Of a DNA stretch of 64,000 bases, positions 1 to 64,000 are shown in pieces. Origin of the DNA: Thiofilum flexile DSM 14609 (GTDB lineage: Bacteria > Pseudomonadota > Gammaproteobacteria > Thiotrichales > Thiotrichaceae); assembly GCF_000380185.1 (NCBI RefSeq), contig NZ_KB904802.1, forward strand, positions 63,167 through 127,166, in the 5' to 3' direction. Under the pieces are notes generated by a model. That model saw only the letters and a list, made by a program, of their open reading frames with translations. It searched no databases and was not told the origin of the DNA. Position numbers and translations under genes: made by a program. The first letter of the stretch is position 1, and every line of letters starts with the position of its first letter.

Positions 1-1169
1 TCGGTACTAATACCAATTTCAGCCCCTAAACCATATTCAAAGCCATCGGCAAAGCGGGTGGAAGCATTGACCATAACGGAGCTAGAATCCACTTCACGCA
101 AAAAGCGCCGTGCATTACTGTAGTTATTCGTCACAATCGAGTCGGTATGTTGTGAGCTATAGGTATTAATATGATCAATCGCTTGATCTAAGCCCTCTAC
201 CACGCGGATCGATAAAATGGGTGCGAGGTATTCCGTGACCCAATCTTCTTCTGTTGCGGCTTTAATGGCAGGTAAGATAGCACGAGTTTTTTCACAGCCA
301 CGGAGTTCGACTTGTTTAGCATGATAAATTTCAGCTAAAGCGGGCAGTACTTGGGGGGCAATAGTTTCTGCGACGAGTAAAGTCTCCATGGTATTACAAG
401 TACCATAGCGATGAGTTTTGGCATTATCGGCAATTTTAATAGCCATCGGAATATCGGCGTCATCGTCGATATACACATGGCAAATTCCGTCTAAATGTTT
501 AATCACCGGAATCAAGGATTCATTGCTCACGCGCTCAATTAGGCCTTTGCCACCACGGGGAATAATCACATCCACATAAGACTTAGCCCGTAGTAATTCA
601 CCGACCGCTGCACGATCAGTGGTATCAATCACCTGTACCGCATGTGCAGGCAAGCCCGCTGCTTGTAAGCCTTGTTGCACGCATTGAGCAATGGCTTGAT
701 TAGAGTAAATCGCCTCGGAGCCGCCGCGTAAAATACAGGCATTACCCGACTTTAAACACAGGGCTGCAGCATCAGCAGTTACATTCGGACGCGATTCGTA
801 AATAATCCCTACCACACCGAGCGGTACACGCATTTTGCCCACTTGAATCCCTGTTGGGCGATAGCTCATATCAGTAATGGTGCCAATGGGATCGGGTAGG
901 GTAGCGATTTGGCGTAACCCTTCTGCCATAGTGGCAATATATTTCGGGCTGAGGGTTAGGCGATCTAGCATAGCAGCGTCTAAGCCTTTGGCTTTTCCGG
1001 CTGCTAAATCTTTAGCATTTTCAGTGCGTAAGGCGCTTTCATTATCTAAGAGCGCTTGAGCCATGAAGGCTAGCGCTTGATTTTTAGCATGGGTGTCAGC
1101 TTTAGCCAATAGGCGTGCCGCAGCACGGGCTTGCTGTCCAACTTGTTCGATATAGGCGGCAATAGTCAC
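1..1169 (-). CDS. proA: Gamma-glutamyl phosphate reductase (partial)
   Basis: NADPH-dependent reduction of gamma-glutamyl phosphate to glutamate-5-semialdehyde, the second step of proline synthesis, in the cytoplasm. The frame opens with a GTG (start [10 protein letters not shown]) 11 bases after the holA stop and stays open to the window edge, so about 389 residues are present and the last ~25-30 are missing compared with the ~417-residue family. Visible family marks are [20 protein letters not shown], the catalytic cysteine in [10 protein letters not shown], and the late segment [15 protein letters not shown]. The short gap to holA implies co-transcription on the minus strand. There is no clear ATG alternative near the 5' end, so GTG is my choice of start. 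Confidence 0.96.
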
Positions 1170-1180
1170 GTTTTAATTAC

Positions 1181-2197
1181 CTATTGAGTAGTCATAAGGC
1201 TAATGCTAATACCTGCACACCATAATGCAAGTGTTATTGCTTCATCCCATAGTCGGTCGGTATTCCGAGGTGCATCCATACCGACCCCTTTTGCATGCTG
1301 TTCAAGACGGCCTAAGGCCTCAAATCCCACCGACCATGGCAGTTTTTGCAAATGGGGGCGAGCGCGTTGTAACGCTTCTCGGCGCATAGGGGTTACGGCA
1401 GGGGGCATAGAGCCATGGGCGACTTCATAGCCTTGGCGCATAACATCACCTAGTGCCCAAATAATCAAAGGCAGGGCGGTATCTTCGGCTTGCAGTATTT
1501 TAAATACGTGCATCAGGCGTGACGAGTCGCGCTGTAAAATCGCATCACTAAGATCAAATACACTATAACGCGCATTATCCGCTACCGTGCTGGCAATTTG
1601 TTTAACCTCAATGGGTTGATCGCCAAAAAGTAATTTAAGTTTTTGAATTTCTTGCTGGGCGGCAAGTAGATTACCCTCCATGCGTTCACTTAAATAGCGT
1701 AAAGCCTCGGTGCTGGCTTTAAGCCCTGCTTGTTGAGCGCGTTTGGCTATCCATGCTTGGGTTTTAGCAGGAGTTAGCTCCCAGACATTTACGATAACGC
1801 CAGCCTTGTCTAGTGCTTTAAACCATGCCGCATTGCGTTGGCTTTTATCTAAGCGTTCGGATTGCACCAGAAGTATTTTATCGCTTGGTAATACTTGCAA
1901 ATAATGTTGCAGGGCTTTGGCTCCATTTTGCCCTAATTTGGCGTTATAAAGACGCAAATCAATTAAGGTTCTTTGCGCAAAAAGCGAAAGCGCACTCGCG
2001 GCTTCGGTCAATTGCCCCCAATCAAATTGGGCATCAACACTCAGGAGTTGCCGCTCGATAAAGCCCTGTTCCCGCGCTTTGGCTTGAATCAGCTCGGCTG
2101 TTTCCATCACTTGCAGGGGTTCATCACCCGTTACCCAATAAATAGGCAGTAATTGGCGGGCTAAATGATCAGCGACTTGTTCAACAGCTAATTGCAT
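1181..2197 (-). CDS. holA: DNA polymerase III delta subunit
   Basis: Clamp-loader subunit that opens the beta sliding clamp. The 338 residues match the usual length. The N-terminal YWVTGDEPLQVMETAELI is the typical DEPL motif of the family, followed by the AAA-like domain and an all-helical C-terminus (roughly residues 210-330). It is the first gene of a minus-strand pair with proA. lptE, which often precedes holA, is not next to it here, because the upstream neighbour is an unrelated divergent gene. Confidence 0.95.
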   Translation of the reverse strand: MQLAVEQVADHLARQLLPIYWVTGDEPLQVMETAELIQAKAREQGFIERQLLSVDAQFDWGQLTEAASALSLFAQRTLIDLRLYNAKLGQNGAKALQHYLQVLPSDKILLVQSERLDKSQRNAAWFKALDKAGVIVNVWELTPAKTQAWIAKRAQQAGLKASTEALRYLSERMEGNLLAAQQEIQKLKLLFGDQPIEVKQIASTVADNARYSVFDLSDAILQRDSSRLMHVFKILQAEDTALPLIIWALGDVMRQGYEVAHGSMPPAVTPMRREALQRARPHLQKLPWSVGFEALGRLEQHAKGVGMDAPRNTDRLWDEAITLALWCAGISISLMTTQ

Positions 2198-2392
2198 GGT
2201 GGGTCATTTATTCTCTGAATGGTCTGTGATGGTAGCAGTTTTCTGCTTTAGCACTCTAGTCAAAGTCTATTAAATGCCCCCTGACCGTTCGTCTATTAAT
2301 CCCCAATTAATGTCTAGGCTAGGTGAGCAAAGTCAATAAATTTTTACCATACTTAACCTATCACCTTTGCTTGCTGACTAGGGAATGGTTTT

Positions 2393-2911
2393 ATGGCTTC
2401 CAATCACTTGGCGTTTCATGACGCTGCGGCTCTTCAAAATGCACAAGCTCTTTCGGGTTTGCATTATCAGTTTACGAATCATAAAGCAGTTGTGCTAAGC
2501 ACATGGGCTTTGGCTTATCGGGTAAACGCGGAAATAGAACGTACTCGGATTACTCCGGTGATTCACGATATTGCCCCCATTGAAATTCAATTGGAAAACA
2601 AGGTCAAGGTTAAAGCGCCTATTATTGTGGATAACTCTGCTCACTATGGTAAGGTCGAGGCACCTGTGGTGGCTACTAATAACAATAGTGCGTCGCTGGC
2701 AAAAGAACGCATTATGGCGGCGCGAGCAGCGAATGCGGCTGCTAAAGCTGCTGCAGCTAAACCTAGCCCTAAAGCGCCTAGTAAAAATAATCCAAATAAG
2801 CCTACCTATGTATGGAAACCCGGACACGGTGCGATTGAAAAAGTGGATCGCCGTACCGGAGAGATTTTCCATCTCTGTGAAGTAGGTTATGAGGAACAAG
2901 TCGCTGCTTAA
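2393..2911 (+). CDS. Hypothetical protein, Ala/Lys/Pro-rich
   Basis: I do not recognise this 172-residue protein. It has no signal peptide or membrane segment. The N-terminal ~100 residues look globular; residues ~100-140 are a low-complexity Ala/Lys/Pro linker (runs of AAKAAAAKPSPKAP), and a short basic, aromatic C-terminus follows (YVWKPGHGAIEKVDRRTGE). A TAGGGA Shine-Dalgarno lies about 10 bases before the ATG. It stands alone between divergent holA and the lipoprotein gene. Function cannot be assigned from sequence; a linker joining two domains is the only structural inference. Confidence 0.7.
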   Translation: MASNHLAFHDAAALQNAQALSGLHYQFTNHKAVVLSTWALAYRVNAEIERTRITPVIHDIAPIEIQLENKVKVKAPIIVDNSAHYGKVEAPVVATNNNSASLAKERIMAARAANAAAKAAAAKPSPKAPSKNNPNKPTYVWKPGHGAIEKVDRRTGEIFHLCEVGYEEQVAA

Positions 2912-3086
2912 TGAAATGTATAGCCATTATTAAAGTAGGGTATTAGAGCTTAAAACGGCTGGTTGCATGGCGTTGCTAACGTTGTCGCTACTATAAATCC
3001 TAATAAAGCTTATACAGTGCCTAGGCTATAAAGGATGAGTGTTATAACATAACCTTATTTGAATATTTATCGAGCAAGGGTGTGGA

Positions 3087-4166
3087 ATGTTAGTAGGACG
3101 GGGCAGCCTAACGGGGGGGGTTGTAGGTATTAGCCTATGGTTAGTGGGGTGCCAAAATGATGTTGTCTATCTAGATAAATCACTCATAGCTCCAGACGTT
3201 AGAGCAACTACGGTGGGTATAACCAGCAATACCCCCACTCATTCAGCTATTGTAATTAGAGCAGTGAATGCTAGTACGAATAGCAAGACGTCGGCTCGTA
3301 TCCAAACAGTATTTCAGGCTCCACTGTGTCAGGCGACTGTATTACAGCCCGCCCTATTTAAGAGTCAAAATAAAAAGGTATTAGTACGAGAGGGTGCCAA
3401 AAGCTATACCCAGAAAACGGCTGTGACGGCTACTAATGCCATTAAAATTCAAATTATGCCCGCGCATTTTGCCCATGAGACCGTTCCCGCTGTTTATAAA
3501 ACTGTGATTGAAAAAATTCCGGTTAAGCGTGAGCGCTATGAGTTAGTCGTCGAACCTGCCCAGTATCGAACTGCCCACTATCCGCAAGAAGTTAAACCGG
3601 CCTATTTACGTTGGCGGGAGGGTTGTTTTACACCTACAGATCAAGCAAAGCCTATAAGTGAGGCCGATAATAGCCCTTGTGTAATGTCTCAAGAGGCACA
3701 AGTGCTGACCATCAAACAGCAATTAGTTGATTTATTACCCCGTTTTTCTTGGCGTTTAATCCCAGCAGAGTTTGAAGAGGTCGAGCGTAAAATATTGGTC
3801 AAGGCAGGTAAGGGGAGTGGCTTAGTTCCTGCACAGTATCGCACGGTAGAGTTGCATCATGTGGCTGAAAAGTGGGCGGTTGAGGGGAATGAGGCGAGTG
3901 CGGCGAGTGAATATCAGACCGTTCCTATCGAAGTATTAGAACGTCCAGCACGTTTACGACGACAAGTGAGTTTGTGTGAGGCACAAATGACGAGCCGAGA
4001 CATTGAACGCCTGCAACGTCAGCTTGCACAGGTTAGCGGACAAGCTGTAGTGGTCAATGGTAAAATGGATGCGACCACCAAAAATGCTATATTGCACTAT
4101 CAACAGCAGCAAGGCTTAGCACAGGGGGCTGTTACCTTAGAAACCTTACAAGCTCTAGGGTTTTAA
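3087..4166 (+). CDS. Lipoprotein with PAxYxTV repeats and C-terminal peptidoglycan-binding domain
   Basis: The 359-residue product starts with a type II signal peptide: a hydrophobic stretch ending in the lipobox LVGC, so Cys22 is the predicted lipidated residue. The middle part repeats a PA-(H/Q/E)-(F/Y)-x-T/E-V pattern about six times (for example VPAVYKTV, EPAQYRTAHY, VPAQYRTVEL), as seen in envelope proteins of unknown role. The last ~55 residues (ERLQRQLA to LQALGF) look like a PG_binding_1 domain. It probably sits in the outer membrane or periplasm and touches peptidoglycan. The signal-peptide coding region contains a run of eight G, listed separately. Confidence 0.8.
   Translation: MLVGRGSLTGGVVGISLWLVGCQNDVVYLDKSLIAPDVRATTVGITSNTPTHSAIVIRAVNASTNSKTSARIQTVFQAPLCQATVLQPALFKSQNKKVLVREGAKSYTQKTAVTATNAIKIQIMPAHFAHETVPAVYKTVIEKIPVKRERYELVVEPAQYRTAHYPQEVKPAYLRWREGCFTPTDQAKPISEADNSPCVMSQEAQVLTIKQQLVDLLPRFSWRLIPAEFEEVERKILVKAGKGSGLVPAQYRTVELHHVAEKWAVEGNEASAASEYQTVPIEVLERPARLRRQVSLCEAQMTSRDIERLQRQLAQVSGQAVVVNGKMDATTKNAILHYQQQQGLAQGAVTLETLQALGF
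3113..3120 (+). repeat. Poly-G tract (G8) inside signal-peptide coding region
   Basis: Eight consecutive G encode the end of Thr9, Gly10, Gly11 and the start of Val12 of the lipoprotein. Gain or loss of one G would frameshift the gene at codon 12. Homopolymeric G tracts of this length are known slippage sites in phase-variable surface genes of other bacteria. Whether this one varies cannot be seen in a single sequence. Confidence 0.85.
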
Positions 4167-4227
4167 GCAGTCTACTACAGTAGCTCATTGCCTACACATT
4201 ACTACTTACAAAACAGTTGGAGCAGCC

Positions 4228-5697
4228 ATGACGGAGACAGCCGGGATTTTATTGGGTCAAGGGGACGAGCGTGTTTATCTCAATCCGCGCTTTGCTAATC
4301 GGCATGGATTGATTGCAGGTGCGACCGGAACGGGTAAAACGGTGTCTTTACAGGTACTCGCAGAAAGTTTTTCGCGCTTAGGTGTACCCGTATTTATGGC
4401 GGATATTAAAGGTGATCTCACCGGAATCAGCCAGCCCGGACGCTTAAATACCCGAGTCGAAGAGCGCTTAAAACAACTAGGTATTCAAGATCATACTTTT
4501 GAAGGCTGCCCGACGGTTATTTGGGATTTAACAGGGGAGCGGGGGCATCCTATTCGTACCACTATTTCCGAGATGGGCCCCTTATTACTCGCACGTCTGC
4601 TAGAACTGAATGATACACAAGAGGGTATTCTCAATATTGCGTTTAAGTTAGCAGACGATGAAGGCATTTTATTGCTGGATATGAAAGACCTGCGGGCTAT
4701 GTTGCAGTATCTAGGAGAAAATGCCAGTCAATTCCAAAACTCCTATGGCACGATTAGCTCAGCTTCGATTGGTGCCATTCAACGCCGCTTATTAGTATTA
4801 GAACAACAAGGAGGCGAGAAGTTTTTTGGTGAGCCAGCCATTAATTTACTGGACTTTATTCGTACCGATGCACGCGGCTATGGTCAAGTCAATATTTTAG
4901 CGGCAGATCGTTTGGTTAATAGCCCTAAATTATATTCTACCTTTTTACTTTGGATGCTATCGGAATTATTCGAGACTTTGCCCGAAGTCGGTGATTTAGA
5001 TAAGCCGAAATTAGTATTCTTTTTTGATGAGGCGCACTTACTGTTTACTGATGCACCTAAATCATTAGTGACTAAAGTAGAGCAGGTGGTGAAGTTAATT
5101 CGCTCTAAAGGGGTTGGGGTTTATTTTATTACGCAAACACCACTGGATATACCCGAATCCGTGTTAGGGCAATTGGGTAATCGGGTGCAACATGCTTTAC
5201 GTGCTTTCACGCCCCGCGATCAAAAAGCCGTAAAAACCGCCGCCGAAACGTTTCGTGCTAATCCCAAACTGAATACGGCTCAGGTCATTATGGAAATGGG
5301 TGTTGGAGAGGCATTGGTATCTACACTACAAGATAATGGCACGCCTAGTGTGGTGCAGCGTACTCTTATTACTCCCCCTCATTCGCAAATTGGGCCAATA
5401 GATGATGCAACGTGGCAGGCGTTATTACGCTCTAGTCCCTATGCGGGGCGCTATGATGTGATGATTGATCGTGAGTCGGCCTATGAGGTGTTACAAGCGC
5501 GTGCTCAACAGGTAGCGGCACAGGCACAAGCGACTAAGGAGCAAAAACCTACCCGCCGTCAGGCTACTAAAGAAACCTCCCTAACCGATAGTTTACAAGA
5601 GGTCGGAGAGGCCTTTGCCAAAAATCTAGCCCGCTCGGCAGGGACTAAACTGGGGCAGCAAATTATGCGTGGTATTTTAGGGTCAATTTTTAAATAA
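4228..5697 (+). CDS. HerA-like helicase-family ATPase (DUF853, YjgR-like)
   Basis: A 489-residue P-loop ATPase of the HerA/FtsK-like superfamily, close in length to E. coli YjgR (about 500). The Walker A motif GATGTGKT is at residues 31-38 and the Walker B motif is in KLVFFFDEAHLLF around residue 265. The following sensor segment is KGVGVYFITQTPLDIPESV, and the C-terminus has a Gln/Lys-rich linker. The cellular substrate of this family is not established; DNA or peptide translocation is inferred from the fold only. The next gene starts four bases after this stop, so the two are probably one operon. Confidence 0.88.
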   Translation: MTETAGILLGQGDERVYLNPRFANRHGLIAGATGTGKTVSLQVLAESFSRLGVPVFMADIKGDLTGISQPGRLNTRVEERLKQLGIQDHTFEGCPTVIWDLTGERGHPIRTTISEMGPLLLARLLELNDTQEGILNIAFKLADDEGILLLDMKDLRAMLQYLGENASQFQNSYGTISSASIGAIQRRLLVLEQQGGEKFFGEPAINLLDFIRTDARGYGQVNILAADRLVNSPKLYSTFLLWMLSELFETLPEVGDLDKPKLVFFFDEAHLLFTDAPKSLVTKVEQVVKLIRSKGVGVYFITQTPLDIPESVLGQLGNRVQHALRAFTPRDQKAVKTAAETFRANPKLNTAQVIMEMGVGEALVSTLQDNGTPSVVQRTLITPPHSQIGPIDDATWQALLRSSPYAGRYDVMIDRESAYEVLQARAQQVAAQAQATKEQKPTRRQATKETSLTDSLQEVGEAFAKNLARSAGTKLGQQIMRGILGSIFK

Positions 5698-5701
5698 GGT
5701 T

Positions 5702-6670
5702 ATGCCTACCATAACCCTAATTATCCCTCAAGCCTTACAAACTTTATCTGTCTGGGAGCGTGATTTTGGTTTTAAACCGCACGCTCCTAGTTTTAACAGC
5801 CTATTTAATTCTAAGCGCTTACAAACTATTCCCGTCCGAGGCGTAGAGAATACCGTATTGTATTTAGCCGGAGTGAGCACGCAAACTATCTCGCTAGCTG
5901 CTTGGCGTTATGCAGTTCAATTTGGCACATTGCCAGAAAAAGCATTATTTTGTGCTGATCTAGTACAATTAGAGTCAAACTTAAAAGGGGTAAGGTTATT
6001 ACCACATTTGCCCTGCATCACAGCAGCCGATAATGAGCAAGTGAGTCAATTACTCAACCCTTTCTTAGCCCAAGATGGTTTGATTTGGTTAGGTAAGGAT
6101 AATTATGGCTATCTATTACTAGACTCAATCCCTAATATTAAAACTACCCCTTTATCACAGGTATTAGGAGAAGATGTTTTTCCCTATTTACCTCAGGGAG
6201 ATACGAATGAACACTTATATTGGCATCGCTTATTAAATGAAATACAAATGTTATTGTATGCACCGCAATTAGGTGGCTCTAATGAGCCTAACTTTAATAG
6301 TATTTGGCTCTGGGGAAATGGTACTCAGACTGCTAGTGTTAAAACACCCATACAAAAAATAATAGGCAGAGGCTTAACTATGCAAGCATTAGCCTATGGA
6401 CTAGAAGCGGAGTATCAGGATTTACCTAAAAATCTGAGTGAGGTTGATTTAAGTGTAGGGGATACACTGATAGTTTTAGATGAATTGATTCAACCGGCTT
6501 TAAATGAGGATATTAATCAGTGGCAAAGTGTTTTAAGTCAATTAGAGCAAAACTGGTTAGAGCCTTTATTAAAATTAGCCCAACAGAAAAAAATTCATTT
6601 ACAAGTCAGTACTGCCGAACATGATTGTTATACAGTAGCTGTTAAGCCATTTTGGCAATTTTGGGCTTAA
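5702..6670 (+). CDS. Conserved hypothetical, COG4255/RpfE-like (phosphoglycerate mutase-like fold)
   Basis: A 322-residue cytoplasmic protein. The hallmark is the segment HRLLNEIQMLLY followed about 25 residues later by NSIWLWGNG, which I know from the proteobacterial family annotated as cofactor-independent phosphoglycerate mutase-like or RpfE-type proteins. No activity is established for that family. The ATG lies four bases after the HerA-like stop, which suggests translational coupling. A strong bidirectional hairpin follows directly (6673-6783). Family membership is by motif memory only. Confidence 0.65.
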   Translation: MPTITLIIPQALQTLSVWERDFGFKPHAPSFNSLFNSKRLQTIPVRGVENTVLYLAGVSTQTISLAAWRYAVQFGTLPEKALFCADLVQLESNLKGVRLLPHLPCITAADNEQVSQLLNPFLAQDGLIWLGKDNYGYLLLDSIPNIKTTPLSQVLGEDVFPYLPQGDTNEHLYWHRLLNEIQMLLYAPQLGGSNEPNFNSIWLWGNGTQTASVKTPIQKIIGRGLTMQALAYGLEAEYQDLPKNLSEVDLSVGDTLIVLDELIQPALNEDINQWQSVLSQLEQNWLEPLLKLAQQKKIHLQVSTAEHDCYTVAVKPFWQFWA

Positions 6671-6672
6671 GC

Positions 6673-6783
6673 AAAAAAGCTACGGAGTATTTCTTCCGCA
6701 GCCGCTGTAAATACATCCTTGTACGCTACAAGGCGGCATCCTTGCCGCCAAGACTGCTCCAGAAATACTCCGTAGCTTTTTTT
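6673..6783. terminator. Bidirectional terminator with a repeat core embedded in its hairpin (copy 1)
   Basis: A perfect 22-base inverted repeat (6673-6694 with 6761-6782), A6 on the outer left and T7 on the outer right, lies between the convergent COG4255-like and ureD genes, so it can terminate both. The 66-base interior (6695-6760) begins TCCGCAG and ends CTGCTCC. Inside the outer stem this gives a TCC/TCC internal loop and a GCAG/CTGC stem. The interior also holds small palindromes around ATCCTTG (TACATCCTTGTA; GGCGGCATCCTTGCCGCC). The same core recurs at 48314-48438 inside a different outer stem. Confidence 0.85.
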
Positions 6784-6803
6784 GTCCATCAACCTAGCGA
6801 GGC

Positions 6804-7637
6804 TTAGGTGCTCCAAATGCGTGGTGGAGTGGCTGTTTTACCTATAATCTGGGGGCGAATCAATGCCCAAATCGAGCGCCCTAATTGATGAGCCGTGGCA
6901 GTATGCTGGCCTAGATAACGTACTATCAATACCTCTCGCATTAAGGTTGCACCGGCTAATCCATCAGCAAGATTGAGACATAGATTTTGTACAGCTTCGA
7001 GTGTTTCGGTATTACAAGGGGTGGCGATTAGGGTCGCAAATACAGGATTAGAGCGTAGGCCAGCAGAGGATTCTAGGTCAGCGAGTTGATGAATCCGTTG
7101 TTTATCCATGACTAAGAATTTGCCATCACGGTGTAAGCGCAGGCTGATGGTCACTTGTCCGGCATCAAATCGCTCATGACTAGCTGGGCGTCCTAGGCAG
7201 TGAACTTCTAAACCTATAAAGCGCGCATTACCTTGTAAATGAATATCCGTGCTGATGGTGCTGAGGGTATGGGGGAAGTAAATCGATTCTTGGGGTAACC
7301 ACTCTAAAGTACCTGAATTTATGTCAAATAATTGCTGTTGATGAGCGTGTAAACCTGCCGAGCGATAAAACTTAGTAGCGCCGGGAGTCGTTAAGAGGGC
7401 ATGTGCCTCTGGTTGCACTTGCACCGCAATGGTGAGTTGATCACCACCTACCACCCCGCCCGGCGGATGGAGAATATAGCCATGGCAAACCCCACCCTCA
7501 GGATAAAAAGGCCGCTGCAAAGCTAGTGGCCCGCGCTGTTCGCGTTGGCTTAACACCGTTTTATGCTGTTGTTGGGTAAAAGTCAGGGCGAGTCTAGCTT
7601 CCCAGCCCGCTCCTGATATAGGTGGATTATTGCTCAT
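6804..7637 (-). CDS. ureD: Urease accessory protein UreD
   Basis: UreD (UreH) binds apo-urease and, with UreF and UreG, assists nickel delivery. The 277 residues match the family, with the typical stretches YPEGGVCHGYILHPPGG, VVGGDQLTI, TTPGATKFYRS and LEWLPQESIYF. In most genomes ureD is followed by ureABC. Here a strong terminator follows instead, and no urease structural or other accessory gene lies within the window. Its start overlaps the end of the upstream small membrane-protein gene by 11 bases, so the two are probably co-translated. Confidence 0.9.
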   Translation of the reverse strand: MSNNPPISGAGWEARLALTFTQQQHKTVLSQREQRGPLALQRPFYPEGGVCHGYILHPPGGVVGGDQLTIAVQVQPEAHALLTTPGATKFYRSAGLHAHQQQLFDINSGTLEWLPQESIYFPHTLSTISTDIHLQGNARFIGLEVHCLGRPASHERFDAGQVTISLRLHRDGKFLVMDKQRIHQLADLESSAGLRSNPVFATLIATPCNTETLEAVQNLCLNLADGLAGATLMREVLIVRYLGQHTATAHQLGRSIWALIRPQIIGKTATPPRIWST

Positions 7638-7827
7638 TACGAGAGCGGTAATGTTGCCAAACTTTATAGCCTACTCCCGCCACAATAAAAATAGGGAGCG
7701 CAAATAGTGCATGCACCAAAAAGTGTGCTATTTCGTAGTGCATTTCAGCATGAGGAAAAGGCGTATTGTGAGCAAAAGCATTGCTGCTTCCTAGGAAAAC
7801 AAGCGCTGTTACTAATAATTTAGACAT
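7627..7827 (-). CDS. Small secreted/membrane protein upstream of ureD
   Basis: A 66-residue protein with an N-terminal signal peptide (cleavage plausible after SNAFA, residue ~19), a His-rich segment (HNTPFPHAEMHYEIAHFLVH) and one membrane helix (about residues 38-56), then a basic tail. An AGG-type Shine-Dalgarno (AGGGGAGC on the minus strand) precedes the ATG. The His/Met-containing periplasmic segment and the ureD overlap make a metal-related role conceivable, but this is inference only. A decayed paralogue lies nearby at 8526-8671. I do not recognise a named family. Confidence 0.75.
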   Translation of the reverse strand: MSKLLVTALVFLGSSNAFAHNTPFPHAEMHYEIAHFLVHALFALPIFIVAGVGYKVWQHYRSRNEQ

Positions 7828-7954
7828 AAAAAGCTCCCCTGATGGACTACCGTTTTAGTCACCTATGCAGATTTTATGCCAATTACCATACGCTAATTTA
7901 TTGTTTCTTGCACTATGGTAAGGTAAGGGATGCAAATCAATGGTAGGAATAATC

Positions 7955-8539
7955 ATGAGCTATATCGATAAACGTCGTCAGTTATTAAAAAGCGCTTTAG
8001 CTTTAGTAGGCGGTGGGATAGCACTACCTGCTTTAGGCGCGGTGAAATTACCGCTTACCCCTAGCTGTGGACAGGCGGAGGAGCTTACCCTCGCTCAAAC
8101 CGAAGGCCCTTATTTTTCGCCTAATACGCCTTTGAAACAAGATTTCAGTGCAGATGATCCTCATGGACGCCCCTTTTTGCTACAAGGACTAGTATTAGAT
8201 ACGCACTGTAGACCACAGGCTAAGGCTTTAGTTGAGTTATGGCATGCCGATTCGCAGGGGCATTATGATAATGAAGGCTATCGGTTGCGCGGACATATAT
8301 TTACCGATGCTCAGGGTCGCTTTCAATTTAAGACAGTGATGCCCGGTATTTACCCCGGACGAACCCGTCATTTTCATCTGAAAGTACAGCGTCAAGGAGG
8401 ACGAGTATTGACCACTCAACTGTATTTTCCTCAGGAGTCCTTGAATGCAAGAGATGGTATTTATGACCCCAGTTTACTCATGCAATTAGGTACTCATCAA
8501 GATATGCAATTAGGGCAATATCAGTTTATTGTGGCGTAA
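7955..8539 (+). CDS. Intradiol ring-cleavage dioxygenase-like protein, Tat/Sec-exported
   Basis: Resembles the catalytic subunit of protocatechuate 3,4-dioxygenase and related intradiol dioxygenases: TEGPYF near residue 45, an ALVELWHAD beta-strand, then YDNEGYRLRGH and GIYPGRTRHFHLKV, which supply the Tyr, Tyr, His, His iron ligands. The N-terminus (DKRRQLLKSALALVGGGIALPALGA) is a signal peptide with adjacent arginines. I chose the ATG at 7955 because AGGA lies six bases upstream and the signal peptide then starts normally; an ATG at 7940 is in frame. At under 200 residues it is a compact periplasmic member whose substrate is unknown. Confidence 0.82.
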   Translation: MSYIDKRRQLLKSALALVGGGIALPALGAVKLPLTPSCGQAEELTLAQTEGPYFSPNTPLKQDFSADDPHGRPFLLQGLVLDTHCRPQAKALVELWHADSQGHYDNEGYRLRGHIFTDAQGRFQFKTVMPGIYPGRTRHFHLKVQRQGGRVLTTQLYFPQESLNARDGIYDPSLLMQLGTHQDMQLGQYQFIVA

Positions 8540-8671
8540 TATTATGACCTGTCCCTGCCACTATAAAAATAGGGAGCGCAAATAGTGCATTCACTAAGCA
8601 CCAAAAGGAGCATTATGTGTATAAGCACTTATGCTCCCTAAGAGAATTAATGTAGCTAAATAACTTAGCAT
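8526..8671 (-). pseudogene. Decayed copy of the small membrane protein gene
   Basis: Read on the minus strand from ATG at 8671, the frame gives MLSYLATLILLGSISAYTHN followed by APFGA and two stop codons. It then resumes as NALFALPIFIVAGTGHNITP to a stop inside the 3' end of the dioxygenase gene. Both pieces align with the intact 66-residue protein at 7627-7827 (signal peptide plus HNTPF, and HALFALPIFIVAGVG). About a dozen codons between them are missing. At DNA level 8550-8590 and 7672-7712 are nearly identical. This is a broken paralogue produced by duplication across the dioxygenase gene. Confidence 0.8.
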
Positions 8672-8732
8672 TAAAAACGGCATGAATATAAAGCCAAATT
8701 TTATTCATAGCACAGCTTTTATGCCAGTTAAA

Positions 8733-9383
8733 TTAAGCAAATTGTTTTTTCGTATCAACGGCCTGCCAAAAATCAACCTCCTCAATAATATTAATTTGAT
8801 GTTTATCCGCCGCAGAAACAAAGGTTCTACGAATGGGGTTAAAGCTAATACTATCTTGTCCGTGCGCGTTATGATCGGTATGCGTTACACGTAAAGTGGT
8901 TTGGTTTTTTTCTTTATAGCGCAGTTGAGGCGGTTCACGATCATTAAGCTCTTGGTTTTTAAGCTCTTGATTCTTTTCTTCTAAAGTATCATTGTCGAGT
9001 AAAACGCGGCAAATCCATTTATAGAGAAAAGGGTTTTCATTAATATCACGATCATGATCCTGCTCATCGCTTGGTAATTCAGGCGGGCGAATAATCGCTA
9101 GACTAGGGGGCAGTAACGCAGATTGGGTTTTGTTCGGTTGGCTAAGGTAGTTAACTCCCGGTGTTTCATAGGCGCTGTTATGCGCATGATTCATCCGCGC
9201 AATGAGAACCGGGAGGAGTTGAGTCAGCAAGCTCAAGAGTTTGCTTAAATCAACCTCGGTGTTGTGTTTGCCCATTGAGTGAGGATTAGCACTCATAGGG
9301 TTTTTGGTGTGTAAAGGTGTAGTGGCGGGTGAGCCTACACTGCTAGTTGAATGGTTAATAGGTATAGGATTCATATGGGTCAC
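8733..9383 (-). CDS. Hypothetical protein, polar low-complexity N-terminus
   Basis: An unrecognised 216-residue protein. Residues 1-45 are Ser/Thr/Pro/His-rich and probably disordered. There is a short hydrophobic helix (DLSKLLSLLTQLLPVLIARM, about 46-65), an acidic and charged repeat-like stretch (EEKNQELKNQELNDREPPQL, about 133-152), and a C-terminal part with FVSAADKHQINIIEEVDFW. No signal peptide. It is transcribed away from purU and towards the dioxygenase. Codon use looks like its neighbours, so I accept it as a gene, but no function can be given. Confidence 0.6.
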   Translation of the reverse strand: MTHMNPIPINHSTSSVGSPATTPLHTKNPMSANPHSMGKHNTEVDLSKLLSLLTQLLPVLIARMNHAHNSAYETPGVNYLSQPNKTQSALLPPSLAIIRPPELPSDEQDHDRDINENPFLYKWICRVLLDNDTLEEKNQELKNQELNDREPPQLRYKEKNQTTLRVTHTDHNAHGQDSISFNPIRRTFVSAADKHQINIIEEVDFWQAVDTKKQFA

Positions 9384-9707
9384 TTTACTGTTTAGTTAAG
9401 CAGATTTAAGTATTAGAAAATACTTGCCAAGCCCTTTTTCAGTGTCATCAATGAAACTTGATTTAGTGTTGTGTACAACCCTATGTATTAAAATATCAGC
9501 TATAACTTGTTGATAGAAAACTGATAAATGGTCGACTTTAAGCGATACTATTCCATAGTAGAATACTCAGGATTATTTTCTGAGCAAGTCCATCGGCAAG
9601 GTATTTAGGAGAGAGCCTTATCCTTTTATTGTAGCACTGTGCTGCTTATGCCTAGCAGGCTTGCTGCTGAGTTGCTACAGTTTGAGGCATTATAATAATG
9701 TGAGCCA
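9384..9707. other. Intergenic region upstream of purU
   Basis: About 320 bases without a supported gene, between two divergent starts, so it should hold both promoters; I cannot place a convincing -35/-10 pair. A frame on the plus strand (9562-9720) would encode a hydrophobic peptide ending at the purU start, but it has no ATG, GTG or TTG (see rejected items). Confidence 0.5.
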
Positions 9708-10568
9708 ATGGTGGTTATGAGTGAGTTTATTTTAAAAGCCAGTAGTCCTGCTGCTAGTGGTATTGTTGCGAAAGTAACGTCCTACCTATTTGAGCGAGGC
9801 TGCTATATCAGCGAATTAGCACAATTTGATGATCAAGACAGTGGGCGCTTTTTTATGCGCGCGGTATGTCAGATTCGGGAGGGCAATGACACCCTAGCGA
9901 CGATTCGAGCAGGTTTTGCACCGATAGCCGAGAGCATTCAAATGACGTGGCAGCTCGTAGATCGTACAGTACCCATGAAAGTATTGATCATGGCGAGTAA
10001 ATTTGATCATTGCTTGGATGATTTACTCTATCGCTTGCATAAGGGTGAAATCCCCATGCAGATTACCGCCGTTGTAGCGAATCATCTTGATTTACGCCCG
10101 ATGGTGGAGCGTGAAGGGATTCGTTTTATTTATTTGCCTGTGACTAAAGAGAATAAGCGCCAACAAGAGCAAGAAGTGCTGCGGGTTATTGAGGAAACGG
10201 GTACAGAGCTAGTGATACTCGCCCGTTATATGCAGATTTTGTCGGATGAGCTGTGCCAAGTATTGCGTGGGCGGGCGATTAATATTCATCATTCTTTTCT
10301 GCCTGGTTTTAAAGGAGCGCGGCCCTATCATCAAGCGCATGAGCGCGGGGTTAAACTGATTGGGGCAACGGCTCATTACGTCACGGCTGATCTGGATGAG
10401 GGACCGATTATTGAACAAGCTGTACAGCCTGTGGATCATACCTATAGCCCTGAGGCGCTAACCGCTGTCGGGCGCGATACCGAAACCGTGGCTTTAGCAA
10501 AGGCAGTGAAGCTGCATGTAGAGCATCGGGTCTTTTTAGATGGTAATAAGACGGTTGTATTTAAATAA
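9708..10568 (+). CDS. purU: Formyltetrahydrofolate deformylase
   Basis: Hydrolyses 10-formyl-THF to THF and formate, supplying formate for purine synthesis and balancing one-carbon pools. An N-terminal ACT domain (residues ~5-80, regulation by methionine/glycine in known members) is followed by a formyltransferase domain (~90-270). The catalytic Asn and His lie in INIHHSFLPGFKGARPYHQA and the Asp in TADLDEGPIIEQ. Length 286 agrees with the family (~280). ATG 9717 (MSEFILKAS) aligns better with known N-termini than 9708; the choice is open. Confidence 0.95.
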   Translation: MVVMSEFILKASSPAASGIVAKVTSYLFERGCYISELAQFDDQDSGRFFMRAVCQIREGNDTLATIRAGFAPIAESIQMTWQLVDRTVPMKVLIMASKFDHCLDDLLYRLHKGEIPMQITAVVANHLDLRPMVEREGIRFIYLPVTKENKRQQEQEVLRVIEETGTELVILARYMQILSDELCQVLRGRAINIHHSFLPGFKGARPYHQAHERGVKLIGATAHYVTADLDEGPIIEQAVQPVDHTYSPEALTAVGRDTETVALAKAVKLHVEHRVFLDGNKTVVFK

Positions 10569-10622
10569 CACTCCATTATTTATCAGTAACAAAGCTAAGA
10601 TCTTATGCCTTAGCTTTGGGGG

Positions 10623-11483
10623 TTAGGTTAGGGACTGTATTTGCTCCACAGAAAGTCCGGTGAGTTCTGCTACTAAGTCTACTGTCATGCCTTTAGCTAG
10701 CATAGTTTGCGCGGTTTTCATACGTCCGAGTCGTTCGCCTTTCTCTAATCCCTCCTCTAAACCGAGTTGTTTACCTTTTTCCAAGGTGTTCTCTAACGCT
10801 TCCTCCCATTCTTTAAAACGGAGTTGCTCTTCACTGTATTCGTCTTTCATACGAGCATATTCGGCGGGAGTGATTTGATCTTGCTCGATTAGCTTTAGCA
10901 CTTTCTGCACACAAGCATTGTGATACTCCGCTTCGTTAACTTGTCCATCAAGGCTATCATTGATGGCTCGCAGCCATTCACGCCACGGCTCTGGAGTACG
11001 TTCATTGAGATATTTGGGATTTAAAAAAAGGATTTTATGTGGGATTTCACTAATGCCCACTCCATCCCAATCTTTAGGGTCAAAGTCGATAGCAAGCATA
11101 TCTTTCTGATGCTTATCACCACTGGTTAACACCACTATCGTGTAAACTGCCGTATTCGGGCGGTAATCCTTGGCATTAACGCTTTGCTCCAGTAATGCAG
11201 CACAGTGATAATGTAAAAAGCGGTGATAGTGATCAAGATAGCGTCGATGCTGAATGTCGACAATGATACGGTTGACCTTATCCTCAGCAAACAAATCAAA
11301 ACGGCTATCGACTGAACCAATAGGATGCTCGAATGATTTTTCAGTTTCAACGTGGTCAATCTGGATTTCAATACCCAAGATATCCCGCACAAAGGCGGTG
11401 AAGATATCAGGGCGCGAGAATGCTTTTTTGAAAATCACGCCGTAGCGTAATGAGGCAACGGTTTTCATGGGGCAATATCTCAA
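10623..11483 (-). CDS. Rpn family recombination-promoting nuclease / PD-(D/E)XK putative transposase
   Basis: A 286-residue protein of the Rpn/PDDEXK_2 family, nucleases known to promote RecA-independent recombination in E. coli. The N-terminal block LRYGVIFKKAFSRPDIFTAFVRDIL is typical. The nuclease core is FDLFAEDKVNRIIVDIQ, with Asp in place of the more common Glu before IQ. The C-terminus carries the charged coiled-coil tail (EEALENTLEKGKQLGLEEGL) and ends in a short motif LAKGMTVDLVAELTGLS, which is found across this family. It stands alone, divergent from carA. A second ATG at codon 6 is an alternative start. Confidence 0.88.
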   Translation of the reverse strand: MRYCPMKTVASLRYGVIFKKAFSRPDIFTAFVRDILGIEIQIDHVETEKSFEHPIGSVDSRFDLFAEDKVNRIIVDIQHRRYLDHYHRFLHYHCAALLEQSVNAKDYRPNTAVYTIVVLTSGDKHQKDMLAIDFDPKDWDGVGISEIPHKILFLNPKYLNERTPEPWREWLRAINDSLDGQVNEAEYHNACVQKVLKLIEQDQITPAEYARMKDEYSEEQLRFKEWEEALENTLEKGKQLGLEEGLEKGERLGRMKTAQTMLAKGMTVDLVAELTGLSVEQIQSLT

Positions 11484-11609
11484 TTTTAAAGGTTCACTTA
11501 GGCTTTAGTATACGGATTAGGGGTGGCGATAAATAGCTGGATTTCATAACAAGCGCATCCGAATAGACACTAGGCCTCCTAACACGTAGAATATATGCCG
11601 TCAATTTTG

Positions 11610-11640
11610 CGGGATGAGCGCTCACGAGTGTCTCATCCCG
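11610..11640 (+). promoter_or_regulatory. Leader hairpin upstream of carA
   Basis: A perfect nine-base inverted repeat (CGGGATGAG at 11610-11618, CTCATCCCG at 11632-11640) with a 13-base loop, ending 28 bases before the carA start codon. It is followed by TTTCGTATG, so it is not a convincing intrinsic terminator. It would lie in the 5' untranslated region and could influence carAB expression. No pyrimidine-responsive leader peptide is visible. Confidence 0.45.
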
Positions 11641-11668
11641 TTTCGTATGTAAAACCGGAGGTTCTCCC

Positions 11669-12811
11669 TTGAACACGCAGGCCCTGCTAGTACTGGAAGA
11701 TGGTAGTATCTTCCGGGGGCGTTCTATCGGCTGTAACGGTCAAACCGTTGGTGAAGTCGTTTTTAATACCGCCTTAACGGGGTATCAGGAAATTTTGACC
11801 GATCCGTCTTACTCCCGCCAGATAGTAACCCTCACCTATCCTCATATTGGTAATGTTGGTGTTAATCAGGAAGATACTGAATCAACCGCCATTCATGCCG
11901 CAGGTTTAATTGTTCGTGATGTACCGAGCATCTATAGCAATTGGCGCGGTACAGAATCATTACCGGATTATTTAAAACGCAATAATGTTGTAGCAATCGC
12001 CGATATTGATACACGCCGTCTCACCCGTATTTTGCGTGAAAAAGGCGCTCAACGCGGTTGTATTATAGCGGGCGATGCCTTAGATGCTGATTTAGCACGC
12101 GAGGCCGCTTTAGCCTTTCCGGGCTTAAAAGGCATGGATTTAGCCAAAGAAGTCACGGTGTTAGAGCCTTATACTTGGACAGAGGGAAGTTGGCAATTAG
12201 ACCCTAATGTACCGCGTCAATCCACCGCTAACCATGCTAAATTCCGCGTAGTCGCTTATGATTATGGGATTAAAACCAATATCTTACGCATGTTAGTAGA
12301 TCGGGGTTGCCATGTGACCGTAGTACCTGCTCAAACCTCAGCCGCTGAAGTTTTAGCATTGAATCCTGATGGGGTATTCCTTTCCAATGGCCCCGGAGAC
12401 CCTGAGCCTTGTGATTATGCTATCCGCGCGATTCGAGAAATTATAGCGCGTAGAGTACCTATCTTTGGGATTTGTTTGGGGCATCAATTATTAGGTTTAG
12501 CCAGTGGGGCTAAAACCGTCAAGATGAAATTTGGTCATCACGGTGCTAATCATCCAGTGCAGGATTTAGCGACAAAACGTGTGATGATTTCCAGCCAAAA
12601 TCATGGCTTTGCGGTAGATGAATCAACCCTACCGGCGACTGTTAAAGCCACCCACCGTTCTTTATTTGATGGTTCATTACAAGGGATTGAGCGCACCGAT
12701 TGCCCGGCCTTTAGCTTCCAAGGTCATCCTGAAGCCAGCCCAGGGCCGCACGATGTAGCGACCGTATTTGACCATTTCATTGAGTTAATGAACGCCCAGC
12801 AGGCGTCTTAA
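11669..12811 (+). CDS. carA: Carbamoyl-phosphate synthase small subunit
   Basis: Glutaminase subunit that hydrolyses glutamine and passes ammonia to CarB for carbamoyl phosphate, the precursor of arginine and pyrimidines. 380 residues, as usual. The N-terminal domain shows [20 protein letters not shown]. The class I glutamine amidotransferase domain has the nucleophile in [12 protein letters not shown] and the His/Glu pair in [13 protein letters not shown]. The start is TTG at 11669, supported by CCGGAGG about six bases upstream and by the conserved N-terminus; no ATG fits. carB follows after 12 bases. Confidence 0.97.
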
Positions 12812-12823
12812 GAGTGAATAGCG

Positions 12824-15800
12824 ATGCCTAAACGTACAGACCTAAAAAGTGTCCTGATCATTGGCGCGGGGCCGATTATTATCGGTCAGGCGTGTGAGTT
12901 CGACTATTCCGGTGCTCAGGCTTGTAAAGCATTACGCGAAGAAGGTTATCGCGTTATTTTGGTCAATTCCAATCCAGCGACCATTATGACCGACCCGGAA
13001 ACCGCCGATGCGATTTATATTGAACCGATTAACTGGGAAACCGTGGCGCGGATTATTGAAAAAGAGCGCCCCGATGCCTTATTACCGACGATGGGCGGGC
13101 AGACTGCACTGAATTGTGCGCTAGCCTTATCCCGTAATGGTGTATTAGAAAAATACGGCGTGGAAATGATCGGGGCGAATGAAGCCGCGATTCAAATGGC
13201 GGAAGATCGGGAAGATTTCCGCATTGCCATGGATGAGATTGGCTTAAATTCCGCCCGCTCGTTTGTAGCACACACCATGGAAGAGGCGCGAGCTGCGCAA
13301 ACACAGATTGGTTTCCCCACTATTATTCGCCCCTCCTTTACCTTAGGCGGTACTGGGGGCGGGATTGCTTATAACCGTGAAGAATTTGAAACCATCGTAG
13401 CACGTGGCTTGGATATGTCACCGACCACGGAAATACTCTTAGAAGAATCCTTATTGGGTTGGAAAGAGTACGAAATGGAGGTCGTGCGCGATCGTAATGA
13501 TAATTGCATTATTGTCTGCTCTATCGAAAACTTTGACCCTATGGGCGTACATACTGGGGATTCCATCACGGTGGCTCCAGCGCAAACCCTGACCGATAAA
13601 GAGTATCAGTTACTACGTAATGCCTCCTTAGCCGTATTGCGTAAGATCGGGGTGGATACGGGTGGATCTAATGTGCAATTTGCGATTAATCCTCAAGATG
13701 GTCGTATTATTGTCATTGAAATGAATCCACGGGTATCGCGCTCCTCCGCACTCGCCTCTAAAGCAACCGGCTTCCCGATTGCTAAAGTCGCGGCTAAATT
13801 AGCGGTGGGTTATACCCTTGATGAGTTACGTAATGATATTACCGGCGGGCTGACACCAGCTTCGTTTGAGCCATCGATTGATTACGTGGTCACCAAAATT
13901 CCGCGCTTTACCTTTGAAAAGTTCCCTCAAGCCGATGCTCGCCTGACCACACAAATGAAGTCGGTGGGTGAGGTGATGGCTATAGGCCGTACCTTCCAAG
14001 AGTCTTTACAAAAAGCTTTGCGTGGCTTAGAGACTGGGATTGATGGTTTCAATGAGCGTGTGGATCTGAAGCGTCCAGAAGCTAAAGATATTCTGCGCCA
14101 TGAGCTGATTGAGCCGCACGCCGAGCGTATTTTATACGTAGCCGATGCCTTCCGTTTTGGTATGTCGGTAGAGGAAATTCATCAATTAACCAGTATTGAT
14201 CCGTGGTTCTTGGTGCAAATGCAAGAGCTAATCCAGATCGAGAATGGGTTAAGAGATAGGTTTTTGAATGATATTAATGCGGATGAGTTCCGTATGCTCA
14301 AGCGTAAAGGCTTCTCTGATCGGCGTTTAGCAAAATTGCTCGATGAAACAGAGCGTGCGGTACGTAGTGCGCGTCAGCGCTTTGGCGTGCGTCCGGTGTA
14401 TAAGCGCGTGGATACCTGTGCGGCAGAGTTTGCCACTAATACCGCTTATATGTACTCCACCTATGAGGAGGAGTGCGAATCTAACCCCACCAATAAGAAA
14501 AAGATTATGGTCTTAGGGGGTGGTCCTAATCGGATTGGTCAAGGGATTGAGTTTGACTATTGCTGTGTGCATGCGGCGCTGGCAATGCGTGAGGATGGCT
14601 ATGAGACTATTATGGTCAATTGCAATCCTGAAACCGTATCCACCGATTACGACACTTCTGATCGTCTCTATTTTGAGCCATTAACGCTTGAAGATGTGAT
14701 GGAAATCGTGGATCTAGAAAAGCCGGTCGGTGTCATTGTGCAGTATGGTGGGCAAACGCCATTGAAGCTTGCACGCGACTTAGAAGCTTTAGGTGCGCCG
14801 ATTATTGGTACATCCCCCGATTCGATTGATTTAGCCGAAGATCGGGAGCGTTTCCAGCAATTGATTCAACGCCTAGGTTTAAAGCAACCCCCTAATCGCA
14901 CCGCACGCAGTACCGAGGATGCGGTACGTATGGCTCAAGACGTCGGTTATCCCTTAGTAGTTCGTCCCTCGTATGTCTTAGGTGGACGGGCAATGGAAAT
15001 CGTCTATCAAGAGAGCGAATTACGCCGCTATATGACCACTGCCGTTGAGGTGTCTAATGACTCTCCAGTGCTGCTAGACCGTTTCTTAGACGATGCGGTT
15101 GAGGTGGATGTGGATGCGATTTGCGATGGTGAGAATGTACTCATTGGCGGGATTATGGAGCATATTGAACAAGCCGGTATTCACTCTGGGGATTCTGCTT
15201 GTTCCTTACCGACCTTCTCTTTAAGTGAAGGCGTGCTCAATGAAATGCGTGATCAAGTACGGCGTATGGCGAAAGCCCTTAATGTTGTGGGCTTGATGAA
15301 TACTCAGTTTGCTATTAAAGGCTCTGAGGTCTATGTGTTAGAGGTCAATCCTCGTGCATCACGTACCGTACCCTTTGTGTCAAAAGCGATTGGTCGCCCG
15401 TTAGCTAAAATTGCCGCGCGTTGTATGGTGCAGCAGTCGTTAGTTGCGCAGCAGGCAACGGATGAAGTAATTCCGCCTTATTACTCTGTGAAGGAAGCGG
15501 TTTTCCCGTTTATTAAATTCCCCGGTGTTGACCCGATTTTAGGCCCTGAAATGAAGTCTACAGGCGAGGTCATGGGCGTGGGTAAAACCTTTGCCGAAGC
15601 CTTTGGTAAAGCGCAACGGGCAGCAGGTGAGGATTATCCTACCTCTGGTGTGGCTTTTGTCAGTGTGCGGCAGGCGGATAGACGTCATTTGCCTGAAATC
15701 GGTGCTTTGTTGAAAGAGCGCGGCTTTAAAATGGTAGCGACCCGTGGTACCGCGCGTGAGCTACAAGCAGCAGGTATTGCCTGTGAGGTCGTGAATAAGA

Positions 15801-16042
15801 TCTTTGAGGGTCGCCCAACTGTTGTGGATATGATAAAAAATGAAGAGATTGATTTAATTATCAATACCACAGAAGGTGAGCAATCCACGCGGGATTCTTT
15901 TGCGATTCGTCGGGAAGCATTGCAGCGTAAAATTACCTACACTACTACCATAGCAGGAGCGCGTGCTTTATGTATGGCGATGGGTTATACCGCTCCTGAG
16001 CAGGTATATCGTTTGCAAGACCTTCATCAAGGCATTATTTAA
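12824..16042 (+). CDS. carB: Carbamoyl-phosphate synthase large subunit
   Basis: 1072 residues containing two ATP-grasp halves in tandem (about 1-400 and 550-935), an oligomerisation domain between them, and a C-terminal MGS-type allosteric domain (about 936-1072). Motifs include [18 protein letters not shown] at the start, [16 protein letters not shown] at the start of the second half, and [17 protein letters not shown] / [15 protein letters not shown] for the metal-binding loops. It makes carbamoyl phosphate from bicarbonate, ATP and ammonia supplied by CarA. It is the second gene of the carA-carB-greA operon. Confidence 0.98.
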
Positions 16043-16059
16043 CAAGGATACGAGAGTAG

Positions 16060-16542
16060 ATGAATAGACCTCCAATAACAGCTCAAGGTGCTGAGCGCCT
16101 CAAGCAGGAGTTACACCGCCTAAAAACGGTAGAACGTCCGCGCATTGTGCAAGCGATTGCGGAAGCTCGTGCGCATGGTGATTTGAAAGAAAATGCCGAA
16201 TACCATGCCGCCCGTGAGCAACAGGGTTTTAATGAGGGACGGATTCAAGAGTTAGAATCCGCCTTATCACTCGCTCAAGTGATTGATACTAAAACAGTCG
16301 GTGCGGCTAATGGCGGCAAGGTGGTGTTTGGTGCGACTGTTGAGTTGGAGGAAGTCGAAAGCGGCGATACCATCACTTATCAGATTGTAGGTGATATTGA
16401 GGCCGATATTAAAGAGCGCCGCATTGCGGTATCGTCCCCGATCGCACGTGCCTTGATTGGCAAGGAAGAGGGCGATGTTGCCGTCGTTCAAGCCCCTAGT
16501 GGTGCGCGAGAGTATGAAATTCTAAGCGTGTCTTACGATTAA
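16060..16542 (+). CDS. greA: Transcription elongation factor GreA
   Basis: Rescues backtracked RNA polymerase by stimulating cleavage of the nascent RNA 3' end. 160 residues: an N-terminal coiled coil with the acidic tip at [17 protein letters not shown] (the catalytic Asp/Glu pair) and a C-terminal FKBP-like domain with [16 protein letters not shown]-type sequence (here [17 protein letters not shown]). It sits 17 bases after carB, a gammaproteobacterial arrangement, and is followed by an intrinsic terminator. Confidence 0.97.
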
Positions 16543-16566
16543 GTCGTAAACGGTTAGGTTCTGAGC

Positions 16567-16605
16567 AAAACCCCGTTAGTGCGAGAGCATTAATGGGGTT
16601 TTTGC
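16567..16605 (+). terminator. Intrinsic terminator of carA-carB-greA
   Basis: Stem AAAACCCCGTTA / TAATGGGGTTTT (one G-T pair) around a 12-base loop, running into TTTTT. It lies 24 bases after the greA stop. Confidence 0.88.
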
Positions 16606-16664
16606 TTTTGGAGCATTAAGTCAGTTATAGTTTTTAAAGTGTTAATTATTGCAAGATCCATTTT

Positions 16665-18056
16665 ATGTCTGATGCTAGTACCCTACGATCACTACTTAAA
16701 AAAGGTGCAATGTCTAGAACAGAGATATTGCGGCTTTTTAATATTAATGAAAATAATTTGCAGGAATTGCTGAATATTTTAAATTCAGAACTCATTGAGT
16801 TTGGTGAGGTAAAAAATACCAGCTATGCTCTAAGAAGAAAAATTCGTGAATATAATGAGTTTTACATTTGGGAAATTCCAAGAAAGGGTCAACCAACTGA
16901 GATAGGAAACCTTATCCCTGTATATCCTGAAGGTTATATTATTCTTTGGAAGGGTGATCGATTAGTAGAAAAACAGTATTATAGCCGTAGCTTACCTTGG
17001 TGGATTTATGATATGCGACCACAAGGGTTCATTGGACGTAGCTTTGCCAATAAAATGGCTGAAATATTAGGTGTGTCTAAACGTATTAACGATTGGTCTG
17101 ATGATGAAATTCTACTTGCATTGCAGGCATTTGGTACAGATGTCGTGGGTAATTTTATTATTACTAATAACCGTGCTATATATCAGATATTAAGCTCCAT
17201 CAATCTACAACCCATAAGTCCCTATCTTGCTACCAATATCAATTTAACAATCAGGCACCCTGAGATTAACAAAAAATATTTATACAAACATTTAGCGTTT
17301 CAAGCATTGAAAGCGGAAGAGGTCGGATCATCAGCGGGTGGGGAACAACCTAAATTTGTGGCACGGCTTTTTGATCCTAATTGTCCGATCAATGTAATCG
17401 TTAAATTTACCGCTCCAGATAACAATACTATAACTCGTCGCTGGGCTAGTTTGTTGCAGGCGGAGTGCTTGGCTACAAAAGTACTTAATCAAGCTAGTTT
17501 TGCTAGCGCAATGTCAGGGTTTTTAGAAATAGATGGGCAGTATTTTTTAGAGGTTGAGCGTTTTGACCGCGTAGGAATAGAGGGACGCTTAGGACAGGTA
17601 TCTCTAGCTGCTGTCGATAGCGAATTTGTGGGGCAGGCTGATGCTACTTGGTCAACTCAATCCATTGAATTACAAAAACAAGGTTTAATCAGTGTCGAAG
17701 ATGCTGAAACCATGCAAAAACTAGAAGCCTTTGGGCGCATGATTGGTAATGCTGATATGCACTTAGGCAATTTGTCTTTTTTCCATGAACAAACCACCAA
17801 TCTACGCCTCGCACCCGTTTACGATATGCTCCCTATGCTATTTGCACCACGCGCCTCTGGTCATATTCCTAATGATGTGCCTGAAATCCGTTTAGTAACT
17901 CCACCCGCTTTAAAGTATTGGCAAGAAATGTTTCCCATTGCTTTGCAATATTGGCAGCAAATTTTAACATTACCCCAACCAGATGAAACTTTTAAACCCA
18001 TAGCAGAAAAGTTCATTGAGCGCTTAAATGAATTAAAGCCTAAAATAGGTTTATGA
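16665..18056 (+). CDS. HipA-family kinase-like protein (YjjJ/HipH-like)
   Basis: A 463-residue HipA-fold protein with its own N-terminal helix-turn-helix-like region (about residues 1-60), the layout of E. coli YjjJ rather than HipA. Visible kinase features: the Gly-rich loop GSSAGGEQPKFVA (~222), the catalytic segment IGNADMHLGNLSF (~363) and the metal-binding LAPVYDMLPM (~384). No hipB-like antitoxin gene is adjacent, which fits stand-alone YjjJ-type proteins. Known HipA relatives phosphorylate aminoacyl-tRNA synthetases; the target here is unknown. It converges on the next gene with an eight-base gap. Confidence 0.85.
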   Translation: MSDASTLRSLLKKGAMSRTEILRLFNINENNLQELLNILNSELIEFGEVKNTSYALRRKIREYNEFYIWEIPRKGQPTEIGNLIPVYPEGYIILWKGDRLVEKQYYSRSLPWWIYDMRPQGFIGRSFANKMAEILGVSKRINDWSDDEILLALQAFGTDVVGNFIITNNRAIYQILSSINLQPISPYLATNINLTIRHPEINKKYLYKHLAFQALKAEEVGSSAGGEQPKFVARLFDPNCPINVIVKFTAPDNNTITRRWASLLQAECLATKVLNQASFASAMSGFLEIDGQYFLEVERFDRVGIEGRLGQVSLAAVDSEFVGQADATWSTQSIELQKQGLISVEDAETMQKLEAFGRMIGNADMHLGNLSFFHEQTTNLRLAPVYDMLPMLFAPRASGHIPNDVPEIRLVTPPALKYWQEMFPIALQYWQQILTLPQPDETFKPIAEKFIERLNELKPKIGL

Positions 18057-18064
18057 TAATTTAA

Positions 18065-19711
18065 TCAATCAAAAGTGTTTTTAATAGTATCTAAGGTAAG
18101 AGTGTGGTTTGCTATTAAAGTAACAAAACTACTATTGCCAATAACTACATAAGGCACCTGTGCCTCTCGTGCTACCAGTGTTGAATGAGCCAATCGACTA
18201 CCGCGCTCAACAATAATTCCGGTTAAATCTTTAATACGATGCACCCAACGATTATCAAAATAAGGCGCTACTAAAATCACACCATTAGGAATATCACCCC
18301 GAAACTGTGACGGATTGTCGATTTTAAATACGACCCCCGTCACTCGCTTAGCCACACTTAATGATTGCAGGGTGTTATTAGGGGCGGATTGTAATAGAGG
18401 TAAATAGTCAAAGCTCGCAGCTTGTACTTGCTCATGTTGGCGCTGGATTTGATTCCATTGACCTTGTTGAAACTCGGCTATAGTACAAAATACCGCACTG
18501 GGCTGATCTTTAATGAGTAATTTTAGTTTATGCAATTCATTAAAAAATAGAGTGCGAATTTGCCTATTTAAACTATTCCAGTCTTGAGTTATTTCAGGCT
18601 TAAATGCAGGGGGTGGGTTTAGCCATAATAATTCGTAGCGTTGTGGGTCAAATACCTCATCGCGCCCCGCTCCTTGGCTTAAGCTATTACTAGCTAGCCA
18701 TAAACTAAAAAACTGAATTAAACGTGTTAGGCTAAAATCAGTAGAGTCAATCCCTACTTTAATAGCTTCTAATACTTGGTTGTTAATACTAGGGGCTTTA
18801 AATCCACGCCAGAAACTACCCATTCGTGTGTTGTCGTAAAATGCTTTTTCCTTATTCGGCTCTACTACTATCGTGCCATCAGGCAAACGATACATAAAAT
18901 CTACTTGAGCCGCTTTATGCCCGATGAGTTGTAAAGTAGGGCGTGCTTCTTGGTATAAATGACGGAGTAAATCAAATGATAGGGGTGATAAACGTCCCAC
19001 ACTTTCGGATAATGCACTATATTCCCATTGGCCTTGAGGTAGGGGAGGCAATTGCGTTGCACTCTGTAATGTGCCGATTAAATGCGTTTGCGGCCTAATT
19101 TGTAATAGCGTAAAGCACTGAGTATTGTGATGAAATACCCATTCAATATCTAATGGGAAATCAAATAAACCTTTTAAATGTTGAATAGTATCTTGTAAAG
19201 GTCTAATCCAGACATTATTTTCTGGCTCAATAGGGTGAGAGTAATTAGGATCTAAACTAATTAGGGCGGGTGTAGCATTACCCTCAACCACAGCTTGTAC
19301 GGTAGTCGCATACTCTACATAGCTATAATTACTAAAAAAGCTCCACGGACAAAAAGCTACCCCGCCAATAGTATGTTCAATAAACGGTTGAACCATTAGG
19401 GTAGGATTTATGGAGCTTTGTTGTTGTTTTAAACGTTCACTATTAGCTTGAAAGCCATACTCAATAGTAGCCGCTAATTGATCCGCATTAACTTTATCCG
19501 AACTCCAAAAATGCCCCGCGAGTGAATGGGTGTTACCATCTTCTAAAGCTACTGCACTGCGTACTATATAGTAATCACTTTGATTTTTTTGGGTAAAATT
19601 CTCTAGCTCTACTGGAGTCGGTATAGTATCGATTAACCACGAGGCAGGTGTATTAATACCTGCCTCTTGGGCTAGTTGAAGATAGTAGTATTTATTCGGC
19701 TGCTCATTCAT
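18065..19711 (-). CDS. ATP-grasp / phosphohistidine (PEP-mobile) domain protein, rifampin-phosphotransferase-like architecture
   Basis: 548 residues. The N-terminal ~210 residues are a PPDK_N/PEP-synthase ATP-grasp domain: IVRSAVALEDGNTHSLAGHF, LMVQPFIEHTIGGVAF, and DIEWVFHHNTQCFTLLQIRP. The C-terminal ~85 residues are the swivelling phosphohistidine domain, with the predicted phospho-His in GSRLAHSTLVAREAQVPYVV. The TIM-barrel pyruvate/PEP domain of PEP synthase is absent. The ~230 residues in between look like no family I know. This order (ATP-grasp, substrate domain, His domain) is that of rifampin phosphotransferases, so phosphorylation of an unknown acceptor is inferred. Its start overlaps the upstream rhodanese gene by eight bases. 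Confidence 0.75.
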   Translation of the reverse strand: MNEQPNKYYYLQLAQEAGINTPASWLIDTIPTPVELENFTQKNQSDYYIVRSAVALEDGNTHSLAGHFWSSDKVNADQLAATIEYGFQANSERLKQQQSSINPTLMVQPFIEHTIGGVAFCPWSFFSNYSYVEYATTVQAVVEGNATPALISLDPNYSHPIEPENNVWIRPLQDTIQHLKGLFDFPLDIEWVFHHNTQCFTLLQIRPQTHLIGTLQSATQLPPLPQGQWEYSALSESVGRLSPLSFDLLRHLYQEARPTLQLIGHKAAQVDFMYRLPDGTIVVEPNKEKAFYDNTRMGSFWRGFKAPSINNQVLEAIKVGIDSTDFSLTRLIQFFSLWLASNSLSQGAGRDEVFDPQRYELLWLNPPPAFKPEITQDWNSLNRQIRTLFFNELHKLKLLIKDQPSAVFCTIAEFQQGQWNQIQRQHEQVQAASFDYLPLLQSAPNNTLQSLSVAKRVTGVVFKIDNPSQFRGDIPNGVILVAPYFDNRWVHRIKDLTGIIVERGSRLAHSTLVAREAQVPYVVIGNSSFVTLIANHTLTLDTIKNTFD

Positions 19712-20888
19712 ATTGTGTTAGCCATTGTTTTGAGTCATCATAAATCCCTACATATTGCTTGCCCGCTTGTTTTAATAAATAAGACATATTTAAACCATGA
19801 AAGCACCCACCATAGGTATTACAAACCAGAGCAATCGGTTTATTACCTGCTTGCTGGTAAATTTTTTGTAGCATAGTAGTAGAAGCCGTTTCAAAGGGTA
19901 ATTGAGTTAAGTTTTTAATGCCTTTAATAGCAGGTGAGTTAGTATCAATCTGAATAGTAAAGTTTTTATCCCCTAATGCTTTAAATTGCTGCTTGCTAAG
20001 AATCTTAAGGCTTTTAGGTTGTAGACTATAATTGGCATTGCCATTAATAGGAAGCTTAGCTTCATTCCACGCTGCCATACCACCTTGTAAAAAAGCGATA
20101 TTGCTATAGCCTTTGGCATGCAAAGCATTGGCGGCGAGATAGCCCCGTATACCCGAATGGCATAAGAGAACAATTAATTTATTGCGCGCTAAGTTTGGTG
20201 GAATAATATCATGAATAAGATCACCATAGCGGGCAATGGCGTCGTGTTGAATAGTAAATTGAGAGCGCTCATAACCTTCTCTGACATCGAGTAAGTAAAA
20301 CTGAGAGCGCTCTGTTTGTAATAGTTTATATAAAGCTTGTGGGGTAAAGGATTCGATAATAACAGGTTTTAATGCAGGTAATTGCTCTGCTTTACGCGCC
20401 ATTTGTGCTTCTTGTTGCATTTCACCTAGGGTTTCTATTTTCCAATTACGGGTATATTCATCCTTTTCTCTTTTTAAAATTTCACCAACGGCTAACTTCT
20501 CGCCTTTAGGGAGTACGGGTTTATTCGCTTGGGGTGGGGTATTCACGAGCGGCTGGGGGGCTGGCGGGACGCTCGTGGTGGAGGTATTTGCTGCATGTAC
20601 TGTGTCTGCGCTATTGTTAGCACTGAACCACCAAACCCCGATCCCAAACAGGCTAAGCATGAGTATGCCTAACATGAGGTCGCGCTTCCAACCTATTAAA
20701 TAATGTGAGAAAAATTGTTTGAGGGTGAGTGCTGCACCGGCTAGCACTACGGAAATCATACCGATGAATTGTAAAGCAGATTGCCATAAGGACATTAGCA
20801 CATCCGGTGGTGGGATGGCATGGGCAGGTTGTAGGCATATGATGCTCAGTAGTATAAGACTGATTTTTAAGCGAATTAAGGTATACAT
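19704..20888 (-). CDS. Membrane-anchored protein with two rhodanese domains
   Basis: About 394 residues from the ATG at 20888 (MYTLIRLKISLILL), which gives a clean signal peptide ending in PAHA; an upstream in-frame TTG (20927) is less likely. Two membrane helices follow (about 35-55 and 70-92), then a Pro-rich linker and two rhodanese domains. The first has the catalytic Cys in LLCHSGIRG; the second carries CNTYGGCFHG, with Cys at the active-site position. Rhodaneses move sulfane sulfur or bind it. The orientation places the domains outside the cytoplasm or at the inner membrane. The last eight bases overlap the phosphohistidine-domain gene, implying coupled translation. Confidence 0.8.
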   Translation of the reverse strand: MYTLIRLKISLILLSIICLQPAHAIPPPDVLMSLWQSALQFIGMISVVLAGAALTLKQFFSHYLIGWKRDLMLGILMLSLFGIGVWWFSANNSADTVHAANTSTTSVPPAPQPLVNTPPQANKPVLPKGEKLAVGEILKREKDEYTRNWKIETLGEMQQEAQMARKAEQLPALKPVIIESFTPQALYKLLQTERSQFYLLDVREGYERSQFTIQHDAIARYGDLIHDIIPPNLARNKLIVLLCHSGIRGYLAANALHAKGYSNIAFLQGGMAAWNEAKLPINGNANYSLQPKSLKILSKQQFKALGDKNFTIQIDTNSPAIKGIKNLTQLPFETASTTMLQKIYQQAGNKPIALVCNTYGGCFHGLNMSYLLKQAGKQYVGIYDDSKQWLTQYE

Positions 20889-21020
20889 GAGTTCGACCCC
20901 GTTGATATTATGTTGCCAGTATAACAATAGCTTAGAGTAGAAAATTGTGAATTAGTTACCAGAATAAAAGAGTAGACTAGACTCTAGGCTTAGGATTGAT
21001 TAATGAAGGAGAAAATGTAA

Positions 21021-21617
21021 ATGAGTACGCAACCGACTGAGAAAAGCACGCAGCCCGCTAATGGATCATTAGCGACTCAAGAGGGCTCTTTTAGTATGCA
21101 ACGCTTTTTAAAGCGTGATGCTTTGTTTTTTGGAGGAATTATTTTTCTAGCCTTATTAGGTATAGGTATTACTAATTATAATGGTGAAAAATCTTATACC
21201 TACTGGACTTATATGCTAGTGATTACCGCTATTGTGACAACTATCTGGGGCTGGAGAAAGGGCGAGCATACGGGCTTTAAAAATAATAGTAAGTTTTTAC
21301 TCCAACAAGTCACACTGTGGGGTGCGGCGTTTATTGCTTTATTAGTGATTTATTTATTCTTAGAGTCTGGACGTTTGAATTATGAAACGACGGGCTTAAT
21401 GATTTTATTGCTTTTAGCTTTAGTGACTTTTATTGACGGTATATTGGTATCGTGGGAGTTGTATATTGTGGGGTTATTATTGTTATTAAGCCTACTCACC
21501 GTTACCTATATGCAAAAGTTTTTATGGATTATTATCTTGATAGCCATTATTGGTGGGGGATTAGCGCTAGCGTTTATGATGTTGAAGCGGAAGATTGATA
21601 AGCCATCAGCGACGTAA
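21021..21617 (+). CDS. Polytopic membrane protein, unknown
   Basis: 198 residues with a polar N-terminal tail (about 1-30) and five or six predicted membrane helices (for example AFFGGIIFLALLGIGI, WTYMLVITAIVTTIWGW, AAFIALLVIYLFL, GLMILLLLALVTFI, LLLLLSLLTVTYM and LWIIILIAIIGGGLALAFMML). GAAGGAG lies seven to nine bases before the ATG, a strong ribosome binding site. It is divergent from the rhodanese gene and converges on the 1399-residue gene. I recognise no family. Confidence 0.7.
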   Translation: MSTQPTEKSTQPANGSLATQEGSFSMQRFLKRDALFFGGIIFLALLGIGITNYNGEKSYTYWTYMLVITAIVTTIWGWRKGEHTGFKNNSKFLLQQVTLWGAAFIALLVIYLFLESGRLNYETTGLMILLLLALVTFIDGILVSWELYIVGLLLLLSLLTVTYMQKFLWIIILIAIIGGGLALAFMMLKRKIDKPSAT

Positions 21618-21669
21618 TGAGGGTTTAAATGGGCTTAGGCGTGATGCCTAAGCCCAGTCCCTAGCACAT

Positions 21670-24600
21670 CTATTTAGGTGGGGTAGTAGGTGTAGACTGT
21701 TGCACTACCGGAGTTAGGGGAGCGCGTGGTGTAGGTGGCACCTTTGGCTCACTTTTCCACAATCCTCCCGTACTAAAGGCTTGCCAGCCCCAACGTAACC
21801 AACCTAATACCGTAATAGCCAACCACAATGCCCAGAGCAGCATGAGCAAGCGATAGACCCACAACGAGACACTCCAGACCGACGGTTGCGGTAACTGAGT
21901 ACCCGTGCGATCTTGATACCAATTGAGCTGAGCCGCATGAGAACCATAGCCTGTAATTTGCATATCAGGATGCCCTAATAAGCCATTTGCGACCGCACCT
22001 ACCAAGGCTACTAAGGCAAAGAAGGTGAGTGCTACCAATCCTACCTGCATGGTATTAAATCTCCAGACTGACAAAATGCGTGTGAGTGCTGTGCGTTGTG
22101 TTAAGGCAATAAGCCAGATGACCATGAGCACTAATAAATAGGTGCTACTTTGACTTAAACCAACGGCGAGCAGAAACCATTGCCAGGTTTTGAGCGGGGT
22201 GAGTTTAGAGCGGCCTAAAATAATGGACACGATTAAGAGCGCGAGTAATACCCCCCAAAATAATACCGCAGGTCCTAAATCGGGGCCTCGTGCCCATAAT
22301 ACCCAGCGGTCGGCTGCCATGCTAATGTTTAAGGTACTATTGACGCTATTCACGCCCACGTCAATTGCGGGGAAGCGGTAGAATATCGAGAGTGGGGTAT
22401 TATCTTGCCACATCACTATAATGGTTTGTTCAGCAGGATTGAGAGGCAAAATTAGCTTATCGCCTTGCTGTTGAATCGGGCGTTTTTTCCCATCAATAAT
22501 GAGATTTTTAATTTCTACGTCTGGAGGGAGGGTTAGCGTGTGCTGGGTGCCGCGACTACTGCTAATAGTGAGCGTGAGCACAATATCTTTGGCACGTTTA
22601 CCGGGGTTTACTTCTACTTTACTAGATAAAATAGTGACGGTTTGACCAGCAACGCCCTGAGGACGGGTAATGGTTAAATCTAGGCTTTCATTAGGCCAAG
22701 GTTTCCACACAGGAACACTAATCCCATCTTCCTCAACCAAATTATTAACCGGAATACCATTGGTTTGTACATTCCACACCGGACTAGCTGCAACTTGCCA
22801 TTCTTCTAAATAATCGGGATTAGCAGCGGCTTTTAAGGTGAGCTTTTCCGTGGTATTCAGGCGTGATGACCAAGAAAGCTCTCGTTCTTGAGCGCGAAAG
22901 TTGGCTTTAATTTGCCCATCTTTCACGGTCAATTGTTCACTCATAGGGCGCTCCCCGGCTAAGAGGGGAATGGAGAGGCTCAAGGGGGGCGTGCTATCGG
23001 AAAGGCGAGTCACCGTGGTGTCAATATACCAATCTAGGCCTAAGTTTAAACGCCGCTCCACTTTCACAAAGGTAGGCAGGGTGCTGGCCTCTTGATCTAA
23101 ATTAGCTGTAGTATCCGCACCCGTCGTCCGTAGGAATTGTAATTGTCCTTCGGGTACACCATTGTCCCGAATACCATCGACCGACCAATCGCTGGCTTGC
23201 CAAGTGACTCGATAAGGTTTGAGCGGGAGACTCAGGGTAAAGCTAGAGCGCTTTGGTAAAGCGCCTTGTAGAATAATCTCGTGTTGACCCGCGTCTAATA
23301 CCACCCACAGTTGTTGGTCGGTATTGCGTTTCAGAGCCGCACTAGGATTACCATCAATCAATACTTGTTGAGGTAGCCAAGCCCCCTGAGCAAGGGGTAA
23401 TGGAATCGCAGTCTGATTAGCGGCATGAACTCGCAAGCGTAATTGTAAGCTATCAGCTTGGATTTGAGCATTCATCGCCTCAATCTGAGCACACTGTGGT
23501 AAACAGTCTGGCGCTTGCAATAAGCGCTCTTTCAGGGCTTGCAGCATTTCGTCATTAGGCATTTCAGCCGCGAGTGTCGGTTTAGGGCTGAAGCTCATGA
23601 GGCCGACCACAGCACATAAGGCTAAGCTTAGGGTGAATTGTGCCTTGATACTAGTCCAAGGGTTTTGCTTGAATTGCTGCCAGACGGCTTGTGGGGTCAT
23701 CGGTTGATTACTATCCCCTTTAGGCCAAATTAAACGCCAAGCGAGTATGAGTAAGAGGCCAATACCTAAAAATTTCCAGAGTGCTGTCATCAATGGGTTA
23801 CTCAACAGAAGATAGATACTTTCATCAGGACGAATCGGCCCCGACCAAGAAAAATTCACACTCGACCACTTCCAATTGGGTAGACCAGGGCCGGTTTGAA
23901 TCATGCTATTAGGATCAAGAGCTTGGAGATCGACTTTAGATTTCTTGGCTGCTTTGCGGTAAGAGTCAACATTTTGTTGTACCATTTCTTTAGATACCCG
24001 CTTACGTTCTTGAGCCTTGCCTTGATTTTGTAGAGCCTCATCTTCAGAGGCTACATCTGCTGTAACATAAGCAGATTCCGCAGCAGGTGCCGGTTCGGGG
24101 GCGGCTGCATAATTACTAGAGCCGCCATAATAATCTTGACCGTAGTAGTTCCGTTCGAGTTGTGGGTAGAGTGCTATGCGAATACTAGCAATCATATAGG
24201 GCACCACAATCAAAGCGAGGACGACTAAGCTAATCAAGCGGTAGTATTTCAGTAAGTCTTTAAGCAAGCCATTAGGTACAACCCGCAATAGGGCAATGAC
24301 CGCCAATAAGTTGAGCCAAATTAAACGTGGAGCTTCGTGCTCATGCCAGATAAAGACCAATACAATAAGGGCAAAAACACCCCAAAGCGGTTTATATAAA
24401 TAACCGACGGCTAGGGCAATAATTAATACCAGAAATAAATCCAATAGCGACCAGCTTAAAAACCAAGTATCCGGCGTATTATCCATACCACTCGCATGTA
24501 GCAAACGCCAGCCGGGGGGGAGATACAACTCAGTATTGACTTGCTGCAATTCTTGTTGCCAACCATTTGCAGGCGGAGTACTGACGGAGCCTTCATAGCG

Positions 24601-25869
24601 GCTATCGGCGGTAAGATTTAAATTATTTTTCCGTACCACTTCCACCCCAATATTGGGCGGTGTGGTATCGTCTTGTTGGGTGATCAGTTGTGGCACACCA
24701 TTAATAGTGACGCGTCCTAACTTAAGCTCCGGTGTGGCATTAAGGCGTGATTGCTCGGCTAGTGAGCCTTGTAATTGGTCTTGAATACTATAACCAGTGC
24801 CCGCAAAGTCGAGCCAGAGCGTACGTTTGAGGCTTAGCTCATTACTTTTATTGGATACCATGCCCCGATGCTGCTCGGTTAGGGTGAGTGTGTCACCACT
24901 ATTCATTAAATACGCAGGTAAACTATTCCAATCGGTAGGTAATTTGGTTTGATTCGGATCAATACTAGCAACACCACCAACCTCTACTTGGCGTGAGGTA
25001 TTATCCGCCTCAAACACCCACACCTCTTGATTAGGCCAAGGTTGCTGGCTAGTAGGAAGGGTAAAGCTAGTTAAATTATTAGGCGCACGGCTAATAATAT
25101 CAATCGTCCACTCGCCGGGGCGTAATTGTACTTGTAGATGTTGATTGCGCTCAATGCGACTCGGTAGCGGACTCCTAATGGCTAAGGGAATAAATCCTTC
25201 CAACAGCACCGGACTTAAATCTGTATTGCGCTGTTTACCCGAAACGCGTAGTTGAATACGGGTGAGTACTTCAATGGGGTGGGAGTCGGTGATTTTACGA
25301 AAAACTTGCAGGTCTAAATTATCCTCACTACTAGCCTCCGTATTTTGCGTCAGCCATAAACGTCCCTCTGCATTAAATTCTGGATTGGCGATGGGGCGAC
25401 CATTGACAGTGAGTTGGATTAGACCCGATTCGGGACTGACGAATACGGTTTTAGGGAGCTTATCCCATTGAAATTGTCCCCGAACAATATGCGTACCAGC
25501 GGCAAGCTTGACCGTAGGGTAGTCGTCTTTAGGAAGGACGGTGAGGGCGGCAGTTTGATCAGTTTGTACATTAGTAGGCCAATGTTGCGCGTCTCCGGGG
25601 AGGCGAATGGTGCTTTCTTGATAAATTTGCCAGCGTTGGGTAAAGGTTCCGCCTTGTTCATTGAGGTTTAAATCTAGAGTACTAGGCCAAGCACAGTATT
25701 GTTGCGCTGAGGCGTAGGCGCGTGGGCAGTTACGTTCAGGATTATCTTGTAATACCCAGTCTACCCAAGGTTTCAGTGGCTCAGGGACTTGCTCAGGAGT
25801 AAGAGGAGCAGCCTTTGCGACTGACAGATGAAGGAAAATAAACAACAGCATAAGACGAAGAAGATGCAT
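21670..25869 (-). CDS. Very large multi-domain membrane protein, unknown (1399 aa)
   Basis: Signal peptide at residues 1-20 (LLLFIFLHLSVAKA). An extracytoplasmic, beta-rich region (~21-460) follows, then a block of four membrane helices (~465-562), a polar Tyr/Ala/Pro-rich loop with NYYGQDYYGGSSNYA, and two more helices (~695-755). A second extracytoplasmic region (~775-1200) includes strand-rich stretches such as ILQGALPKRSSFTLSLP. The C-terminus has four helices and a Pro-rich end. The two outside regions have similar composition and may be repeats of one domain. I know no family with this order. It is a single gene on the minus strand, not in an obvious operon. Confidence 0.75.
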   Translation of the reverse strand: MHLLRLMLLFIFLHLSVAKAAPLTPEQVPEPLKPWVDWVLQDNPERNCPRAYASAQQYCAWPSTLDLNLNEQGGTFTQRWQIYQESTIRLPGDAQHWPTNVQTDQTAALTVLPKDDYPTVKLAAGTHIVRGQFQWDKLPKTVFVSPESGLIQLTVNGRPIANPEFNAEGRLWLTQNTEASSEDNLDLQVFRKITDSHPIEVLTRIQLRVSGKQRNTDLSPVLLEGFIPLAIRSPLPSRIERNQHLQVQLRPGEWTIDIISRAPNNLTSFTLPTSQQPWPNQEVWVFEADNTSRQVEVGGVASIDPNQTKLPTDWNSLPAYLMNSGDTLTLTEQHRGMVSNKSNELSLKRTLWLDFAGTGYSIQDQLQGSLAEQSRLNATPELKLGRVTINGVPQLITQQDDTTPPNIGVEVVRKNNLNLTADSRYEGSVSTPPANGWQQELQQVNTELYLPPGWRLLHASGMDNTPDTWFLSWSLLDLFLVLIIALAVGYLYKPLWGVFALIVLVFIWHEHEAPRLIWLNLLAVIALLRVVPNGLLKDLLKYYRLISLVVLALIVVPYMIASIRIALYPQLERNYYGQDYYGGSSNYAAAPEPAPAAESAYVTADVASEDEALQNQGKAQERKRVSKEMVQQNVDSYRKAAKKSKVDLQALDPNSMIQTGPGLPNWKWSSVNFSWSGPIRPDESIYLLLSNPLMTALWKFLGIGLLLILAWRLIWPKGDSNQPMTPQAVWQQFKQNPWTSIKAQFTLSLALCAVVGLMSFSPKPTLAAEMPNDEMLQALKERLLQAPDCLPQCAQIEAMNAQIQADSLQLRLRVHAANQTAIPLPLAQGAWLPQQVLIDGNPSAALKRNTDQQLWVVLDAGQHEIILQGALPKRSSFTLSLPLKPYRVTWQASDWSVDGIRDNGVPEGQLQFLRTTGADTTANLDQEASTLPTFVKVERRLNLGLDWYIDTTVTRLSDSTPPLSLSIPLLAGERPMSEQLTVKDGQIKANFRAQERELSWSSRLNTTEKLTLKAAANPDYLEEWQVAASPVWNVQTNGIPVNNLVEEDGISVPVWKPWPNESLDLTITRPQGVAGQTVTILSSKVEVNPGKRAKDIVLTLTISSSRGTQHTLTLPPDVEIKNLIIDGKKRPIQQQGDKLILPLNPAEQTIIVMWQDNTPLSIFYRFPAIDVGVNSVNSTLNISMAADRWVLWARGPDLGPAVLFWGVLLALLIVSIILGRSKLTPLKTWQWFLLAVGLSQSSTYLLVLMVIWLIALTQRTALTRILSVWRFNTMQVGLVALTFFALVALVGAVANGLLGHPDMQITGYGSHAAQLNWYQDRTGTQLPQPSVWSVSLWVYRLLMLLWALWLAITVLGWLRWGWQAFSTGGLWKSEPKVPPTPRAPLTPVVQQSTPTTPPK

Positions 25870-26030
25870 AAATCAGCTCGCATTTATAAAATTTGATATA
25901 GCTTCAGACCACAGTATAGGCGCAATCTATCCCGAAAACACAGGCTGAATTCATTAAAAAATCAGCTCGCTTAGCTTAAGCTAAGTGCTTAACGTCATGA
26001 ACAATAAAAAAAATAAGAATAGGGGCTGCT

Positions 26031-27542
26031 ATGTCGAATGATAACCCATCATCTAATAAATCCTTGCCAGATAACCATCTGTCTCCCACTTTTCCCCCCG
26101 ATAGTAAGCAAAAACATAAGCCTGAAACAGAGATGGAGATGGACATCAATTTGGCAAAATTGGGATTGAGCCATTTAGGTGACGAGCTGGATATACTGGA
26201 TGTCTTAGAGTCCTCTAGCCATCGACCCGTAACGGATGTGACAGCGTCCACTGTAAATGCCTTTGGTTTATCTAGTGCTCCAGTGGTGCCTAATTTCCCA
26301 GAGCTTAATACGCATACCACTCCGGTGGTGAGTCACACTAGGGTTATGCCTGATCTGACTACAGTTACCTCTTTGGTGTCATCGTGGGAACAGCCTACCA
26401 ACAGTGTTGCAACACCTGCCCCAATAGTTGAGCAGCGTCCTACTGCTAGCCCCAGCCTCAATCAGTCAACCCCAGCAGCAGGACAAAATAATAGCAATAC
26501 TACCAAGAGTACTACCCCAGAAGGGGGCAGTGGGGGCGTTCGCGTAGATAGCAAACCCAGCGATAATAAATCCAGCTCACCCGCACCAGAAGGCAGCACC
26601 GCTAGCACTCATAAAGCTAATCAACCTAGCCCCGCATCAGCAGAGGTAAGTGCTAGTACTCGTGCGGATAGCAAACCTATCCCATCCACTTCAGAAGGCA
26701 GCACCGCTAGTACTACTCGCACAGCGAATCAACCTAGCCCAGTCTCAGAAAGTGCTAGTGCTCGTGTAGATAGTAAACCTAGCTCACCCACACCAGAAGG
26801 AGCAGCGGCTAGCACTCGCACAGCGAATCAACCTAGCCCCGCCTCAGAAGGAGCCAATGCAAGTGCTCGTGTAGATAGTAAACCTAGCTCACCCACCTCA
26901 GGTAGCACACACTCATCTAGTCACAGCTCAGGATCGGAAAGTCCAGCCGGTAGTGCGCGAGTCATGGGTCTCAATAGCAGTATAAATAGAAGCAAATTAG
27001 CTGATAATAATAAAGACTCTACCGCTTTAGATGAGCCAGCAGTGAGTGTGCTGCAAAAGGTAATCAATGCTTATAATCAATTAGAGCAAGATATTGCGTC
27101 TAATAAAGTAGAGTTAGAATCCGTCCATAGTAAATTACTAACCGTAAAAGAGAAAAAACAAGCATTAGAAGTAAGACTGCACGAAATTACTCCGCAAGGT
27201 TTCCCCGCTCCTTTACAGAATACAAATAATAAAGAGACAGTTTTAGAGCTAGATTCACTCTATCAGGATGTCAAAGAGAGTAAAATGAATACGCAAAACC
27301 GTAGTTGCGATACGGTAATTGAATACACTAAAAGTATTCGTAAGCATATTGTGAGTGATTCCCAAAAAGCCGAGGAGTTTTTACGCCCTTTAAGCCTATC
27401 GTGTGAAATTTTAAAAACCAATATACAGCACGTTAGAACGCTAGAGCAGGTAGTTGAATTAATGGAAATTAAGAAAAGTCTGACTACTAAACGTAATGAA
27501 GTACATAAAACCATTAGTTTATTAATGGGACAAATTGCTTAA
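26031..27542 (+). CDS. Low-complexity Ser/Pro-rich repeat protein with C-terminal coiled coil
   Basis: 503 residues, no signal peptide or membrane segment. Residues ~1-165 are polar. Residues ~170-295 consist of about four imperfect tandem repeats of ~35 residues built on ARVDSKPSSP and TANQPSPASE. The C-terminal ~170 residues are helical with heptad-like patterning (INAYNQLEQDIASNKVELES) and end LTTKRNEVHKTISLLMGQI. The truncated gene at 63381 has the same layout and similar C-terminal spacing, which suggests a paralogous pair. Disordered N-terminus plus coiled coil suggests a structural or scaffold role, but nothing more can be said. Confidence 0.7.
   Translation: MSNDNPSSNKSLPDNHLSPTFPPDSKQKHKPETEMEMDINLAKLGLSHLGDELDILDVLESSSHRPVTDVTASTVNAFGLSSAPVVPNFPELNTHTTPVVSHTRVMPDLTTVTSLVSSWEQPTNSVATPAPIVEQRPTASPSLNQSTPAAGQNNSNTTKSTTPEGGSGGVRVDSKPSDNKSSSPAPEGSTASTHKANQPSPASAEVSASTRADSKPIPSTSEGSTASTTRTANQPSPVSESASARVDSKPSSPTPEGAAASTRTANQPSPASEGANASARVDSKPSSPTSGSTHSSSHSSGSESPAGSARVMGLNSSINRSKLADNNKDSTALDEPAVSVLQKVINAYNQLEQDIASNKVELESVHSKLLTVKEKKQALEVRLHEITPQGFPAPLQNTNNKETVLELDSLYQDVKESKMNTQNRSCDTVIEYTKSIRKHIVSDSQKAEEFLRPLSLSCEILKTNIQHVRTLEQVVELMEIKKSLTTKRNEVHKTISLLMGQIA
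26540..26911 (+). repeat. Imperfect tandem repeats in coding sequence (~102-121 bp units)
   Basis: About four units mark out the ARVDSKP/NQPSP repeats. The recurring GTAGATAGTAAACC or variants starts near 26543, 26664, 26766 and 26871. The last two full units (105 bp apart) are almost identical, so the array has expanded or been homogenised recently. All spacings are near multiples of three and preserve the frame. Confidence 0.8.
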
Positions 27543-27564
27543 GGTTAATTAGCTTACTATTCTT

Positions 27565-27613
27565 AAATAGGCTGTTTCTATTAGCAAGTTTAATAGGAGC
27601 AGCCTATTTTCTT
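27565..27613 (+). terminator. Intrinsic terminator after the repeat/coiled-coil gene
   Basis: Perfect ten-base outer stem AAATAGGCTG / CAGCCTATTT (27565-27574 with 27600-27609) with an inner CTATTA/TAATAG stem, running into TTTTCTT. It starts 22 bases after the stop codon of the preceding gene. Confidence 0.8.
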
Positions 27614-27618
27614 GAGCA

Positions 27619-27696
27619 TTCCGTTGTCGCCATACCCCGCCGAGTCAGAACCCGTCGTTTAGTCACAACACCTAGCGGGTAAAAATCACATATAAC
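27619..27696 (-). pseudogene. Remnant of an ABC permease C-terminus
   Basis: On the minus strand this stretch reads VICDFYPLGVVTKRRVLTRR followed by GMATTE. It aligns with the end of the intact permease at 28179 (VIFYQLVVLLERRVLTRLGM, then TTAE). The DNA similarity is clear over about 75 bases (for example GGTATG next to CGACG-GT-CT-ACTCG). Nothing upstream of it remains. The remnant and the intact copy are in the same orientation and flank the 125-residue gene at 27782. Confidence 0.7.
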
Positions 27697-27781
27697 ATAC
27701 AGATACTGCCTGCTTAGCAACTACCCAGCATGATTGCGTAAGGCTAGAATACGGTCATGTTCAATTAAGAGAGAATGAAAC

Positions 27782-28159
27782 ATGATTGCTACACCAGAAC
27801 AATATCAGGCAGCACTGTTAAAACTGCGTGATAAGGGGAGATTACGAAACACACAGTATCGTCAAATGCTTGCTGCTCAGTATGCAAGCCCTAACCATAC
27901 CATTACTGCTACGAGACTGGCTGAAGCTGTGGGTTATGCCAATTATAATGCGGCTAATTTGCAGTATGGGACACTAGGACGCGAAATAGCTGAAGTACTA
28001 GAATATACACCACCTACAAGGGAAGATGGGACGTTTATGTGGTTTTGGACATTATCATCTGGCAATGATGCTTCACCTGAAACCTTAGATGGGCATTATG
28101 AGTTTATTATGCGCCCTGAACTTGTCGCCGCTTTGGAGAATATGAAGTGGGTTAAATGA
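27782..28159 (+). CDS. Hypothetical protein, 125 aa
   Basis: Small cytoplasmic protein with ITATRLAEAVGYANYNAANL around residues 40-60 and a Trp-rich segment (FMWFWTLSS) at ~85-95. The first half resembles the helical N-terminal region of some HNH/restriction-type proteins that carry a similar LAE-VGY-NYNAANLQYG string, but no nuclease motif follows. GAGAG lies about seven bases before the ATG. It lies between the permease gene and a remnant of a second permease copy, so it may have arrived with a rearrangement. Function unknown. Confidence 0.65.
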   Translation: MIATPEQYQAALLKLRDKGRLRNTQYRQMLAAQYASPNHTITATRLAEAVGYANYNAANLQYGTLGREIAEVLEYTPPTREDGTFMWFWTLSSGNDASPETLDGHYEFIMRPELVAALENMKWVK

Positions 28160-28178
28160 TGATGGTGTGCTTTTAATA

Positions 28179-29750
28179 TCACTCTGCTGTTGTCATACCT
28201 AGGCGAGTGAGGACACGTCGTTCAAGGAGCACTACTAGCTGATAAAATATCACAGATAATAGTACGGCGACGGCAGCCACGGTCCAGATCATGCCATAAT
28301 CTAGATAGCCACGCGATTGATTGAGCAGATTACCTAGGCCTTTGCCGGTAGCAAGCCATTCGGCAATCATCACACCGAGTAGCGCTCGTGGCACCGTCAG
28401 ACGCATAGCGGCAAATAGATAGGGCAACGCGGCTGGAATCGTTACCATACGCATTTCAGTCCAGCGGCTAGCACCATAGGCACGCGGTAGTTCCTGCACG
28501 CTATTAGGAACCAGCGCTATCCCTTGTGCTAAGGTCACAAATGCAGGAAAAAAGGTAACTGAAATCGTAACCCATAGCGTGAGAGCCTGCCCACGTCCCA
28601 ACATCAGCACTAATAAGGGTGTGAGTGCCACCAGCGGCATGGTCTGAGTCACTAAGGCAACGGGCATAAAAGCTTCTATCCCGCGCGGGAATAGTTTGGA
28701 CAAAATAGCCAGTAAAAAGGCAAACAATAACCCAGCCGCCATACCTATAAAGGTGATGGGTAGTGTTTGCCCTAGCGCTTGTAATAGCTTGCTCTGTGCC
28801 GTGGCCGAGGCATTAGAAAAGAATAGATAATTCACCACATCCAGCGGTGTCTTAGCGATCATAGCCGGAGCACCACTGAGCTTAATAAACCCCCACCAGA
28901 TAATAAAGGGTAGTGCAATTGAAGCTGTGATAATCAGCACGCGCCGGAGGCTAGAGCTAGATTGCTCTTGAGCAGTTGGTACAGCAGTATTCAAGGTCAC
29001 GGCACGGGTAGAGCCAAGAAAGTGACGCGAGAGTAGGGCAAAACCGGCATAGCTGAGTCCTGCAATTAAGGTAGCCACTAGACCAATACCCCAAAGCCGC
29101 GCAGGGTTTGCTTGCCCTAGTGAACCTAAGAGATAAGTGCCTAGTCCCCAGCGACCTCCGCCTCCAAATTCAGCCAAAATCGCACCTAATACCGCAGCCG
29201 GTGCCGCGACTCTAAGCCCTGCTAGTATGGCAGGGAGTGCCCCGCGAAACTGCACCCTACGCAATACTTGCCAGCGCCCACCGCCATAAGCACGGATGAG
29301 GTCTGCAGCACGACTATCTGCTTGTGAAATACCAATCACCGTTGCCGTCATACTGACAAAATAAACCCCTAATGCCGCTAAAGTAATGCGCGGAGCCATG
29401 CCGGATAGGGTCAGGGTGAGAATAGGGGCTATAGCAATGGGGGGTAACGCAAAGGCAGCGATATTGACCCCCCGAAAAATCCGTAACAGTGTCGGTGAGA
29501 GGGCAAAGATAACCCCCGCACTAATGGCAATAATATTCCCGATGACAAAACCCGTGACCGATGCCTGCAGAGTTGCCGCAATATGCAGTGGATAGTCCGC
29601 CCGATCTTGCCATAGTTTAATGAGTATAGCGCTAGGGGGCGGTAACGCACCGCCCGCCACTAGACCTAGCCTGCCGATGACTTCCCAGATCAGCACAAGG
29701 AGAAGGGCATTACGTAGGCCACGATGACGCGCTAATGCTTCACCCACCAT
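28179..29750 (-). CDS. ABC transporter permease, two fused BPD_transp_1 domains (NitT/TauT type)
   Basis: 523 residues from the ATG at 29750, which has GGAG six bases upstream; an in-frame ATG at 29840 lies inside the ATPase gene. Two complete permease halves are fused, each with its own EAA loop: LIRAYGGGRWQVLRRVQFRG in the first (~residue 180) and LPRAYGASRWTEMRMVTIPA in the second (~435). Together they can form the whole channel of an importer with one ATPase gene. The first codons overlap the ATPase stop by 11 bases. The substrate is unknown; the NitT/TauT class covers sulfonates, nitrate, taurine and thiamine precursors. Confidence 0.9.
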   Translation of the reverse strand: MVGEALARHRGLRNALLLVLIWEVIGRLGLVAGGALPPPSAILIKLWQDRADYPLHIAATLQASVTGFVIGNIIAISAGVIFALSPTLLRIFRGVNIAAFALPPIAIAPILTLTLSGMAPRITLAALGVYFVSMTATVIGISQADSRAADLIRAYGGGRWQVLRRVQFRGALPAILAGLRVAAPAAVLGAILAEFGGGGRWGLGTYLLGSLGQANPARLWGIGLVATLIAGLSYAGFALLSRHFLGSTRAVTLNTAVPTAQEQSSSSLRRVLIITASIALPFIIWWGFIKLSGAPAMIAKTPLDVVNYLFFSNASATAQSKLLQALGQTLPITFIGMAAGLLFAFLLAILSKLFPRGIEAFMPVALVTQTMPLVALTPLLVLMLGRGQALTLWVTISVTFFPAFVTLAQGIALVPNSVQELPRAYGASRWTEMRMVTIPAALPYLFAAMRLTVPRALLGVMIAEWLATGKGLGNLLNQSRGYLDYGMIWTVAAVAVLLSVIFYQLVVLLERRVLTRLGMTTAE

Positions 29751-30519
29751 GTAGCACTCCCGCGATATGGTCGCAGATATGATGGAATTCTGGGGTTGAG
29801 AATAGCGTGGGAAGGCGGGGGCGCTCAAAGGGGACTTCAATCACATCCACAATACGCCCCGGTGTTGCGTGCATCACCACCACCCGATCCGCCAAAAATA
29901 CCGCCTCATCAATGCCATGCGTCACCAGAAATGCGGTTGAGCCAGTTTCGGACCAGATACGCTGTAGCTCAACATTCATCTGACGGCGCAAAATTTGATC
30001 CAAGGCACCAAAAGGCTCGTCCATGAATAATACCTGTGGGCGAGTCACTAGGGCGCGGGCAATAGCCACCCGTTGGCGCATACCGCCGGAAAGCTCTCCG
30101 GGTAAAGAGTTTTCATACCCCTTAAGACCGACTAACTCAATCAGCTTTTGCACAGTAGGGGCTTCTGTTGTCAGCGAACGCCCTAATACCTCCAGCGGCA
30201 CCTCGACATTGCGGCGTACACTACGCCAAGGCAAGAGTGCTGCATCCTGAAAGGCTACCCCAGTGATACCCGCACGTGCTGCCAAGAGGGGGGCTTGTCC
30301 GGCAATTTGCACAGTACCGGAATCTGGATTTTCAAGGCCAAGGGCAATACGCATGACCGTTGATTTGCCACAACCTGAGGGGCCGATAATCGCGGTAAAT
30401 GACCCCGTGGGGCAGGCAAGAGAAACCTCCCTCAAAGCTTCTACGGTCTTGCCCCGCCCACTAAAGGTTTTGGTGATACCTTCTAACTGAATCCCCGCTG
30501 TCACCGTTACTGCAACCAT
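29740..30519 (-). CDS. ABC transporter ATP-binding protein (NitT/TauT type)
   Basis: 259 residues, the usual size for SsuB/TauB-like subunits. Walker A GPSGCGKST (~43-51), signature LSGGMRQR, Walker B VLFMDEPF and the switch His in LVTHGIDEA are all present. It hydrolyses ATP for the importer made by the flanking genes. The stop overlaps the downstream permease start. Its own start lies next to the binding-protein stop, so binding protein, ATPase and permease are co-translated on the minus strand. Confidence 0.95.
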   Translation of the reverse strand: MVAVTVTAGIQLEGITKTFSGRGKTVEALREVSLACPTGSFTAIIGPSGCGKSTVMRIALGLENPDSGTVQIAGQAPLLAARAGITGVAFQDAALLPWRSVRRNVEVPLEVLGRSLTTEAPTVQKLIELVGLKGYENSLPGELSGGMRQRVAIARALVTRPQVLFMDEPFGALDQILRRQMNVELQRIWSETGSTAFLVTHGIDEAVFLADRVVVMHATPGRIVDVIEVPFERPRLPTLFSTPEFHHICDHIAGVLHGG

Positions 30520-31493
30520 CAGATTTCTGCTAGTAAGGAGGTATCGAACATGTCGTGTTTACCCACTAATCCAATCTTACCTAAAGCACTCAAACACTTT
30601 TCAATGCCGTCATCGGTGAGGGCAAAAATACCATTAGGGCTTTCCATCAAGGGTTTTTGAGCTGTATTGAAATAAATCTCGTTATCTATCGAGCGTCCAG
30701 TGCCCTTAAACCAAGTATCAGCGAATTTCGGAGGCCAAGCCGCAGGATCGGTAAAGTTTTCATTCCAGGCTTTACGTGATGCCCGTAACCAGGCCACTAA
30801 CTGATCCCGTTTTTTAGCCAGCACTTCTTCAGTGACAACGATGGTATCGTTATAGATGGTGTAACCAAAGTCATACAGCAAGAAAGAGGTCGCTTCTTCG
30901 CCTGCTAGTTTGATGGTATAGGGGACATTAGTGGTAAAATCGAGGCTCGCATCAATCTCACCTTTGATGAGCGGGGTGGGGTCATAGGCATAGGGCACAA
31001 TATTAACCTTACTGGGGTCAATATCGTTCATTTTAAGCATAGCCTCGACTGAAATCACATTGACCGGCGGTACAGCTAGTGTTTTGCCAATCAGATCTTG
31101 CGGTTTGGTAATGGGTTTTTTAGCGAGTGACACAATACCTAGCGGATTCTTTTGATATTGTGCGCCAATAATTTTAAACGGTGCGCCCTGTTCGACGATA
31201 GCCTTGATTGTGGTATCGGGTGAGGTTAAGGCTAGATCCGCCCGTCCTGCAATCAGGGTACTTTCGGGGATCACATCAGGGCCACCGGATAAATAGGACA
31301 GCTCTAGTCCTGCCTCAGTGTAATACCCCTTATCCAGTCCCAGAAAATAGCCGGTAAATTCGGCATCATTAATCCAAGCAGCCTGCATACTCAGTGTACT
31401 AGTCGCAGCACGAAGATACTGCGGCATCACACCTAAAGCGATTCCAGCAGCAGCGATTCCAAGAAATTGTCGGCGGTTTAAAGTGAGTGACAT
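30519..31493 (-). CDS. ABC transporter substrate-binding protein (NMT1/SsuA-like), Tat signal
   Basis: 324 residues from the ATG at 31493, supported by AGGAAG about seven bases upstream; the longer frame to 31571 runs into the preceding gene. The N-terminus is a Tat signal: two arginines in NRRQFLGIAAAGIALGV. The mature part begins TLSMQAAWINDAEFTGYFLG, and GLDKGYYTEAGLELSYLSGG is typical of NMT1/ThiY/SsuA proteins that bind small planar or sulfonated ligands. The ligand cannot be read from sequence. The cyclo-ligase-like gene lies just upstream and may hint at a folate- or pyrimidine-related compound. Confidence 0.88.
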   Translation of the reverse strand: MSLTLNRRQFLGIAAAGIALGVMPQYLRAATSTLSMQAAWINDAEFTGYFLGLDKGYYTEAGLELSYLSGGPDVIPESTLIAGRADLALTSPDTTIKAIVEQGAPFKIIGAQYQKNPLGIVSLAKKPITKPQDLIGKTLAVPPVNVISVEAMLKMNDIDPSKVNIVPYAYDPTPLIKGEIDASLDFTTNVPYTIKLAGEEATSFLLYDFGYTIYNDTIVVTEEVLAKKRDQLVAWLRASRKAWNENFTDPAAWPPKFADTWFKGTGRSIDNEIYFNTAQKPLMESPNGIFALTDDGIEKCLSALGKIGLVGKHDMFDTSLLAEI

Positions 31494-31518
31494 TAGAGCT
31501 TCCTTTTGGGGAGTGGGG

Positions 31519-32256
31519 TTAAGCAAGCCCTTGCAAGCGGCGTAGCTCCTGCAACGGCGGTGTGTCATCAATTTGTTTGGGTGTCAGTAGCGGCCATTTC
31601 ACCCCACTAGGGCGTTTAGCACGGCGTTGTATGACATGGGTGCTGGAAGGAGTAAAAATTTTATCAACTAAAATATCGGTTTCTGAAGGCTGTAATTGTT
31701 CTTCTACCACCTGTACATCATGAACCACGGCATGTACCGGGGTTTGTTCATCGGCAAGGCCAAGACTGGTAAACATGCCCCATTCGAGATCGAAAAAGCC
31801 ATGGCCTTTGCCAAAACGTACCCCATTACTAGAGACCGCAGAGGCACCTGTTACCATATAGTCAAAGCGACCTCGGCGCGAAATATCAGCCAGCGTGATA
31901 GGCTCACCAAAGTGCTCCATACCATCTAACCAAGAGGCATAAAGAGCCGCCTCTGGAGGTACTTTCGCCGGATCAAGGAATAAAAATCCGCGATAGATAC
32001 CATAGGTTGACATGACAAAGGGCTTTCCTGCCTCAATCATGCGACGGCGTAAATCAGCTAAGCAATTATCAGGGGTAATGAAAGCGAAACGGCTATTTTG
32101 ATAAGCTGGGTCAGTCACTAATTGATCGGTAGCTGCATCAGACCCCTTGAAATCGGGAATGACTTCTGCGAAGTTCAGATGGAAGCGGGTATCCGGTTTT
32201 GCTACATCATGCAAACGGGTCCATATTTTGGCTCTAATTTCTTTGGAGGATGTCAT
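31519..32256 (-). CDS. 5-formyltetrahydrofolate cyclo-ligase-like protein
   Basis: 245 residues of the 5-FTHF cyclo-ligase (MTHFS) family, which is normally about 180-200 long, so this belongs to a longer branch. The loop FGKGHGFFDLEWGMF replaces the usual GRGGGYYDR-type ATP/substrate loop. The N-terminal lysine/arginine-rich region (SSKEIRAKIW) fits the family. It is the first gene of a minus-strand operon with the binding protein (25 bases apart), ATPase and permease. A true cyclo-ligase role or a role on the imported ligand are both possible. Confidence 0.75.
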   Translation of the reverse strand: MTSSKEIRAKIWTRLHDVAKPDTRFHLNFAEVIPDFKGSDAATDQLVTDPAYQNSRFAFITPDNCLADLRRRMIEAGKPFVMSTYGIYRGFLFLDPAKVPPEAALYASWLDGMEHFGEPITLADISRRGRFDYMVTGASAVSSNGVRFGKGHGFFDLEWGMFTSLGLADEQTPVHAVVHDVQVVEEQLQPSETDILVDKIFTPSSTHVIQRRAKRPSGVKWPLLTPKQIDDTPPLQELRRLQGLA

Positions 32257-32277
32257 CGTACTCGTACAACCTTTTTC

Positions 32278-32314
32278 GTTTCATCGTTTCATGATTATGA
32301 AACTACAGTTTCAT
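32278..32314. promoter_or_regulatory. Operator with four GTTTCAT sites
   Basis: Four copies of GTTTCAT occur between the divergent cyclo-ligase and RpiR genes: 32278-32284, 32286-32292, an inverted copy at 32297-32303, and 32308-32314. The middle two form the perfect palindrome GTTTCATGATTATGAAAC. It lies between both start codons. An autoregulatory RpiR-family operator that also controls the transport operon is the natural reading. Confidence 0.75.
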
Positions 32315-32337
32315 AAGTCAAGAGGAATTTATTAGGC

Positions 32338-33186
32338 ATGGCTTCAAGATTGATCCTACGTATTCAGGAGCGATTTGCACGGCTAACTTCTAGTGAAAAA
32401 AAGCTTGCTAATATTTTTTTTGAAAATCAAACGCTTATTGAAACACACACCGCCACTGAATTAGCAGCGCTAGCAGGGGTATCGAAAGCAACAACGGCAC
32501 GTTTTTTTCGCACACTCGGCTATACGGATTTCGATGAAGTTCGCTTACAGGCGCGTGAAGAGCGTAACCGGCGTGAGCCTTATGTGCAATCTGAGCCAGT
32601 CAAGGGGGTAGGTAGTTTAAGTCATACTTTGAGCGAGCATCTAGAGCTGGAGTTGCGCAATCTGTCTCGAACCTTTGAGGAGATACGCTCAGATTTACTG
32701 CCTGAAATTGCCCGTACCCTAAAGTCTGCACCGCGTATATGGTTTTTAGGTTTTGGCGATGAGTATGGTATTGCACGTTTGGGGCGCTCTCTATTTACGC
32801 GCCTACGTCATGGGGTGCATCAGATTGAGGCTACCGGAGAAGACTGGGCTTCCGAGCTATCCATGACCGGCCCGCGTGATGTGCTGATTCTGCTGAGCTT
32901 TAGCCCACGACCGAGGCTATTGTCAGTGTTGTTAGCCTATGCCCGCACGACACGGATGCGGATTATTACGATTACCGATCACCGTTATGCTCCACAGGCG
33001 CAACGCTTTTCTGATCATGTGCTGTCGTGTCATGTGGCTAATTACGATATTTTGCCCACCCATGCGACCATGCTATCCATGCTACGGCTCATCGCTTTGG
33101 CCTATTTAGGGCAAAATGCAGAGGCCGTGAGTCGGCGGATTGCCACACTGGAGGCCATTAATGAGGAGCTGGATTTGTCGGAGTAG
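32338..33186 (+). CDS. RpiR/MurR-family transcriptional regulator
   Basis: 282 residues: an N-terminal HTH_6 domain (TELAALAGVSKATTARFFRTLGY at about 42-64) and a C-terminal SIS domain (~125-255) that in this family binds a phosphorylated sugar or similar effector. AGAGGA lies 11 bases before the ATG. It is divergent from the cyclo-ligase/ABC importer operon, with the GTTTCAT operator between them, and starts a short plus-strand set with the endonuclease V-like and DUF4279 genes. The effector is unknown and need not be a sugar. Confidence 0.9.
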   Translation: MASRLILRIQERFARLTSSEKKLANIFFENQTLIETHTATELAALAGVSKATTARFFRTLGYTDFDEVRLQAREERNRREPYVQSEPVKGVGSLSHTLSEHLELELRNLSRTFEEIRSDLLPEIARTLKSAPRIWFLGFGDEYGIARLGRSLFTRLRHGVHQIEATGEDWASELSMTGPRDVLILLSFSPRPRLLSVLLAYARTTRMRIITITDHRYAPQAQRFSDHVLSCHVANYDILPTHATMLSMLRLIALAYLGQNAEAVSRRIATLEAINEELDLSE

Positions 33187-33192
33187 CCAAGG

Positions 33193-33720
33193 ATGATTGC
33201 GTGTTTTGACGTTCACTATAACGAAACCAGTGCCTATGCAGCGGTGCTGGTTTTTGAAAATTGGGATAGTGCCATACCTAGTTATGAAAATAAGATTGCT
33301 TTAAATGATATTGCCGAGTATGAACCCGGCAATTTCTATAAGCGTGAATTACCACCATTATTAGAGTTATTGTCCCAACTGCCACAGCCGCCAGAGATAT
33401 TAATTATTGATGGGTATTGTGATTTGTCTGAGTCTGGGCAGCCGGGGTTAGGGGCTAGATTATTGGAGCATTTACCCTATGCGCCAATCATTATTGGAGT
33501 AGCTAAAAATCGTTTTAAAGCGGCGACTCATGCAATAGAAGTATTTCGTGGAGGCAGTGCGCGACCACTATTTATAACAGCTCTGGGTATGAGCAAAGAA
33601 GAAGCCGCAAACAAAATAGCAAGTATGCATGGTAGCTATCGGATACCGACTATGCTGAAGGCGGTGGATAGTTTGGCACGAGGAAATAGCTCACAGTCTA
33701 TAGAGCATCGGATTAGTTGA
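33193..33720 (+). CDS. Endonuclease V-like protein
   Basis: 175 residues that follow the endonuclease V order: ACFDVHYNETSAYAAVLVF (Asp6 at the first catalytic position), NFYKRELPPLLELL (Glu), PEILIIDGYC (Asp) and IIIGVAKNRF. Endonuclease V cuts DNA or RNA next to inosine. This protein is shorter than the E. coli enzyme (223) and has DLSESGQPGLG instead of the usual HPR-containing loop after the DG motif, so it belongs to a divergent branch with uncertain substrate. It starts six bases after the RpiR stop. Confidence 0.75.
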   Translation: MIACFDVHYNETSAYAAVLVFENWDSAIPSYENKIALNDIAEYEPGNFYKRELPPLLELLSQLPQPPEILIIDGYCDLSESGQPGLGARLLEHLPYAPIIIGVAKNRFKAATHAIEVFRGGSARPLFITALGMSKEEAANKIASMHGSYRIPTMLKAVDSLARGNSSQSIEHRIS

Positions 33721-33758
33721 AAATCGTAGTAGGTAAATATAAAAGTGAGGTATTGATT

Positions 33759-34190
33759 ATGGCAGGGTTAGCTCGTTCATTAGCGAGTTTGAGAATTGCT
33801 GGAGATGATCTCGACCCCAATGAAATAACGGCTCTATTAGGGCATATACCCACTACGCAACAGGTCAAAGGAGAGGTCATTGTTGGCAAAGTTACTAGAC
33901 AAGTTCGTACAGTCAAAATAGGAATGTGGCGCTTAAAAGCAACAGAGAGCCTGCCCGCAGATCTCGATCAACAAATAGATGAAGTGCTGAGTAAACTTAC
34001 CCCCGATCTTAGTGTATGGGAGCAGCTCTCAACTAGATACCATATGGATCTATTTTGTGGCTTATTCATGGTAGAAAGTAATGAGGGATTATCAATTTCT
34101 GCCAAATCGATGAAAGCCCTTGGTGAGCGGGGTATTGAGCTAGGATTGGATATTTATGCTCCTGATCCAGAGGATGAAACCGATAGCTAA
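33759..34190 (+). CDS. DUF4279 protein
   Basis: 143 residues from ATG 33759, preceded by GTGAGG; the longer in-frame TTG start at 33717 lacks a Shine-Dalgarno. The pattern SLRIAGDDLDPNEITALLGH, then MWRLKA, and the closing LGLDIYAPDPEDE is typical of DUF4279, a small family of unknown role often near toxin, immunity or defence genes. It follows the endonuclease V-like gene by 38 bases. Confidence 0.75.
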   Translation: MAGLARSLASLRIAGDDLDPNEITALLGHIPTTQQVKGEVIVGKVTRQVRTVKIGMWRLKATESLPADLDQQIDEVLSKLTPDLSVWEQLSTRYHMDLFCGLFMVESNEGLSISAKSMKALGERGIELGLDIYAPDPEDETDS

Positions 34191-34358
34191 CCACACTTTT
34201 ACCACAGAGATAGAGTAAAAACCCCGCTATACTCTACCGTGCAGCTTAACAAATCGATTGTAACCCTATAGGCTAGAAGCGGACTAGGGAAAGCCGTATT
34301 CAATAGTAGTGATAAATAATAAATACGGTGTAAGCAAGAATGAATAAGGAATAGGGTA

Positions 34359-35594
34359 ATGACAGAAAAAACAAGTCTTCAAACCACCGTCTGTGTCGTA
34401 GGGGGCGGGCCTGCGGGGTTAGTCTTGGGCTATTTGCTGGCACGTATGGGGGTTGAAGTCACCGTGCTAGAAAAGCATGCCGACTTTCTGCGGGATTTTC
34501 GGGGGGATACCGTGCATGGCTCGACCCTAGAGCTATTGCGAGACTGTGGGATCAAGCAGCGTTTTGATGCTTTACCGCAGCAACATCTACAAGAAATGTG
34601 TATTAATTTTGGCGGTGAATCGCTAAAGCTAGGGGATTTTCAGGGGGTAAAGCCCTTTGATTATATCTGTTTAATCGCACAGTGGGATTTTCTCAATTTC
34701 ATGGCCTCTGAAGCTAAGGCATTGCCTAGTTTTCGCTTGATCATGCAATGCGAAGCCACCGATATTATTTCTGAATCCGAGCAAGTAAAAGGCGTTCTAG
34801 CTACCACACCGGAGGGGGCGCTGGAGATTCGTGCGGATTTGGTGGTGGCGTGTGATGGCAGAAGCTCCACTATTCGCAAGGTGCTTAAATTACCTGTGAC
34901 TAATCTTGGCGCACCGATGGATGTGCTGTGGTTCCGCTTGCCGCGTAAGGAGACTGATCCTAGTGGCTTAGAGGGGAGGCTCGGTGCGGGTCACATGATG
35001 GTGATGATTAATCGTGGTGATTATTGGCAGATTGCCTATCTAGTACCGAAAGGCAGTGACGCGCAGTTACGTACTCAACCGATTACCGATTTCCAACAAC
35101 AAGTGGTGGCATTAGTCCCCTATCTACAGGAGCGCAGTGCTTTGATTCGCTCGTGGGATGAGGTGAAAACGCTGGTTGTCACGGTAGATCGCTTGCAGCG
35201 TTGGCATGTACCGGGGGCTTTATTAATTGGCGATGCGGCTCATGCTATGTCACCGATTGGCGGGGTGGGGATTAATATGGCGATTCAAGATGCTGTAGCC
35301 GCCGCTAATGTGATTGGGCGAGCCTTACAAGCCAGACACATACTAGATGAAACGACCCTAACCGAGGTACAAAACAAACGTGAGGCAGGTGTTAAACGTA
35401 TGCAGTCCTTACAGGTGATCGCGCAAAATCGCGTGATTTCTGCGGTACTGCGTGCTAAGGGTAAGGAGCCTTCCGTTCCTCTAGTATTGCGTTGGTTAGC
35501 CCGTTTTCGTTGGTTTAGAAACATACCTGCTCGCATTATTGGCTATGGTTTTGGACGTGAACATGTCGATACCACGCTATTTAAGGCCAAATGA
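34359..35594 (+). CDS. FAD-dependent monooxygenase/oxidoreductase
   Basis: 411 residues of the aromatic-ring hydroxylase (PHBH-like) group. An N-terminal dinucleotide fold VCVVGGGPAGLVLGYLLARM binds FAD (~10-29). There is a DG-type motif (VVACDGRSSTIRK ~162) and the second FAD motif GDAAHAMSPIGGVGINMAIQ (~290-309). It would use NAD(P)H and oxygen to hydroxylate an unknown substrate. No biosynthetic neighbours point to a pathway. A promoter is likely in the 168-base gap upstream. Confidence 0.9.
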   Translation: MTEKTSLQTTVCVVGGGPAGLVLGYLLARMGVEVTVLEKHADFLRDFRGDTVHGSTLELLRDCGIKQRFDALPQQHLQEMCINFGGESLKLGDFQGVKPFDYICLIAQWDFLNFMASEAKALPSFRLIMQCEATDIISESEQVKGVLATTPEGALEIRADLVVACDGRSSTIRKVLKLPVTNLGAPMDVLWFRLPRKETDPSGLEGRLGAGHMMVMINRGDYWQIAYLVPKGSDAQLRTQPITDFQQQVVALVPYLQERSALIRSWDEVKTLVVTVDRLQRWHVPGALLIGDAAHAMSPIGGVGINMAIQDAVAAANVIGRALQARHILDETTLTEVQNKREAGVKRMQSLQVIAQNRVISAVLRAKGKEPSVPLVLRWLARFRWFRNIPARIIGYGFGREHVDTTLFKAK

Positions 35595-35685
35595 GGATAT
35601 ACTGTTATTGAGCAAGCATTTTACCGTAACTCGCTGGAAACGCTTAGTTTAGATAATTATTTTAATGGTAGGGGTAACTGATTTG

Positions 35686-36492
35686 ATGAAGCAGCAACTA
35701 ATAACCGCATTATTCACCTTAGGTCTAGTCATATGGACGGGGGCGGCACAGGCCGTCGATTGTGCAGCCGTTCGGGAGCGTTTTCAGTGTGATGCTAGCA
35801 CTAAGTATCCATTACATTTAAGTTTTGATGATGGCCCCGCTCAGCAGACCACAGATGTGCTTAAGGTACTGAAAAAAGAAAAGATTCCAGCGACCTTTTT
35901 TGCGATTGCCCGTAAGGTGGATTGCCCAGAGATTGCCAAACGTTGCCAAGCGGAGCAACACGATAGCAATGTCTGTATTCAGCGCATGACAGAGTGTAAG
36001 CAGCGGCGCAAAATTTTGCGTCAAATTAAACAAGCAGGGCATATGATAGGCTCACATTCCTATGCTCATTTGCATTACTCACAAGTGGATGCCGCCGCCC
36101 GCCGTGCCGATTTTAAGCGCTCGCGCCAAGTATTAAGTCCGTATTTTACCACGAAAATACCCTTGTTTCGTTTACCGTATGGGGATGGTTGGTTTAATCG
36201 TGCCGAGCGCCCAGAGATATTAAAAGATTTACAAGCACTAGGTTTTAGACATATCGCATGGGCTTTTTCGGCCTTTGACTGGAATAAGGACAATCAACGC
36301 GGGGATAAGATTTTAGCTAATGTGCTAAGCGAAGTCTGCAAACGTAAACAAGGTGGGATTGTGTTATTTCATGATGGGGTAGAGGAGCAATTACATGAAG
36401 GGCGGTTATTTACCACGACGCATTTACAGGACTGGGTTCCGAGCATGCGCTGTGTGGTGGATTTTAAGCCTTTGAGTTTTTTTGAGCATTAA
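35686..36492 (+). CDS. Secreted polysaccharide deacetylase (NodB domain)
   Basis: About 268 residues after a signal peptide MKQQLITALFTLGLVIWTGA, which favours the ATG at 35686 over the ATG at 35665. The NodB domain shows the metal-binding SFDDGPAQQTTDVLKVL, then GSHSYAHLHYSQVD with the two His, the catalytic RLPYGDGWFN, and a final IVLFHDGVEEQLHEGR. It would remove acetyl groups from a cell-wall or exopolysaccharide chain in the periplasm. It stands alone, about 90 bases after the monooxygenase gene. Confidence 0.9.
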   Translation: MKQQLITALFTLGLVIWTGAAQAVDCAAVRERFQCDASTKYPLHLSFDDGPAQQTTDVLKVLKKEKIPATFFAIARKVDCPEIAKRCQAEQHDSNVCIQRMTECKQRRKILRQIKQAGHMIGSHSYAHLHYSQVDAAARRADFKRSRQVLSPYFTTKIPLFRLPYGDGWFNRAERPEILKDLQALGFRHIAWAFSAFDWNKDNQRGDKILANVLSEVCKRKQGGIVLFHDGVEEQLHEGRLFTTTHLQDWVPSMRCVVDFKPLSFFEH

Positions 36493-36531
36493 AATGTATC
36501 AGCGGGTAGGTCTCGAATTACCCGCTTGTTT

Positions 36532-37443
36532 TTAGCACTGATCCCAATATGGCACTTCACCGAAATACCCTATCAGATAATCTATAAATACTCTGACCTT
36601 GGGGGCGAGTTGGTGTGAGCTGGGGTAGACTGCCCATAGTGCTGCATCATCGGCTAGTGGGTAATTGGCTAATATTTGAACTAATTCCCCACGCGTGAGC
36701 TGTTGGTACACGCTCCAGGTGGAGTTGATGGCAATCCCTAACCCATCCACACAAGCATCACGCATGATTTCACCATTATCCGTACGAAACCGCCCATGAG
36801 TTTTGATGTTCACGGAGCCATCAGGGGTGGAGAATATCCACTGATCCAGACCAATGAGATTGATGCACTGATGCTCAGTGAGCGCCTGTGGTGATTTTGG
36901 CACTCCATAATGTTTCAAATAATCCGGTGAGGCACACACAATACGTTGATCGGAAGCGAGTTTGCGGGCAATCAAGTTGGAGTCTTTCAGTTCGCTATTA
37001 CGAATGGCGACATCAAATCCGCCTTCGACTAGGTCGACAATGGTGTCGGAAAAACGCATGTCCAGTATCAAATCTGGATAATGCGACCAGAAATCCTTTA
37101 GAGCAGGCATGAGGTGCATGCGTCCGAACGAGGCTGGTGCCGTTACCCGCAGCAGGCCTCTGGGTAGGGTATTCCCGATTCCGACCGCTGTACAGGCGGC
37201 ATCCACACTGGCGAGCACATCTTCGGCATAGGGCAAAAAGGCACTGCCTTCGGGCGTGAGAGTGACCTTGCGGGTGGTGCGATGTAGTAGGCGTACACCT
37301 AGGCCCGTTTCCAGTCGATTAAGGTAACTGCTGGCTACCGCAGGTGACAGTCCTAGTTCCTGCCCGGCTAGACTGATGTTGAGGGTACTTGCCAGCCGCA
37401 CAAATAGGCGTAGATGTTCAATTTGCATTTGATCCTGATTCAT
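36532..37443 (-). CDS. LysR-family transcriptional regulator
   Basis: 303 residues: winged helix-turn-helix at about 8-65 (LRLFVRLASTLNISLAGQEL, LGLSPAVASSYLNRLE) and a periplasmic-binding-type effector domain at ~95-295. It is divergent from the redox operon at 37553-40685, with inverted repeats between the two starts, and is the likely regulator of that operon. ATG at codon 6 (AGGA five bases upstream) is an alternative start. Confidence 0.93.
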   Translation of the reverse strand: MNQDQMQIEHLRLFVRLASTLNISLAGQELGLSPAVASSYLNRLETGLGVRLLHRTTRKVTLTPEGSAFLPYAEDVLASVDAACTAVGIGNTLPRGLLRVTAPASFGRMHLMPALKDFWSHYPDLILDMRFSDTIVDLVEGGFDVAIRNSELKDSNLIARKLASDQRIVCASPDYLKHYGVPKSPQALTEHQCINLIGLDQWIFSTPDGSVNIKTHGRFRTDNGEIMRDACVDGLGIAINSTWSVYQQLTRGELVQILANYPLADDAALWAVYPSSHQLAPKVRVFIDYLIGYFGEVPYWDQC

Positions 37444-37449
37444 GAGCGA

Positions 37450-37514
37450 TTTTCAATAAAAGCTGAAAACTGATTCTTCATTTCGGGTAATTATCAAAAA
37501 AACAATGAAAGAAT
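37450..37514. promoter_or_regulatory. Inverted repeats in the LysR / redox operon intergenic region
   Basis: TTTTCA (37450-37455) and TGAAAA (37464-37469) are mirrored over eight bases. A wider near-palindrome pairs ATTCTTCATT (from 37473) with AATGAAAGAAT (37504-37514). Such T-rich/A-rich dyads are the common form of LysR binding sites. The position between the divergent starts supports an operator. Confidence 0.5.
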
Positions 37515-37552
37515 ACAATGCCCACCTGATTTTGTAGATGAGATATTTTTTC

Positions 37553-38536
37553 ATGAAAGCCATGATTATTCGCCAGTTTGGCGCTCCCGAAGTATTCGAG
37601 CCTGCCGAGCTGCCTATGCCAGAGGTTGGTTCCGGTCAGGTGTTGATTCGGGTGGCAGCGAGCAGTGTCAATACGGTTGATCTAATGATTCGTGAAATGG
37701 GTAAGGCATTACCCATTGCCCCTGAGTTACCGGCAGTATTAGGTATGGATGTAGCCGGTACGGTGGTAGCACTAGGTGAGGGTGTAACTGACTTTTCCGT
37801 GGGGGATCAGGTTTACGGTTGTGCTGGTGGTCTGGGCGATCTGCCAGGCGCGCTAGCGGAATACATGCCTGCCGATGCCCGCCTGCTGGCTCGTAAACCC
37901 CGAAACCTTTCCATGCGAGAAGCCGCTGCGCTGCCCTTAGTGGGCATTACCGCCTATGAGGGGTTGCAGCGTGCCGGTATCACCCGTGGGCAGCGTGTAC
38001 TGGTACACGGCGGTACTGGGGGTGTCGGTCATGTGGCTCTGCAACTCGCCTGTCATTTCGGTGCCGATGTGTATGCTACCGGTGGTGGAGAGAAGCAGTT
38101 GGCGCTGATTGAGGGTATGGGAGCGCAGGCTATCAATTATAAGACCGAGACGGTAGCTGATTATGTGGATCGCTGCACCGATGGTCAGGGTTTTGATGTG
38201 GTATTTGATTCGGTGGGCGGAGCCAATATGCTGAATTCGTTTGCCGCTGCTGCCTTGAATGGGCAGGTAGCCTCAACGGTTTCCATGGTGGAGCTGGATT
38301 TGTCCGCAGCCCATTTCAAGGGATTATCCCTGCATGTGGTATTCATGTTGATTCCAATGATTCACAACCGAGGGCGTGAGGTACACGGGCGTATTCTGAC
38401 CGAACTGACCGCAATCGTTGAGGCAGGCGGGCTGAAGCCATTGCTGGATCAGCATTATACCTTGGCAGATGCTGCTGCCGCCCATGCTCGTCTTGCCAGT
38501 GGTCAGGCGATTGGTAAGGTCGTGATTGAGCTTTGA
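37553..38536 (+). CDS. Zinc-independent quinone oxidoreductase / MDR alcohol dehydrogenase-like
   Basis: About 327 residues of the medium-chain dehydrogenase/reductase superfamily. The N-terminal GroES-like part includes QVLIRVAASSVNTVDLMIRE, and the NAD(P)H site is LVHGGTGGVGHVALQLACHF (~residues 145-164). The usual zinc-ligand cysteines are absent, so it is of the quinone reductase/enoyl reductase type. First gene of a four-gene operon behind the LysR promoter. ATG 37553 gives the standard KAMIIRQFGAPEV start; ATG 37538 is in frame. Confidence 0.92.
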   Translation: MKAMIIRQFGAPEVFEPAELPMPEVGSGQVLIRVAASSVNTVDLMIREMGKALPIAPELPAVLGMDVAGTVVALGEGVTDFSVGDQVYGCAGGLGDLPGALAEYMPADARLLARKPRNLSMREAAALPLVGITAYEGLQRAGITRGQRVLVHGGTGGVGHVALQLACHFGADVYATGGGEKQLALIEGMGAQAINYKTETVADYVDRCTDGQGFDVVFDSVGGANMLNSFAAAALNGQVASTVSMVELDLSAAHFKGLSLHVVFMLIPMIHNRGREVHGRILTELTAIVEAGGLKPLLDQHYTLADAAAAHARLASGQAIGKVVIEL

Positions 38537-38584
38537 TGGGCTCTGAAAAGGGCTGTTTTTTATTGATGAATGGAGATGATCCGA

Positions 38585-38887
38585 ATGACTTATTATTCTG
38601 TACTGGCGGTGACACCAACGGCTGAGGACTGGATTCCGGGCTATTTGCCAGTTGCCAATGCCTTGGTAGCTAAACATGGTGGTAAATACTTGGCGCGTAC
38701 CGCCAACCATGAGCGTATTGAAGGTGAGGGGGATTTAGCAACACTGCGTATCATTCTTGAATGGCCTTCCAAAGCGGCGGCGCTGGCTTTCATGAGTGAT
38801 CCTGAGTATGCCACGCACCTGCGGGCACGCACGGCAGGGTCGGTCAGTCACCATTTTCTGATTGATGGCAAGGATGACCTTGCGTAA
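38585..38887 (+). CDS. DUF1330 family protein
   Basis: About 100 residues with the dimeric alpha-beta-barrel pattern of DUF1330: YYSVLAVTPTAEDWIPGYLP, HGGKYLARTANHERIEG and IILEWPSKAAALAFMSDPEY. Members often sit beside oxidoreductases and are thought to be small-molecule handling proteins, but no activity is established. It follows the quinone reductase-like gene in the operon by 48 bases, and the LLM gene starts three bases after its stop. Confidence 0.85.
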   Translation: MTYYSVLAVTPTAEDWIPGYLPVANALVAKHGGKYLARTANHERIEGEGDLATLRIILEWPSKAAALAFMSDPEYATHLRARTAGSVSHHFLIDGKDDLA

Positions 38888-38889
38888 TT

Positions 38890-39858
38890 ATGCCATTTCC
38901 AATACTTAATCAGGGGTTTAATCGCACCTTCCGTTCGGGGTACTTGAGCCTCGGATTGGTGGTGCCGCTGGAGTCTTATTCTGCCAACCCAACTCCCACC
39001 ATGCAGCGCCACTTAGAGCGGGCGCAACTAGCAGAACAGCTTGGATTTGCGGCATTGTGGTTGCGTGATGTACCCTTTAATGTCCCCTCGTTTGGGGATG
39101 CTGGGCAGTTGTTCGACCCATTTGTCTATTTGGGATTGTTGGCGGGGCAGACGCAACATATTGCGCTGGGTGTGGCTAGTGTGGTGCTGCCATTACGCCA
39201 TCCAGCTCATATTGCCAAGGCCGCCGCCAGTGTGGATGTGCTCTCAGGGGGGCGATTACTGCTGGGCATTGCTTCCGGCGACCGTCCAGATGAATACCCC
39301 GCGCTTAATCTACCATTTGAAAATCGGGGTGAGCGTTTTCGGGCAGCCTATGACTATATGCGCCAGATGGCAGAGCCGACACTGGCTTTTAATAATATTT
39401 ATGGTCAACCCAGTGGTGAGATGGACATGTTGCCCAAGCCAGTCTCCGGGCGGTTGCCGCTGTTGATTACTGGCGGCAGTCAGCAGAGTCCTGACTGGAT
39501 TGCCCGCCATGGTGATGGTTGGATCACCTATCCACGTAATGTCGCCACTCAAGCACAGATCATTCAGGGGTGGCGTGAACGTATTCAGGCCGCCGGATTG
39601 CTAGACAAGCCCGTGACCCAGTCGTTGTATGTGGATCTAGTTGATGACCCAGATGCTCTGGCGCAACCAATTCATCTAGGTTTTCGCAGTGGGATACGTC
39701 AGTTAATAGCCTATCTGAAGGCGCTGGAGGAAATCGGGGTGAATCATGTCGCTCTCAACCTACGCTTTAATCAGGCAGACATTGAAACCACCCTGCAACG
39801 GTTGGCAGATGATGTTCTACCCAGTTTTACAGCCACAAGCGGAGCCATTACGAGGTAA
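38890..39858 (+). CDS. LLM-class flavin-dependent oxidoreductase
   Basis: 322 residues of the bacterial luciferase-like monooxygenase group. The N-terminal strand [51 protein letters not shown] and [20 protein letters not shown] mark the TIM-barrel fold with the FMN or F420 site. It probably oxidises a small substrate with reduced flavin provided by another enzyme, perhaps the quinone reductase-like partner in the same operon (inference). The SDR gene follows six bases after it. Confidence 0.9.
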
Positions 39859-39863
39859 TAAAT

Positions 39864-40685
39864 ATGCAGAAAACCATTCTAATCACTGGAGCCACCGATG
39901 GCATTGGGTTTGAAACAGCTCGGATACTGATTGAGCAGGGGCATCATGTGCTGCTGCACGGGCGTAATTCGGACAAGTTAGCACAGGTGCAGGCTAATCT
40001 TCATGCGCTATCAGGTGCAGGCTCGATTACTGCTTATGTAGCTGATCTGTCGGATCTAAATGCTGTTTTGACGTTGGCAGAGCATATCCACGCCGAGCAT
40101 ACACATCTCGATGTATTGATCAACAATGCTGGGGTATTCAAAGTGGCAGAAGCGCTCACTCCAAGTGGTCTAGATGTGCGTTTTGTGGTGAATACACTGG
40201 CTCCGTATCTACTTACCCAAGAGCTATTGCCATTGCTAGGGGGGGATGCACGAGTGGTGACTCTCTCCTCTGCTGCTCAGTCCCCCGTCAATTTGCAGGC
40301 GTTGACTGGTAGGGTAAAACTCACGGATGATTTTGCTGCCTATGCCCAAAGCAAGCTAGCGCTGACCCAATGGTCACGGCTGCTGGGACTGGCGCAGCAG
40401 GGTCATGGCCCGCTGGTGGTGGCGGTCAACCCTGGCTCGCTGCTGGGCACCCGGATGGTGCGCGAAGGCTTCGGCATGGCGGGTAATGATGTGCGTATCG
40501 GAGCCGACATTCTGGTACAGGCAGCCTTATCAGAAGCCTTTTCTCAGGCCAATGGCCTTTATTTTGATAATGATGCAGGTCGGTTTGCATCGGGGCATGC
40601 TGATGTGCAAGATGACCGCAAGGCTCAGGCAGTGGTAGAGGCTATTGAAACCGTACTGTCTACGGTGAGGGAGCAAAAAGGTTAA
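39864..40685 (+). CDS. Short-chain dehydrogenase/reductase
   Basis: 273 residues with the classical SDR motifs: [12 protein letters not shown] near the N-terminus for NAD(P), the structural NNAG in INNAGVFKV (~90), and the catalytic Ser (LSSAAQSP) with YAQSK (~155). Last gene of the LysR-linked redox operon. With the quinone reductase-like, DUF1330 and LLM genes it looks like a small oxidative-stress or xenobiotic set, but no substrate can be named. Confidence 0.93.
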
Positions 40686-40697
40686 ACGCTAGTTTCC

Positions 40698-41474
40698 TTA
40701 CAATGGCGCTAAATATTGCCTAAGTGCCGTATTATCCAAACTATGCCGAGGAGCAGGGAGGCTGTTTATATCAAGTGCCAGAATCGTTTGATAAGCATCT
40801 CTAATAAACGTTAAACATAGTGGATCGATACTGGTTTTTTCAGCCTCCTCTTTAATTGCTTTCTCAGCAATTAAGTGTTGGAAGGTTTGCAACATCACAG
40901 CCTTATCCGTCAGTGCAGCGAGTAGCTCAGGAAAGACAATAGTGGGCATCGTATGATGTTGCAGCACCCATAAAGCACTTAAGGTCGCGCGGCTAATATA
41001 AAAAAATCGCTTGAGCTTGATAGTAGGCTCATCGAGTGCCGTAATCATGCCTGTTGCCATCGCACGATAATGGTGAAAGGTCGCTTTAGCGCTAAAGGTA
41101 CTCGCTACTAGCTGACGCAATGCCAATACCCGCGCGGTGTCTTCTTGGTAAACCAGTGGGGAAATCAGCCATTCCTGAATCACGCTATTCCCCTGATTAG
41201 CTAGCTGCATTGCCTTACGTACATCCCAGCCACTAATATCCAGCACAGCATTAACAGGTAACTCAATCACATCGCGCTCAGGGGCGAGCTGTATATACCA
41301 CTCTGGCGCATGAGCATAGATAAAACGCACATCATAATCACTATCCGGCGAAGGAAAGCCCCACGCACGGCTACCACTTTCAATCGCGCTAATAATCGTT
41401 ACCCCCTGCTCCTGAGCTAACCTATTGAGCTGAGCAAGCACTTCGGTGTGGATAGAGTCTGCTATCAGTTTCAT
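40698..41474 (-). CDS. Predicted nucleotidyltransferase, YcgL/COG3541-like
   Basis: 258 residues. The N-terminal half has SAIESGSRAWGFPSPDSDYD, the GS-(x)n-D-x-D signature of the DNA polymerase beta superfamily, with Asp residues in DSDYDVRF; the rest is the family's helical extension. The bacterial family has no established biochemical role. It converges with the SDR gene and lies two bases after the Nudix stop, in a minus-strand pair. Confidence 0.83.
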   Translation of the reverse strand: MKLIADSIHTEVLAQLNRLAQEQGVTIISAIESGSRAWGFPSPDSDYDVRFIYAHAPEWYIQLAPERDVIELPVNAVLDISGWDVRKAMQLANQGNSVIQEWLISPLVYQEDTARVLALRQLVASTFSAKATFHHYRAMATGMITALDEPTIKLKRFFYISRATLSALWVLQHHTMPTIVFPELLAALTDKAVMLQTFQHLIAEKAIKEEAEKTSIDPLCLTFIRDAYQTILALDINSLPAPRHSLDNTALRQYLAPL

Positions 41475-41476
41475 AC

Positions 41477-42109
41477 TTAATGCTCATTACTCAATAAGGG
41501 GCAATTATCTTTTAGCACTTGAATAAACGATAGCACCATCTTGGCGGTAGCCCCCCACAGCAGCTCATTATCATAGGTATTAAAATAAGCAACCGGCACC
41601 GTATGACCAGAGGGTAGGGTACGGTGACGGAGTTCATAATGCTCCGGTTGCGCCAGCCATGCCAAGGGTATAGTAAAAGCGCGTGCTACTTCATCCGGTG
41701 CGAGTACCAGATCATAGGGCCAAGCCGCAACCCCAATCGTGGGTGTAATGCGATAGGCCGATATGCTGTAATGCGAGGGGAGTTGACCTAGGATAGATAC
41801 CTCTTGTGGAGGCAGACCGATTTCTTCATAGGTTTCGCGCAGTGCCGTTGCGGTGATTGAGGTATCACTAGGTTCTTTTTTTCCTCCGGGGAAGGCCACT
41901 TGACCACTGTGATAATCGTGTTCGGAGGCAGTACGGCGAATCATTAAAATATGCCAGGCCTGTTGAGCGCGGACTAAAGGCAGCAATACGCCCGCTTCAC
42001 GATGCTGTAAATGTTGCAAATGTTCGGGGGGAAGGTCCGAGGTAATAGTGCCCGCCTTGAGTAAACAACGGGCAATCATATCAGGGCTAAGTTGATTCCA
42101 AACTGACAT
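41477..42109 (-). CDS. CoA pyrophosphatase-type Nudix hydrolase
   Basis: 210 residues. The Nudix box is FPGGKKEPSDTSITATALRE followed by TYEEIGL, with Asp for the first Glu as in the NudL/YeaB group. The downstream LLPLVRAQQAWHILMIRRTA / PLAWLAQPEHY layout agrees with the CoA-hydrolase branch, which cleaves the pyrophosphate of CoA and CoA derivatives. First gene of a minus-strand pair with the nucleotidyltransferase gene, two bases apart. Confidence 0.88.
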   Translation of the reverse strand: MSVWNQLSPDMIARCLLKAGTITSDLPPEHLQHLQHREAGVLLPLVRAQQAWHILMIRRTASEHDYHSGQVAFPGGKKEPSDTSITATALRETYEEIGLPPQEVSILGQLPSHYSISAYRITPTIGVAAWPYDLVLAPDEVARAFTIPLAWLAQPEHYELRHRTLPSGHTVPVAYFNTYDNELLWGATAKMVLSFIQVLKDNCPLLSNEH

Positions 42110-42300
42110 AGGCTCCTCATAGCTAGTGAAAGTATAGTCATACTAGTGCAGTCACCCTCGAATTAGTAGCTCAAGTTTTCTCAAGACTTTTTTAGGAGGA
42201 TTAAAACCTGTGCTGCACCCTCATCATGGATAAATAAACCCCATGATTTAAGTATGAAGCTGAATAGAGTCTGTATCGGTTGAAATTTTATTATCCCCAC

Positions 42301-43179
42301 CTAATGTGCCGGAGCCTTAGGCAAGTCCCGTAAAATCAGAACACCATAAATCGTGAGAGTACCTAGCACTAATATCCCGCCCAGTAATGTACTCAGCGAG
42401 GGTAATTCCCCTAAAAACAGCCAGACCCAAAAGGAGCCTAAAATCGACTCAATGAGCATAATTAAGGAGGTTTCAGCCGCACTAATATGGCGTAGAGCCA
42501 TAGCGAATAAGATAAATGAGATCGGTATGGCAAGCGAGGTGCCCAAAATCCCCAAGAGCTGGATAGTACTTTGTAAGACTAAGCTGCTAGCTAACCCGAT
42601 GGCAATGCAGCCACTGATAATATTACCAAAACCCACTACAATGGTGAGATCAGTTTGTGGGCGACTACGCATATAAACAAATTGAGCTGCTAACCCTAGT
42701 GCAGAAATAAAAGCCGCTAGCCAACCATCCCAATGCTCAGCACTACTCGGCTGACTGAGTAAAATAGCTAAACCTATCCCACAGACTGCCGTAGCAATCC
42801 AAGTACGTAATAGAACTTGCTCGTGTAAGAACAGAGCAGAGAGTAGGGCACTGATGAGAGGCGCAAAGGCAACTATCACTAATACATCGGTGACATTGGC
42901 ATGGGTAATAGCGTAAATAAAGCCAAAGGCTGAAAAAACCGTGACGAAGATAAGCCCTAGAATCACAGAGCTACCTGCGGCTTTCAGCGCTCGAATGACC
43001 TGTCGTCCCCCTATTGCATAACAATAACCGATTAAGATAAAACCGCTTAAAAAACCACGCCACGCACTAATTTGCCAAGGATCACTGCCCGCTAGACGAA
43101 TAAATAGGGTATCGGGCGAGAGGGCTAAAACACCTAATAAGGTTAACCAGTAACCCATTAATGGGGAGGATTTCATCAT
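42301..43179 (-). CDS. DMT-superfamily (EamA) exporter
   Basis: 292 residues with ten predicted membrane helices in two EamA repeats. Helix examples: MGYWLTLLGVLALSPDTLFI, VILGLIFVTVFSAFGFIYAI, ILSQPSSAEH-separated repeat boundary (~residue 145), and SILGSFWVWLFLGELPS followed by LSTLLGGILVLGTLTIYGVL. Efflux of a metabolite, possibly an amino acid, is inferred from the family. It lies just upstream of, and divergent from, the TnpB element. Confidence 0.9.
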   Translation of the reverse strand: MMKSSPLMGYWLTLLGVLALSPDTLFIRLAGSDPWQISAWRGFLSGFILIGYCYAIGGRQVIRALKAAGSSVILGLIFVTVFSAFGFIYAITHANVTDVLVIVAFAPLISALLSALFLHEQVLLRTWIATAVCGIGLAILLSQPSSAEHWDGWLAAFISALGLAAQFVYMRSRPQTDLTIVVGFGNIISGCIAIGLASSLVLQSTIQLLGILGTSLAIPISFILFAMALRHISAAETSLIMLIESILGSFWVWLFLGELPSLSTLLGGILVLGTLTIYGVLILRDLPKAPAH

Positions 43180-43339
43180 TTGAGCAGGGGGCGGTAAAAA
43201 ACTCAGTATTAAACGTTATTACCGAACCAGCCGTAAAGCCCCTTGCTTCAGCTAGGGGATATCAGGCGATCGGCGACAGCCGATGAAAGGTAGTACTACA
43301 GTAAGAGCAGTTAGCACCTTTTGTAGTATAATCAACATC

Positions 43340-44437
43340 ATGAAATCAGCCACCCACCTCAAAACCCTCAAAGTTCGCATCAAGGATAAGCACAAACCGA
43401 TCCTTGAACGCATGGCCTATGAGGTGAATCAGGTGTGGAATGCTGCCAATGAAGAAACCGCCTATTATTCACATTTTTTCATTCCGGAGTTTGGTTTTCA
43501 CTCACTTTATCTCAGTGCGTATGATCTACAAAGCCAACTCAAAGGCATGAAAGCCGAACGAGGCTTTATGATTCACTCCTCGACGATTCAAGAAACCATT
43601 GCGGTTCACGAAAAAGCCCGTAAGCAATTCAAGAAAAGCAAACTGCGTTGGAGAGTCTCGAGTGGTTCTAAACGCTCCTTAGGTTGGATACCCTTTAAAA
43701 AAGGTGCTGCGGTTTGGAAGAGTGGGCAAGTACGCTATGCGGGTCATTTCTTCAAGGTATGGGATAGTTATAACCTAGCTCAATACGAGTTTCGTTCAGG
43801 CTCTTTCTCCCAAGAGGCACGAGGCCGCTGGTATTTCAATATTGTCGTGGAGATGCCTTGCATTGAATCGACTGCTACGGGCGAAGTCGGCATCGATCTA
43901 GGTCTAAAAGACACCGCTACCTGTAGCAATGGGGATAAGCTAGAGCGCGGTGATTTCTATCGAGAGCTAGAACCTAAACTAGGCAAAGCTCAACGCGCTA
44001 AGCAAAAGAAACGAGTAAAAGCGCTTCACGCCCAGATTAAAAATAGGCGCTTAGAGGCTATCCATCAATTTTCAAACAAGGTCGTGAAAGCAAACGGCTT
44101 AATCATCATTGGCAATGTGAGTAGTTCCGGCCTCGCTAAAACTAACATGGCAAAGAGTGTTTTAGATGCGGGTTGGTTTATGCTCAAGACACAACTGAAA
44201 TATAAAGCGAGTGCGCGGTCAGGTGTGTTTATCGAGGTCAATGAACAGTACACTACCCAGACTTGTTCGTGTTGCGGCTGTATCAGCCCTAATAGTCCGA
44301 AAGGTAGAGCGGGTTTGCGAATAAGAGAATGGTCTTGCTCCGAGTGTGGAGCTGTGCATGATAGAGATGTCAATGCGGCTAAGAACATTCTTGCGCTCGG
44401 ACATGAGCGTCTAGCTGTAGGAATCCCCGTCCTTTAG
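43340..44437 (+). CDS. tnpB: TnpB RNA-guided nuclease-family protein
   Basis: 365 residues from ATG 43340. RuvC-I is GEVGIDLGLKDTATCSNGDK (Asp ~186). The zinc ribbon has CxxC pairs in QTCSCCG and SCSECGAVHD, and the RuvC-III Asp is in DRDVNAAKNIL. At the RuvC-II position, where most TnpBs have Glu in a VEDL-like motif, this protein has IIIGNVSSSGLAKTNMAK with no Glu. A TATAAT box at 43327-43332 is only eight bases before the ATG and no Shine-Dalgarno is seen, so the mRNA is probably leaderless. Catalytic competence is therefore uncertain. The stop lies inside the right-end hairpin. Confidence 0.92.
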   Translation: MKSATHLKTLKVRIKDKHKPILERMAYEVNQVWNAANEETAYYSHFFIPEFGFHSLYLSAYDLQSQLKGMKAERGFMIHSSTIQETIAVHEKARKQFKKSKLRWRVSSGSKRSLGWIPFKKGAAVWKSGQVRYAGHFFKVWDSYNLAQYEFRSGSFSQEARGRWYFNIVVEMPCIESTATGEVGIDLGLKDTATCSNGDKLERGDFYRELEPKLGKAQRAKQKKRVKALHAQIKNRRLEAIHQFSNKVVKANGLIIIGNVSSSGLAKTNMAKSVLDAGWFMLKTQLKYKASARSGVFIEVNEQYTTQTCSCCGCISPNSPKGRAGLRIREWSCSECGAVHDRDVNAAKNILALGHERLAVGIPVL

Positions 44438-44454
44438 GTCGGGGAGGATGTCAA
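44310..44454 (+). ncRNA. Probable omega RNA of the TnpB element
   Basis: In TnpB systems the guide RNA is encoded across the 3' end of tnpB and the right end, and the guide sequence is the flanking DNA just past the element. Here the right-end hairpin at 44425-44444 and AGGATGTCAA suit this role. The natural guide would begin near 44455 (TAAATAGAGTGCAATTTAAG). The 5' limit given is a guess. Confidence 0.4.
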
Positions 44455-44616
44455 TAAATAGAGTGCAATTTAAGTAAGTAGCTCAGCGGCGGGGCTTTGT
44501 CTACTTTTCATGCTAGGGAGCGTTTGTAATGCCTAAAGCACTCAAGTACGATAAGAACCCTTATTCATCAGCTAACTTACTCATCCAGACAATCAGCTAG
44601 AAAAAAGGAGTCCATT

Positions 44617-45711
44617 ATGGAACGTCGTTCCTTCTTAAAACAAACTGCTGCCGGTGCTGCTGCTTTAGCCGCTGCCCCTACTGCCTTACTAGCCGCTGAA
44701 GTTGCTGCTCTGCCGGAACTCAATTGGCGTCTGACCTCCAGTTTTCCTAAGTCACTTGATACCATTTATGGTGCAGCCGATGTTTTTGCTGAAACCTTAT
44801 CCAACATTACTGGCGGCAAATTTAAAGTGCGGGTATTTGCGGCAGGTGAAATCGTTCCGGGCTTACAAGTACTCGATGCGGTACAAAATGGTACGGTCGA
44901 GGCTGGGCATACGGCCTCTTATTATTACTTTGGTAAAGATCCCTCTTTTGCCTTCGATTGTGCGGTTCCCTTTGGCCTCACTTCACGTCAGCAAACTGCA
45001 TGGATGATGTATGGCAATGGTATGAAACTCATGCGGGAGTTGTTTGCTGATTACAATGTTGTGAATTTCATGGGCGGGAATACTGGCGTGCAAATGGGCG
45101 GCTGGTTCCGTAAAGAGATTAATACCGTTAAAGATTTGGAAGGTCTGAAGTTCCGGGTCGGGGGCTTTGCTGGACGTGTGATGAGTAAATTAGGGGTTAT
45201 TCCGCAACAAATCCCTGGGGGCGAAATTTATCCCGCGTTAGAAAAAGGTACGATTGATGCAGCCGAATGGGTGGGCCCTTATGACGATGAAAAGTTAGGT
45301 TTTGGCAAGATTGTTAAAAATTACTACACGCCCGGTTGGTGGGAAGGCGGGCCTCAACTGTCCTTCTATGTCAATAAAGCGCAGTGGGAAAAGTTACCTG
45401 AGCAATATCAAGCTGCTTGGGAAGCGGCTACCCATGTTGCACACACCGATATGCAGGCTAAATACGATGCACGTAATCCACAAGCCTTAGCGAATTTATT
45501 AAGTGGCGATGTGAAATTGCGTCCGTTCAGTGATGAAATTTTAGATGCTTGCTTTAAAGCAGCCGCTGAAACGTATGAGGAAGAATCTGCTAAAAATCCT
45601 AAGTTTAAAAAGATTTATGATGATTGGAAGGTATTCCGTAATAATCAAGCGCAGTGGTTTAATGTAGCCGAGCAGTCCTTTGCTCGTGCGAGTTTTAATA
45701 AGAAACTCTAA
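44617..45711 (+). CDS. TRAP transporter substrate-binding protein (DctP/TakP-like), Tat signal
   Basis: 364 residues with a Tat signal (ERRSFLKQTAAGAAALAAAP). The mature part has LNWRLTSSFPKSLDTIYGAA, the IPGGEIYPALEKGTIDAAEW substrate motif typical of 2-oxo-acid/lactate binding TRAP proteins, and VGPYDDEKLGFGKIVKNYY. It feeds the DctQ-DctM membrane pair with a Na+-driven substrate, likely an organic acid. AAGGAG lies about eight bases before the ATG. It is separated from dctQ by a strong hairpin that could set its higher expression. Confidence 0.93.
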   Translation: MERRSFLKQTAAGAAALAAAPTALLAAEVAALPELNWRLTSSFPKSLDTIYGAADVFAETLSNITGGKFKVRVFAAGEIVPGLQVLDAVQNGTVEAGHTASYYYFGKDPSFAFDCAVPFGLTSRQQTAWMMYGNGMKLMRELFADYNVVNFMGGNTGVQMGGWFRKEINTVKDLEGLKFRVGGFAGRVMSKLGVIPQQIPGGEIYPALEKGTIDAAEWVGPYDDEKLGFGKIVKNYYTPGWWEGGPQLSFYVNKAQWEKLPEQYQAAWEAATHVAHTDMQAKYDARNPQALANLLSGDVKLRPFSDEILDACFKAAAETYEEESAKNPKFKKIYDDWKVFRNNQAQWFNVAEQSFARASFNKKL

Positions 45712-45729
45712 CCGTTACGCCTACCCAAT

Positions 45730-45760
45730 ATCACTACACACTAAGCGAGAGTGTAGTGAT
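45730..45760 (+). promoter_or_regulatory. Intercistronic hairpin between TRAP binding protein and dctQ
   Basis: Perfect ten-base stem ATCACTACAC / GTGTAGTGAT (45730-45739, 45751-45760) with an 11-base loop, starting 19 bases after the dctP stop, with no T run following. This is the usual site for a stabilising or attenuating hairpin that makes binding protein more abundant than the membrane subunits. Confidence 0.65.
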
Positions 45761-45810
45761 TGATGTAGTGACCAACCCCCTACTTTATTACCGCTACAGG
45801 AGGATAAGTC

Positions 45811-46353
45811 GTGTCAGTCTTGATGCAATTTTCTCGTGCTGTGGATGCTTTAAATGGTGTCTTCGGGCGTATTGCTAATATATTGATTTTGCTAGCATGT
45901 TTAGTGAGTGCTACCAATGCCTTAATGCGTTATGGCTTTGATATTAGTAATAACTGGCCGCTGGAATTACAGTGGTATTTATTTGGCTCGGCTGTCATGT
46001 TGGGGGCGGCCTATACCTTACGTGAAAACGGTCATGTACGGGTCGACTTAATTTATGGTCATGTGTCGGATCGTGCCCGCTTGTGGATTGATGTGTTTGG
46101 TTTCATTTGCTTTTTATTACCCGCCTGTATTCTCATTACTTGGTTGTCGTGGAAGAGCTTATTCCTGCCCTCGTGGGAAATCATGGAGCAATCGAGTAAC
46201 TCCGGCGGTTTACCCCGTTATCCGATTAAGCTCATGGTGCCATTAGGTTTCTTCCTCTTGACCTTACAAGGGCTATCGGAGCTGATTAAGCGTATTGCTG
46301 CTTTACAAGGCACTATCCAACTCGACACTAAATATGAAAAGGTGGAACAATGA
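45811..46353 (+). CDS. dctQ: TRAP transporter small membrane subunit
   Basis: 180 residues, four membrane helices (IANILILLACLVSATNALMR, LQWYLFGSAVMLGAAYTLRE, VFGFICFLLPACILITWLSW and KLMVPLGFFLLTLQGLSELI). The start is GTG at 45811, with AGGAGGAT seven bases upstream and no ATG nearby that fits. It pairs with DctM to form the Na+-coupled permease. The stop overlaps the dctM start. Confidence 0.93.
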   Translation: MSVLMQFSRAVDALNGVFGRIANILILLACLVSATNALMRYGFDISNNWPLELQWYLFGSAVMLGAAYTLRENGHVRVDLIYGHVSDRARLWIDVFGFICFLLPACILITWLSWKSLFLPSWEIMEQSSNSGGLPRYPIKLMVPLGFFLLTLQGLSELIKRIAALQGTIQLDTKYEKVEQ

Positions 46354-48278
46354 GTTTAGAAATCATGCCACCCTTAATGTTTGGTGGCTTAATCTTATTT
46401 ATGTTAGTGGGCTTTCCGGTCGCCTTTTCTTTGATGGCGGTGGGTTTGTTTTTTGGCTTTTTAAGTATTGAGCTAGGCTTTATTAGTCTGCCTTATTTAC
46501 AAGCCATTGCAGCGCGTATTTTCGGTAGTGTGGTTGCCAATGAACTATTGCTCGCCATACCCTTTTTCACCTTTATGGGCGCGGTGCTGCAAAAAAGCGG
46601 CCTAGCCGAGGATATGCTGGACTCCATGGGGCAGCTTTTTGGGCGCATGAAAGGGGGCTTAGGCTATTCCGTTATTTTAGTTGGCTTTGTGTTAGGCGCA
46701 GTCACTGGAACAGTCGCCGCGCAAGTCATTGCCATGGCGATGATCGCTCTGCCGGTCATGATGCGCTATCGCTATAATATGCGCTATGCCACGGGGGTAT
46801 TAGCGGCCTCAGGTACGATTACGCAAATTGTGCCGCCTTCCCTAGTATTAATCATTATGGCGGATCAATTGAAAACGCCGACCGCGAGTGCGGACGTGGG
46901 GAGTATGTATTTAGGTGCATGGATTCCAGCGATTACACAATCAGCCTTGTTCATGCTTTATACCTTTATCTTAACGCGCATTAAACCCGACTGGTTGCCG
47001 GGCATTCCACCAGAGGAGATTAAACTCAAAGGCTGGGCATTATGGAAACGTTGTTTAGAGGGTATTGTGCCAACGGCTGTCCTTATTTTCCTTGTATTAG
47101 GCACCATTATGCTCGGAGTTGCTACCCCTACAGAGTCCGGTGCAATGGGGGCGGTCGGTGCGGTCGTGCTATCTGTATTACGCCATAGTGCGTTTTCGGG
47201 TAGGGATAGGGCGATATTACGTACCGGTTTAGCGGCGGCTGGTGTAGCGATTATGGTGGCGATTATATTCCCTCATGATAAGGGTAGTGCGGGAGCACTG
47301 ATGATGAAGGTCGCTGTCGCCGTGCTCTATATCGCTTTAGTATGGATGCTCATTCGGGCGGTACAACTCACCGATTTACGTAGCCATATTACCGAGTCTT
47401 ATAAAACAACCATGCGTATCACCTCCATGGTGGTATTTATCCTGATTGGTTCTACTTGTTTCTCTGTCGTCTTCCAAGGTGTCGATGGGGGTAAATGGGT
47501 TGAGCATCTATTTTCGAGTTTACCCGGTGGTTGGGTAGGTTTTCTCGTAATAGTAAATTTATCCGTCTTTTTCTTAGCCTTCTTTTTGGATTTCTTTGAA
47601 ATTGCCTTCATTTTAGTACCCCTATTGGCTCCGGTAGCTCAGAAGCTATTAACCCCAGTTCTGTTAGCCGAATTTGGCGGTAATGAACAAGCCGCCGCTG
47701 TCGGGGCTTTAGTCTGGTTTGGTATGATGCTGAGTGTGAATATTCAAACCTCCTTTATGCATCCCCCCTTTGGCTTTGCCTTGTTCTATTTGCGCGGCGT
47801 GGCTCCTAAAGAAGTGAAGAGTAGTGATATTTATTGGGGAGCGATTCCTTGGGTTTGTATTCAACTGGTGATGGTCGTGGTGGTGATGAGCTTCCCCAAA
47901 ATGACGACGATGTTATTAGATCGGGGGCATGCACCGTTACCTACTGGCGGCGAGTTAAATTTCATGATGGAGTCATCCAAGCCTAGTACGCCTAGCAGTG
48001 GTTCTAGTAATAATGAAATGGGCTTTAGTTTCGAGGGTGGTAATGGTAATACCACTAAACCTCCAGCAGAATCCAAGCCTGCACCGGCCTCGAATGAAAT
48101 GAACTTTCAATTAGATGGAGCTAAACCTGCAGAGAGTACTCCCCCACCAGCACCGGCTGCTAATGAAATGAATTTTCAACTCGATACGAGTAAACCTGCC
48201 GAGGATAATACTAAACCAGCTACTCCACCGGCGAGTAATGAGTTCAATTTCCAATTAGATAAACCGGCGGGGCAATAA
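46350..48278 (+). CDS. dctM: TRAP transporter large membrane subunit with repeat tail
   Basis: 642 residues. Twelve or more membrane helices of the DctM type, the elevator subunit that moves substrate with Na+, with AIPFFTFMGAVLQKSGLAED in the first inverted repeat and the central insert found in the large DctM subgroup. After the last helix (~residue 530), a polar tail of about 110 residues contains five short repeats (NEMNFQLDGAKPAE, NEMNFQLDTSKPAE, NEFNFQLDKPAGQ and two weaker copies). The tail is unusual for DctM. Start overlaps dctQ by four bases. Confidence 0.9.
   Translation: MSLEIMPPLMFGGLILFMLVGFPVAFSLMAVGLFFGFLSIELGFISLPYLQAIAARIFGSVVANELLLAIPFFTFMGAVLQKSGLAEDMLDSMGQLFGRMKGGLGYSVILVGFVLGAVTGTVAAQVIAMAMIALPVMMRYRYNMRYATGVLAASGTITQIVPPSLVLIIMADQLKTPTASADVGSMYLGAWIPAITQSALFMLYTFILTRIKPDWLPGIPPEEIKLKGWALWKRCLEGIVPTAVLIFLVLGTIMLGVATPTESGAMGAVGAVVLSVLRHSAFSGRDRAILRTGLAAAGVAIMVAIIFPHDKGSAGALMMKVAVAVLYIALVWMLIRAVQLTDLRSHITESYKTTMRITSMVVFILIGSTCFSVVFQGVDGGKWVEHLFSSLPGGWVGFLVIVNLSVFFLAFFLDFFEIAFILVPLLAPVAQKLLTPVLLAEFGGNEQAAAVGALVWFGMMLSVNIQTSFMHPPFGFALFYLRGVAPKEVKSSDIYWGAIPWVCIQLVMVVVVMSFPKMTTMLLDRGHAPLPTGGELNFMMESSKPSTPSSGSSNNEMGFSFEGGNGNTTKPPAESKPAPASNEMNFQLDGAKPAESTPPPAPAANEMNFQLDTSKPAEDNTKPATPPASNEFNFQLDKPAGQ
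47949..48275 (+). repeat. C-terminal tail repeats of dctM
   Basis: Short coding repeats in the dctM tail. AATGAAATGAA-TTTCAA starts at 48093 and again at 48162 (69 bases apart), and a related AATGAGTTCAATTTCCAA starts at 48237. Two weaker copies lie upstream (GGCGAGTTAAATTTCATG near 47949 and AATGAAATGGGCTTTAG near 48013). Encoded units are GELNFMM, NEMGFSF, NEMNFQLD, NEMNFQLD and NEFNFQLD, separated by Pro/Ser/Lys linkers. Confidence 0.85.
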
Positions 48279-48292
48279 GGGTTAATAGCCTG

Positions 48293-48459
48293 AAAAAGTA
48301 GGTGAGTCTTTCTTCCGCAGTCGCTGTGAAAAAATCGTCAGGAGCGATTTTTCACGCCAGCTTGAGAGGCGCATGGACGCGCCGAATAATACATCCCTGT
48401 ACGCTACAAGGCGGCATCCTTGCCGCCAAGACTGCTCCAGAAAGACCCATCTACTTTTT
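48293..48459. terminator. Terminator with embedded repeat core (copy 2)
   Basis: Outer arms 48293-48313 and 48439-48459 pair over 21 bases with one G-T pair and one mismatch, with A5 at the left and T5 at the right. The 125-base interior (48314-48438) begins TCCGCAGTCGCTGT and ends TACGCTACAAGGCGGCATCC through GCCAAGACTGCTCC, matching copy 1, with 59 extra bases holding two more small palindromes (GAAAAAATCG/CGATTTTTC and GGCGC/GCGCC). It terminates the TRAP operon. The outer stem sequence (GTAGGTGAGTC) differs from copy 1 (GCTACGGAGTA). Confidence 0.85.
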
Positions 48460-48534
48460 ATGAGCGCTAAAGTGGATTTTCCCTCCTTTAGCGTTAACAT
48501 GCTAACCTTAGTTAATCTTTGATTGAGGTTAGCC

Positions 48535-49278
48535 ATGTCATATACCAATCCCACGATTGAACTATTACTGAAACATCGCTCTATTCGTCGTTATACGGCT
48601 GAACCGATTGCAACAGAGTTATTAGAGTTATTAATTCGTTGTGGTCAGGCTGCACCTAGCTCTAGTTTTGTCCAAGCTTATTCGATTATTCGAGTGCTTG
48701 ATCCACAAAAACGCGCCATAATCGCCGAGGCCGCCGGTGATCAGGTATGGATTAAACAAGCAGCAGCGTTTTTAGTCCTATGTGCAGATTTAACACGGGT
48801 CAATTACTGCGGAGAGCTGCATCAAGAGGCTTGGCAGGGCTATACCGAGCATAGTTTAGTTGCCACGATTGATGTGGCTTTACTCGCCCAAAATATGCTA
48901 ACCGCAGCGGAATCTGTAGGCTTAGGTGGAGTCTGTATTGGGGGGATTAGAAATAATATTGCCTTGGTGAGCGAGGTGTTGGATTTACCGGCTCTAGTTT
49001 ACCCTGTTTTTGGTCTATGTTTAGGTTGGCCTGATCAAGATCCAGCGGTAAAGCCGCGTTTGCCAGTGAGTGCAATTTTGCATGATGATCAATATGATAC
49101 AAGCCGCTTGCCGAGTGTTATTCAAGCGTATGATCAGACCATGCAGGACTACTATGCCGCTCGTGCCGGTAATCAGCGCACTAGTAACTGGTCTACTCAA
49201 ACTTACCAAGCGATTTATGGTAAATGTCGTGAGCATATGCAAGCGTTTTTACAAGCACGCGGATTTTTTCAACGCTAG
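48535..49278 (+). CDS. nfsA: NADPH-dependent oxidoreductase (NfsA-type nitroreductase)
   Basis: 247 residues from ATG 48535. KHRSIRRYTAEPIATELLEL and APSSSFVQAYSIIRVLD form the FMN-binding nitroreductase fold, and the group-A feature GGIRNNIALVSEVLDLPALVYP with FGLCLGWPDQDP is clear. It reduces nitro-aromatics, quinones or chromate with NADPH and FMN. AGGTT lies six bases before the ATG, and the downstream boundary is the next gene. It is downstream of the TRAP terminator and probably has its own promoter. Confidence 0.92.
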   Translation: MSYTNPTIELLLKHRSIRRYTAEPIATELLELLIRCGQAAPSSSFVQAYSIIRVLDPQKRAIIAEAAGDQVWIKQAAAFLVLCADLTRVNYCGELHQEAWQGYTEHSLVATIDVALLAQNMLTAAESVGLGGVCIGGIRNNIALVSEVLDLPALVYPVFGLCLGWPDQDPAVKPRLPVSAILHDDQYDTSRLPSVIQAYDQTMQDYYAARAGNQRTSNWSTQTYQAIYGKCREHMQAFLQARGFFQR

Positions 49279-49317
49279 CTGAATCCTAAAGTACGGTTTA
49301 ATATGAGGAATAACATT

Positions 49318-50238
49318 ATGTTGGGTTGTGCTAGACGTTTGCTAGGTACGAGTTGGATTATTATCCTTTGTTTGCTCAGTATGAGTGGAGCCGTACATGC
49401 CAAGCGCTTAACAGAAATAAAGCAACCTATGCTATGGGTCATTGAAGGAGAAACACCTATCTGGTTATTTGGCACCATTCACTTAGCTGATAAGCGCCTA
49501 GAGAAGCTCCCGCTGGCCGTTAATTTAGCCCTGCGTAGTAGTGATGCGGTCTATACCGAAATTCCTATGGAGTTTGCTGAATTATTAGCGGCTCGCCAAG
49601 CGATGATGAGAACCGATGGCAAGGTATTAAGCCAAGTATTACCTAAACCGCTATTAGCCCGCCTCGATGAACATTTACGTGCCACAAGTGCCTTTCTGAA
49701 TGTTAAGTCTTTAGGAAATTTAAAAACTTGGGTGGTATCCACATTAGTTGCCACACCAGATGATTCTACAGGCACTGCCTTAGATATTCAGCTATATCAT
49801 CAAGCGCAAGGACTTAATAAAGAGGTAGGAGGATTAGAAACAGCTTTTGAGCAAATTGGCTATTTTGATCGCTTTAGCGAGGATGAGCAGATTCGTATGC
49901 TGGAGGAGTCTTTAGATGCCTATGAAGCGCGGGATGTTAATGAGTTAATGATGCAATGGTATTTAGCCGGGAATGCGGATAATTTAGTGGAATTAATGCA
50001 GCAATTATCAGCGCCAAATACCGATCAGACCCTGCAACAGAAATTTGTGCAAATCCTATTAAACGAACGTAATAAAATTATGGCAGATCGCATTGATGCG
50101 AAATTAAAAGCATACCCTAATACCCAATACTTTTTTGCAGTCGGGGCGGGGCATTTAGGAGGCGCAGAGAGCATCATTCACTTTTTAGAGCAAAAAGGCT
50201 ATAAGCTCAAGCGAGTCGGTGTTCCTGCCGTGAACTAG
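49318..50238 (+). CDS. TraB/GumN family protein
   Basis: 306 residues from ATG 49318 (AGGA nine bases upstream) with a signal peptide ending SGAVHA. The family marks are LWVIEGETPIWLFGTIHLAD near the N-terminus, YTEIPME, and FFAVGAGHLGGAESIIHFLE near the end, with conserved His and Glu residues proposed for metal-dependent hydrolase activity. The protein is probably periplasmic. It is 39 bases after nfsA and converges with the NYN gene. Biological role not established. Confidence 0.9.
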   Translation: MLGCARRLLGTSWIIILCLLSMSGAVHAKRLTEIKQPMLWVIEGETPIWLFGTIHLADKRLEKLPLAVNLALRSSDAVYTEIPMEFAELLAARQAMMRTDGKVLSQVLPKPLLARLDEHLRATSAFLNVKSLGNLKTWVVSTLVATPDDSTGTALDIQLYHQAQGLNKEVGGLETAFEQIGYFDRFSEDEQIRMLEESLDAYEARDVNELMMQWYLAGNADNLVELMQQLSAPNTDQTLQQKFVQILLNERNKIMADRIDAKLKAYPNTQYFFAVGAGHLGGAESIIHFLEQKGYKLKRVGVPAVN

Positions 50239-50240
50239 TG

Positions 50241-50750
50241 TTAGCTAACCGGCATCGGTTTTGCCGGTAATAAAAATGGTGTATCGATTGGATAAAACTG
50301 CGAGGCACATTGGACTAAATTATTAGCCGTCAATGAAGGTACACCATAGACTTCAGTGGTCACATCATAGCGCTGCATCACGCGGCGCAAGAGTAACTCA
50401 AAGTCACCATCACCAGAGGCTAAGACCACAATATCGGTATCGGGTGCCGCTTCCATCACATCTACAGTAATCCCTACATCCCAATCACCTTTGGCTGAGC
50501 CATCACTGCGTTGGATATAGGGTTTGAGCTTCACATTAAAGCCAATGCCCCGAAGAATATTCTGGAATTGTTGTTGTTTATCATCTTCGCGCTTAATGGC
50601 ATAGGCATTCGCCTCGACCACATGGCGATTCTGAGTCACTTTAGCCCAAAAACGATTGTAATCAAAATGACGACCGTACGCTTGACGCGTGGTGTAATAG
50701 ATGTTTTGCACATCAACAAAAATACTAACTCGCTGCATATTTTTTATCAT
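50241..50750 (-). CDS. NYN domain protein (LabA/DUF88-like)
   Basis: 169 residues of the PIN-like NYN fold: VSIFVDVQNIYYTTRQAY (first Asp), DWDVGITVDVMEAA (two Asp), and IVVLASGDGDFELLLRRVMQ (final Asp pair) make the expected metal site of a nuclease. It would act on RNA, by analogy with PIN-domain enzymes. It lies on the minus strand after argG with an 11-base inverted repeat between them. M5 is an alternative start. Confidence 0.88.
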   Translation of the reverse strand: MIKNMQRVSIFVDVQNIYYTTRQAYGRHFDYNRFWAKVTQNRHVVEANAYAIKREDDKQQQFQNILRGIGFNVKLKPYIQRSDGSAKGDWDVGITVDVMEAAPDTDIVVLASGDGDFELLLRRVMQRYDVTTEVYGVPSLTANNLVQCASQFYPIDTPFLLPAKPMPVS

Positions 50751-50760
50751 CTACCTTATA

Positions 50761-50793
50761 AACACTCTATTCAGTAGTCCTCAATAGAGTGTT
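50761..50793 (-). terminator. Hairpin between argG and the NYN gene
   Basis: Perfect 11-base inverted repeat AACACTCTATT / AATAGAGTGTT with an 11-base loop, 35 bases after the argG stop. There is no strong T run on the minus strand (only GTTTATAAGG), so it may be a weak terminator or an RNA-stabilising hairpin that separates argG from the NYN gene. Confidence 0.5.
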
Positions 50794-50828
50794 GATTAGT
50801 GAGCGGTAATAAGCCCTAAAGCAATTAG

Positions 50829-52049
50829 TTAGCGACCTTTATTTGCAGCAATGCGCATCCGTAACGCATTTAGCTTAATGAACCCTTCGGCATCTTTTTG
50901 ATTATAAGCACCACCGTCTTCATCAAAGGTGGCGATTTTAGTGTCAAATAAGCTATCACTTGAGCGGCGGCCAACTACTATGGTATTACCTTTATACAAC
51001 TTCAAACGAACTTCACCATTAACGTGAGCCTGTGAGGCATCAATCATGGTCTGTAACATTTGACGTTCTGGACTCCACCAATAACCATTATAGATTAGAC
51101 TCGCATATTTGGGCATGAGTTCATCTTTTAAATGGGCAACTTCACGATCAAGGGTAATGGATTCAATTGCACGATGCGCTTTCAGCATAATCGTACCGCC
51201 GGGAGTCTCATAACAACCGCGTGACTTCATCCCTACATAACGGTTTTCCACGAGGTCTAAACGCCCAATACCATTTTCACCGCCGAGTTTATTCAGGCGA
51301 GTGAGCATTTCAGCCGGGCTTAAACGTTCGCCGTTTAGGGCTACCGGATCGCCTTTTTCATAGGTGAGATCAATATAGGTGGCTTTATCGGGAGCTGCTT
51401 CAGGGGACACACTCCAGCGCCACATATCTTCTTCGGCTTCTGCCCAAGGCTCTTCTAAAATGCCACCCTCATAGGAGATATGCAGCAGATTAGCATCCAT
51501 CGAGTAGGGGGATTTTTTACCTGCTTTTTTGAAATCTACCGGAATTTGGTGCTTTTCAGCATAAGCCATGAGCGAATCACGTGAACCCATATCCCACTCG
51601 CGCCATGGTGCAATCACTTTCACGCCGGGCTTTAGGGCATATGCACCTAACTCAAAACGCACTTGATCATTCCCTTTGCCGGTCGCACCGTGAGAGATCG
51701 CATCGGCTCCAGTTTCATTGGCAATTTCAACTAAACGCTTAGCAATCAGGGGGCGGGCAATCGAGGTGCCTAGTAAATATTCACCTTCATAAATGGTATT
51801 GGCACGGAACATAGGAAAAACGAAATCGCGTACAAACTCTTCGCGCAAATCATTAATATAAATATTCTCTGGTTTAATACCCATAGCTAGCGCTTTAGCA
51901 CGCGCGGGTTCAACTTCTTCACCTTGACCAATGTCAGCAGTGAAAGTGACCACTTCACAGTGATAGTTCTCTTGCAGCCACTTGACAATAATGGAGGTAT
52001 CTAAACCACCGGAGTAGGCCAGTACAACCTTACTAATATCTTTTGCCAT
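50829..52049 (-). CDS. argG: Argininosuccinate synthase
   Basis: 406 residues, the bacterial class I length. It joins citrulline and aspartate using ATP for arginine synthesis. The PP-loop [19 protein letters not shown] is at the N-terminus, and [17 protein letters not shown] and [10 protein letters not shown]-type late sequence ([13 protein letters not shown]) follow. ATG 52049 is preferred over GTG 52052 because AAGG lies eight bases upstream and MAKDISKV is the common start. It is a stand-alone gene. Confidence 0.97.
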
Positions 52050-52231
52050 CACAAATACCTTTACTATTCAATTCTGAAAGGCAGGCATTATATGCCTCTC
52101 AACAGGGTAAATAAACGGTAGCTATAGCCGTAGACGAAATAGAGCGTTTGAATAGCTGGGAATGAAGGGAATGCGGTATAGTTCGTCGCATTAATCCACC
52201 ATGCGAAAAGATCCCTTTAGGAGTATTTAAG

Positions 52232-52735
52232 ATGAATAAGGTATTAGTAAGTTTGTTGATAGCGAGTGTTAGCTCCCTAGGTGTGGCCTACGCTAAAGTA
52301 CCCCCTAAACCTATAGCGGCTAATGTCATTAAAGTACATAGTCAGTATGCGCGAGCTGTGCCTCCGGGACAGCCTAATGGTGCTGTATTTATGACCCTAG
52401 TGAATACTACTTCAACACCGTGGAGTGTTAAATCCGCCAGTAGTCCTGCCGCTAAAGTAACTGAGCTACATATCACCCAAAATCATAATGGTGTCATGCA
52501 AATGCACCAAGTATCAAAAATTGATCTTCCCGCAGCAGGGGAGGTGGTATTAAAGCCCGGTAGTTTGCATATGATGCTGATTGGACTAAAGCAAGATTTG
52601 AAAGTGGGCGAGAAAACCTCGGTCACACTGACCTTTAGTGATAATAGCCAATTAAAACTGGATGTGCCGATTCAAGAGGTCACTCAGCCTATGAATAATA
52701 ATCATAGCGGGCATAGTGAGCATCACATGCACTAA
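52232..52735 (+). CDS. PCu(A)C-type periplasmic copper chaperone
   Basis: 167 residues: signal peptide ending in VAYA, then the DUF461/PCuAC cupredoxin-like domain with the Cu(I) site spread over [20 protein letters not shown] and [20 protein letters not shown], the H-(M)-x10-M-x21-H-x-M pattern. The C-terminal tail [10 protein letters not shown] is rich in His. The family delivers copper to the CuA site of cytochrome c oxidase. TAGGAG lies seven to nine bases before the ATG. Confidence 0.93.
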
Positions 52736-52821
52736 GTTTTGCATTTGCCGGTAATTCCCTCTATGATGCGCCCTTTACAAACTATGTGATCTGTCGTATG
52801 GATCACCACTGGAGCATAATA

Positions 52822-54750
52822 ATGCCTGTCATTACTCTACCCGATGGCAATCAACGCCAATTTGATCAACCGCTTTCCGTTCAAGACATTGCTAGTAGCA
52901 TTGCCCCTAGTTTAGGTAAGGCTGCTTTAGCTGCAAAAGTGAATGGTCAGCTCGTCGATACTTCTTATATTGTTGATCAAGATACCCAATTAAGTATTGT
53001 CACTGCTAAAGACCCGGAAGGTGTGGATGTGATTCGTCACTCAACTGCACATCTGATGGCACAAGCAGTGAAGCAATTATTTCCCGATGTACAAGTCACT
53101 ATAGGCCCCGTGATTGATAAGGGGTTTTATTATGATTTTGCGACTTCGCACCCTTTTACACCGGAAGATTTAGCAGCGATTGAAAAACGCATGCAGGACA
53201 TTGTGCGCCAAAACCTTCCGGTAGAACGTAGTACTATGCCGCGTGATGAGGCGATCCAGTTTTTTGAAAACATGGGCGAGCATTATAAGGCTGAAATTAT
53301 TCGTGATATTCCCGCCGGTGAGACGCTATCCCTGTATAAACAAGGTGATTTTATTGATCTCTGTCGCGGCCCTCATGTGCCTAGTACGGGTAAAATTCAA
53401 GCCTTTAAATTAATGAAGGTAGCCGGTGCGTATTGGCGCGGTGATTCTAAAAACGCCATGTTGCAGCGCATTTATGGTACTGCATGGGGCGATAAGAAAG
53501 AATTAAACGACTACCTCCATATGTTAGAGGAAGCCGAGAAGCGTGATCACCGTAAACTAGGTCGCCAATTAGATTTATTCCATTTTGATGAAAATGCTCC
53601 CGGCTCGGTATTCTGGCATCCTAAAGGTTGGACTTTATTCCAAACTTTAATCAACTACATGCGTAAGCGCCAAGAGCAAGCCGGTTACACCGAAATTAAT
53701 ACACCCGATGTCATGGATCGTGCGCTGTGGGAAACATCAGGACACTGGTTTAATTACCGTGAAAATATGTTTACTACCCAAACCGAGGATGAGCGGGTTT
53801 TTGCCCTGAAACCGATGAACTGCCCCGGATGCATGTTAATGTTTGCCCAAGGGTTGCGTAGTTATCGTGATCTGCCCATGCGTATGGCAGAGTTTGGTAA
53901 AGTGCATCGCTACGAGCCTTCCGGGGCGTTACATGGCCTGATGCGCGTGCGTCATTTCACCCAAGACGATGCGCACATCTTCTGTACTGAAAGTCAAATG
54001 GAAGACGAGTGCAAAAAGGTAGTAGGGCTGGTACTCGATATTTATCGCGAGTTTGGGTTTGATAATATCATTATTAAACTCTCTACACGTCCTGAGAATC
54101 GCATTGGTTCGGATGAGACTTGGGATAAATTAGAAAATGCCTTAGCTAGTGCCTTAGATAACTTAGGTATGCCCTATACATTATTCCCCGGTGAAGGTGC
54201 CTTTTATGGCCCTAAATTAGAGTTTGTATTACGTGATGCCATCGGACGTGATTGGCAATGCGGTACTTTACAAGTCGATATGAACTTGCCGGAACGTTTT
54301 GATTTAGCCTATATTGCAGAAGATAATTCACGTCAACGTCCAGTTATGTTACATCGTGCCTTGTTTGGTTCGCTTGAGCGCTTTGTGGGAATTTTGATTG
54401 AACACTATGAAGGTAAATTCCCGGTTTGGTTAGCGCCAGTGCAGGTTGCGGTGATGAATATTACCGATAGCCAAGCCGATTACGTGCAATTAGTCGTAGA
54501 TCAGTTACGTAATGCAGGGATTCGTGTCATTGCTGACTTGAGAAATGAGAAAATAGGCTTTAAAATCCGCGAACGGACTATGCAGCGTATACCCTATTTG
54601 CTGGTAGTTGGTGACCGCGAGGTCGAAACACATACTGTCTCAGTGCGGACACGTAGTGGTGAAGAGTTAGGATCATTATCCCTCGCTGATATAACTCAGC
54701 GTATCACTCAACAAATAACAAGCCGCACTTTATCATTATTGGAGGATTAG
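52822..54750 (+). CDS. thrS: Threonine-tRNA ligase
   Basis: 642 residues from ATG 52822, with GGAG eight bases upstream; the upstream in-frame ATGs (52786, 52798) lack support and the product then starts [13 protein letters not shown] as in other ThrS. The N-terminal TGS domain is followed by the editing domain with [17 protein letters not shown], and the class II catalytic core contains [12 protein letters not shown] and [20 protein letters not shown]. It charges tRNA-Thr. First gene of the thrS-infC-rpmI-rplT block; infC begins seven bases after its stop. Confidence 0.98.
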
Positions 54751-54756
54751 CCCATA

Positions 54757-55350
54757 ATTGCCGAAAAAGAACACCGCATAAACGGTGATATTAATATCCC
54801 GAAAATTCGTTTAATTGATGCGGACGGTGAGAATAAAGGCGTCGTATCCACGCGTGATGCGTTGGCTATGGCTTATGAAGCGGAATTAGATCTGGTGGAG
54901 ATTGTGCCTAATGCCAAACCGCCGGTCTGTCGGATCATGGATTACGGCAAATTCCGCTTTGATGAGAGCAAGAAAGCTAGTATTGCTCGCAAAAAGCAAA
55001 AACAAGTGCAAGTCAAAGAAATCAAATTGCGTCCGGGCACTGACGATGGGGATTATAACATTAAGCTACGTAAGCTGATGGAATTCCTTGAAGAGGGTGA
55101 TAAAACTAAAATCACTCTCCGGTTCCGTGGACGTGAAATGGCACATCGTGACATTGGCTTGCAAGTGTTAAAGCGTATTGAAGCAGATTTAATCGACTAT
55201 GGTGTCGTTGAGCAGTTCCCTAAGCTCGAAGGTCGCCAAATGGTGATGGTGTTAGCACCTAAGAAAAAGCCTCAGTCGAGCACAGGGGGTGGAAACAATA
55301 CGCCACCTAGTACGAATGGTGCGCCTGCAGGTACTACACCCTCTGCTTAG
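54757..55350 (+). CDS. infC: Translation initiation factor IF-3
   Basis: About 197 residues starting at the rare codon ATT (54757-54759), with GGAGG 11 bases upstream; an ATA just before it is also in frame. The N-terminus reads [20 protein letters not shown], the conserved IF-3 opening, so a start at TTG 54862 would remove the N-terminal domain. The C-terminal domain has [23 protein letters not shown]-type starts on infC permit IF-3 autoregulation in E. coli. A ~25-residue Gly/Pro/Thr-rich tail is unusual. It is preceded by thrS. Confidence 0.95.
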
Positions 55351-55358
55351 TTAGTTGT

Positions 55359-55391
55359 CATTCTGTTGAGGTTAGGCACTCTCGCAGAATG
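55359..55391 (+). promoter_or_regulatory. Intercistronic hairpin infC-rpmI
   Basis: CATTCTG and CAGAATG pair across a loop that can hold a further GAG/CTC stem. It lies between the infC stop and rpmI, where L20 represses translation in other gammaproteobacteria. The link to L20 is inference from position only. Confidence 0.4.
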
Positions 55392-55421
55392 TTGTTAGTC
55401 TCTCTTATTTAGGAGTTAAAG

Positions 55422-55622
55422 ATGCCTAAGATGAAATCGCATAGCGGGGCGTCTAAACGTTTCCGCAAATCAGCCAATGGCACGTTTAAACGTAAGCAAT
55501 CTCATATGCGCCATATTTTGACCAAAAAGTCAACAAAGCGTAAACGTCAATTACGAGTAGGTGTGGATCGTGTACACGAATCCGATCAAAAAATGGTTGA
55601 CCGCTTATTACCTTACGCTTAG
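55422..55622 (+). CDS. rpmI: 50S ribosomal protein L35
   Basis: 66 residues, strongly basic: [20 protein letters not shown] and [18 protein letters not shown] are the conserved L35 segments. TAGGAG is eight bases before the ATG. It is co-transcribed with infC and rplT and assembles in the large ribosomal subunit. Confidence 0.98.
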
Positions 55623-55636
55623 GGAGTATTTGAGAA

Positions 55637-55996
55637 ATGGCAAGAGTTAAACGTGGTGTACAGGCTGGAGCCCGTCACAAGAAAATCATGAAAAAGGCTA
55701 AAGGTTATTATGGTAACCGTAGCCGTTCTTATCGCTCAGCTCACCAAGCGGTGATCAAAGCGGGTCAATATGCTTACCGTGACCGTCGTCAGAAAAAACG
55801 TCAATTCCGTGCACTATGGATTGTACGTATTAATGCCGCTGCACGGTTATATGATCTGTCTTATAGCCGTTTCATTAATGGCTTAACTAAAGCAGGTATT
55901 AAAGTTGACCGTAAAGTGATGGCTGATTTAGCAGTCCATGACATTGCTGCATTTGGACAATTAGCGGAAAAAGCAAAGGCTGCCTTGGCTGCTTAA
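55637..55996 (+). CDS. rplT: 50S ribosomal protein L20
   Basis: 119 residues, the standard length: [40 protein letters not shown] and [20 protein letters not shown]. It binds 23S rRNA early in assembly and in E. coli represses the rpmI-rplT operon. It starts 14 bases after rpmI and is followed by a terminator-like hairpin before pheS. Confidence 0.98.
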
Positions 55997-56026
55997 TCTT
56001 TTGCTAATTGAACAGTGAAAGTCTTG

Positions 56027-56059
56027 AGCGGGGAAGGTTTATCGCCTTTCCCGCTTTTT
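56027..56059 (+). terminator. Intrinsic terminator/attenuator between rplT and pheS
   Basis: Stem AGCGGGGAAGG / CCTTTCCCGCT (one G-T pair) around a seven-base loop, then TTTTT. It sits 25 bases before the pheS start. In E. coli a Phe-rich leader peptide (pheM) and a terminator control pheST at this spot. Here the hairpin is present but no Phe-rich leader reading frame is seen. Confidence 0.85.
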
Positions 56060-56072
56060 GTTTTCAAACTAG

Positions 56073-57104
<1,032 letters not shown>

Positions 57105-57119
57105 TCCGAGGTCGTTACC

Positions 57120-59504
57120 ATGAAAGTCAGTGAGTCTTGGTTACGCGAGTGGTGTAACCCGTCCCTAGCCTTGGATGCATTGGGACATCAATTAACGATG
57201 GCAGGTTGTGAAGTTGAGGGTGTCGAGCCTGTTGCAACCGCCTTCTCTGGTATTGTGGTGGCTGAAGTCTTAACTGTGACTAAGCACCCCGATGCCGACA
57301 AGCTTAATGTCTGTACGGTGTCTTATGGTACGGATGAGGTGCTGCAAATTGTGTGCGGTGCGCCGAATGTGCGTGCGGGTATGAAAGCACCTTTAGCCCT
57401 CATCGGGGCTAAATTACCTATGCCGGATGGTAGTACACTCACCATTAAAAAGGGCAAATTACGCGGTGTTGAATCCCAAGGGATGCTGTGCTCAGCCGCA
57501 GAAATGGGGATGAGTGATAAATCTGATGGCTTATTAGATCTGCCAGCGGATGCGCCCGTAGGTACGCCACTACGTGAATATTTAAAGCTAGATGATCAAG
57601 TCTTAGAACTAAATATCACCCCTAATCGTGGCGATTGTTTGAGTATTGCGGGAGTAGCGCGTGAAGCCAGTTTGCTCACCAGCGCCCCACTAGTACCACC
57701 TGCTATTCCTACTATTGCGGCGAGTACTCAGGATACCTTTAAAGTCACAATAGCGGCTACAGAGGCTTGTCCACGCTATGCAGGTCGCGTGGTTCGCGGG
57801 GTAAACGCCAAAGCTAGTACTCCACTTTGGATGAAAGAAAAGTTACGTCGCCAAGGTCTGCGGAGTATTGCCCCCTTAGTGGATATCACGAACTATGTGC
57901 TGATTGAATTAGGGCAACCTATGCATGCCTTTGATCTCAATCAGCTACAAGGCGAGATTACGGTACGACTCGCCCACAATGGTGAGCAGATTACATTGCT
58001 CGATGGGCAATCTATTGAATTAAAAGATAATACCTTATTGATTACCGATCAGGCTGGTGCGGTGGCAATCGCGGGTATTATGGGTGGGCAGCGTACTGCG
58101 GTCAGTTTAGAGACTACGGATCTATTTCTAGAAAGTGCGCATTTTGCACCATCTGCGATTGCCGGTCGAGCGCGTCAATATGGTTTGCAAACCGATGCGT
58201 CCTATCGCTATGAGCGCGGAGTGGCTGCTGATTTGTGTGTGCAAGCATTAGAGCGGGCTACACAATTAGTACTAGAGATTTGTGGCGGTCAAGCAGGGCC
58301 TATTGTTGATAATGTAGCAGAGGCATCCGCCTTAACTAAGCGCAGTGTCACACTACGGGCAGCGCGTATTAAGCGTGTGCTCGGTATTACCTTAGAGCAC
58401 GCGGAAGTTAAAGCCTTATTAGAGCGTCTAGGTTGTGAAGTGACTGATACAGCCGAGGGGTGGCAAGTATTAGTACCCTTAGCGCGTTTTGATATTACCA
58501 TCGAAGAGGATCTGCTGGAGGAAGTCGCGCGTGTGTATGGCTATGATGCGATTCCTGCGGTCATGCGTCCCTTAACGCCTATGCTGCATTTGCCTTCACA
58601 AGAGTCGGTTAGATTAGAGCAGTTACGCGCTCCTTTAATCGCACGCGGCTATCAAGAAGCGGTTACTTTCAGTTTTGTGGATGAAGCGATTGAAGAGCAA
58701 TTGAGTCCGGGTATAGACCGTATTCGTCTACTGAATCCACTGTCGGCAGAACTAGGCCTGATGCGTAGTACCTTATGGTCGGGACTACTGCGGGCGGTGA
58801 GTTATAACCTCAATCGGCAGCAAACTCGTGTGCGCTTATTTGAGGTAGGGGCTGCGTTTAGTTTAGAAGAGGGTCAGTTACAACAACGGCGTAAAATCGC
58901 GGGTGTGGTAACAGGATTCAATGAGCCAGAGCAATGGGCAGCGCCTAAGCGTAAGGTTGATTTTTTTGATATAAAAGGTGATGTCGAAGCGATTTTAGCA
59001 GCCGTTTCGGGTGAAACCTTTTACTTTATCCCCGTCGTACATGCCGCACTCCATCCGGGGCAATGCGCCCAAATTGCGACTAAAGAGCAAGTGGTGGGTT
59101 GGGTCGGTGCCTTGCATCCCCAGTTAGAGAGTACTTTAGGTTTAGATCAATCGGTGTTCTTATTTGAGCTAGACTTAGCGTACTTACAAAAGGCTCGTGT
59201 GCCTCACTATACGGCGGTTTCTAAGTTCCCTGCGCTGCGTCGTGATCTATCCTTAGTAATGGATAGTCATGTATTGGCACAATCCTTAGAACGTATAATT
59301 GCCAACGTTGCCCCACCACAGGTAGTAAGTTGGACTATTTTTGATATTTACACCGGACAAGGTGTTGAATTAGGTAAAAAAAGTGTTGCTTTAAACTTGA
59401 TTATTCAGGACGCTTCTCGCACTCTTGAGGACTCGGAAGTCAATACTATCGTCGCAACCGTAGTAGCCGCCTTAGAAGCAGAAACCGGGGCTACCTTACG
59501 TTAA
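57120..59504 (+). CDS. pheT: Phenylalanine-tRNA ligase beta subunit
   Basis: 794 residues with the full domain set: B1 at the N-terminus ([14 protein letters not shown]), the tRNA-binding EMAP domain (~40-150, [13 protein letters not shown]), B3/B4 editing domain with [12 protein letters not shown], the B5 domain (~400-475), catalytic-like core with [19 protein letters not shown], and the anticodon-binding FDX-ACB domain at the end ([20 protein letters not shown]). Its position before ihfA is typical for gammaproteobacteria. Confidence 0.98.
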
Positions 59505-59521
59505 AAAGGAGATTAATAGAA

Positions 59522-59827
59522 ATGGCGACTTTGACCAAAGCTGATATGGTTGAACAATTATATGAAGAATTGGGTTTAAACAAACGTGAGGCTAAAGATC
59601 TGGTGGAATTATTTTTTGAGGAAATCCGCCAAGCACTAGGGGAGGGGCGTAATGTGAAATTATCAGGTTTTGGTAATTTTATGTTACGGGATAAAACTCA
59701 GCGTCCGGGACGTAACCCCAAAACAGGCGAGGAAATTCCCGTGTCTGCGCGGCGCGTGGTGACTTTCCGTCCGGGACAAAAACTTAAACAACGTGTGGAA
59801 GCCTATGCAGGAAGCATTGATTCCTAA
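59522..59827 (+). CDS. ihfA: Integration host factor alpha subunit
   Basis: 101 residues of the HU/IHF family: [20 protein letters not shown], the beta-arm [20 protein letters not shown], with Pro in the position that intercalates DNA ([14 protein letters not shown]). It bends DNA at specific sites together with IHF beta. It follows pheT by 17 bases and overlaps the MerR-like gene. Confidence 0.97.
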
Positions 59828-60239
59828 TGCACAACTACCTGAAATCCCCAATAAGCGTTACTTCACCATTGGTGAGGTAAGCCACCTGTGTAGCGTTAAG
59901 GCTCATGTCTTACGCTACTGGGAACAAGAATTCCCCACTCTAAAACCCATGAAGCGGCGTGGTAATCGGCGTTATTATCAGCGCTCTGATGTGTTGATGA
60001 TACGGCGTATTCGCGCCTTATTGTATGAGCAAGGTTATACGATTAGTGGTGCGCGTCAGCAATTGTTAGAGAGTGCTGTACCCGCACAACCCCTGATTTC
60101 TATAGTAGAAAAACTGGCTAGCATTGAGGTCGTTAAAGTATCTCAAACCCCTAAGGTATTGAGGCCTTTTCCAGACGGTTTAGATTTAGAGCAGTTAATT
60201 CGTCAATTAGAGGCCGCCGTGAAGGTATTACGTCCTTAA
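59805..60239 (+). CDS. MerR-family transcriptional regulator
   Basis: About 144 residues. The MerR helix-turn-helix runs at ~20-85 ([20 protein letters not shown], then [20 protein letters not shown]). This is the small conserved regulator found immediately after ihfA in gammaproteobacteria. ATG 59805 ([10 protein letters not shown]) lies inside the ihfA end, so translation is coupled; an ATG at 59793 is in frame. The C-terminal part carries no known effector cysteines, so it is probably not metal-sensing. Its regulon is unknown. Confidence 0.9.
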
Positions 60240-60262
60240 CCTTGGGTTTTTTAAACAATAAC

Positions 60263-60292
60263 TCTTGTACTTTGGGGAGAGTTAGGGTATCT
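60263..60292 (+). promoter_or_regulatory. Possible promoter of tRNA-Pro
   Basis: TTGTAC followed after 17 bases by TATCTT, then GTGCGCC before the tRNA 5' end. The -35 box is weak, so the assignment is tentative. Transcription from the MerR-like gene is an alternative. Confidence 0.35.
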
Positions 60293-60308
60293 TGTGCGCC
60301 TCTTCGGT

Positions 60309-60385
<77 letters not shown>

Positions 60386-60705
60386 TTTGTCTTCTTGATG
60401 TTATTATCCTTTCTCTAAAATCGTATTTTTTAGGGATTCTATAAGGATAATAAATGATTCAACCTTACTTCCTTCATACTCTTAATAAGCTATATTAGTT
60501 GGGTGAGTTGTTCATAGAGCGCGAAGCTCGATCCGTCTGCTTTCCATCATTTCACCCTCAATGAATAGGCTGTCAACGGTCTCTTCTACATTGGGTGTTA
60601 GCGATATGCTTCGCTATAGTCCCCTATCTGGTTCATCCCCACGTATCTATTTTTATAGCATGTTATATTCACTTGGATTCATTCTATTTGATGCAGGAGA
60701 GAAGC
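60386..60705. other. Gap upstream of the Sel1-repeat gene
   Basis: 320 bases. It holds a GAGC-GCGAA-GCTC hairpin around 60518-60531 and the 5' leader of the Sel1 gene. A frame here joins the Sel1 protein upstream of its likely GTG start but looks non-coding. I see no other gene. Confidence 0.4.
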
Positions 60706-61449
60706 GTGAGGCGTTTTATACCGATTGTATGCTTAGGTTTGGTCATTGTTGGTTTAGTAGTATTCATTAATATGAATCAGGATTACCAGCGAGCTGTCAC
60801 TGCTCATGAAGAGCAAAATTATGCGACAGCGTTTGAGCTTTTTAAGCCTCTAGCCGAGCAAGGTGATGCTAAAGCGCAATACCACCTAGGGCTTATGTAT
60901 GCCGATGGTGAGGGGGTCGAGCAAGATTATAGTGAAGCCATACAATGGTATACCAAAGCCGCCGAACAAGGTGATGTTCAAGCTCAATTCAACCTGGGAT
61001 CCCTGTATTACAGAGGCAACAGGGTCGAGCACGATTATAGCAAAGCCGCACAGTGGATGACTAAGGCCGCAGAGCAAGGACTGGCTCCGGCTCAACTCCT
61101 CCTAGGGGTTATATATGCTAAGGGCGAGGGGGTCGAGCAAGATAAAAGTAAAGCTGTGCAGTGGTATACCAAAGCAGCCGAACAAGGCGATACTCAGGCT
61201 CAACTCCTCCTAGGGGATATGTATGCTAAGGGCGAGGGAGTCGCGCAAGATAAAAGCAAGGCCGTAGAGTGGTATACCAAAGCAGCCGAACAAGGACTTG
61301 TTGACGCTCAATTCAACCTAGGAAATATGTACATCAAGGGTGAGGGAGTCGCGCAAGATAAAAGCAAGGCTGTGGAGTGGATGACCAAAGCGGCAGAACA
61401 AGGCAATGCTGAGGCTCAAAAAGCCTTGAAACAGCTCAATACAAAATAA
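60706..61449 (+). CDS. Sel1-like repeat (SLR) membrane-anchored protein
   Basis: About 247 residues from a GTG start at 60706, supported by AGGAG six bases upstream; an ATG at 60691 overlaps that Shine-Dalgarno and is less likely. The N-terminal RRFIPIVCLGLVIVGLVVF is a signal anchor. Then five full Sel1 repeats of 36 residues follow, such as AKAQYHLGLMYADGEGVEQD and WYTKAAEQGDVQAQ, and a partial sixth. The protein probably sits on the periplasmic side of the inner membrane and binds a partner via its helical solenoid. Partner and role are unknown. Confidence 0.85.
   Translation: MRRFIPIVCLGLVIVGLVVFINMNQDYQRAVTAHEEQNYATAFELFKPLAEQGDAKAQYHLGLMYADGEGVEQDYSEAIQWYTKAAEQGDVQAQFNLGSLYYRGNRVEHDYSKAAQWMTKAAEQGLAPAQLLLGVIYAKGEGVEQDKSKAVQWYTKAAEQGDTQAQLLLGDMYAKGEGVAQDKSKAVEWYTKAAEQGLVDAQFNLGNMYIKGEGVAQDKSKAVEWMTKAAEQGNAEAQKALKQLNTK
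60867..61440 (+). repeat. Tandem 108-bp repeats (Sel1 units)
   Basis: Five to six copies of a 108-base unit. Units 3-5 (roughly 61100-61400) are almost identical at DNA level, for example AAAGCAGCCGAACAAGG repeated and GATAAAAGCAAGGC repeated. This points to recent expansion or gene conversion. Each unit begins GC(T/G)CAA and ends at a Gln-Gly codon pair. Confidence 0.9.
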
Positions 61450-61889
61450 TCCTAGGTGATTTCATCTAAAGGCTAAGAGTGAACTTCTGGCTCACCTCTT
61501 ACGCTTAGCCAACTTATTCAATACGTGGCTGATCTCATAGTCTTGGATCGTATCAGCCTCGCTACCCTCCCGATTAAAGCGCTGATTGTCCTTTAGACTC
61601 GTGAAACGATTCCGTCATGGTTTGAAATGCCCTGTTTTTTTAACTATTGTTATAGTGTGCTATGTTCTATACTACTCGACTAAGCTCGCTACTGATATCG
61701 GGAGCTAAGCTACGAGATTTAGCTAATTTTTGAATAATTACACAAATAGGCTAAAGAGGTTATAGTTTTATAATATTTAATCCTGCAAGGATACTTTTTA
61801 TTTTTATAATCTGCTGGCAGAAAATTATGTAAAAACTGAGCTTCTCAGTATAAATGAATTAATAATAAGCTTTAATGGATAAATAAATA
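61450..61889. other. AT-rich gap, nothing supported
   Basis: 440 bases between the Sel1 gene and the next gene. A GGCTAAG / CTTAGCC inverted repeat (61471-61477, 61504-61510) follows the Sel1 stop without a T run. From about 61,600 on the sequence becomes clearly AT-rich. No reading frame or RNA gene is convincing. It may be a remnant or a regulatory leader. Confidence 0.5.
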
Positions 61890-62390
61890 GTGGGTATTAA
61901 AAAACGTTATATAATTCTGATTATTATTCTACTAATTCCAACGGGGTGTAGTGTCTATAATATCTATACTTTCTTACAAAGAAATAAATTGGAGGGCATG
62001 ATGCATGACTACATTAATTTTGCAGCCGATTTCGCCGAAAAGCATGGGCGTATGCCAGAGATTGATGAGGATCTGGTTTATGTTCAGAGCCTTGATTGTA
62101 GTAAGATAGTAAGACATATAGATTCAGAAGATTATCACGGATACTTTGTTAATAACTTAAGGTGTGAGGATTTAAATAAAAAACCTATTTATTTTGAGAT
62201 AAGTTATTATATTTATTTTCATGAAGGAACAAAAATTTTAAAGGAAGTAGAAAGAAAAGTTAGATTAAGAAAAGGTGACTCTAGGTGCTCTTTTAGGTTC
62301 ATTGATTTTGCTAGTAAGAAAAGTTTTTCTATTAAGAAGGATGAAAGAGTAGGCTGTGGGCAAGATAAATTGATTAGATTGGGACAGTAA
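61890..62390 (+). CDS. Hypothetical lipoprotein-like protein, AT-rich gene
   Basis: 166 residues from a GTG start. The N-terminus KKRYIILIIILLIPTGC is a type II signal peptide (Cys after IPTG), so it is predicted to be lipidated. The rest contains NFAADFAEKHGRMPEIDEDL, many aromatic and basic residues, and three Cys. The coding region is visibly richer in A and T than its neighbours, which suggests recent acquisition. No family recognised. The Shine-Dalgarno is weak, so the start is uncertain. Confidence 0.55.
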   Translation: MGIKKRYIILIIILLIPTGCSVYNIYTFLQRNKLEGMMHDYINFAADFAEKHGRMPEIDEDLVYVQSLDCSKIVRHIDSEDYHGYFVNNLRCEDLNKKPIYFEISYYIYFHEGTKILKEVERKVRLRKGDSRCSFRFIDFASKKSFSIKKDERVGCGQDKLIRLGQ

Positions 62391-62585
62391 AAAATTATGG
62401 GCTATTTAAAATTTTACCGCTATCACTCATGTATTCCTTTTCTTTAGGCTTTAAGCCCTTAAGCATTGAGTCTGTTAGTTTTTTATACATTTTCATTGCT
62501 TTGTCTCTGAATCATGTCCAAAAGCAATGGATAACACAATGTTTTCGGTGGGATAGTATGGGACAACCTGAGACAACCTGAAACA

Positions 62586-62617
62586 CAAAAACCCCTACAG
62601 ATTGCGGCCTGTAGGGG
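62586..62617 (-). terminator. Terminator of ssrA
   Basis: Perfect nine-base stem CCCCTACAG / CTGTAGGGG around an eight-base loop; A5 on the plus strand becomes T5 after the stem on the minus strand, 38 bases beyond the tmRNA CCA. It could also work on the plus strand (CTTTT). Confidence 0.85.
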
Positions 62618-62654
62618 CTTTTGGAACGTTCTGGGACAACCAGAAACAAAATAT

Positions 62655-63016
62655 TGGTGGAGGCGGCGGGAATTGAACCCGCGTCCGTAAATCCTCTGCC
62701 TGAAGGCACTACATGCTTAGTCTATCTTTTATTTAACCCGCGTCCCGCTAATAGACAAGCTGGCATGTTGGGCGGTCCCAGTAATTTTTTAGTATCGCAG
62801 CCCTGAGCAAGCCTTGATACGATCTTGTGAGAGATTATGCCTGATTCGAGCGCACAAGCACGGCCTCTGTCAGACAGCACTCAACCGGTTATTAAGCGGC
62901 GAGAGCGTAAGAGTCGTCGTTTGCGACTATAAGTTGTGACTAGTGTTAAAGTGGTCACCACATCCACTGCATGCTCCCCAGGTTTTGTAATCCACGTCGA
63001 AGCCGGATCGCCCCCG
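62655..63016 (-). ncRNA. ssrA: Transfer-messenger RNA
   Basis: The 5' end GGGGGCGATCCGGCTTCGAC (minus strand) and 3' end CCCGCCGCCTCCACCA form the tRNA-Ala-like domain, with acceptor pairing GGGGGCG / CGCCTCC. The tag frame (62897-62926, minus strand) reads GCA AAC GAC GAC TCT TAC GCT CTC GCC GCT followed by TAA TAA, that is ANDDSYALAA after the tRNA-borne alanine. It rescues stalled ribosomes with SmpB, which is not in this window. Length 362. Confidence 0.96.
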
Positions 63017-63042
63017 TGGTCACTTGACCTAAGAGGCAAACA

Positions 63043-63071
63043 CTATACATGCTTATAATGGATTTGTCATG
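63043..63071 (-). promoter_or_regulatory. Sigma-70 promoter of ssrA
   Basis: On the minus strand ATGACA (-35, 63066-63071), a 17-base spacer, and TATAGT (-10, 63043-63048). Each box differs from consensus at one position. The 5' end of mature tmRNA (63016) lies about 27 bases past the -10 box, which agrees with a short processed leader. Confidence 0.75.
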
Positions 63072-63089
63072 TGAAAACGAAAAATGACC

Positions 63090-63118
63090 TGACACTCCGC
63101 GTTAAATCCGTTAAAATT
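63090..63118 (+). promoter_or_regulatory. Sigma-70 promoter of tRNA-Arg
   Basis: CTGACA (63090-63095), a 17-base spacer and TAAAAT (63113-63118), 16 bases before the tRNA 5' end. Both boxes match consensus in five of six positions. Confidence 0.7.
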
Positions 63119-63134
63119 AACTTACCTCTTCTGA

Positions 63135-63206
63135 GGCCTCATAGTTAAATGGATATAACGGCCCCCTCCTAAGGGGCAATTGCAGGTTCGATTCCTGCTG
63201 GGGCCA
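63135..63206 (+). tRNA. tRNA-Arg (anticodon CCT)
   Basis: 72 bases up to the discriminator: acceptor GGCCTCA / TGGGGCC, anticodon stem GCCCC / GGGGC with loop CTCCTAA (anticodon 63168-63170), T arm GCAGGTTCGATTCCTGC. The three bases after the discriminator (CGT) show that CCA is not encoded, unlike tRNA-Pro. It reads AGG codons. Confidence 0.93.
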
Positions 63207-63380
63207 CGTTTAAAATCAGCCACTTAAATACCATATCCTTCAGAGTGCTTAGGTTTTTAGTTACCTTTTTACACTAAATTATTGCTGCCCTCCCATTTGT
63301 CTGCCTGAGTTGTTACTGATAAAACTCCTAGTTATATTCTATTAATTTATTTTATAAACAATAAAAACTAGAAGGTAATC

Positions 63381-64000
63381 ATGGATAACTTAAATCAAAA
63401 CTCCGAACAATCCACTCCCATGCTGACGCATCAGGGGGCTTCGCAGCAGGATTCCCATCATCAAGAGTCCTCTTCTCAAGAGTCTAGCCAGCAAAATGCT
63501 TCCCATCAAAGAGTCTCTTCTCATGAATCCAGTCATCAAGAGTCTATTGCACCACACCAACCTGTAACGAATAAAGTGAATGAATACCAACAAGTTTTCG
63601 ATGAAATTGATGCGATTCACGATACTTTATTGAGTAATATTGATAAGGCTAGAAAATTACATACGGATTTGCGTATGCGTACTAATAAATTAAAGGTGGA
63701 AATCGATAAAAGGCAGGAAGAGAAAAAAATTCTATGGAATGCTGTTCAACAAACTGCACAGTTTCCTCTAGGGACTGATAGTAATGATGGGGTAATAACA
63801 ATCGATACGGCTATAAAAGAAAAAGAACGTGCTTGTAGACGAATTGTTGAGATAACAGAGAAGCTTAGTGGCAAAATGTTACCTAGTGATTTTTCTCACA
63901 CAGATTTATTGAAGGCTATTGAGCAAGAGTCTAATTTAATTGCAAATATAGTACGTTATATTCAAGTAGCAGAAGAGCTTGATGGACAAATGAAAGAATA
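63381..64000 (+). CDS. Low-complexity N-terminus plus coiled-coil protein (partial)
   Basis: Open frame running off the window, at least 206 residues. GAAGG lies five bases before the ATG. The first ~65 residues are Ser/Gln/His-rich (ASQQDSHHQESSSQESSQ), and the rest is helical and charged (VNEYQQVFDEIDAIHDTLLS through AIEQESNLIANIVRYIQVAE). The layout of the protein at 26031 is the same: polar tail, heptad-rich region, a Pro-containing break, then a helix ending in an EEL-type motif. I therefore infer a paralogue; no function. Confidence 0.65.
   Translation, partial: MDNLNQNSEQSTPMLTHQGASQQDSHHQESSSQESSQQNASHQRVSSHESSHQESIAPHQPVTNKVNEYQQVFDEIDAIHDTLLSNIDKARKLHTDLRMRTNKLKVEIDKRQEEKKILWNAVQQTAQFPLGTDSNDGVITIDTAIKEKERACRRIVEITEKLSGKMLPSDFSHTDLLKAIEQESNLIANIVRYIQVAEELDGQMKE

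What the first reader, a model, noticed from the sequence alone, without database searches (positions are those of the whole stretch)
6673..6783. Terminator hairpin that carries a shared repeat core inside an unshared, self-complementary outer stem
Copy 1 (6673-6783) and copy 2 (48293-48459) share the core between TTTCTTCCGCAG and CTGCTCCAGAAA, but their outer stems are different (GCTACGGAGTA against GTAGGTGAGTC) and each is self-complementary, with A and T runs outside. Both sit immediately after a stop codon. The simplest reading is that a mobile or RNA-acting element inserts into the loops of intrinsic terminators, or that an RNA family keeps stem pairing by compensatory change. I know no described element with this exact layout.
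Basis: partly seen in the sequence, partly recalled or inferred. Interest (0 to 1): 0.75.

Follow-up and report, generated by a model that had tools for sequence, protein, structure and literature searches.

The report
Dispersed hairpin repeat with CsrA-like loops
The two copies belong to a hairpin repeat found tens of times per genome across many Gammaproteobacteria; one strand carries paired loops that match the known binding site of the global RNA regulator CsrA/RsmA, so the genome may be strewn with decoy sites for it, though binding is untested.

Summary
The two copies are members of a repeat with at least 97 copies in this genome and tens of copies per genome in Marinobacter, Stenotrophomonas and Microbulbifer. 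The same core occurs in Gammaproteobacteria only, as far as sampled. The "unshared" stems are not host terminators entered by an insert: they are homologous within a genome and keep Watson-Crick pairing while their sequence changes. This also holds at one orthologous Stenotrophomonas site. Arm mismatches show that the minus ("GGA") strand is the one that must fold: wobbles on that strand 90, on the other 29, p=2e-8. On that strand both hairpins read CANGGANG, the published CsrA/RsmE consensus. The four N positions rank 1, 2, 4 and 7 of 76 in variability. My reading is a transposon-like repeat carrying paired CsrA/RsmA sites, in part used as bidirectional terminators. CsrA binding is inferred. 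The kind is partly known: copy 1 is a sub-threshold match to Rfam TwoAYGGAY, already proposed to bind CsrA. The high-copy form with rewritten arms appears undescribed. There is no orientation bias, a point against.

The parts
6674..6783 (-). Copy 1, whole element (arms plus core). Strand given is the GGA strand, which is inferred to be the functional folding strand; the + strand carries TCC.
6674..6689 (+). Copy 1 left arm with A-run (AAAAAGCTACGGAGTA)
6690..6765 (-). Copy 1 core, 76 nt: TTTCT-TCC-GCAG ... CTGC-TCC-AGAAA on the + strand
6712..6723 (-). Copy 1 hairpin with CsrA-type octamer CAAGGATG in UACA-AGGA-UGUA (GGA strand)
   Evidence: sequence; octamer statistics
6732..6749 (-). Copy 1 hairpin with CsrA-type octamer CAAGGATG in GGCGGCA-AGGA-UGCCGCC (GGA strand)
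   Evidence: sequence
6766..6783 (+). Copy 1 right arm with T-run (TACTCCGTAGCTTTTTTT)
48293..48459 (-). Copy 2, long variant, whole element
48293..48308 (+). Copy 2 left arm (AAAAAGTAGGTGAGTC)
48309..48443 (-). Copy 2 core, 135 nt, with two extra hairpins whose GGA loops lie on the + strand (TCAGGAG and CATGGACG)
48444..48459 (+). Copy 2 right arm (GACCCATCTACTTTTT)

Best explanation
This is a dispersed hairpin element of Gammaproteobacteria, 100-170 bp. Long self-complementary arms close a junction with two or more hairpins. Shown: it is one family; the arms are part of the element and stay complementary while their sequence turns over; the GGA strand is the one that has to fold; and its hairpin loops match the CsrA/RsmE consensus CANGGANG with freedom only at the two N positions. 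Inferred: when the GGA strand is transcribed (3' ends, read-through, antisense or its own transcripts), the two loops, 20 nt apart, bind a CsrA dimer. The copies would then act together as decoys and/or as cis sites that affect the host transcript. In this genome the class with A/T runs between convergent genes also works as a bidirectional intrinsic terminator. The spread is transposon-like: one class carries extra outer ends (TAAGTA...) and looks like a MITE. The element that drives it was not found.
For: At least 97 copies in the genome. Outer helix covariation with 0/500 shuffles, in this genome and in 61 elements of many genera (951 double changes against 286 in shuffles; covariation score 0.803 against 0.179). 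Arm mismatches are A.C rather than G.T on the TCC strand, 90:29, p=2e-8; by element 55 against 15, p=2e-6; own terminator class 16:2, p=0.001: G.U is tolerated on the GGA strand only. In 75 own copies the fixed octamer positions hold in 71-74 of 75, and the four N positions rank 1, 2, 4 and 7 of 76 in variability (mean non-major frequency 0.377 against 0.023 for fixed octamer positions and 0.039 for the rest). Octamer A2 is fixed although its partner N7 varies, so sequence and not pairing is kept. Hairpin 2, which the search pattern did not constrain at its loop, gives the same in 87 other elements. Extra hairpins of most long variants again carry GGA, on one strand or the other. At one orthologous Stenotrophomonas site stems changed by compensation while the octamers stayed. 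The consensus 5'-A/U-CANGGANG-U/A and the SELEX site RUACARGGAUGU are quoted in PMC6849547; TACAAGGATGTA in copy 1 fits both. csrA is present in this genome and in 28 of 29 element-bearing genomes of the sample. TwoAYGGAY, which copy 1 matches below threshold, was proposed to bind CsrA (PMC4333381). Terminator-class copies mostly lie within about 25 nt of a stop codon, 15 between convergent genes and 3 between divergent ones.
Against: No orientation bias towards transcribing the GGA strand from the flanking gene (28 TCC-sense, 19 GGA-sense). One element-bearing draft genome (G211) has no csrA found. In the 135-nt variant the extra hairpins carry GGA on the opposite strand. A ssDNA hairpin recognised by a transposase could give the same strand asymmetry. 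The csrA association is weak because csrA is nearly universal in the class. No expression or binding data exist for these copies.
Confidence: 0.5

Rival explanations
1. A REP- or MITE-type mobile element: the GGA-strand hairpins are recognised as single-stranded DNA by a transposase (Y1/RAYT-like or another), and the resemblance to CsrA sites is incidental.
For: Dispersed, high copy; a MITE-like class with TAAGTA ends; inverted pairs of elements; many copies with the same arms and ends in single genomes. Strand-specific folding fits HUH transposases, which act on one strand.
Against: The same loop octamer is kept across many genera, whereas REPs and their RAYTs co-evolve (PMC2817692). No GTAG/GTGG REP signature. 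4 of 29 element-bearing genomes have no Y1 transposase hit, one of them with 19 copies. Not found in plasmids, phages or E. coli. N positions and fixed positions fit the CsrA rule exactly.
Confidence: 0.25
2. The arms stay complementary because of mutation rather than selection: template switching or quasi-palindrome correction copies one arm onto the other, so the stem needs no function.
For: Almost only Watson-Crick pairs in the arms (1314 of 1403 cells); one copy (L150) has arms of 57 bp with one mismatch, unlike its sister copies; arm sequence turnover at an orthologous site.
Against: Correction has no preferred strand, yet leftover mismatches are strongly strand-biased. The MITE class of the same genome keeps arms less well than the terminator class (8 of 58 perfect against 20 of 33). 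It could act together with selection.
Confidence: 0.15
3. Ordinary bidirectional terminators or mRNA-stabilising hairpins, with no protein partner for the loops.
For: Position just after stop codons, between convergent genes, with A and T runs in this genome.
Against: Does not explain conservation of loop octamers with free N positions, nor the elements of other genomes that were read, which mostly lack T runs.
Confidence: 0.07
4. A mobile core that inserts into the loops of existing terminators or palindromes.
For: Core much more conserved than stems (mean difference 0.11 against 0.41 between copies); core found in both orientations inside the same outer ends, 30 against 10.
Against: Stems share an element consensus. 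No empty hairpin found in the genome. Shorter cores look like internal deletions that keep both core ends. Orthologous sites without the element look like deletions or plain lack, not uninterrupted palindromes.
Confidence: 0.03

Closest known systems
TwoAYGGAY RNA (Rfam RF01731, Weinberg et al. 2010)
   Same: Two hairpins with ANGGAN terminal loops in a junction closed by a poorly conserved external stem; reported from human gut, Gammaproteobacteria and Clostridiales (PMC2864571); proposed CsrA-binding RNA (PMC4333381). Copy 1 matches the whole model on the GGA strand.
   Different: 33.2 bits against a gathering score of 43; none of 11 further loci matched at E<=1. Not found described as a dispersed repeat of tens of copies or as having rewritten perfect arms.
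Ysr224, Yersinia sRNA (Rfam RF02770)
   Same: Its consensus contains this core on the TCC strand; several copies from other genera match at 24-47 bits. It ranks among the most frequently annotated bacterial sRNAs and is listed as temperature-responsive (PMC9029176), as a dispersed repeat might.
   Different: Gathering score 70 not reached; modelled as a single sRNA gene on the other strand.
CsrB/CsrC and RsmX/Y/Z sponge RNAs
   Same: Hairpin loops with GGA that bind CsrA/RsmA.
   Different: Those are few dedicated sRNA genes; no match of these families in the window at gathering threshold or at either copy at E<=10.
RsmU of Xanthomonas campestris
   Same: RsmA-sequestering RNA processed from a 3' UTR (PMC7694677).
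   Different: One locus, reported as limited to Xanthomonas; not a repeat. Its sequence was not compared here.
REP/BIME elements with RAYT transposases
   Same: Short palindromic extragenic repeats, often in inverted pairs.
   Different: REPs are 20-40 nt with a GTAG/GTGG head and genome-specific sequences; here the core is kept across genera and a Y1 transposase is not always present.

Membership tests
TwoAYGGAY (RF01731) | Covariance model score at or above gathering (43 bits) | tested here: not met
   Copy 1: 33.2 bits, E 9e-4, full length 1-168; other loci no match at E<=1
TwoAYGGAY (RF01731) | Two hairpins with AYGGAY-type hexaloops in a junction closed by an outer stem | tested here: met
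   Loops ANGGAN on the GGA strand in own copies and other genomes; fold. The N is mostly A or G here, not Y.
Ysr224 (RF02770) | Score at or above gathering (70 bits) | tested here: not met
   Best 47 bits (L150), others 24-38
CsrA/RsmA-binding RNA | Loop consensus CANGGANG in hairpins, at least two sites | tested here: met
   consensus from PMC6849547
CsrA/RsmA-binding RNA | Direct binding by CsrA in vitro or in vivo | not testable with these tools
   needs EMSA or CLIP-seq
CsrA/RsmA-binding RNA | csrA present in the host | tested here: met
   Own genome C24:74601-74756; 28/29 element-bearing genomes of the sample, G211 the exception
CsrA/RsmA-binding RNA | GGA strand transcribed | tested here: inconclusive
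   No orientation bias relative to flanking genes; no expression data
REP element with RAYT | GTAG/GTGG head plus short palindrome and a Y1 transposase gene in the genome | tested here: not met
   Head absent in the copies read; Y1_Tnp missing in 4 of 29 element-bearing genomes
MITE | Terminal inverted repeats and target-site duplication | tested here: inconclusive
   Class i copies end in TAAGTA...TACTTA; a TA duplication is possible but no empty site or driving transposon was found
Intrinsic terminator | GC-bearing stem followed by a T run just after a stop codon | tested here: met
   Copies 1 and 2 and part of class ii. Longest T run in class ii is 2-7, so weak in many copies. Termination itself not tested.

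The most novel reading that the evidence does not exclude
A transposon-spread network of CsrA/RsmA sites: in many Gammaproteobacteria, tens of genes carry a paired CsrA-binding hairpin in their 3' region or antisense to it. Together these form a distributed sponge, or a retargetable CsrA regulon, that could stand in for CsrB-type RNAs where none is known (for example the Xanthomonadaceae).
Probability: 0.3. Interest if true: 0.8.

Novelty: new variant of a known kind. Interest (0 to 1): 0.6.

Why it matters
[quoted passage not shown] If right, CsrA activity would depend on the number and expression of repeat copies, and mobile repeats would be a source of new CsrA targets. It also gives a candidate for the RsmA antagonist that was reported missing in Xanthomonas (PMC3937308), and may explain why Ysr224 is so often annotated in genomes.

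Tried and rejected
Insertion of the core into terminator loops: rejected after stem consensus, the search for empty hairpins and orthologous sites. Stem pairing kept as RNA on either strand equally: rejected by the mismatch asymmetry. RAYT/REP membership: not met. Presence on plasmids, phages and E. coli: none with a consensus core; 3 hits in viral contigs were not followed. Literature searches with core sequences found nothing, and general searches on CsrA with repeats found nothing relevant.

Full report
WHAT WAS CHECKED. Copy 1 is a 76-nt core (6690-6765) between perfect arms. Copy 2 is a 135-nt core (48309-48443) between arms with one G.T and one A.C mismatch. Each follows a stop codon closely, and copy 1 lies between convergent genes. 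The genome (G000, 3.79 Mb, 71 contigs) has at least 97 copies by a covariance model, so two in 64 kb is about the expected density.

ANATOMY. On the + strand of copy 1 the core reads TTTCT-TCC-GCAG, a hairpin TACATCCTTGTA, a hairpin GGCGGCATCCTTGCCGCC, then CTGC-TCC-AGAAA. In 91 copies read in full two classes exist. Class i has extra outer ends (TAAGTACTTGAGCC and TAAGTAGGTATACC) around the stem AAAGTAATCGRGTA, and looks like a MITE. Within these ends the core sits in either orientation, 30 against 10. Class ii lacks the ends, and a part of it has clear A and T runs: it mostly lies within about 25 nt of a stop codon, 15 between convergent genes and only 3 between divergent ones. Class ii stems differ by 41% between copies but only 5% between the two arms of one copy, while the cores differ by 11%. 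The stems share a consensus with class i (GGGTA next to the core, GTA further out), so they belong to the element and not to pre-existing terminators.

DISTRIBUTION. A second covariance model (R2, 61 elements) found it in 29 of 184 sampled gammaproteobacterial genomes. In a phylum sample it was found in 16 of 249, all in the same class. Marinobacter aromaticivorans has 69, Stenotrophomonas cyclobalanopsidis 80, S. rhizophila 43 and Microbulbifer donghaiensis 61 matches. A consensus core had no match in plasmids, phages or E. coli. Outside this genome the arms are typically 25-34 bp, nearly perfect, and different in almost every copy. The invariance of hairpin 1 in those loci is partly built in by the search pattern; hairpin 2 loops were free to vary.

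COVARIATION AND WHICH STRAND FOLDS. In the 61-element alignment 951 cells have changes on both sides against 286 in shuffles, and all 32 arm pairs covary. The few mismatches are informative. On the strand with TCC in the loops, A.C mismatches outnumber G.T 90 to 29 (p=2e-8; by element 55 to 15, p=2e-6; own class ii 16 to 2, p=0.001). An A.C on that strand is a G.U on the other. Mutation has no reason to prefer one, because element orientation relative to genes is mixed. So the GGA strand is the one under selection to fold, as RNA or as single-stranded DNA. Elements within one genome share ancestry, so even the element-level p value is somewhat optimistic.

THE LOOPS. On the GGA strand both hairpins read C-A-N-G-G-A-N-G. 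In 75 own copies the six fixed positions hold in 71-74 of 75 and the two N positions vary freely. Of 76 core positions the four N positions rank 1, 2, 4 and 7 in variability (chance that four given positions all fall in the top seven: 3e-5). The second position (A) is fixed although the base opposite (N) varies, so it is kept for its identity. Hairpin 2 in 87 other elements behaves the same. This is the RsmE/CsrA consensus A/U-CANGGANG-U/A, and the first hairpin (UACAAGGAUGUA) fits the SELEX site RUACARGGAUGU, both quoted in PMC6849547. Long variants from other genera add hairpins that mostly again show GGA, for example CAAGGAAG, CAGGGACG, CAUGGACG, CAGGACG. In the long variant of this genome the two extra hairpins show GGA on the opposite strand.

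ORTHOLOGOUS SITE. At one Stenotrophomonas intergenic site, ten species carry the element with arms in at least four different sequences, mostly perfect over 26-28 bp. Hairpin 1 changed from TACATCCATGTA to CCCATCCATGGG, and hairpin 2 changed as well, while CATCCATG (or CGTCCATG in three species) was kept. Shorter alleles look like deletions. No uninterrupted palindrome was seen.

MECHANISM. The best reading is a mobile hairpin repeat that carries two CsrA/RsmA sites 20 nt apart on one strand. A CsrA dimer could bridge two such sites (established knowledge of CsrA). Copies whose GGA strand is transcribed would titrate CsrA or place it on the host transcript, and terminator-class copies would also end transcription both ways. 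Shown: family, structure, strand, loop rule. Inferred: transcription, binding, effect, mobility. The main points against are the lack of orientation bias, one element-bearing draft genome without csrA found (G211), and the possibility that a transposase reads the same hairpin as ssDNA. A Y1 transposase is absent from 4 of 29 element-bearing genomes, so RAYTs at least are not required.

KNOWN RELATIVES. Copy 1 matches Rfam TwoAYGGAY over the whole model on the GGA strand at 33.2 bits, below the gathering score of 43. Several copies match Ysr224 on the other strand at up to 47 bits, below 70. TwoAYGGAY was reported from human gut, Gammaproteobacteria and Clostridiales (PMC2864571) and was proposed in 2014 to bind CsrA, with an outer stem noted as poorly conserved (PMC4333381). 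So the idea of a paired-loop CsrA-binding RNA of this shape is not new. What I did not find described is that in Gammaproteobacteria it is a high-copy dispersed repeat with rewritten, strand-constrained arms. Only open-access papers could be searched.

VERDICT. Real, widespread, and a new variant of a known kind. The structural and loop evidence is strong; the functional claim stands at about even odds.

Noticed in passing
own genome loci L003, L004, L005, L022, L039, L046, L052, L061, L115, L122: The core is inverted relative to the asymmetric outer ends in 10 of 40 class i copies that keep both ends, as if the interior flips by recombination between the arms.
   Followed up: partly
L108:984-1059: A copy whose two core ends are perfectly complementary (TTTCTTCCGCAG...CTGCGGAAGAAA), which closes the usual TCC/TCC internal loop; suggests arm-to-arm copying.
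   Followed up: no
L150:4351-4381 (minus strand): A copy right after a gene that looks like lgt, with arms of 57 bp and one mismatch, unrelated to the arms of its sister copies in the same genome.
   Followed up: partly
genome G423, contig C1:94412-95646: Six R2 matches in a row at a spacing of about 227 bp: a tandem array of the element.
   Followed up: no
L047 around 990-1021: A truncated half element at the end of an open reading frame, whose end appears to supply the stop codon.
   Followed up: no
Rfam RF02770 (Ysr224): Ysr224 is listed among the most frequently annotated bacterial sRNAs (PMC9029176); this is probably because its model contains this repeat core.
   Followed up: partly
window 60852-61419 and 26562-26901: Other internal repeats: four copies at 108-nt spacing, and two to three diverged copies about 100-207 nt apart.
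   Followed up: no
window 62655-63015: tmRNA gene on the minus strand, with a tRNA nearby at 63135-63206.
   Followed up: no
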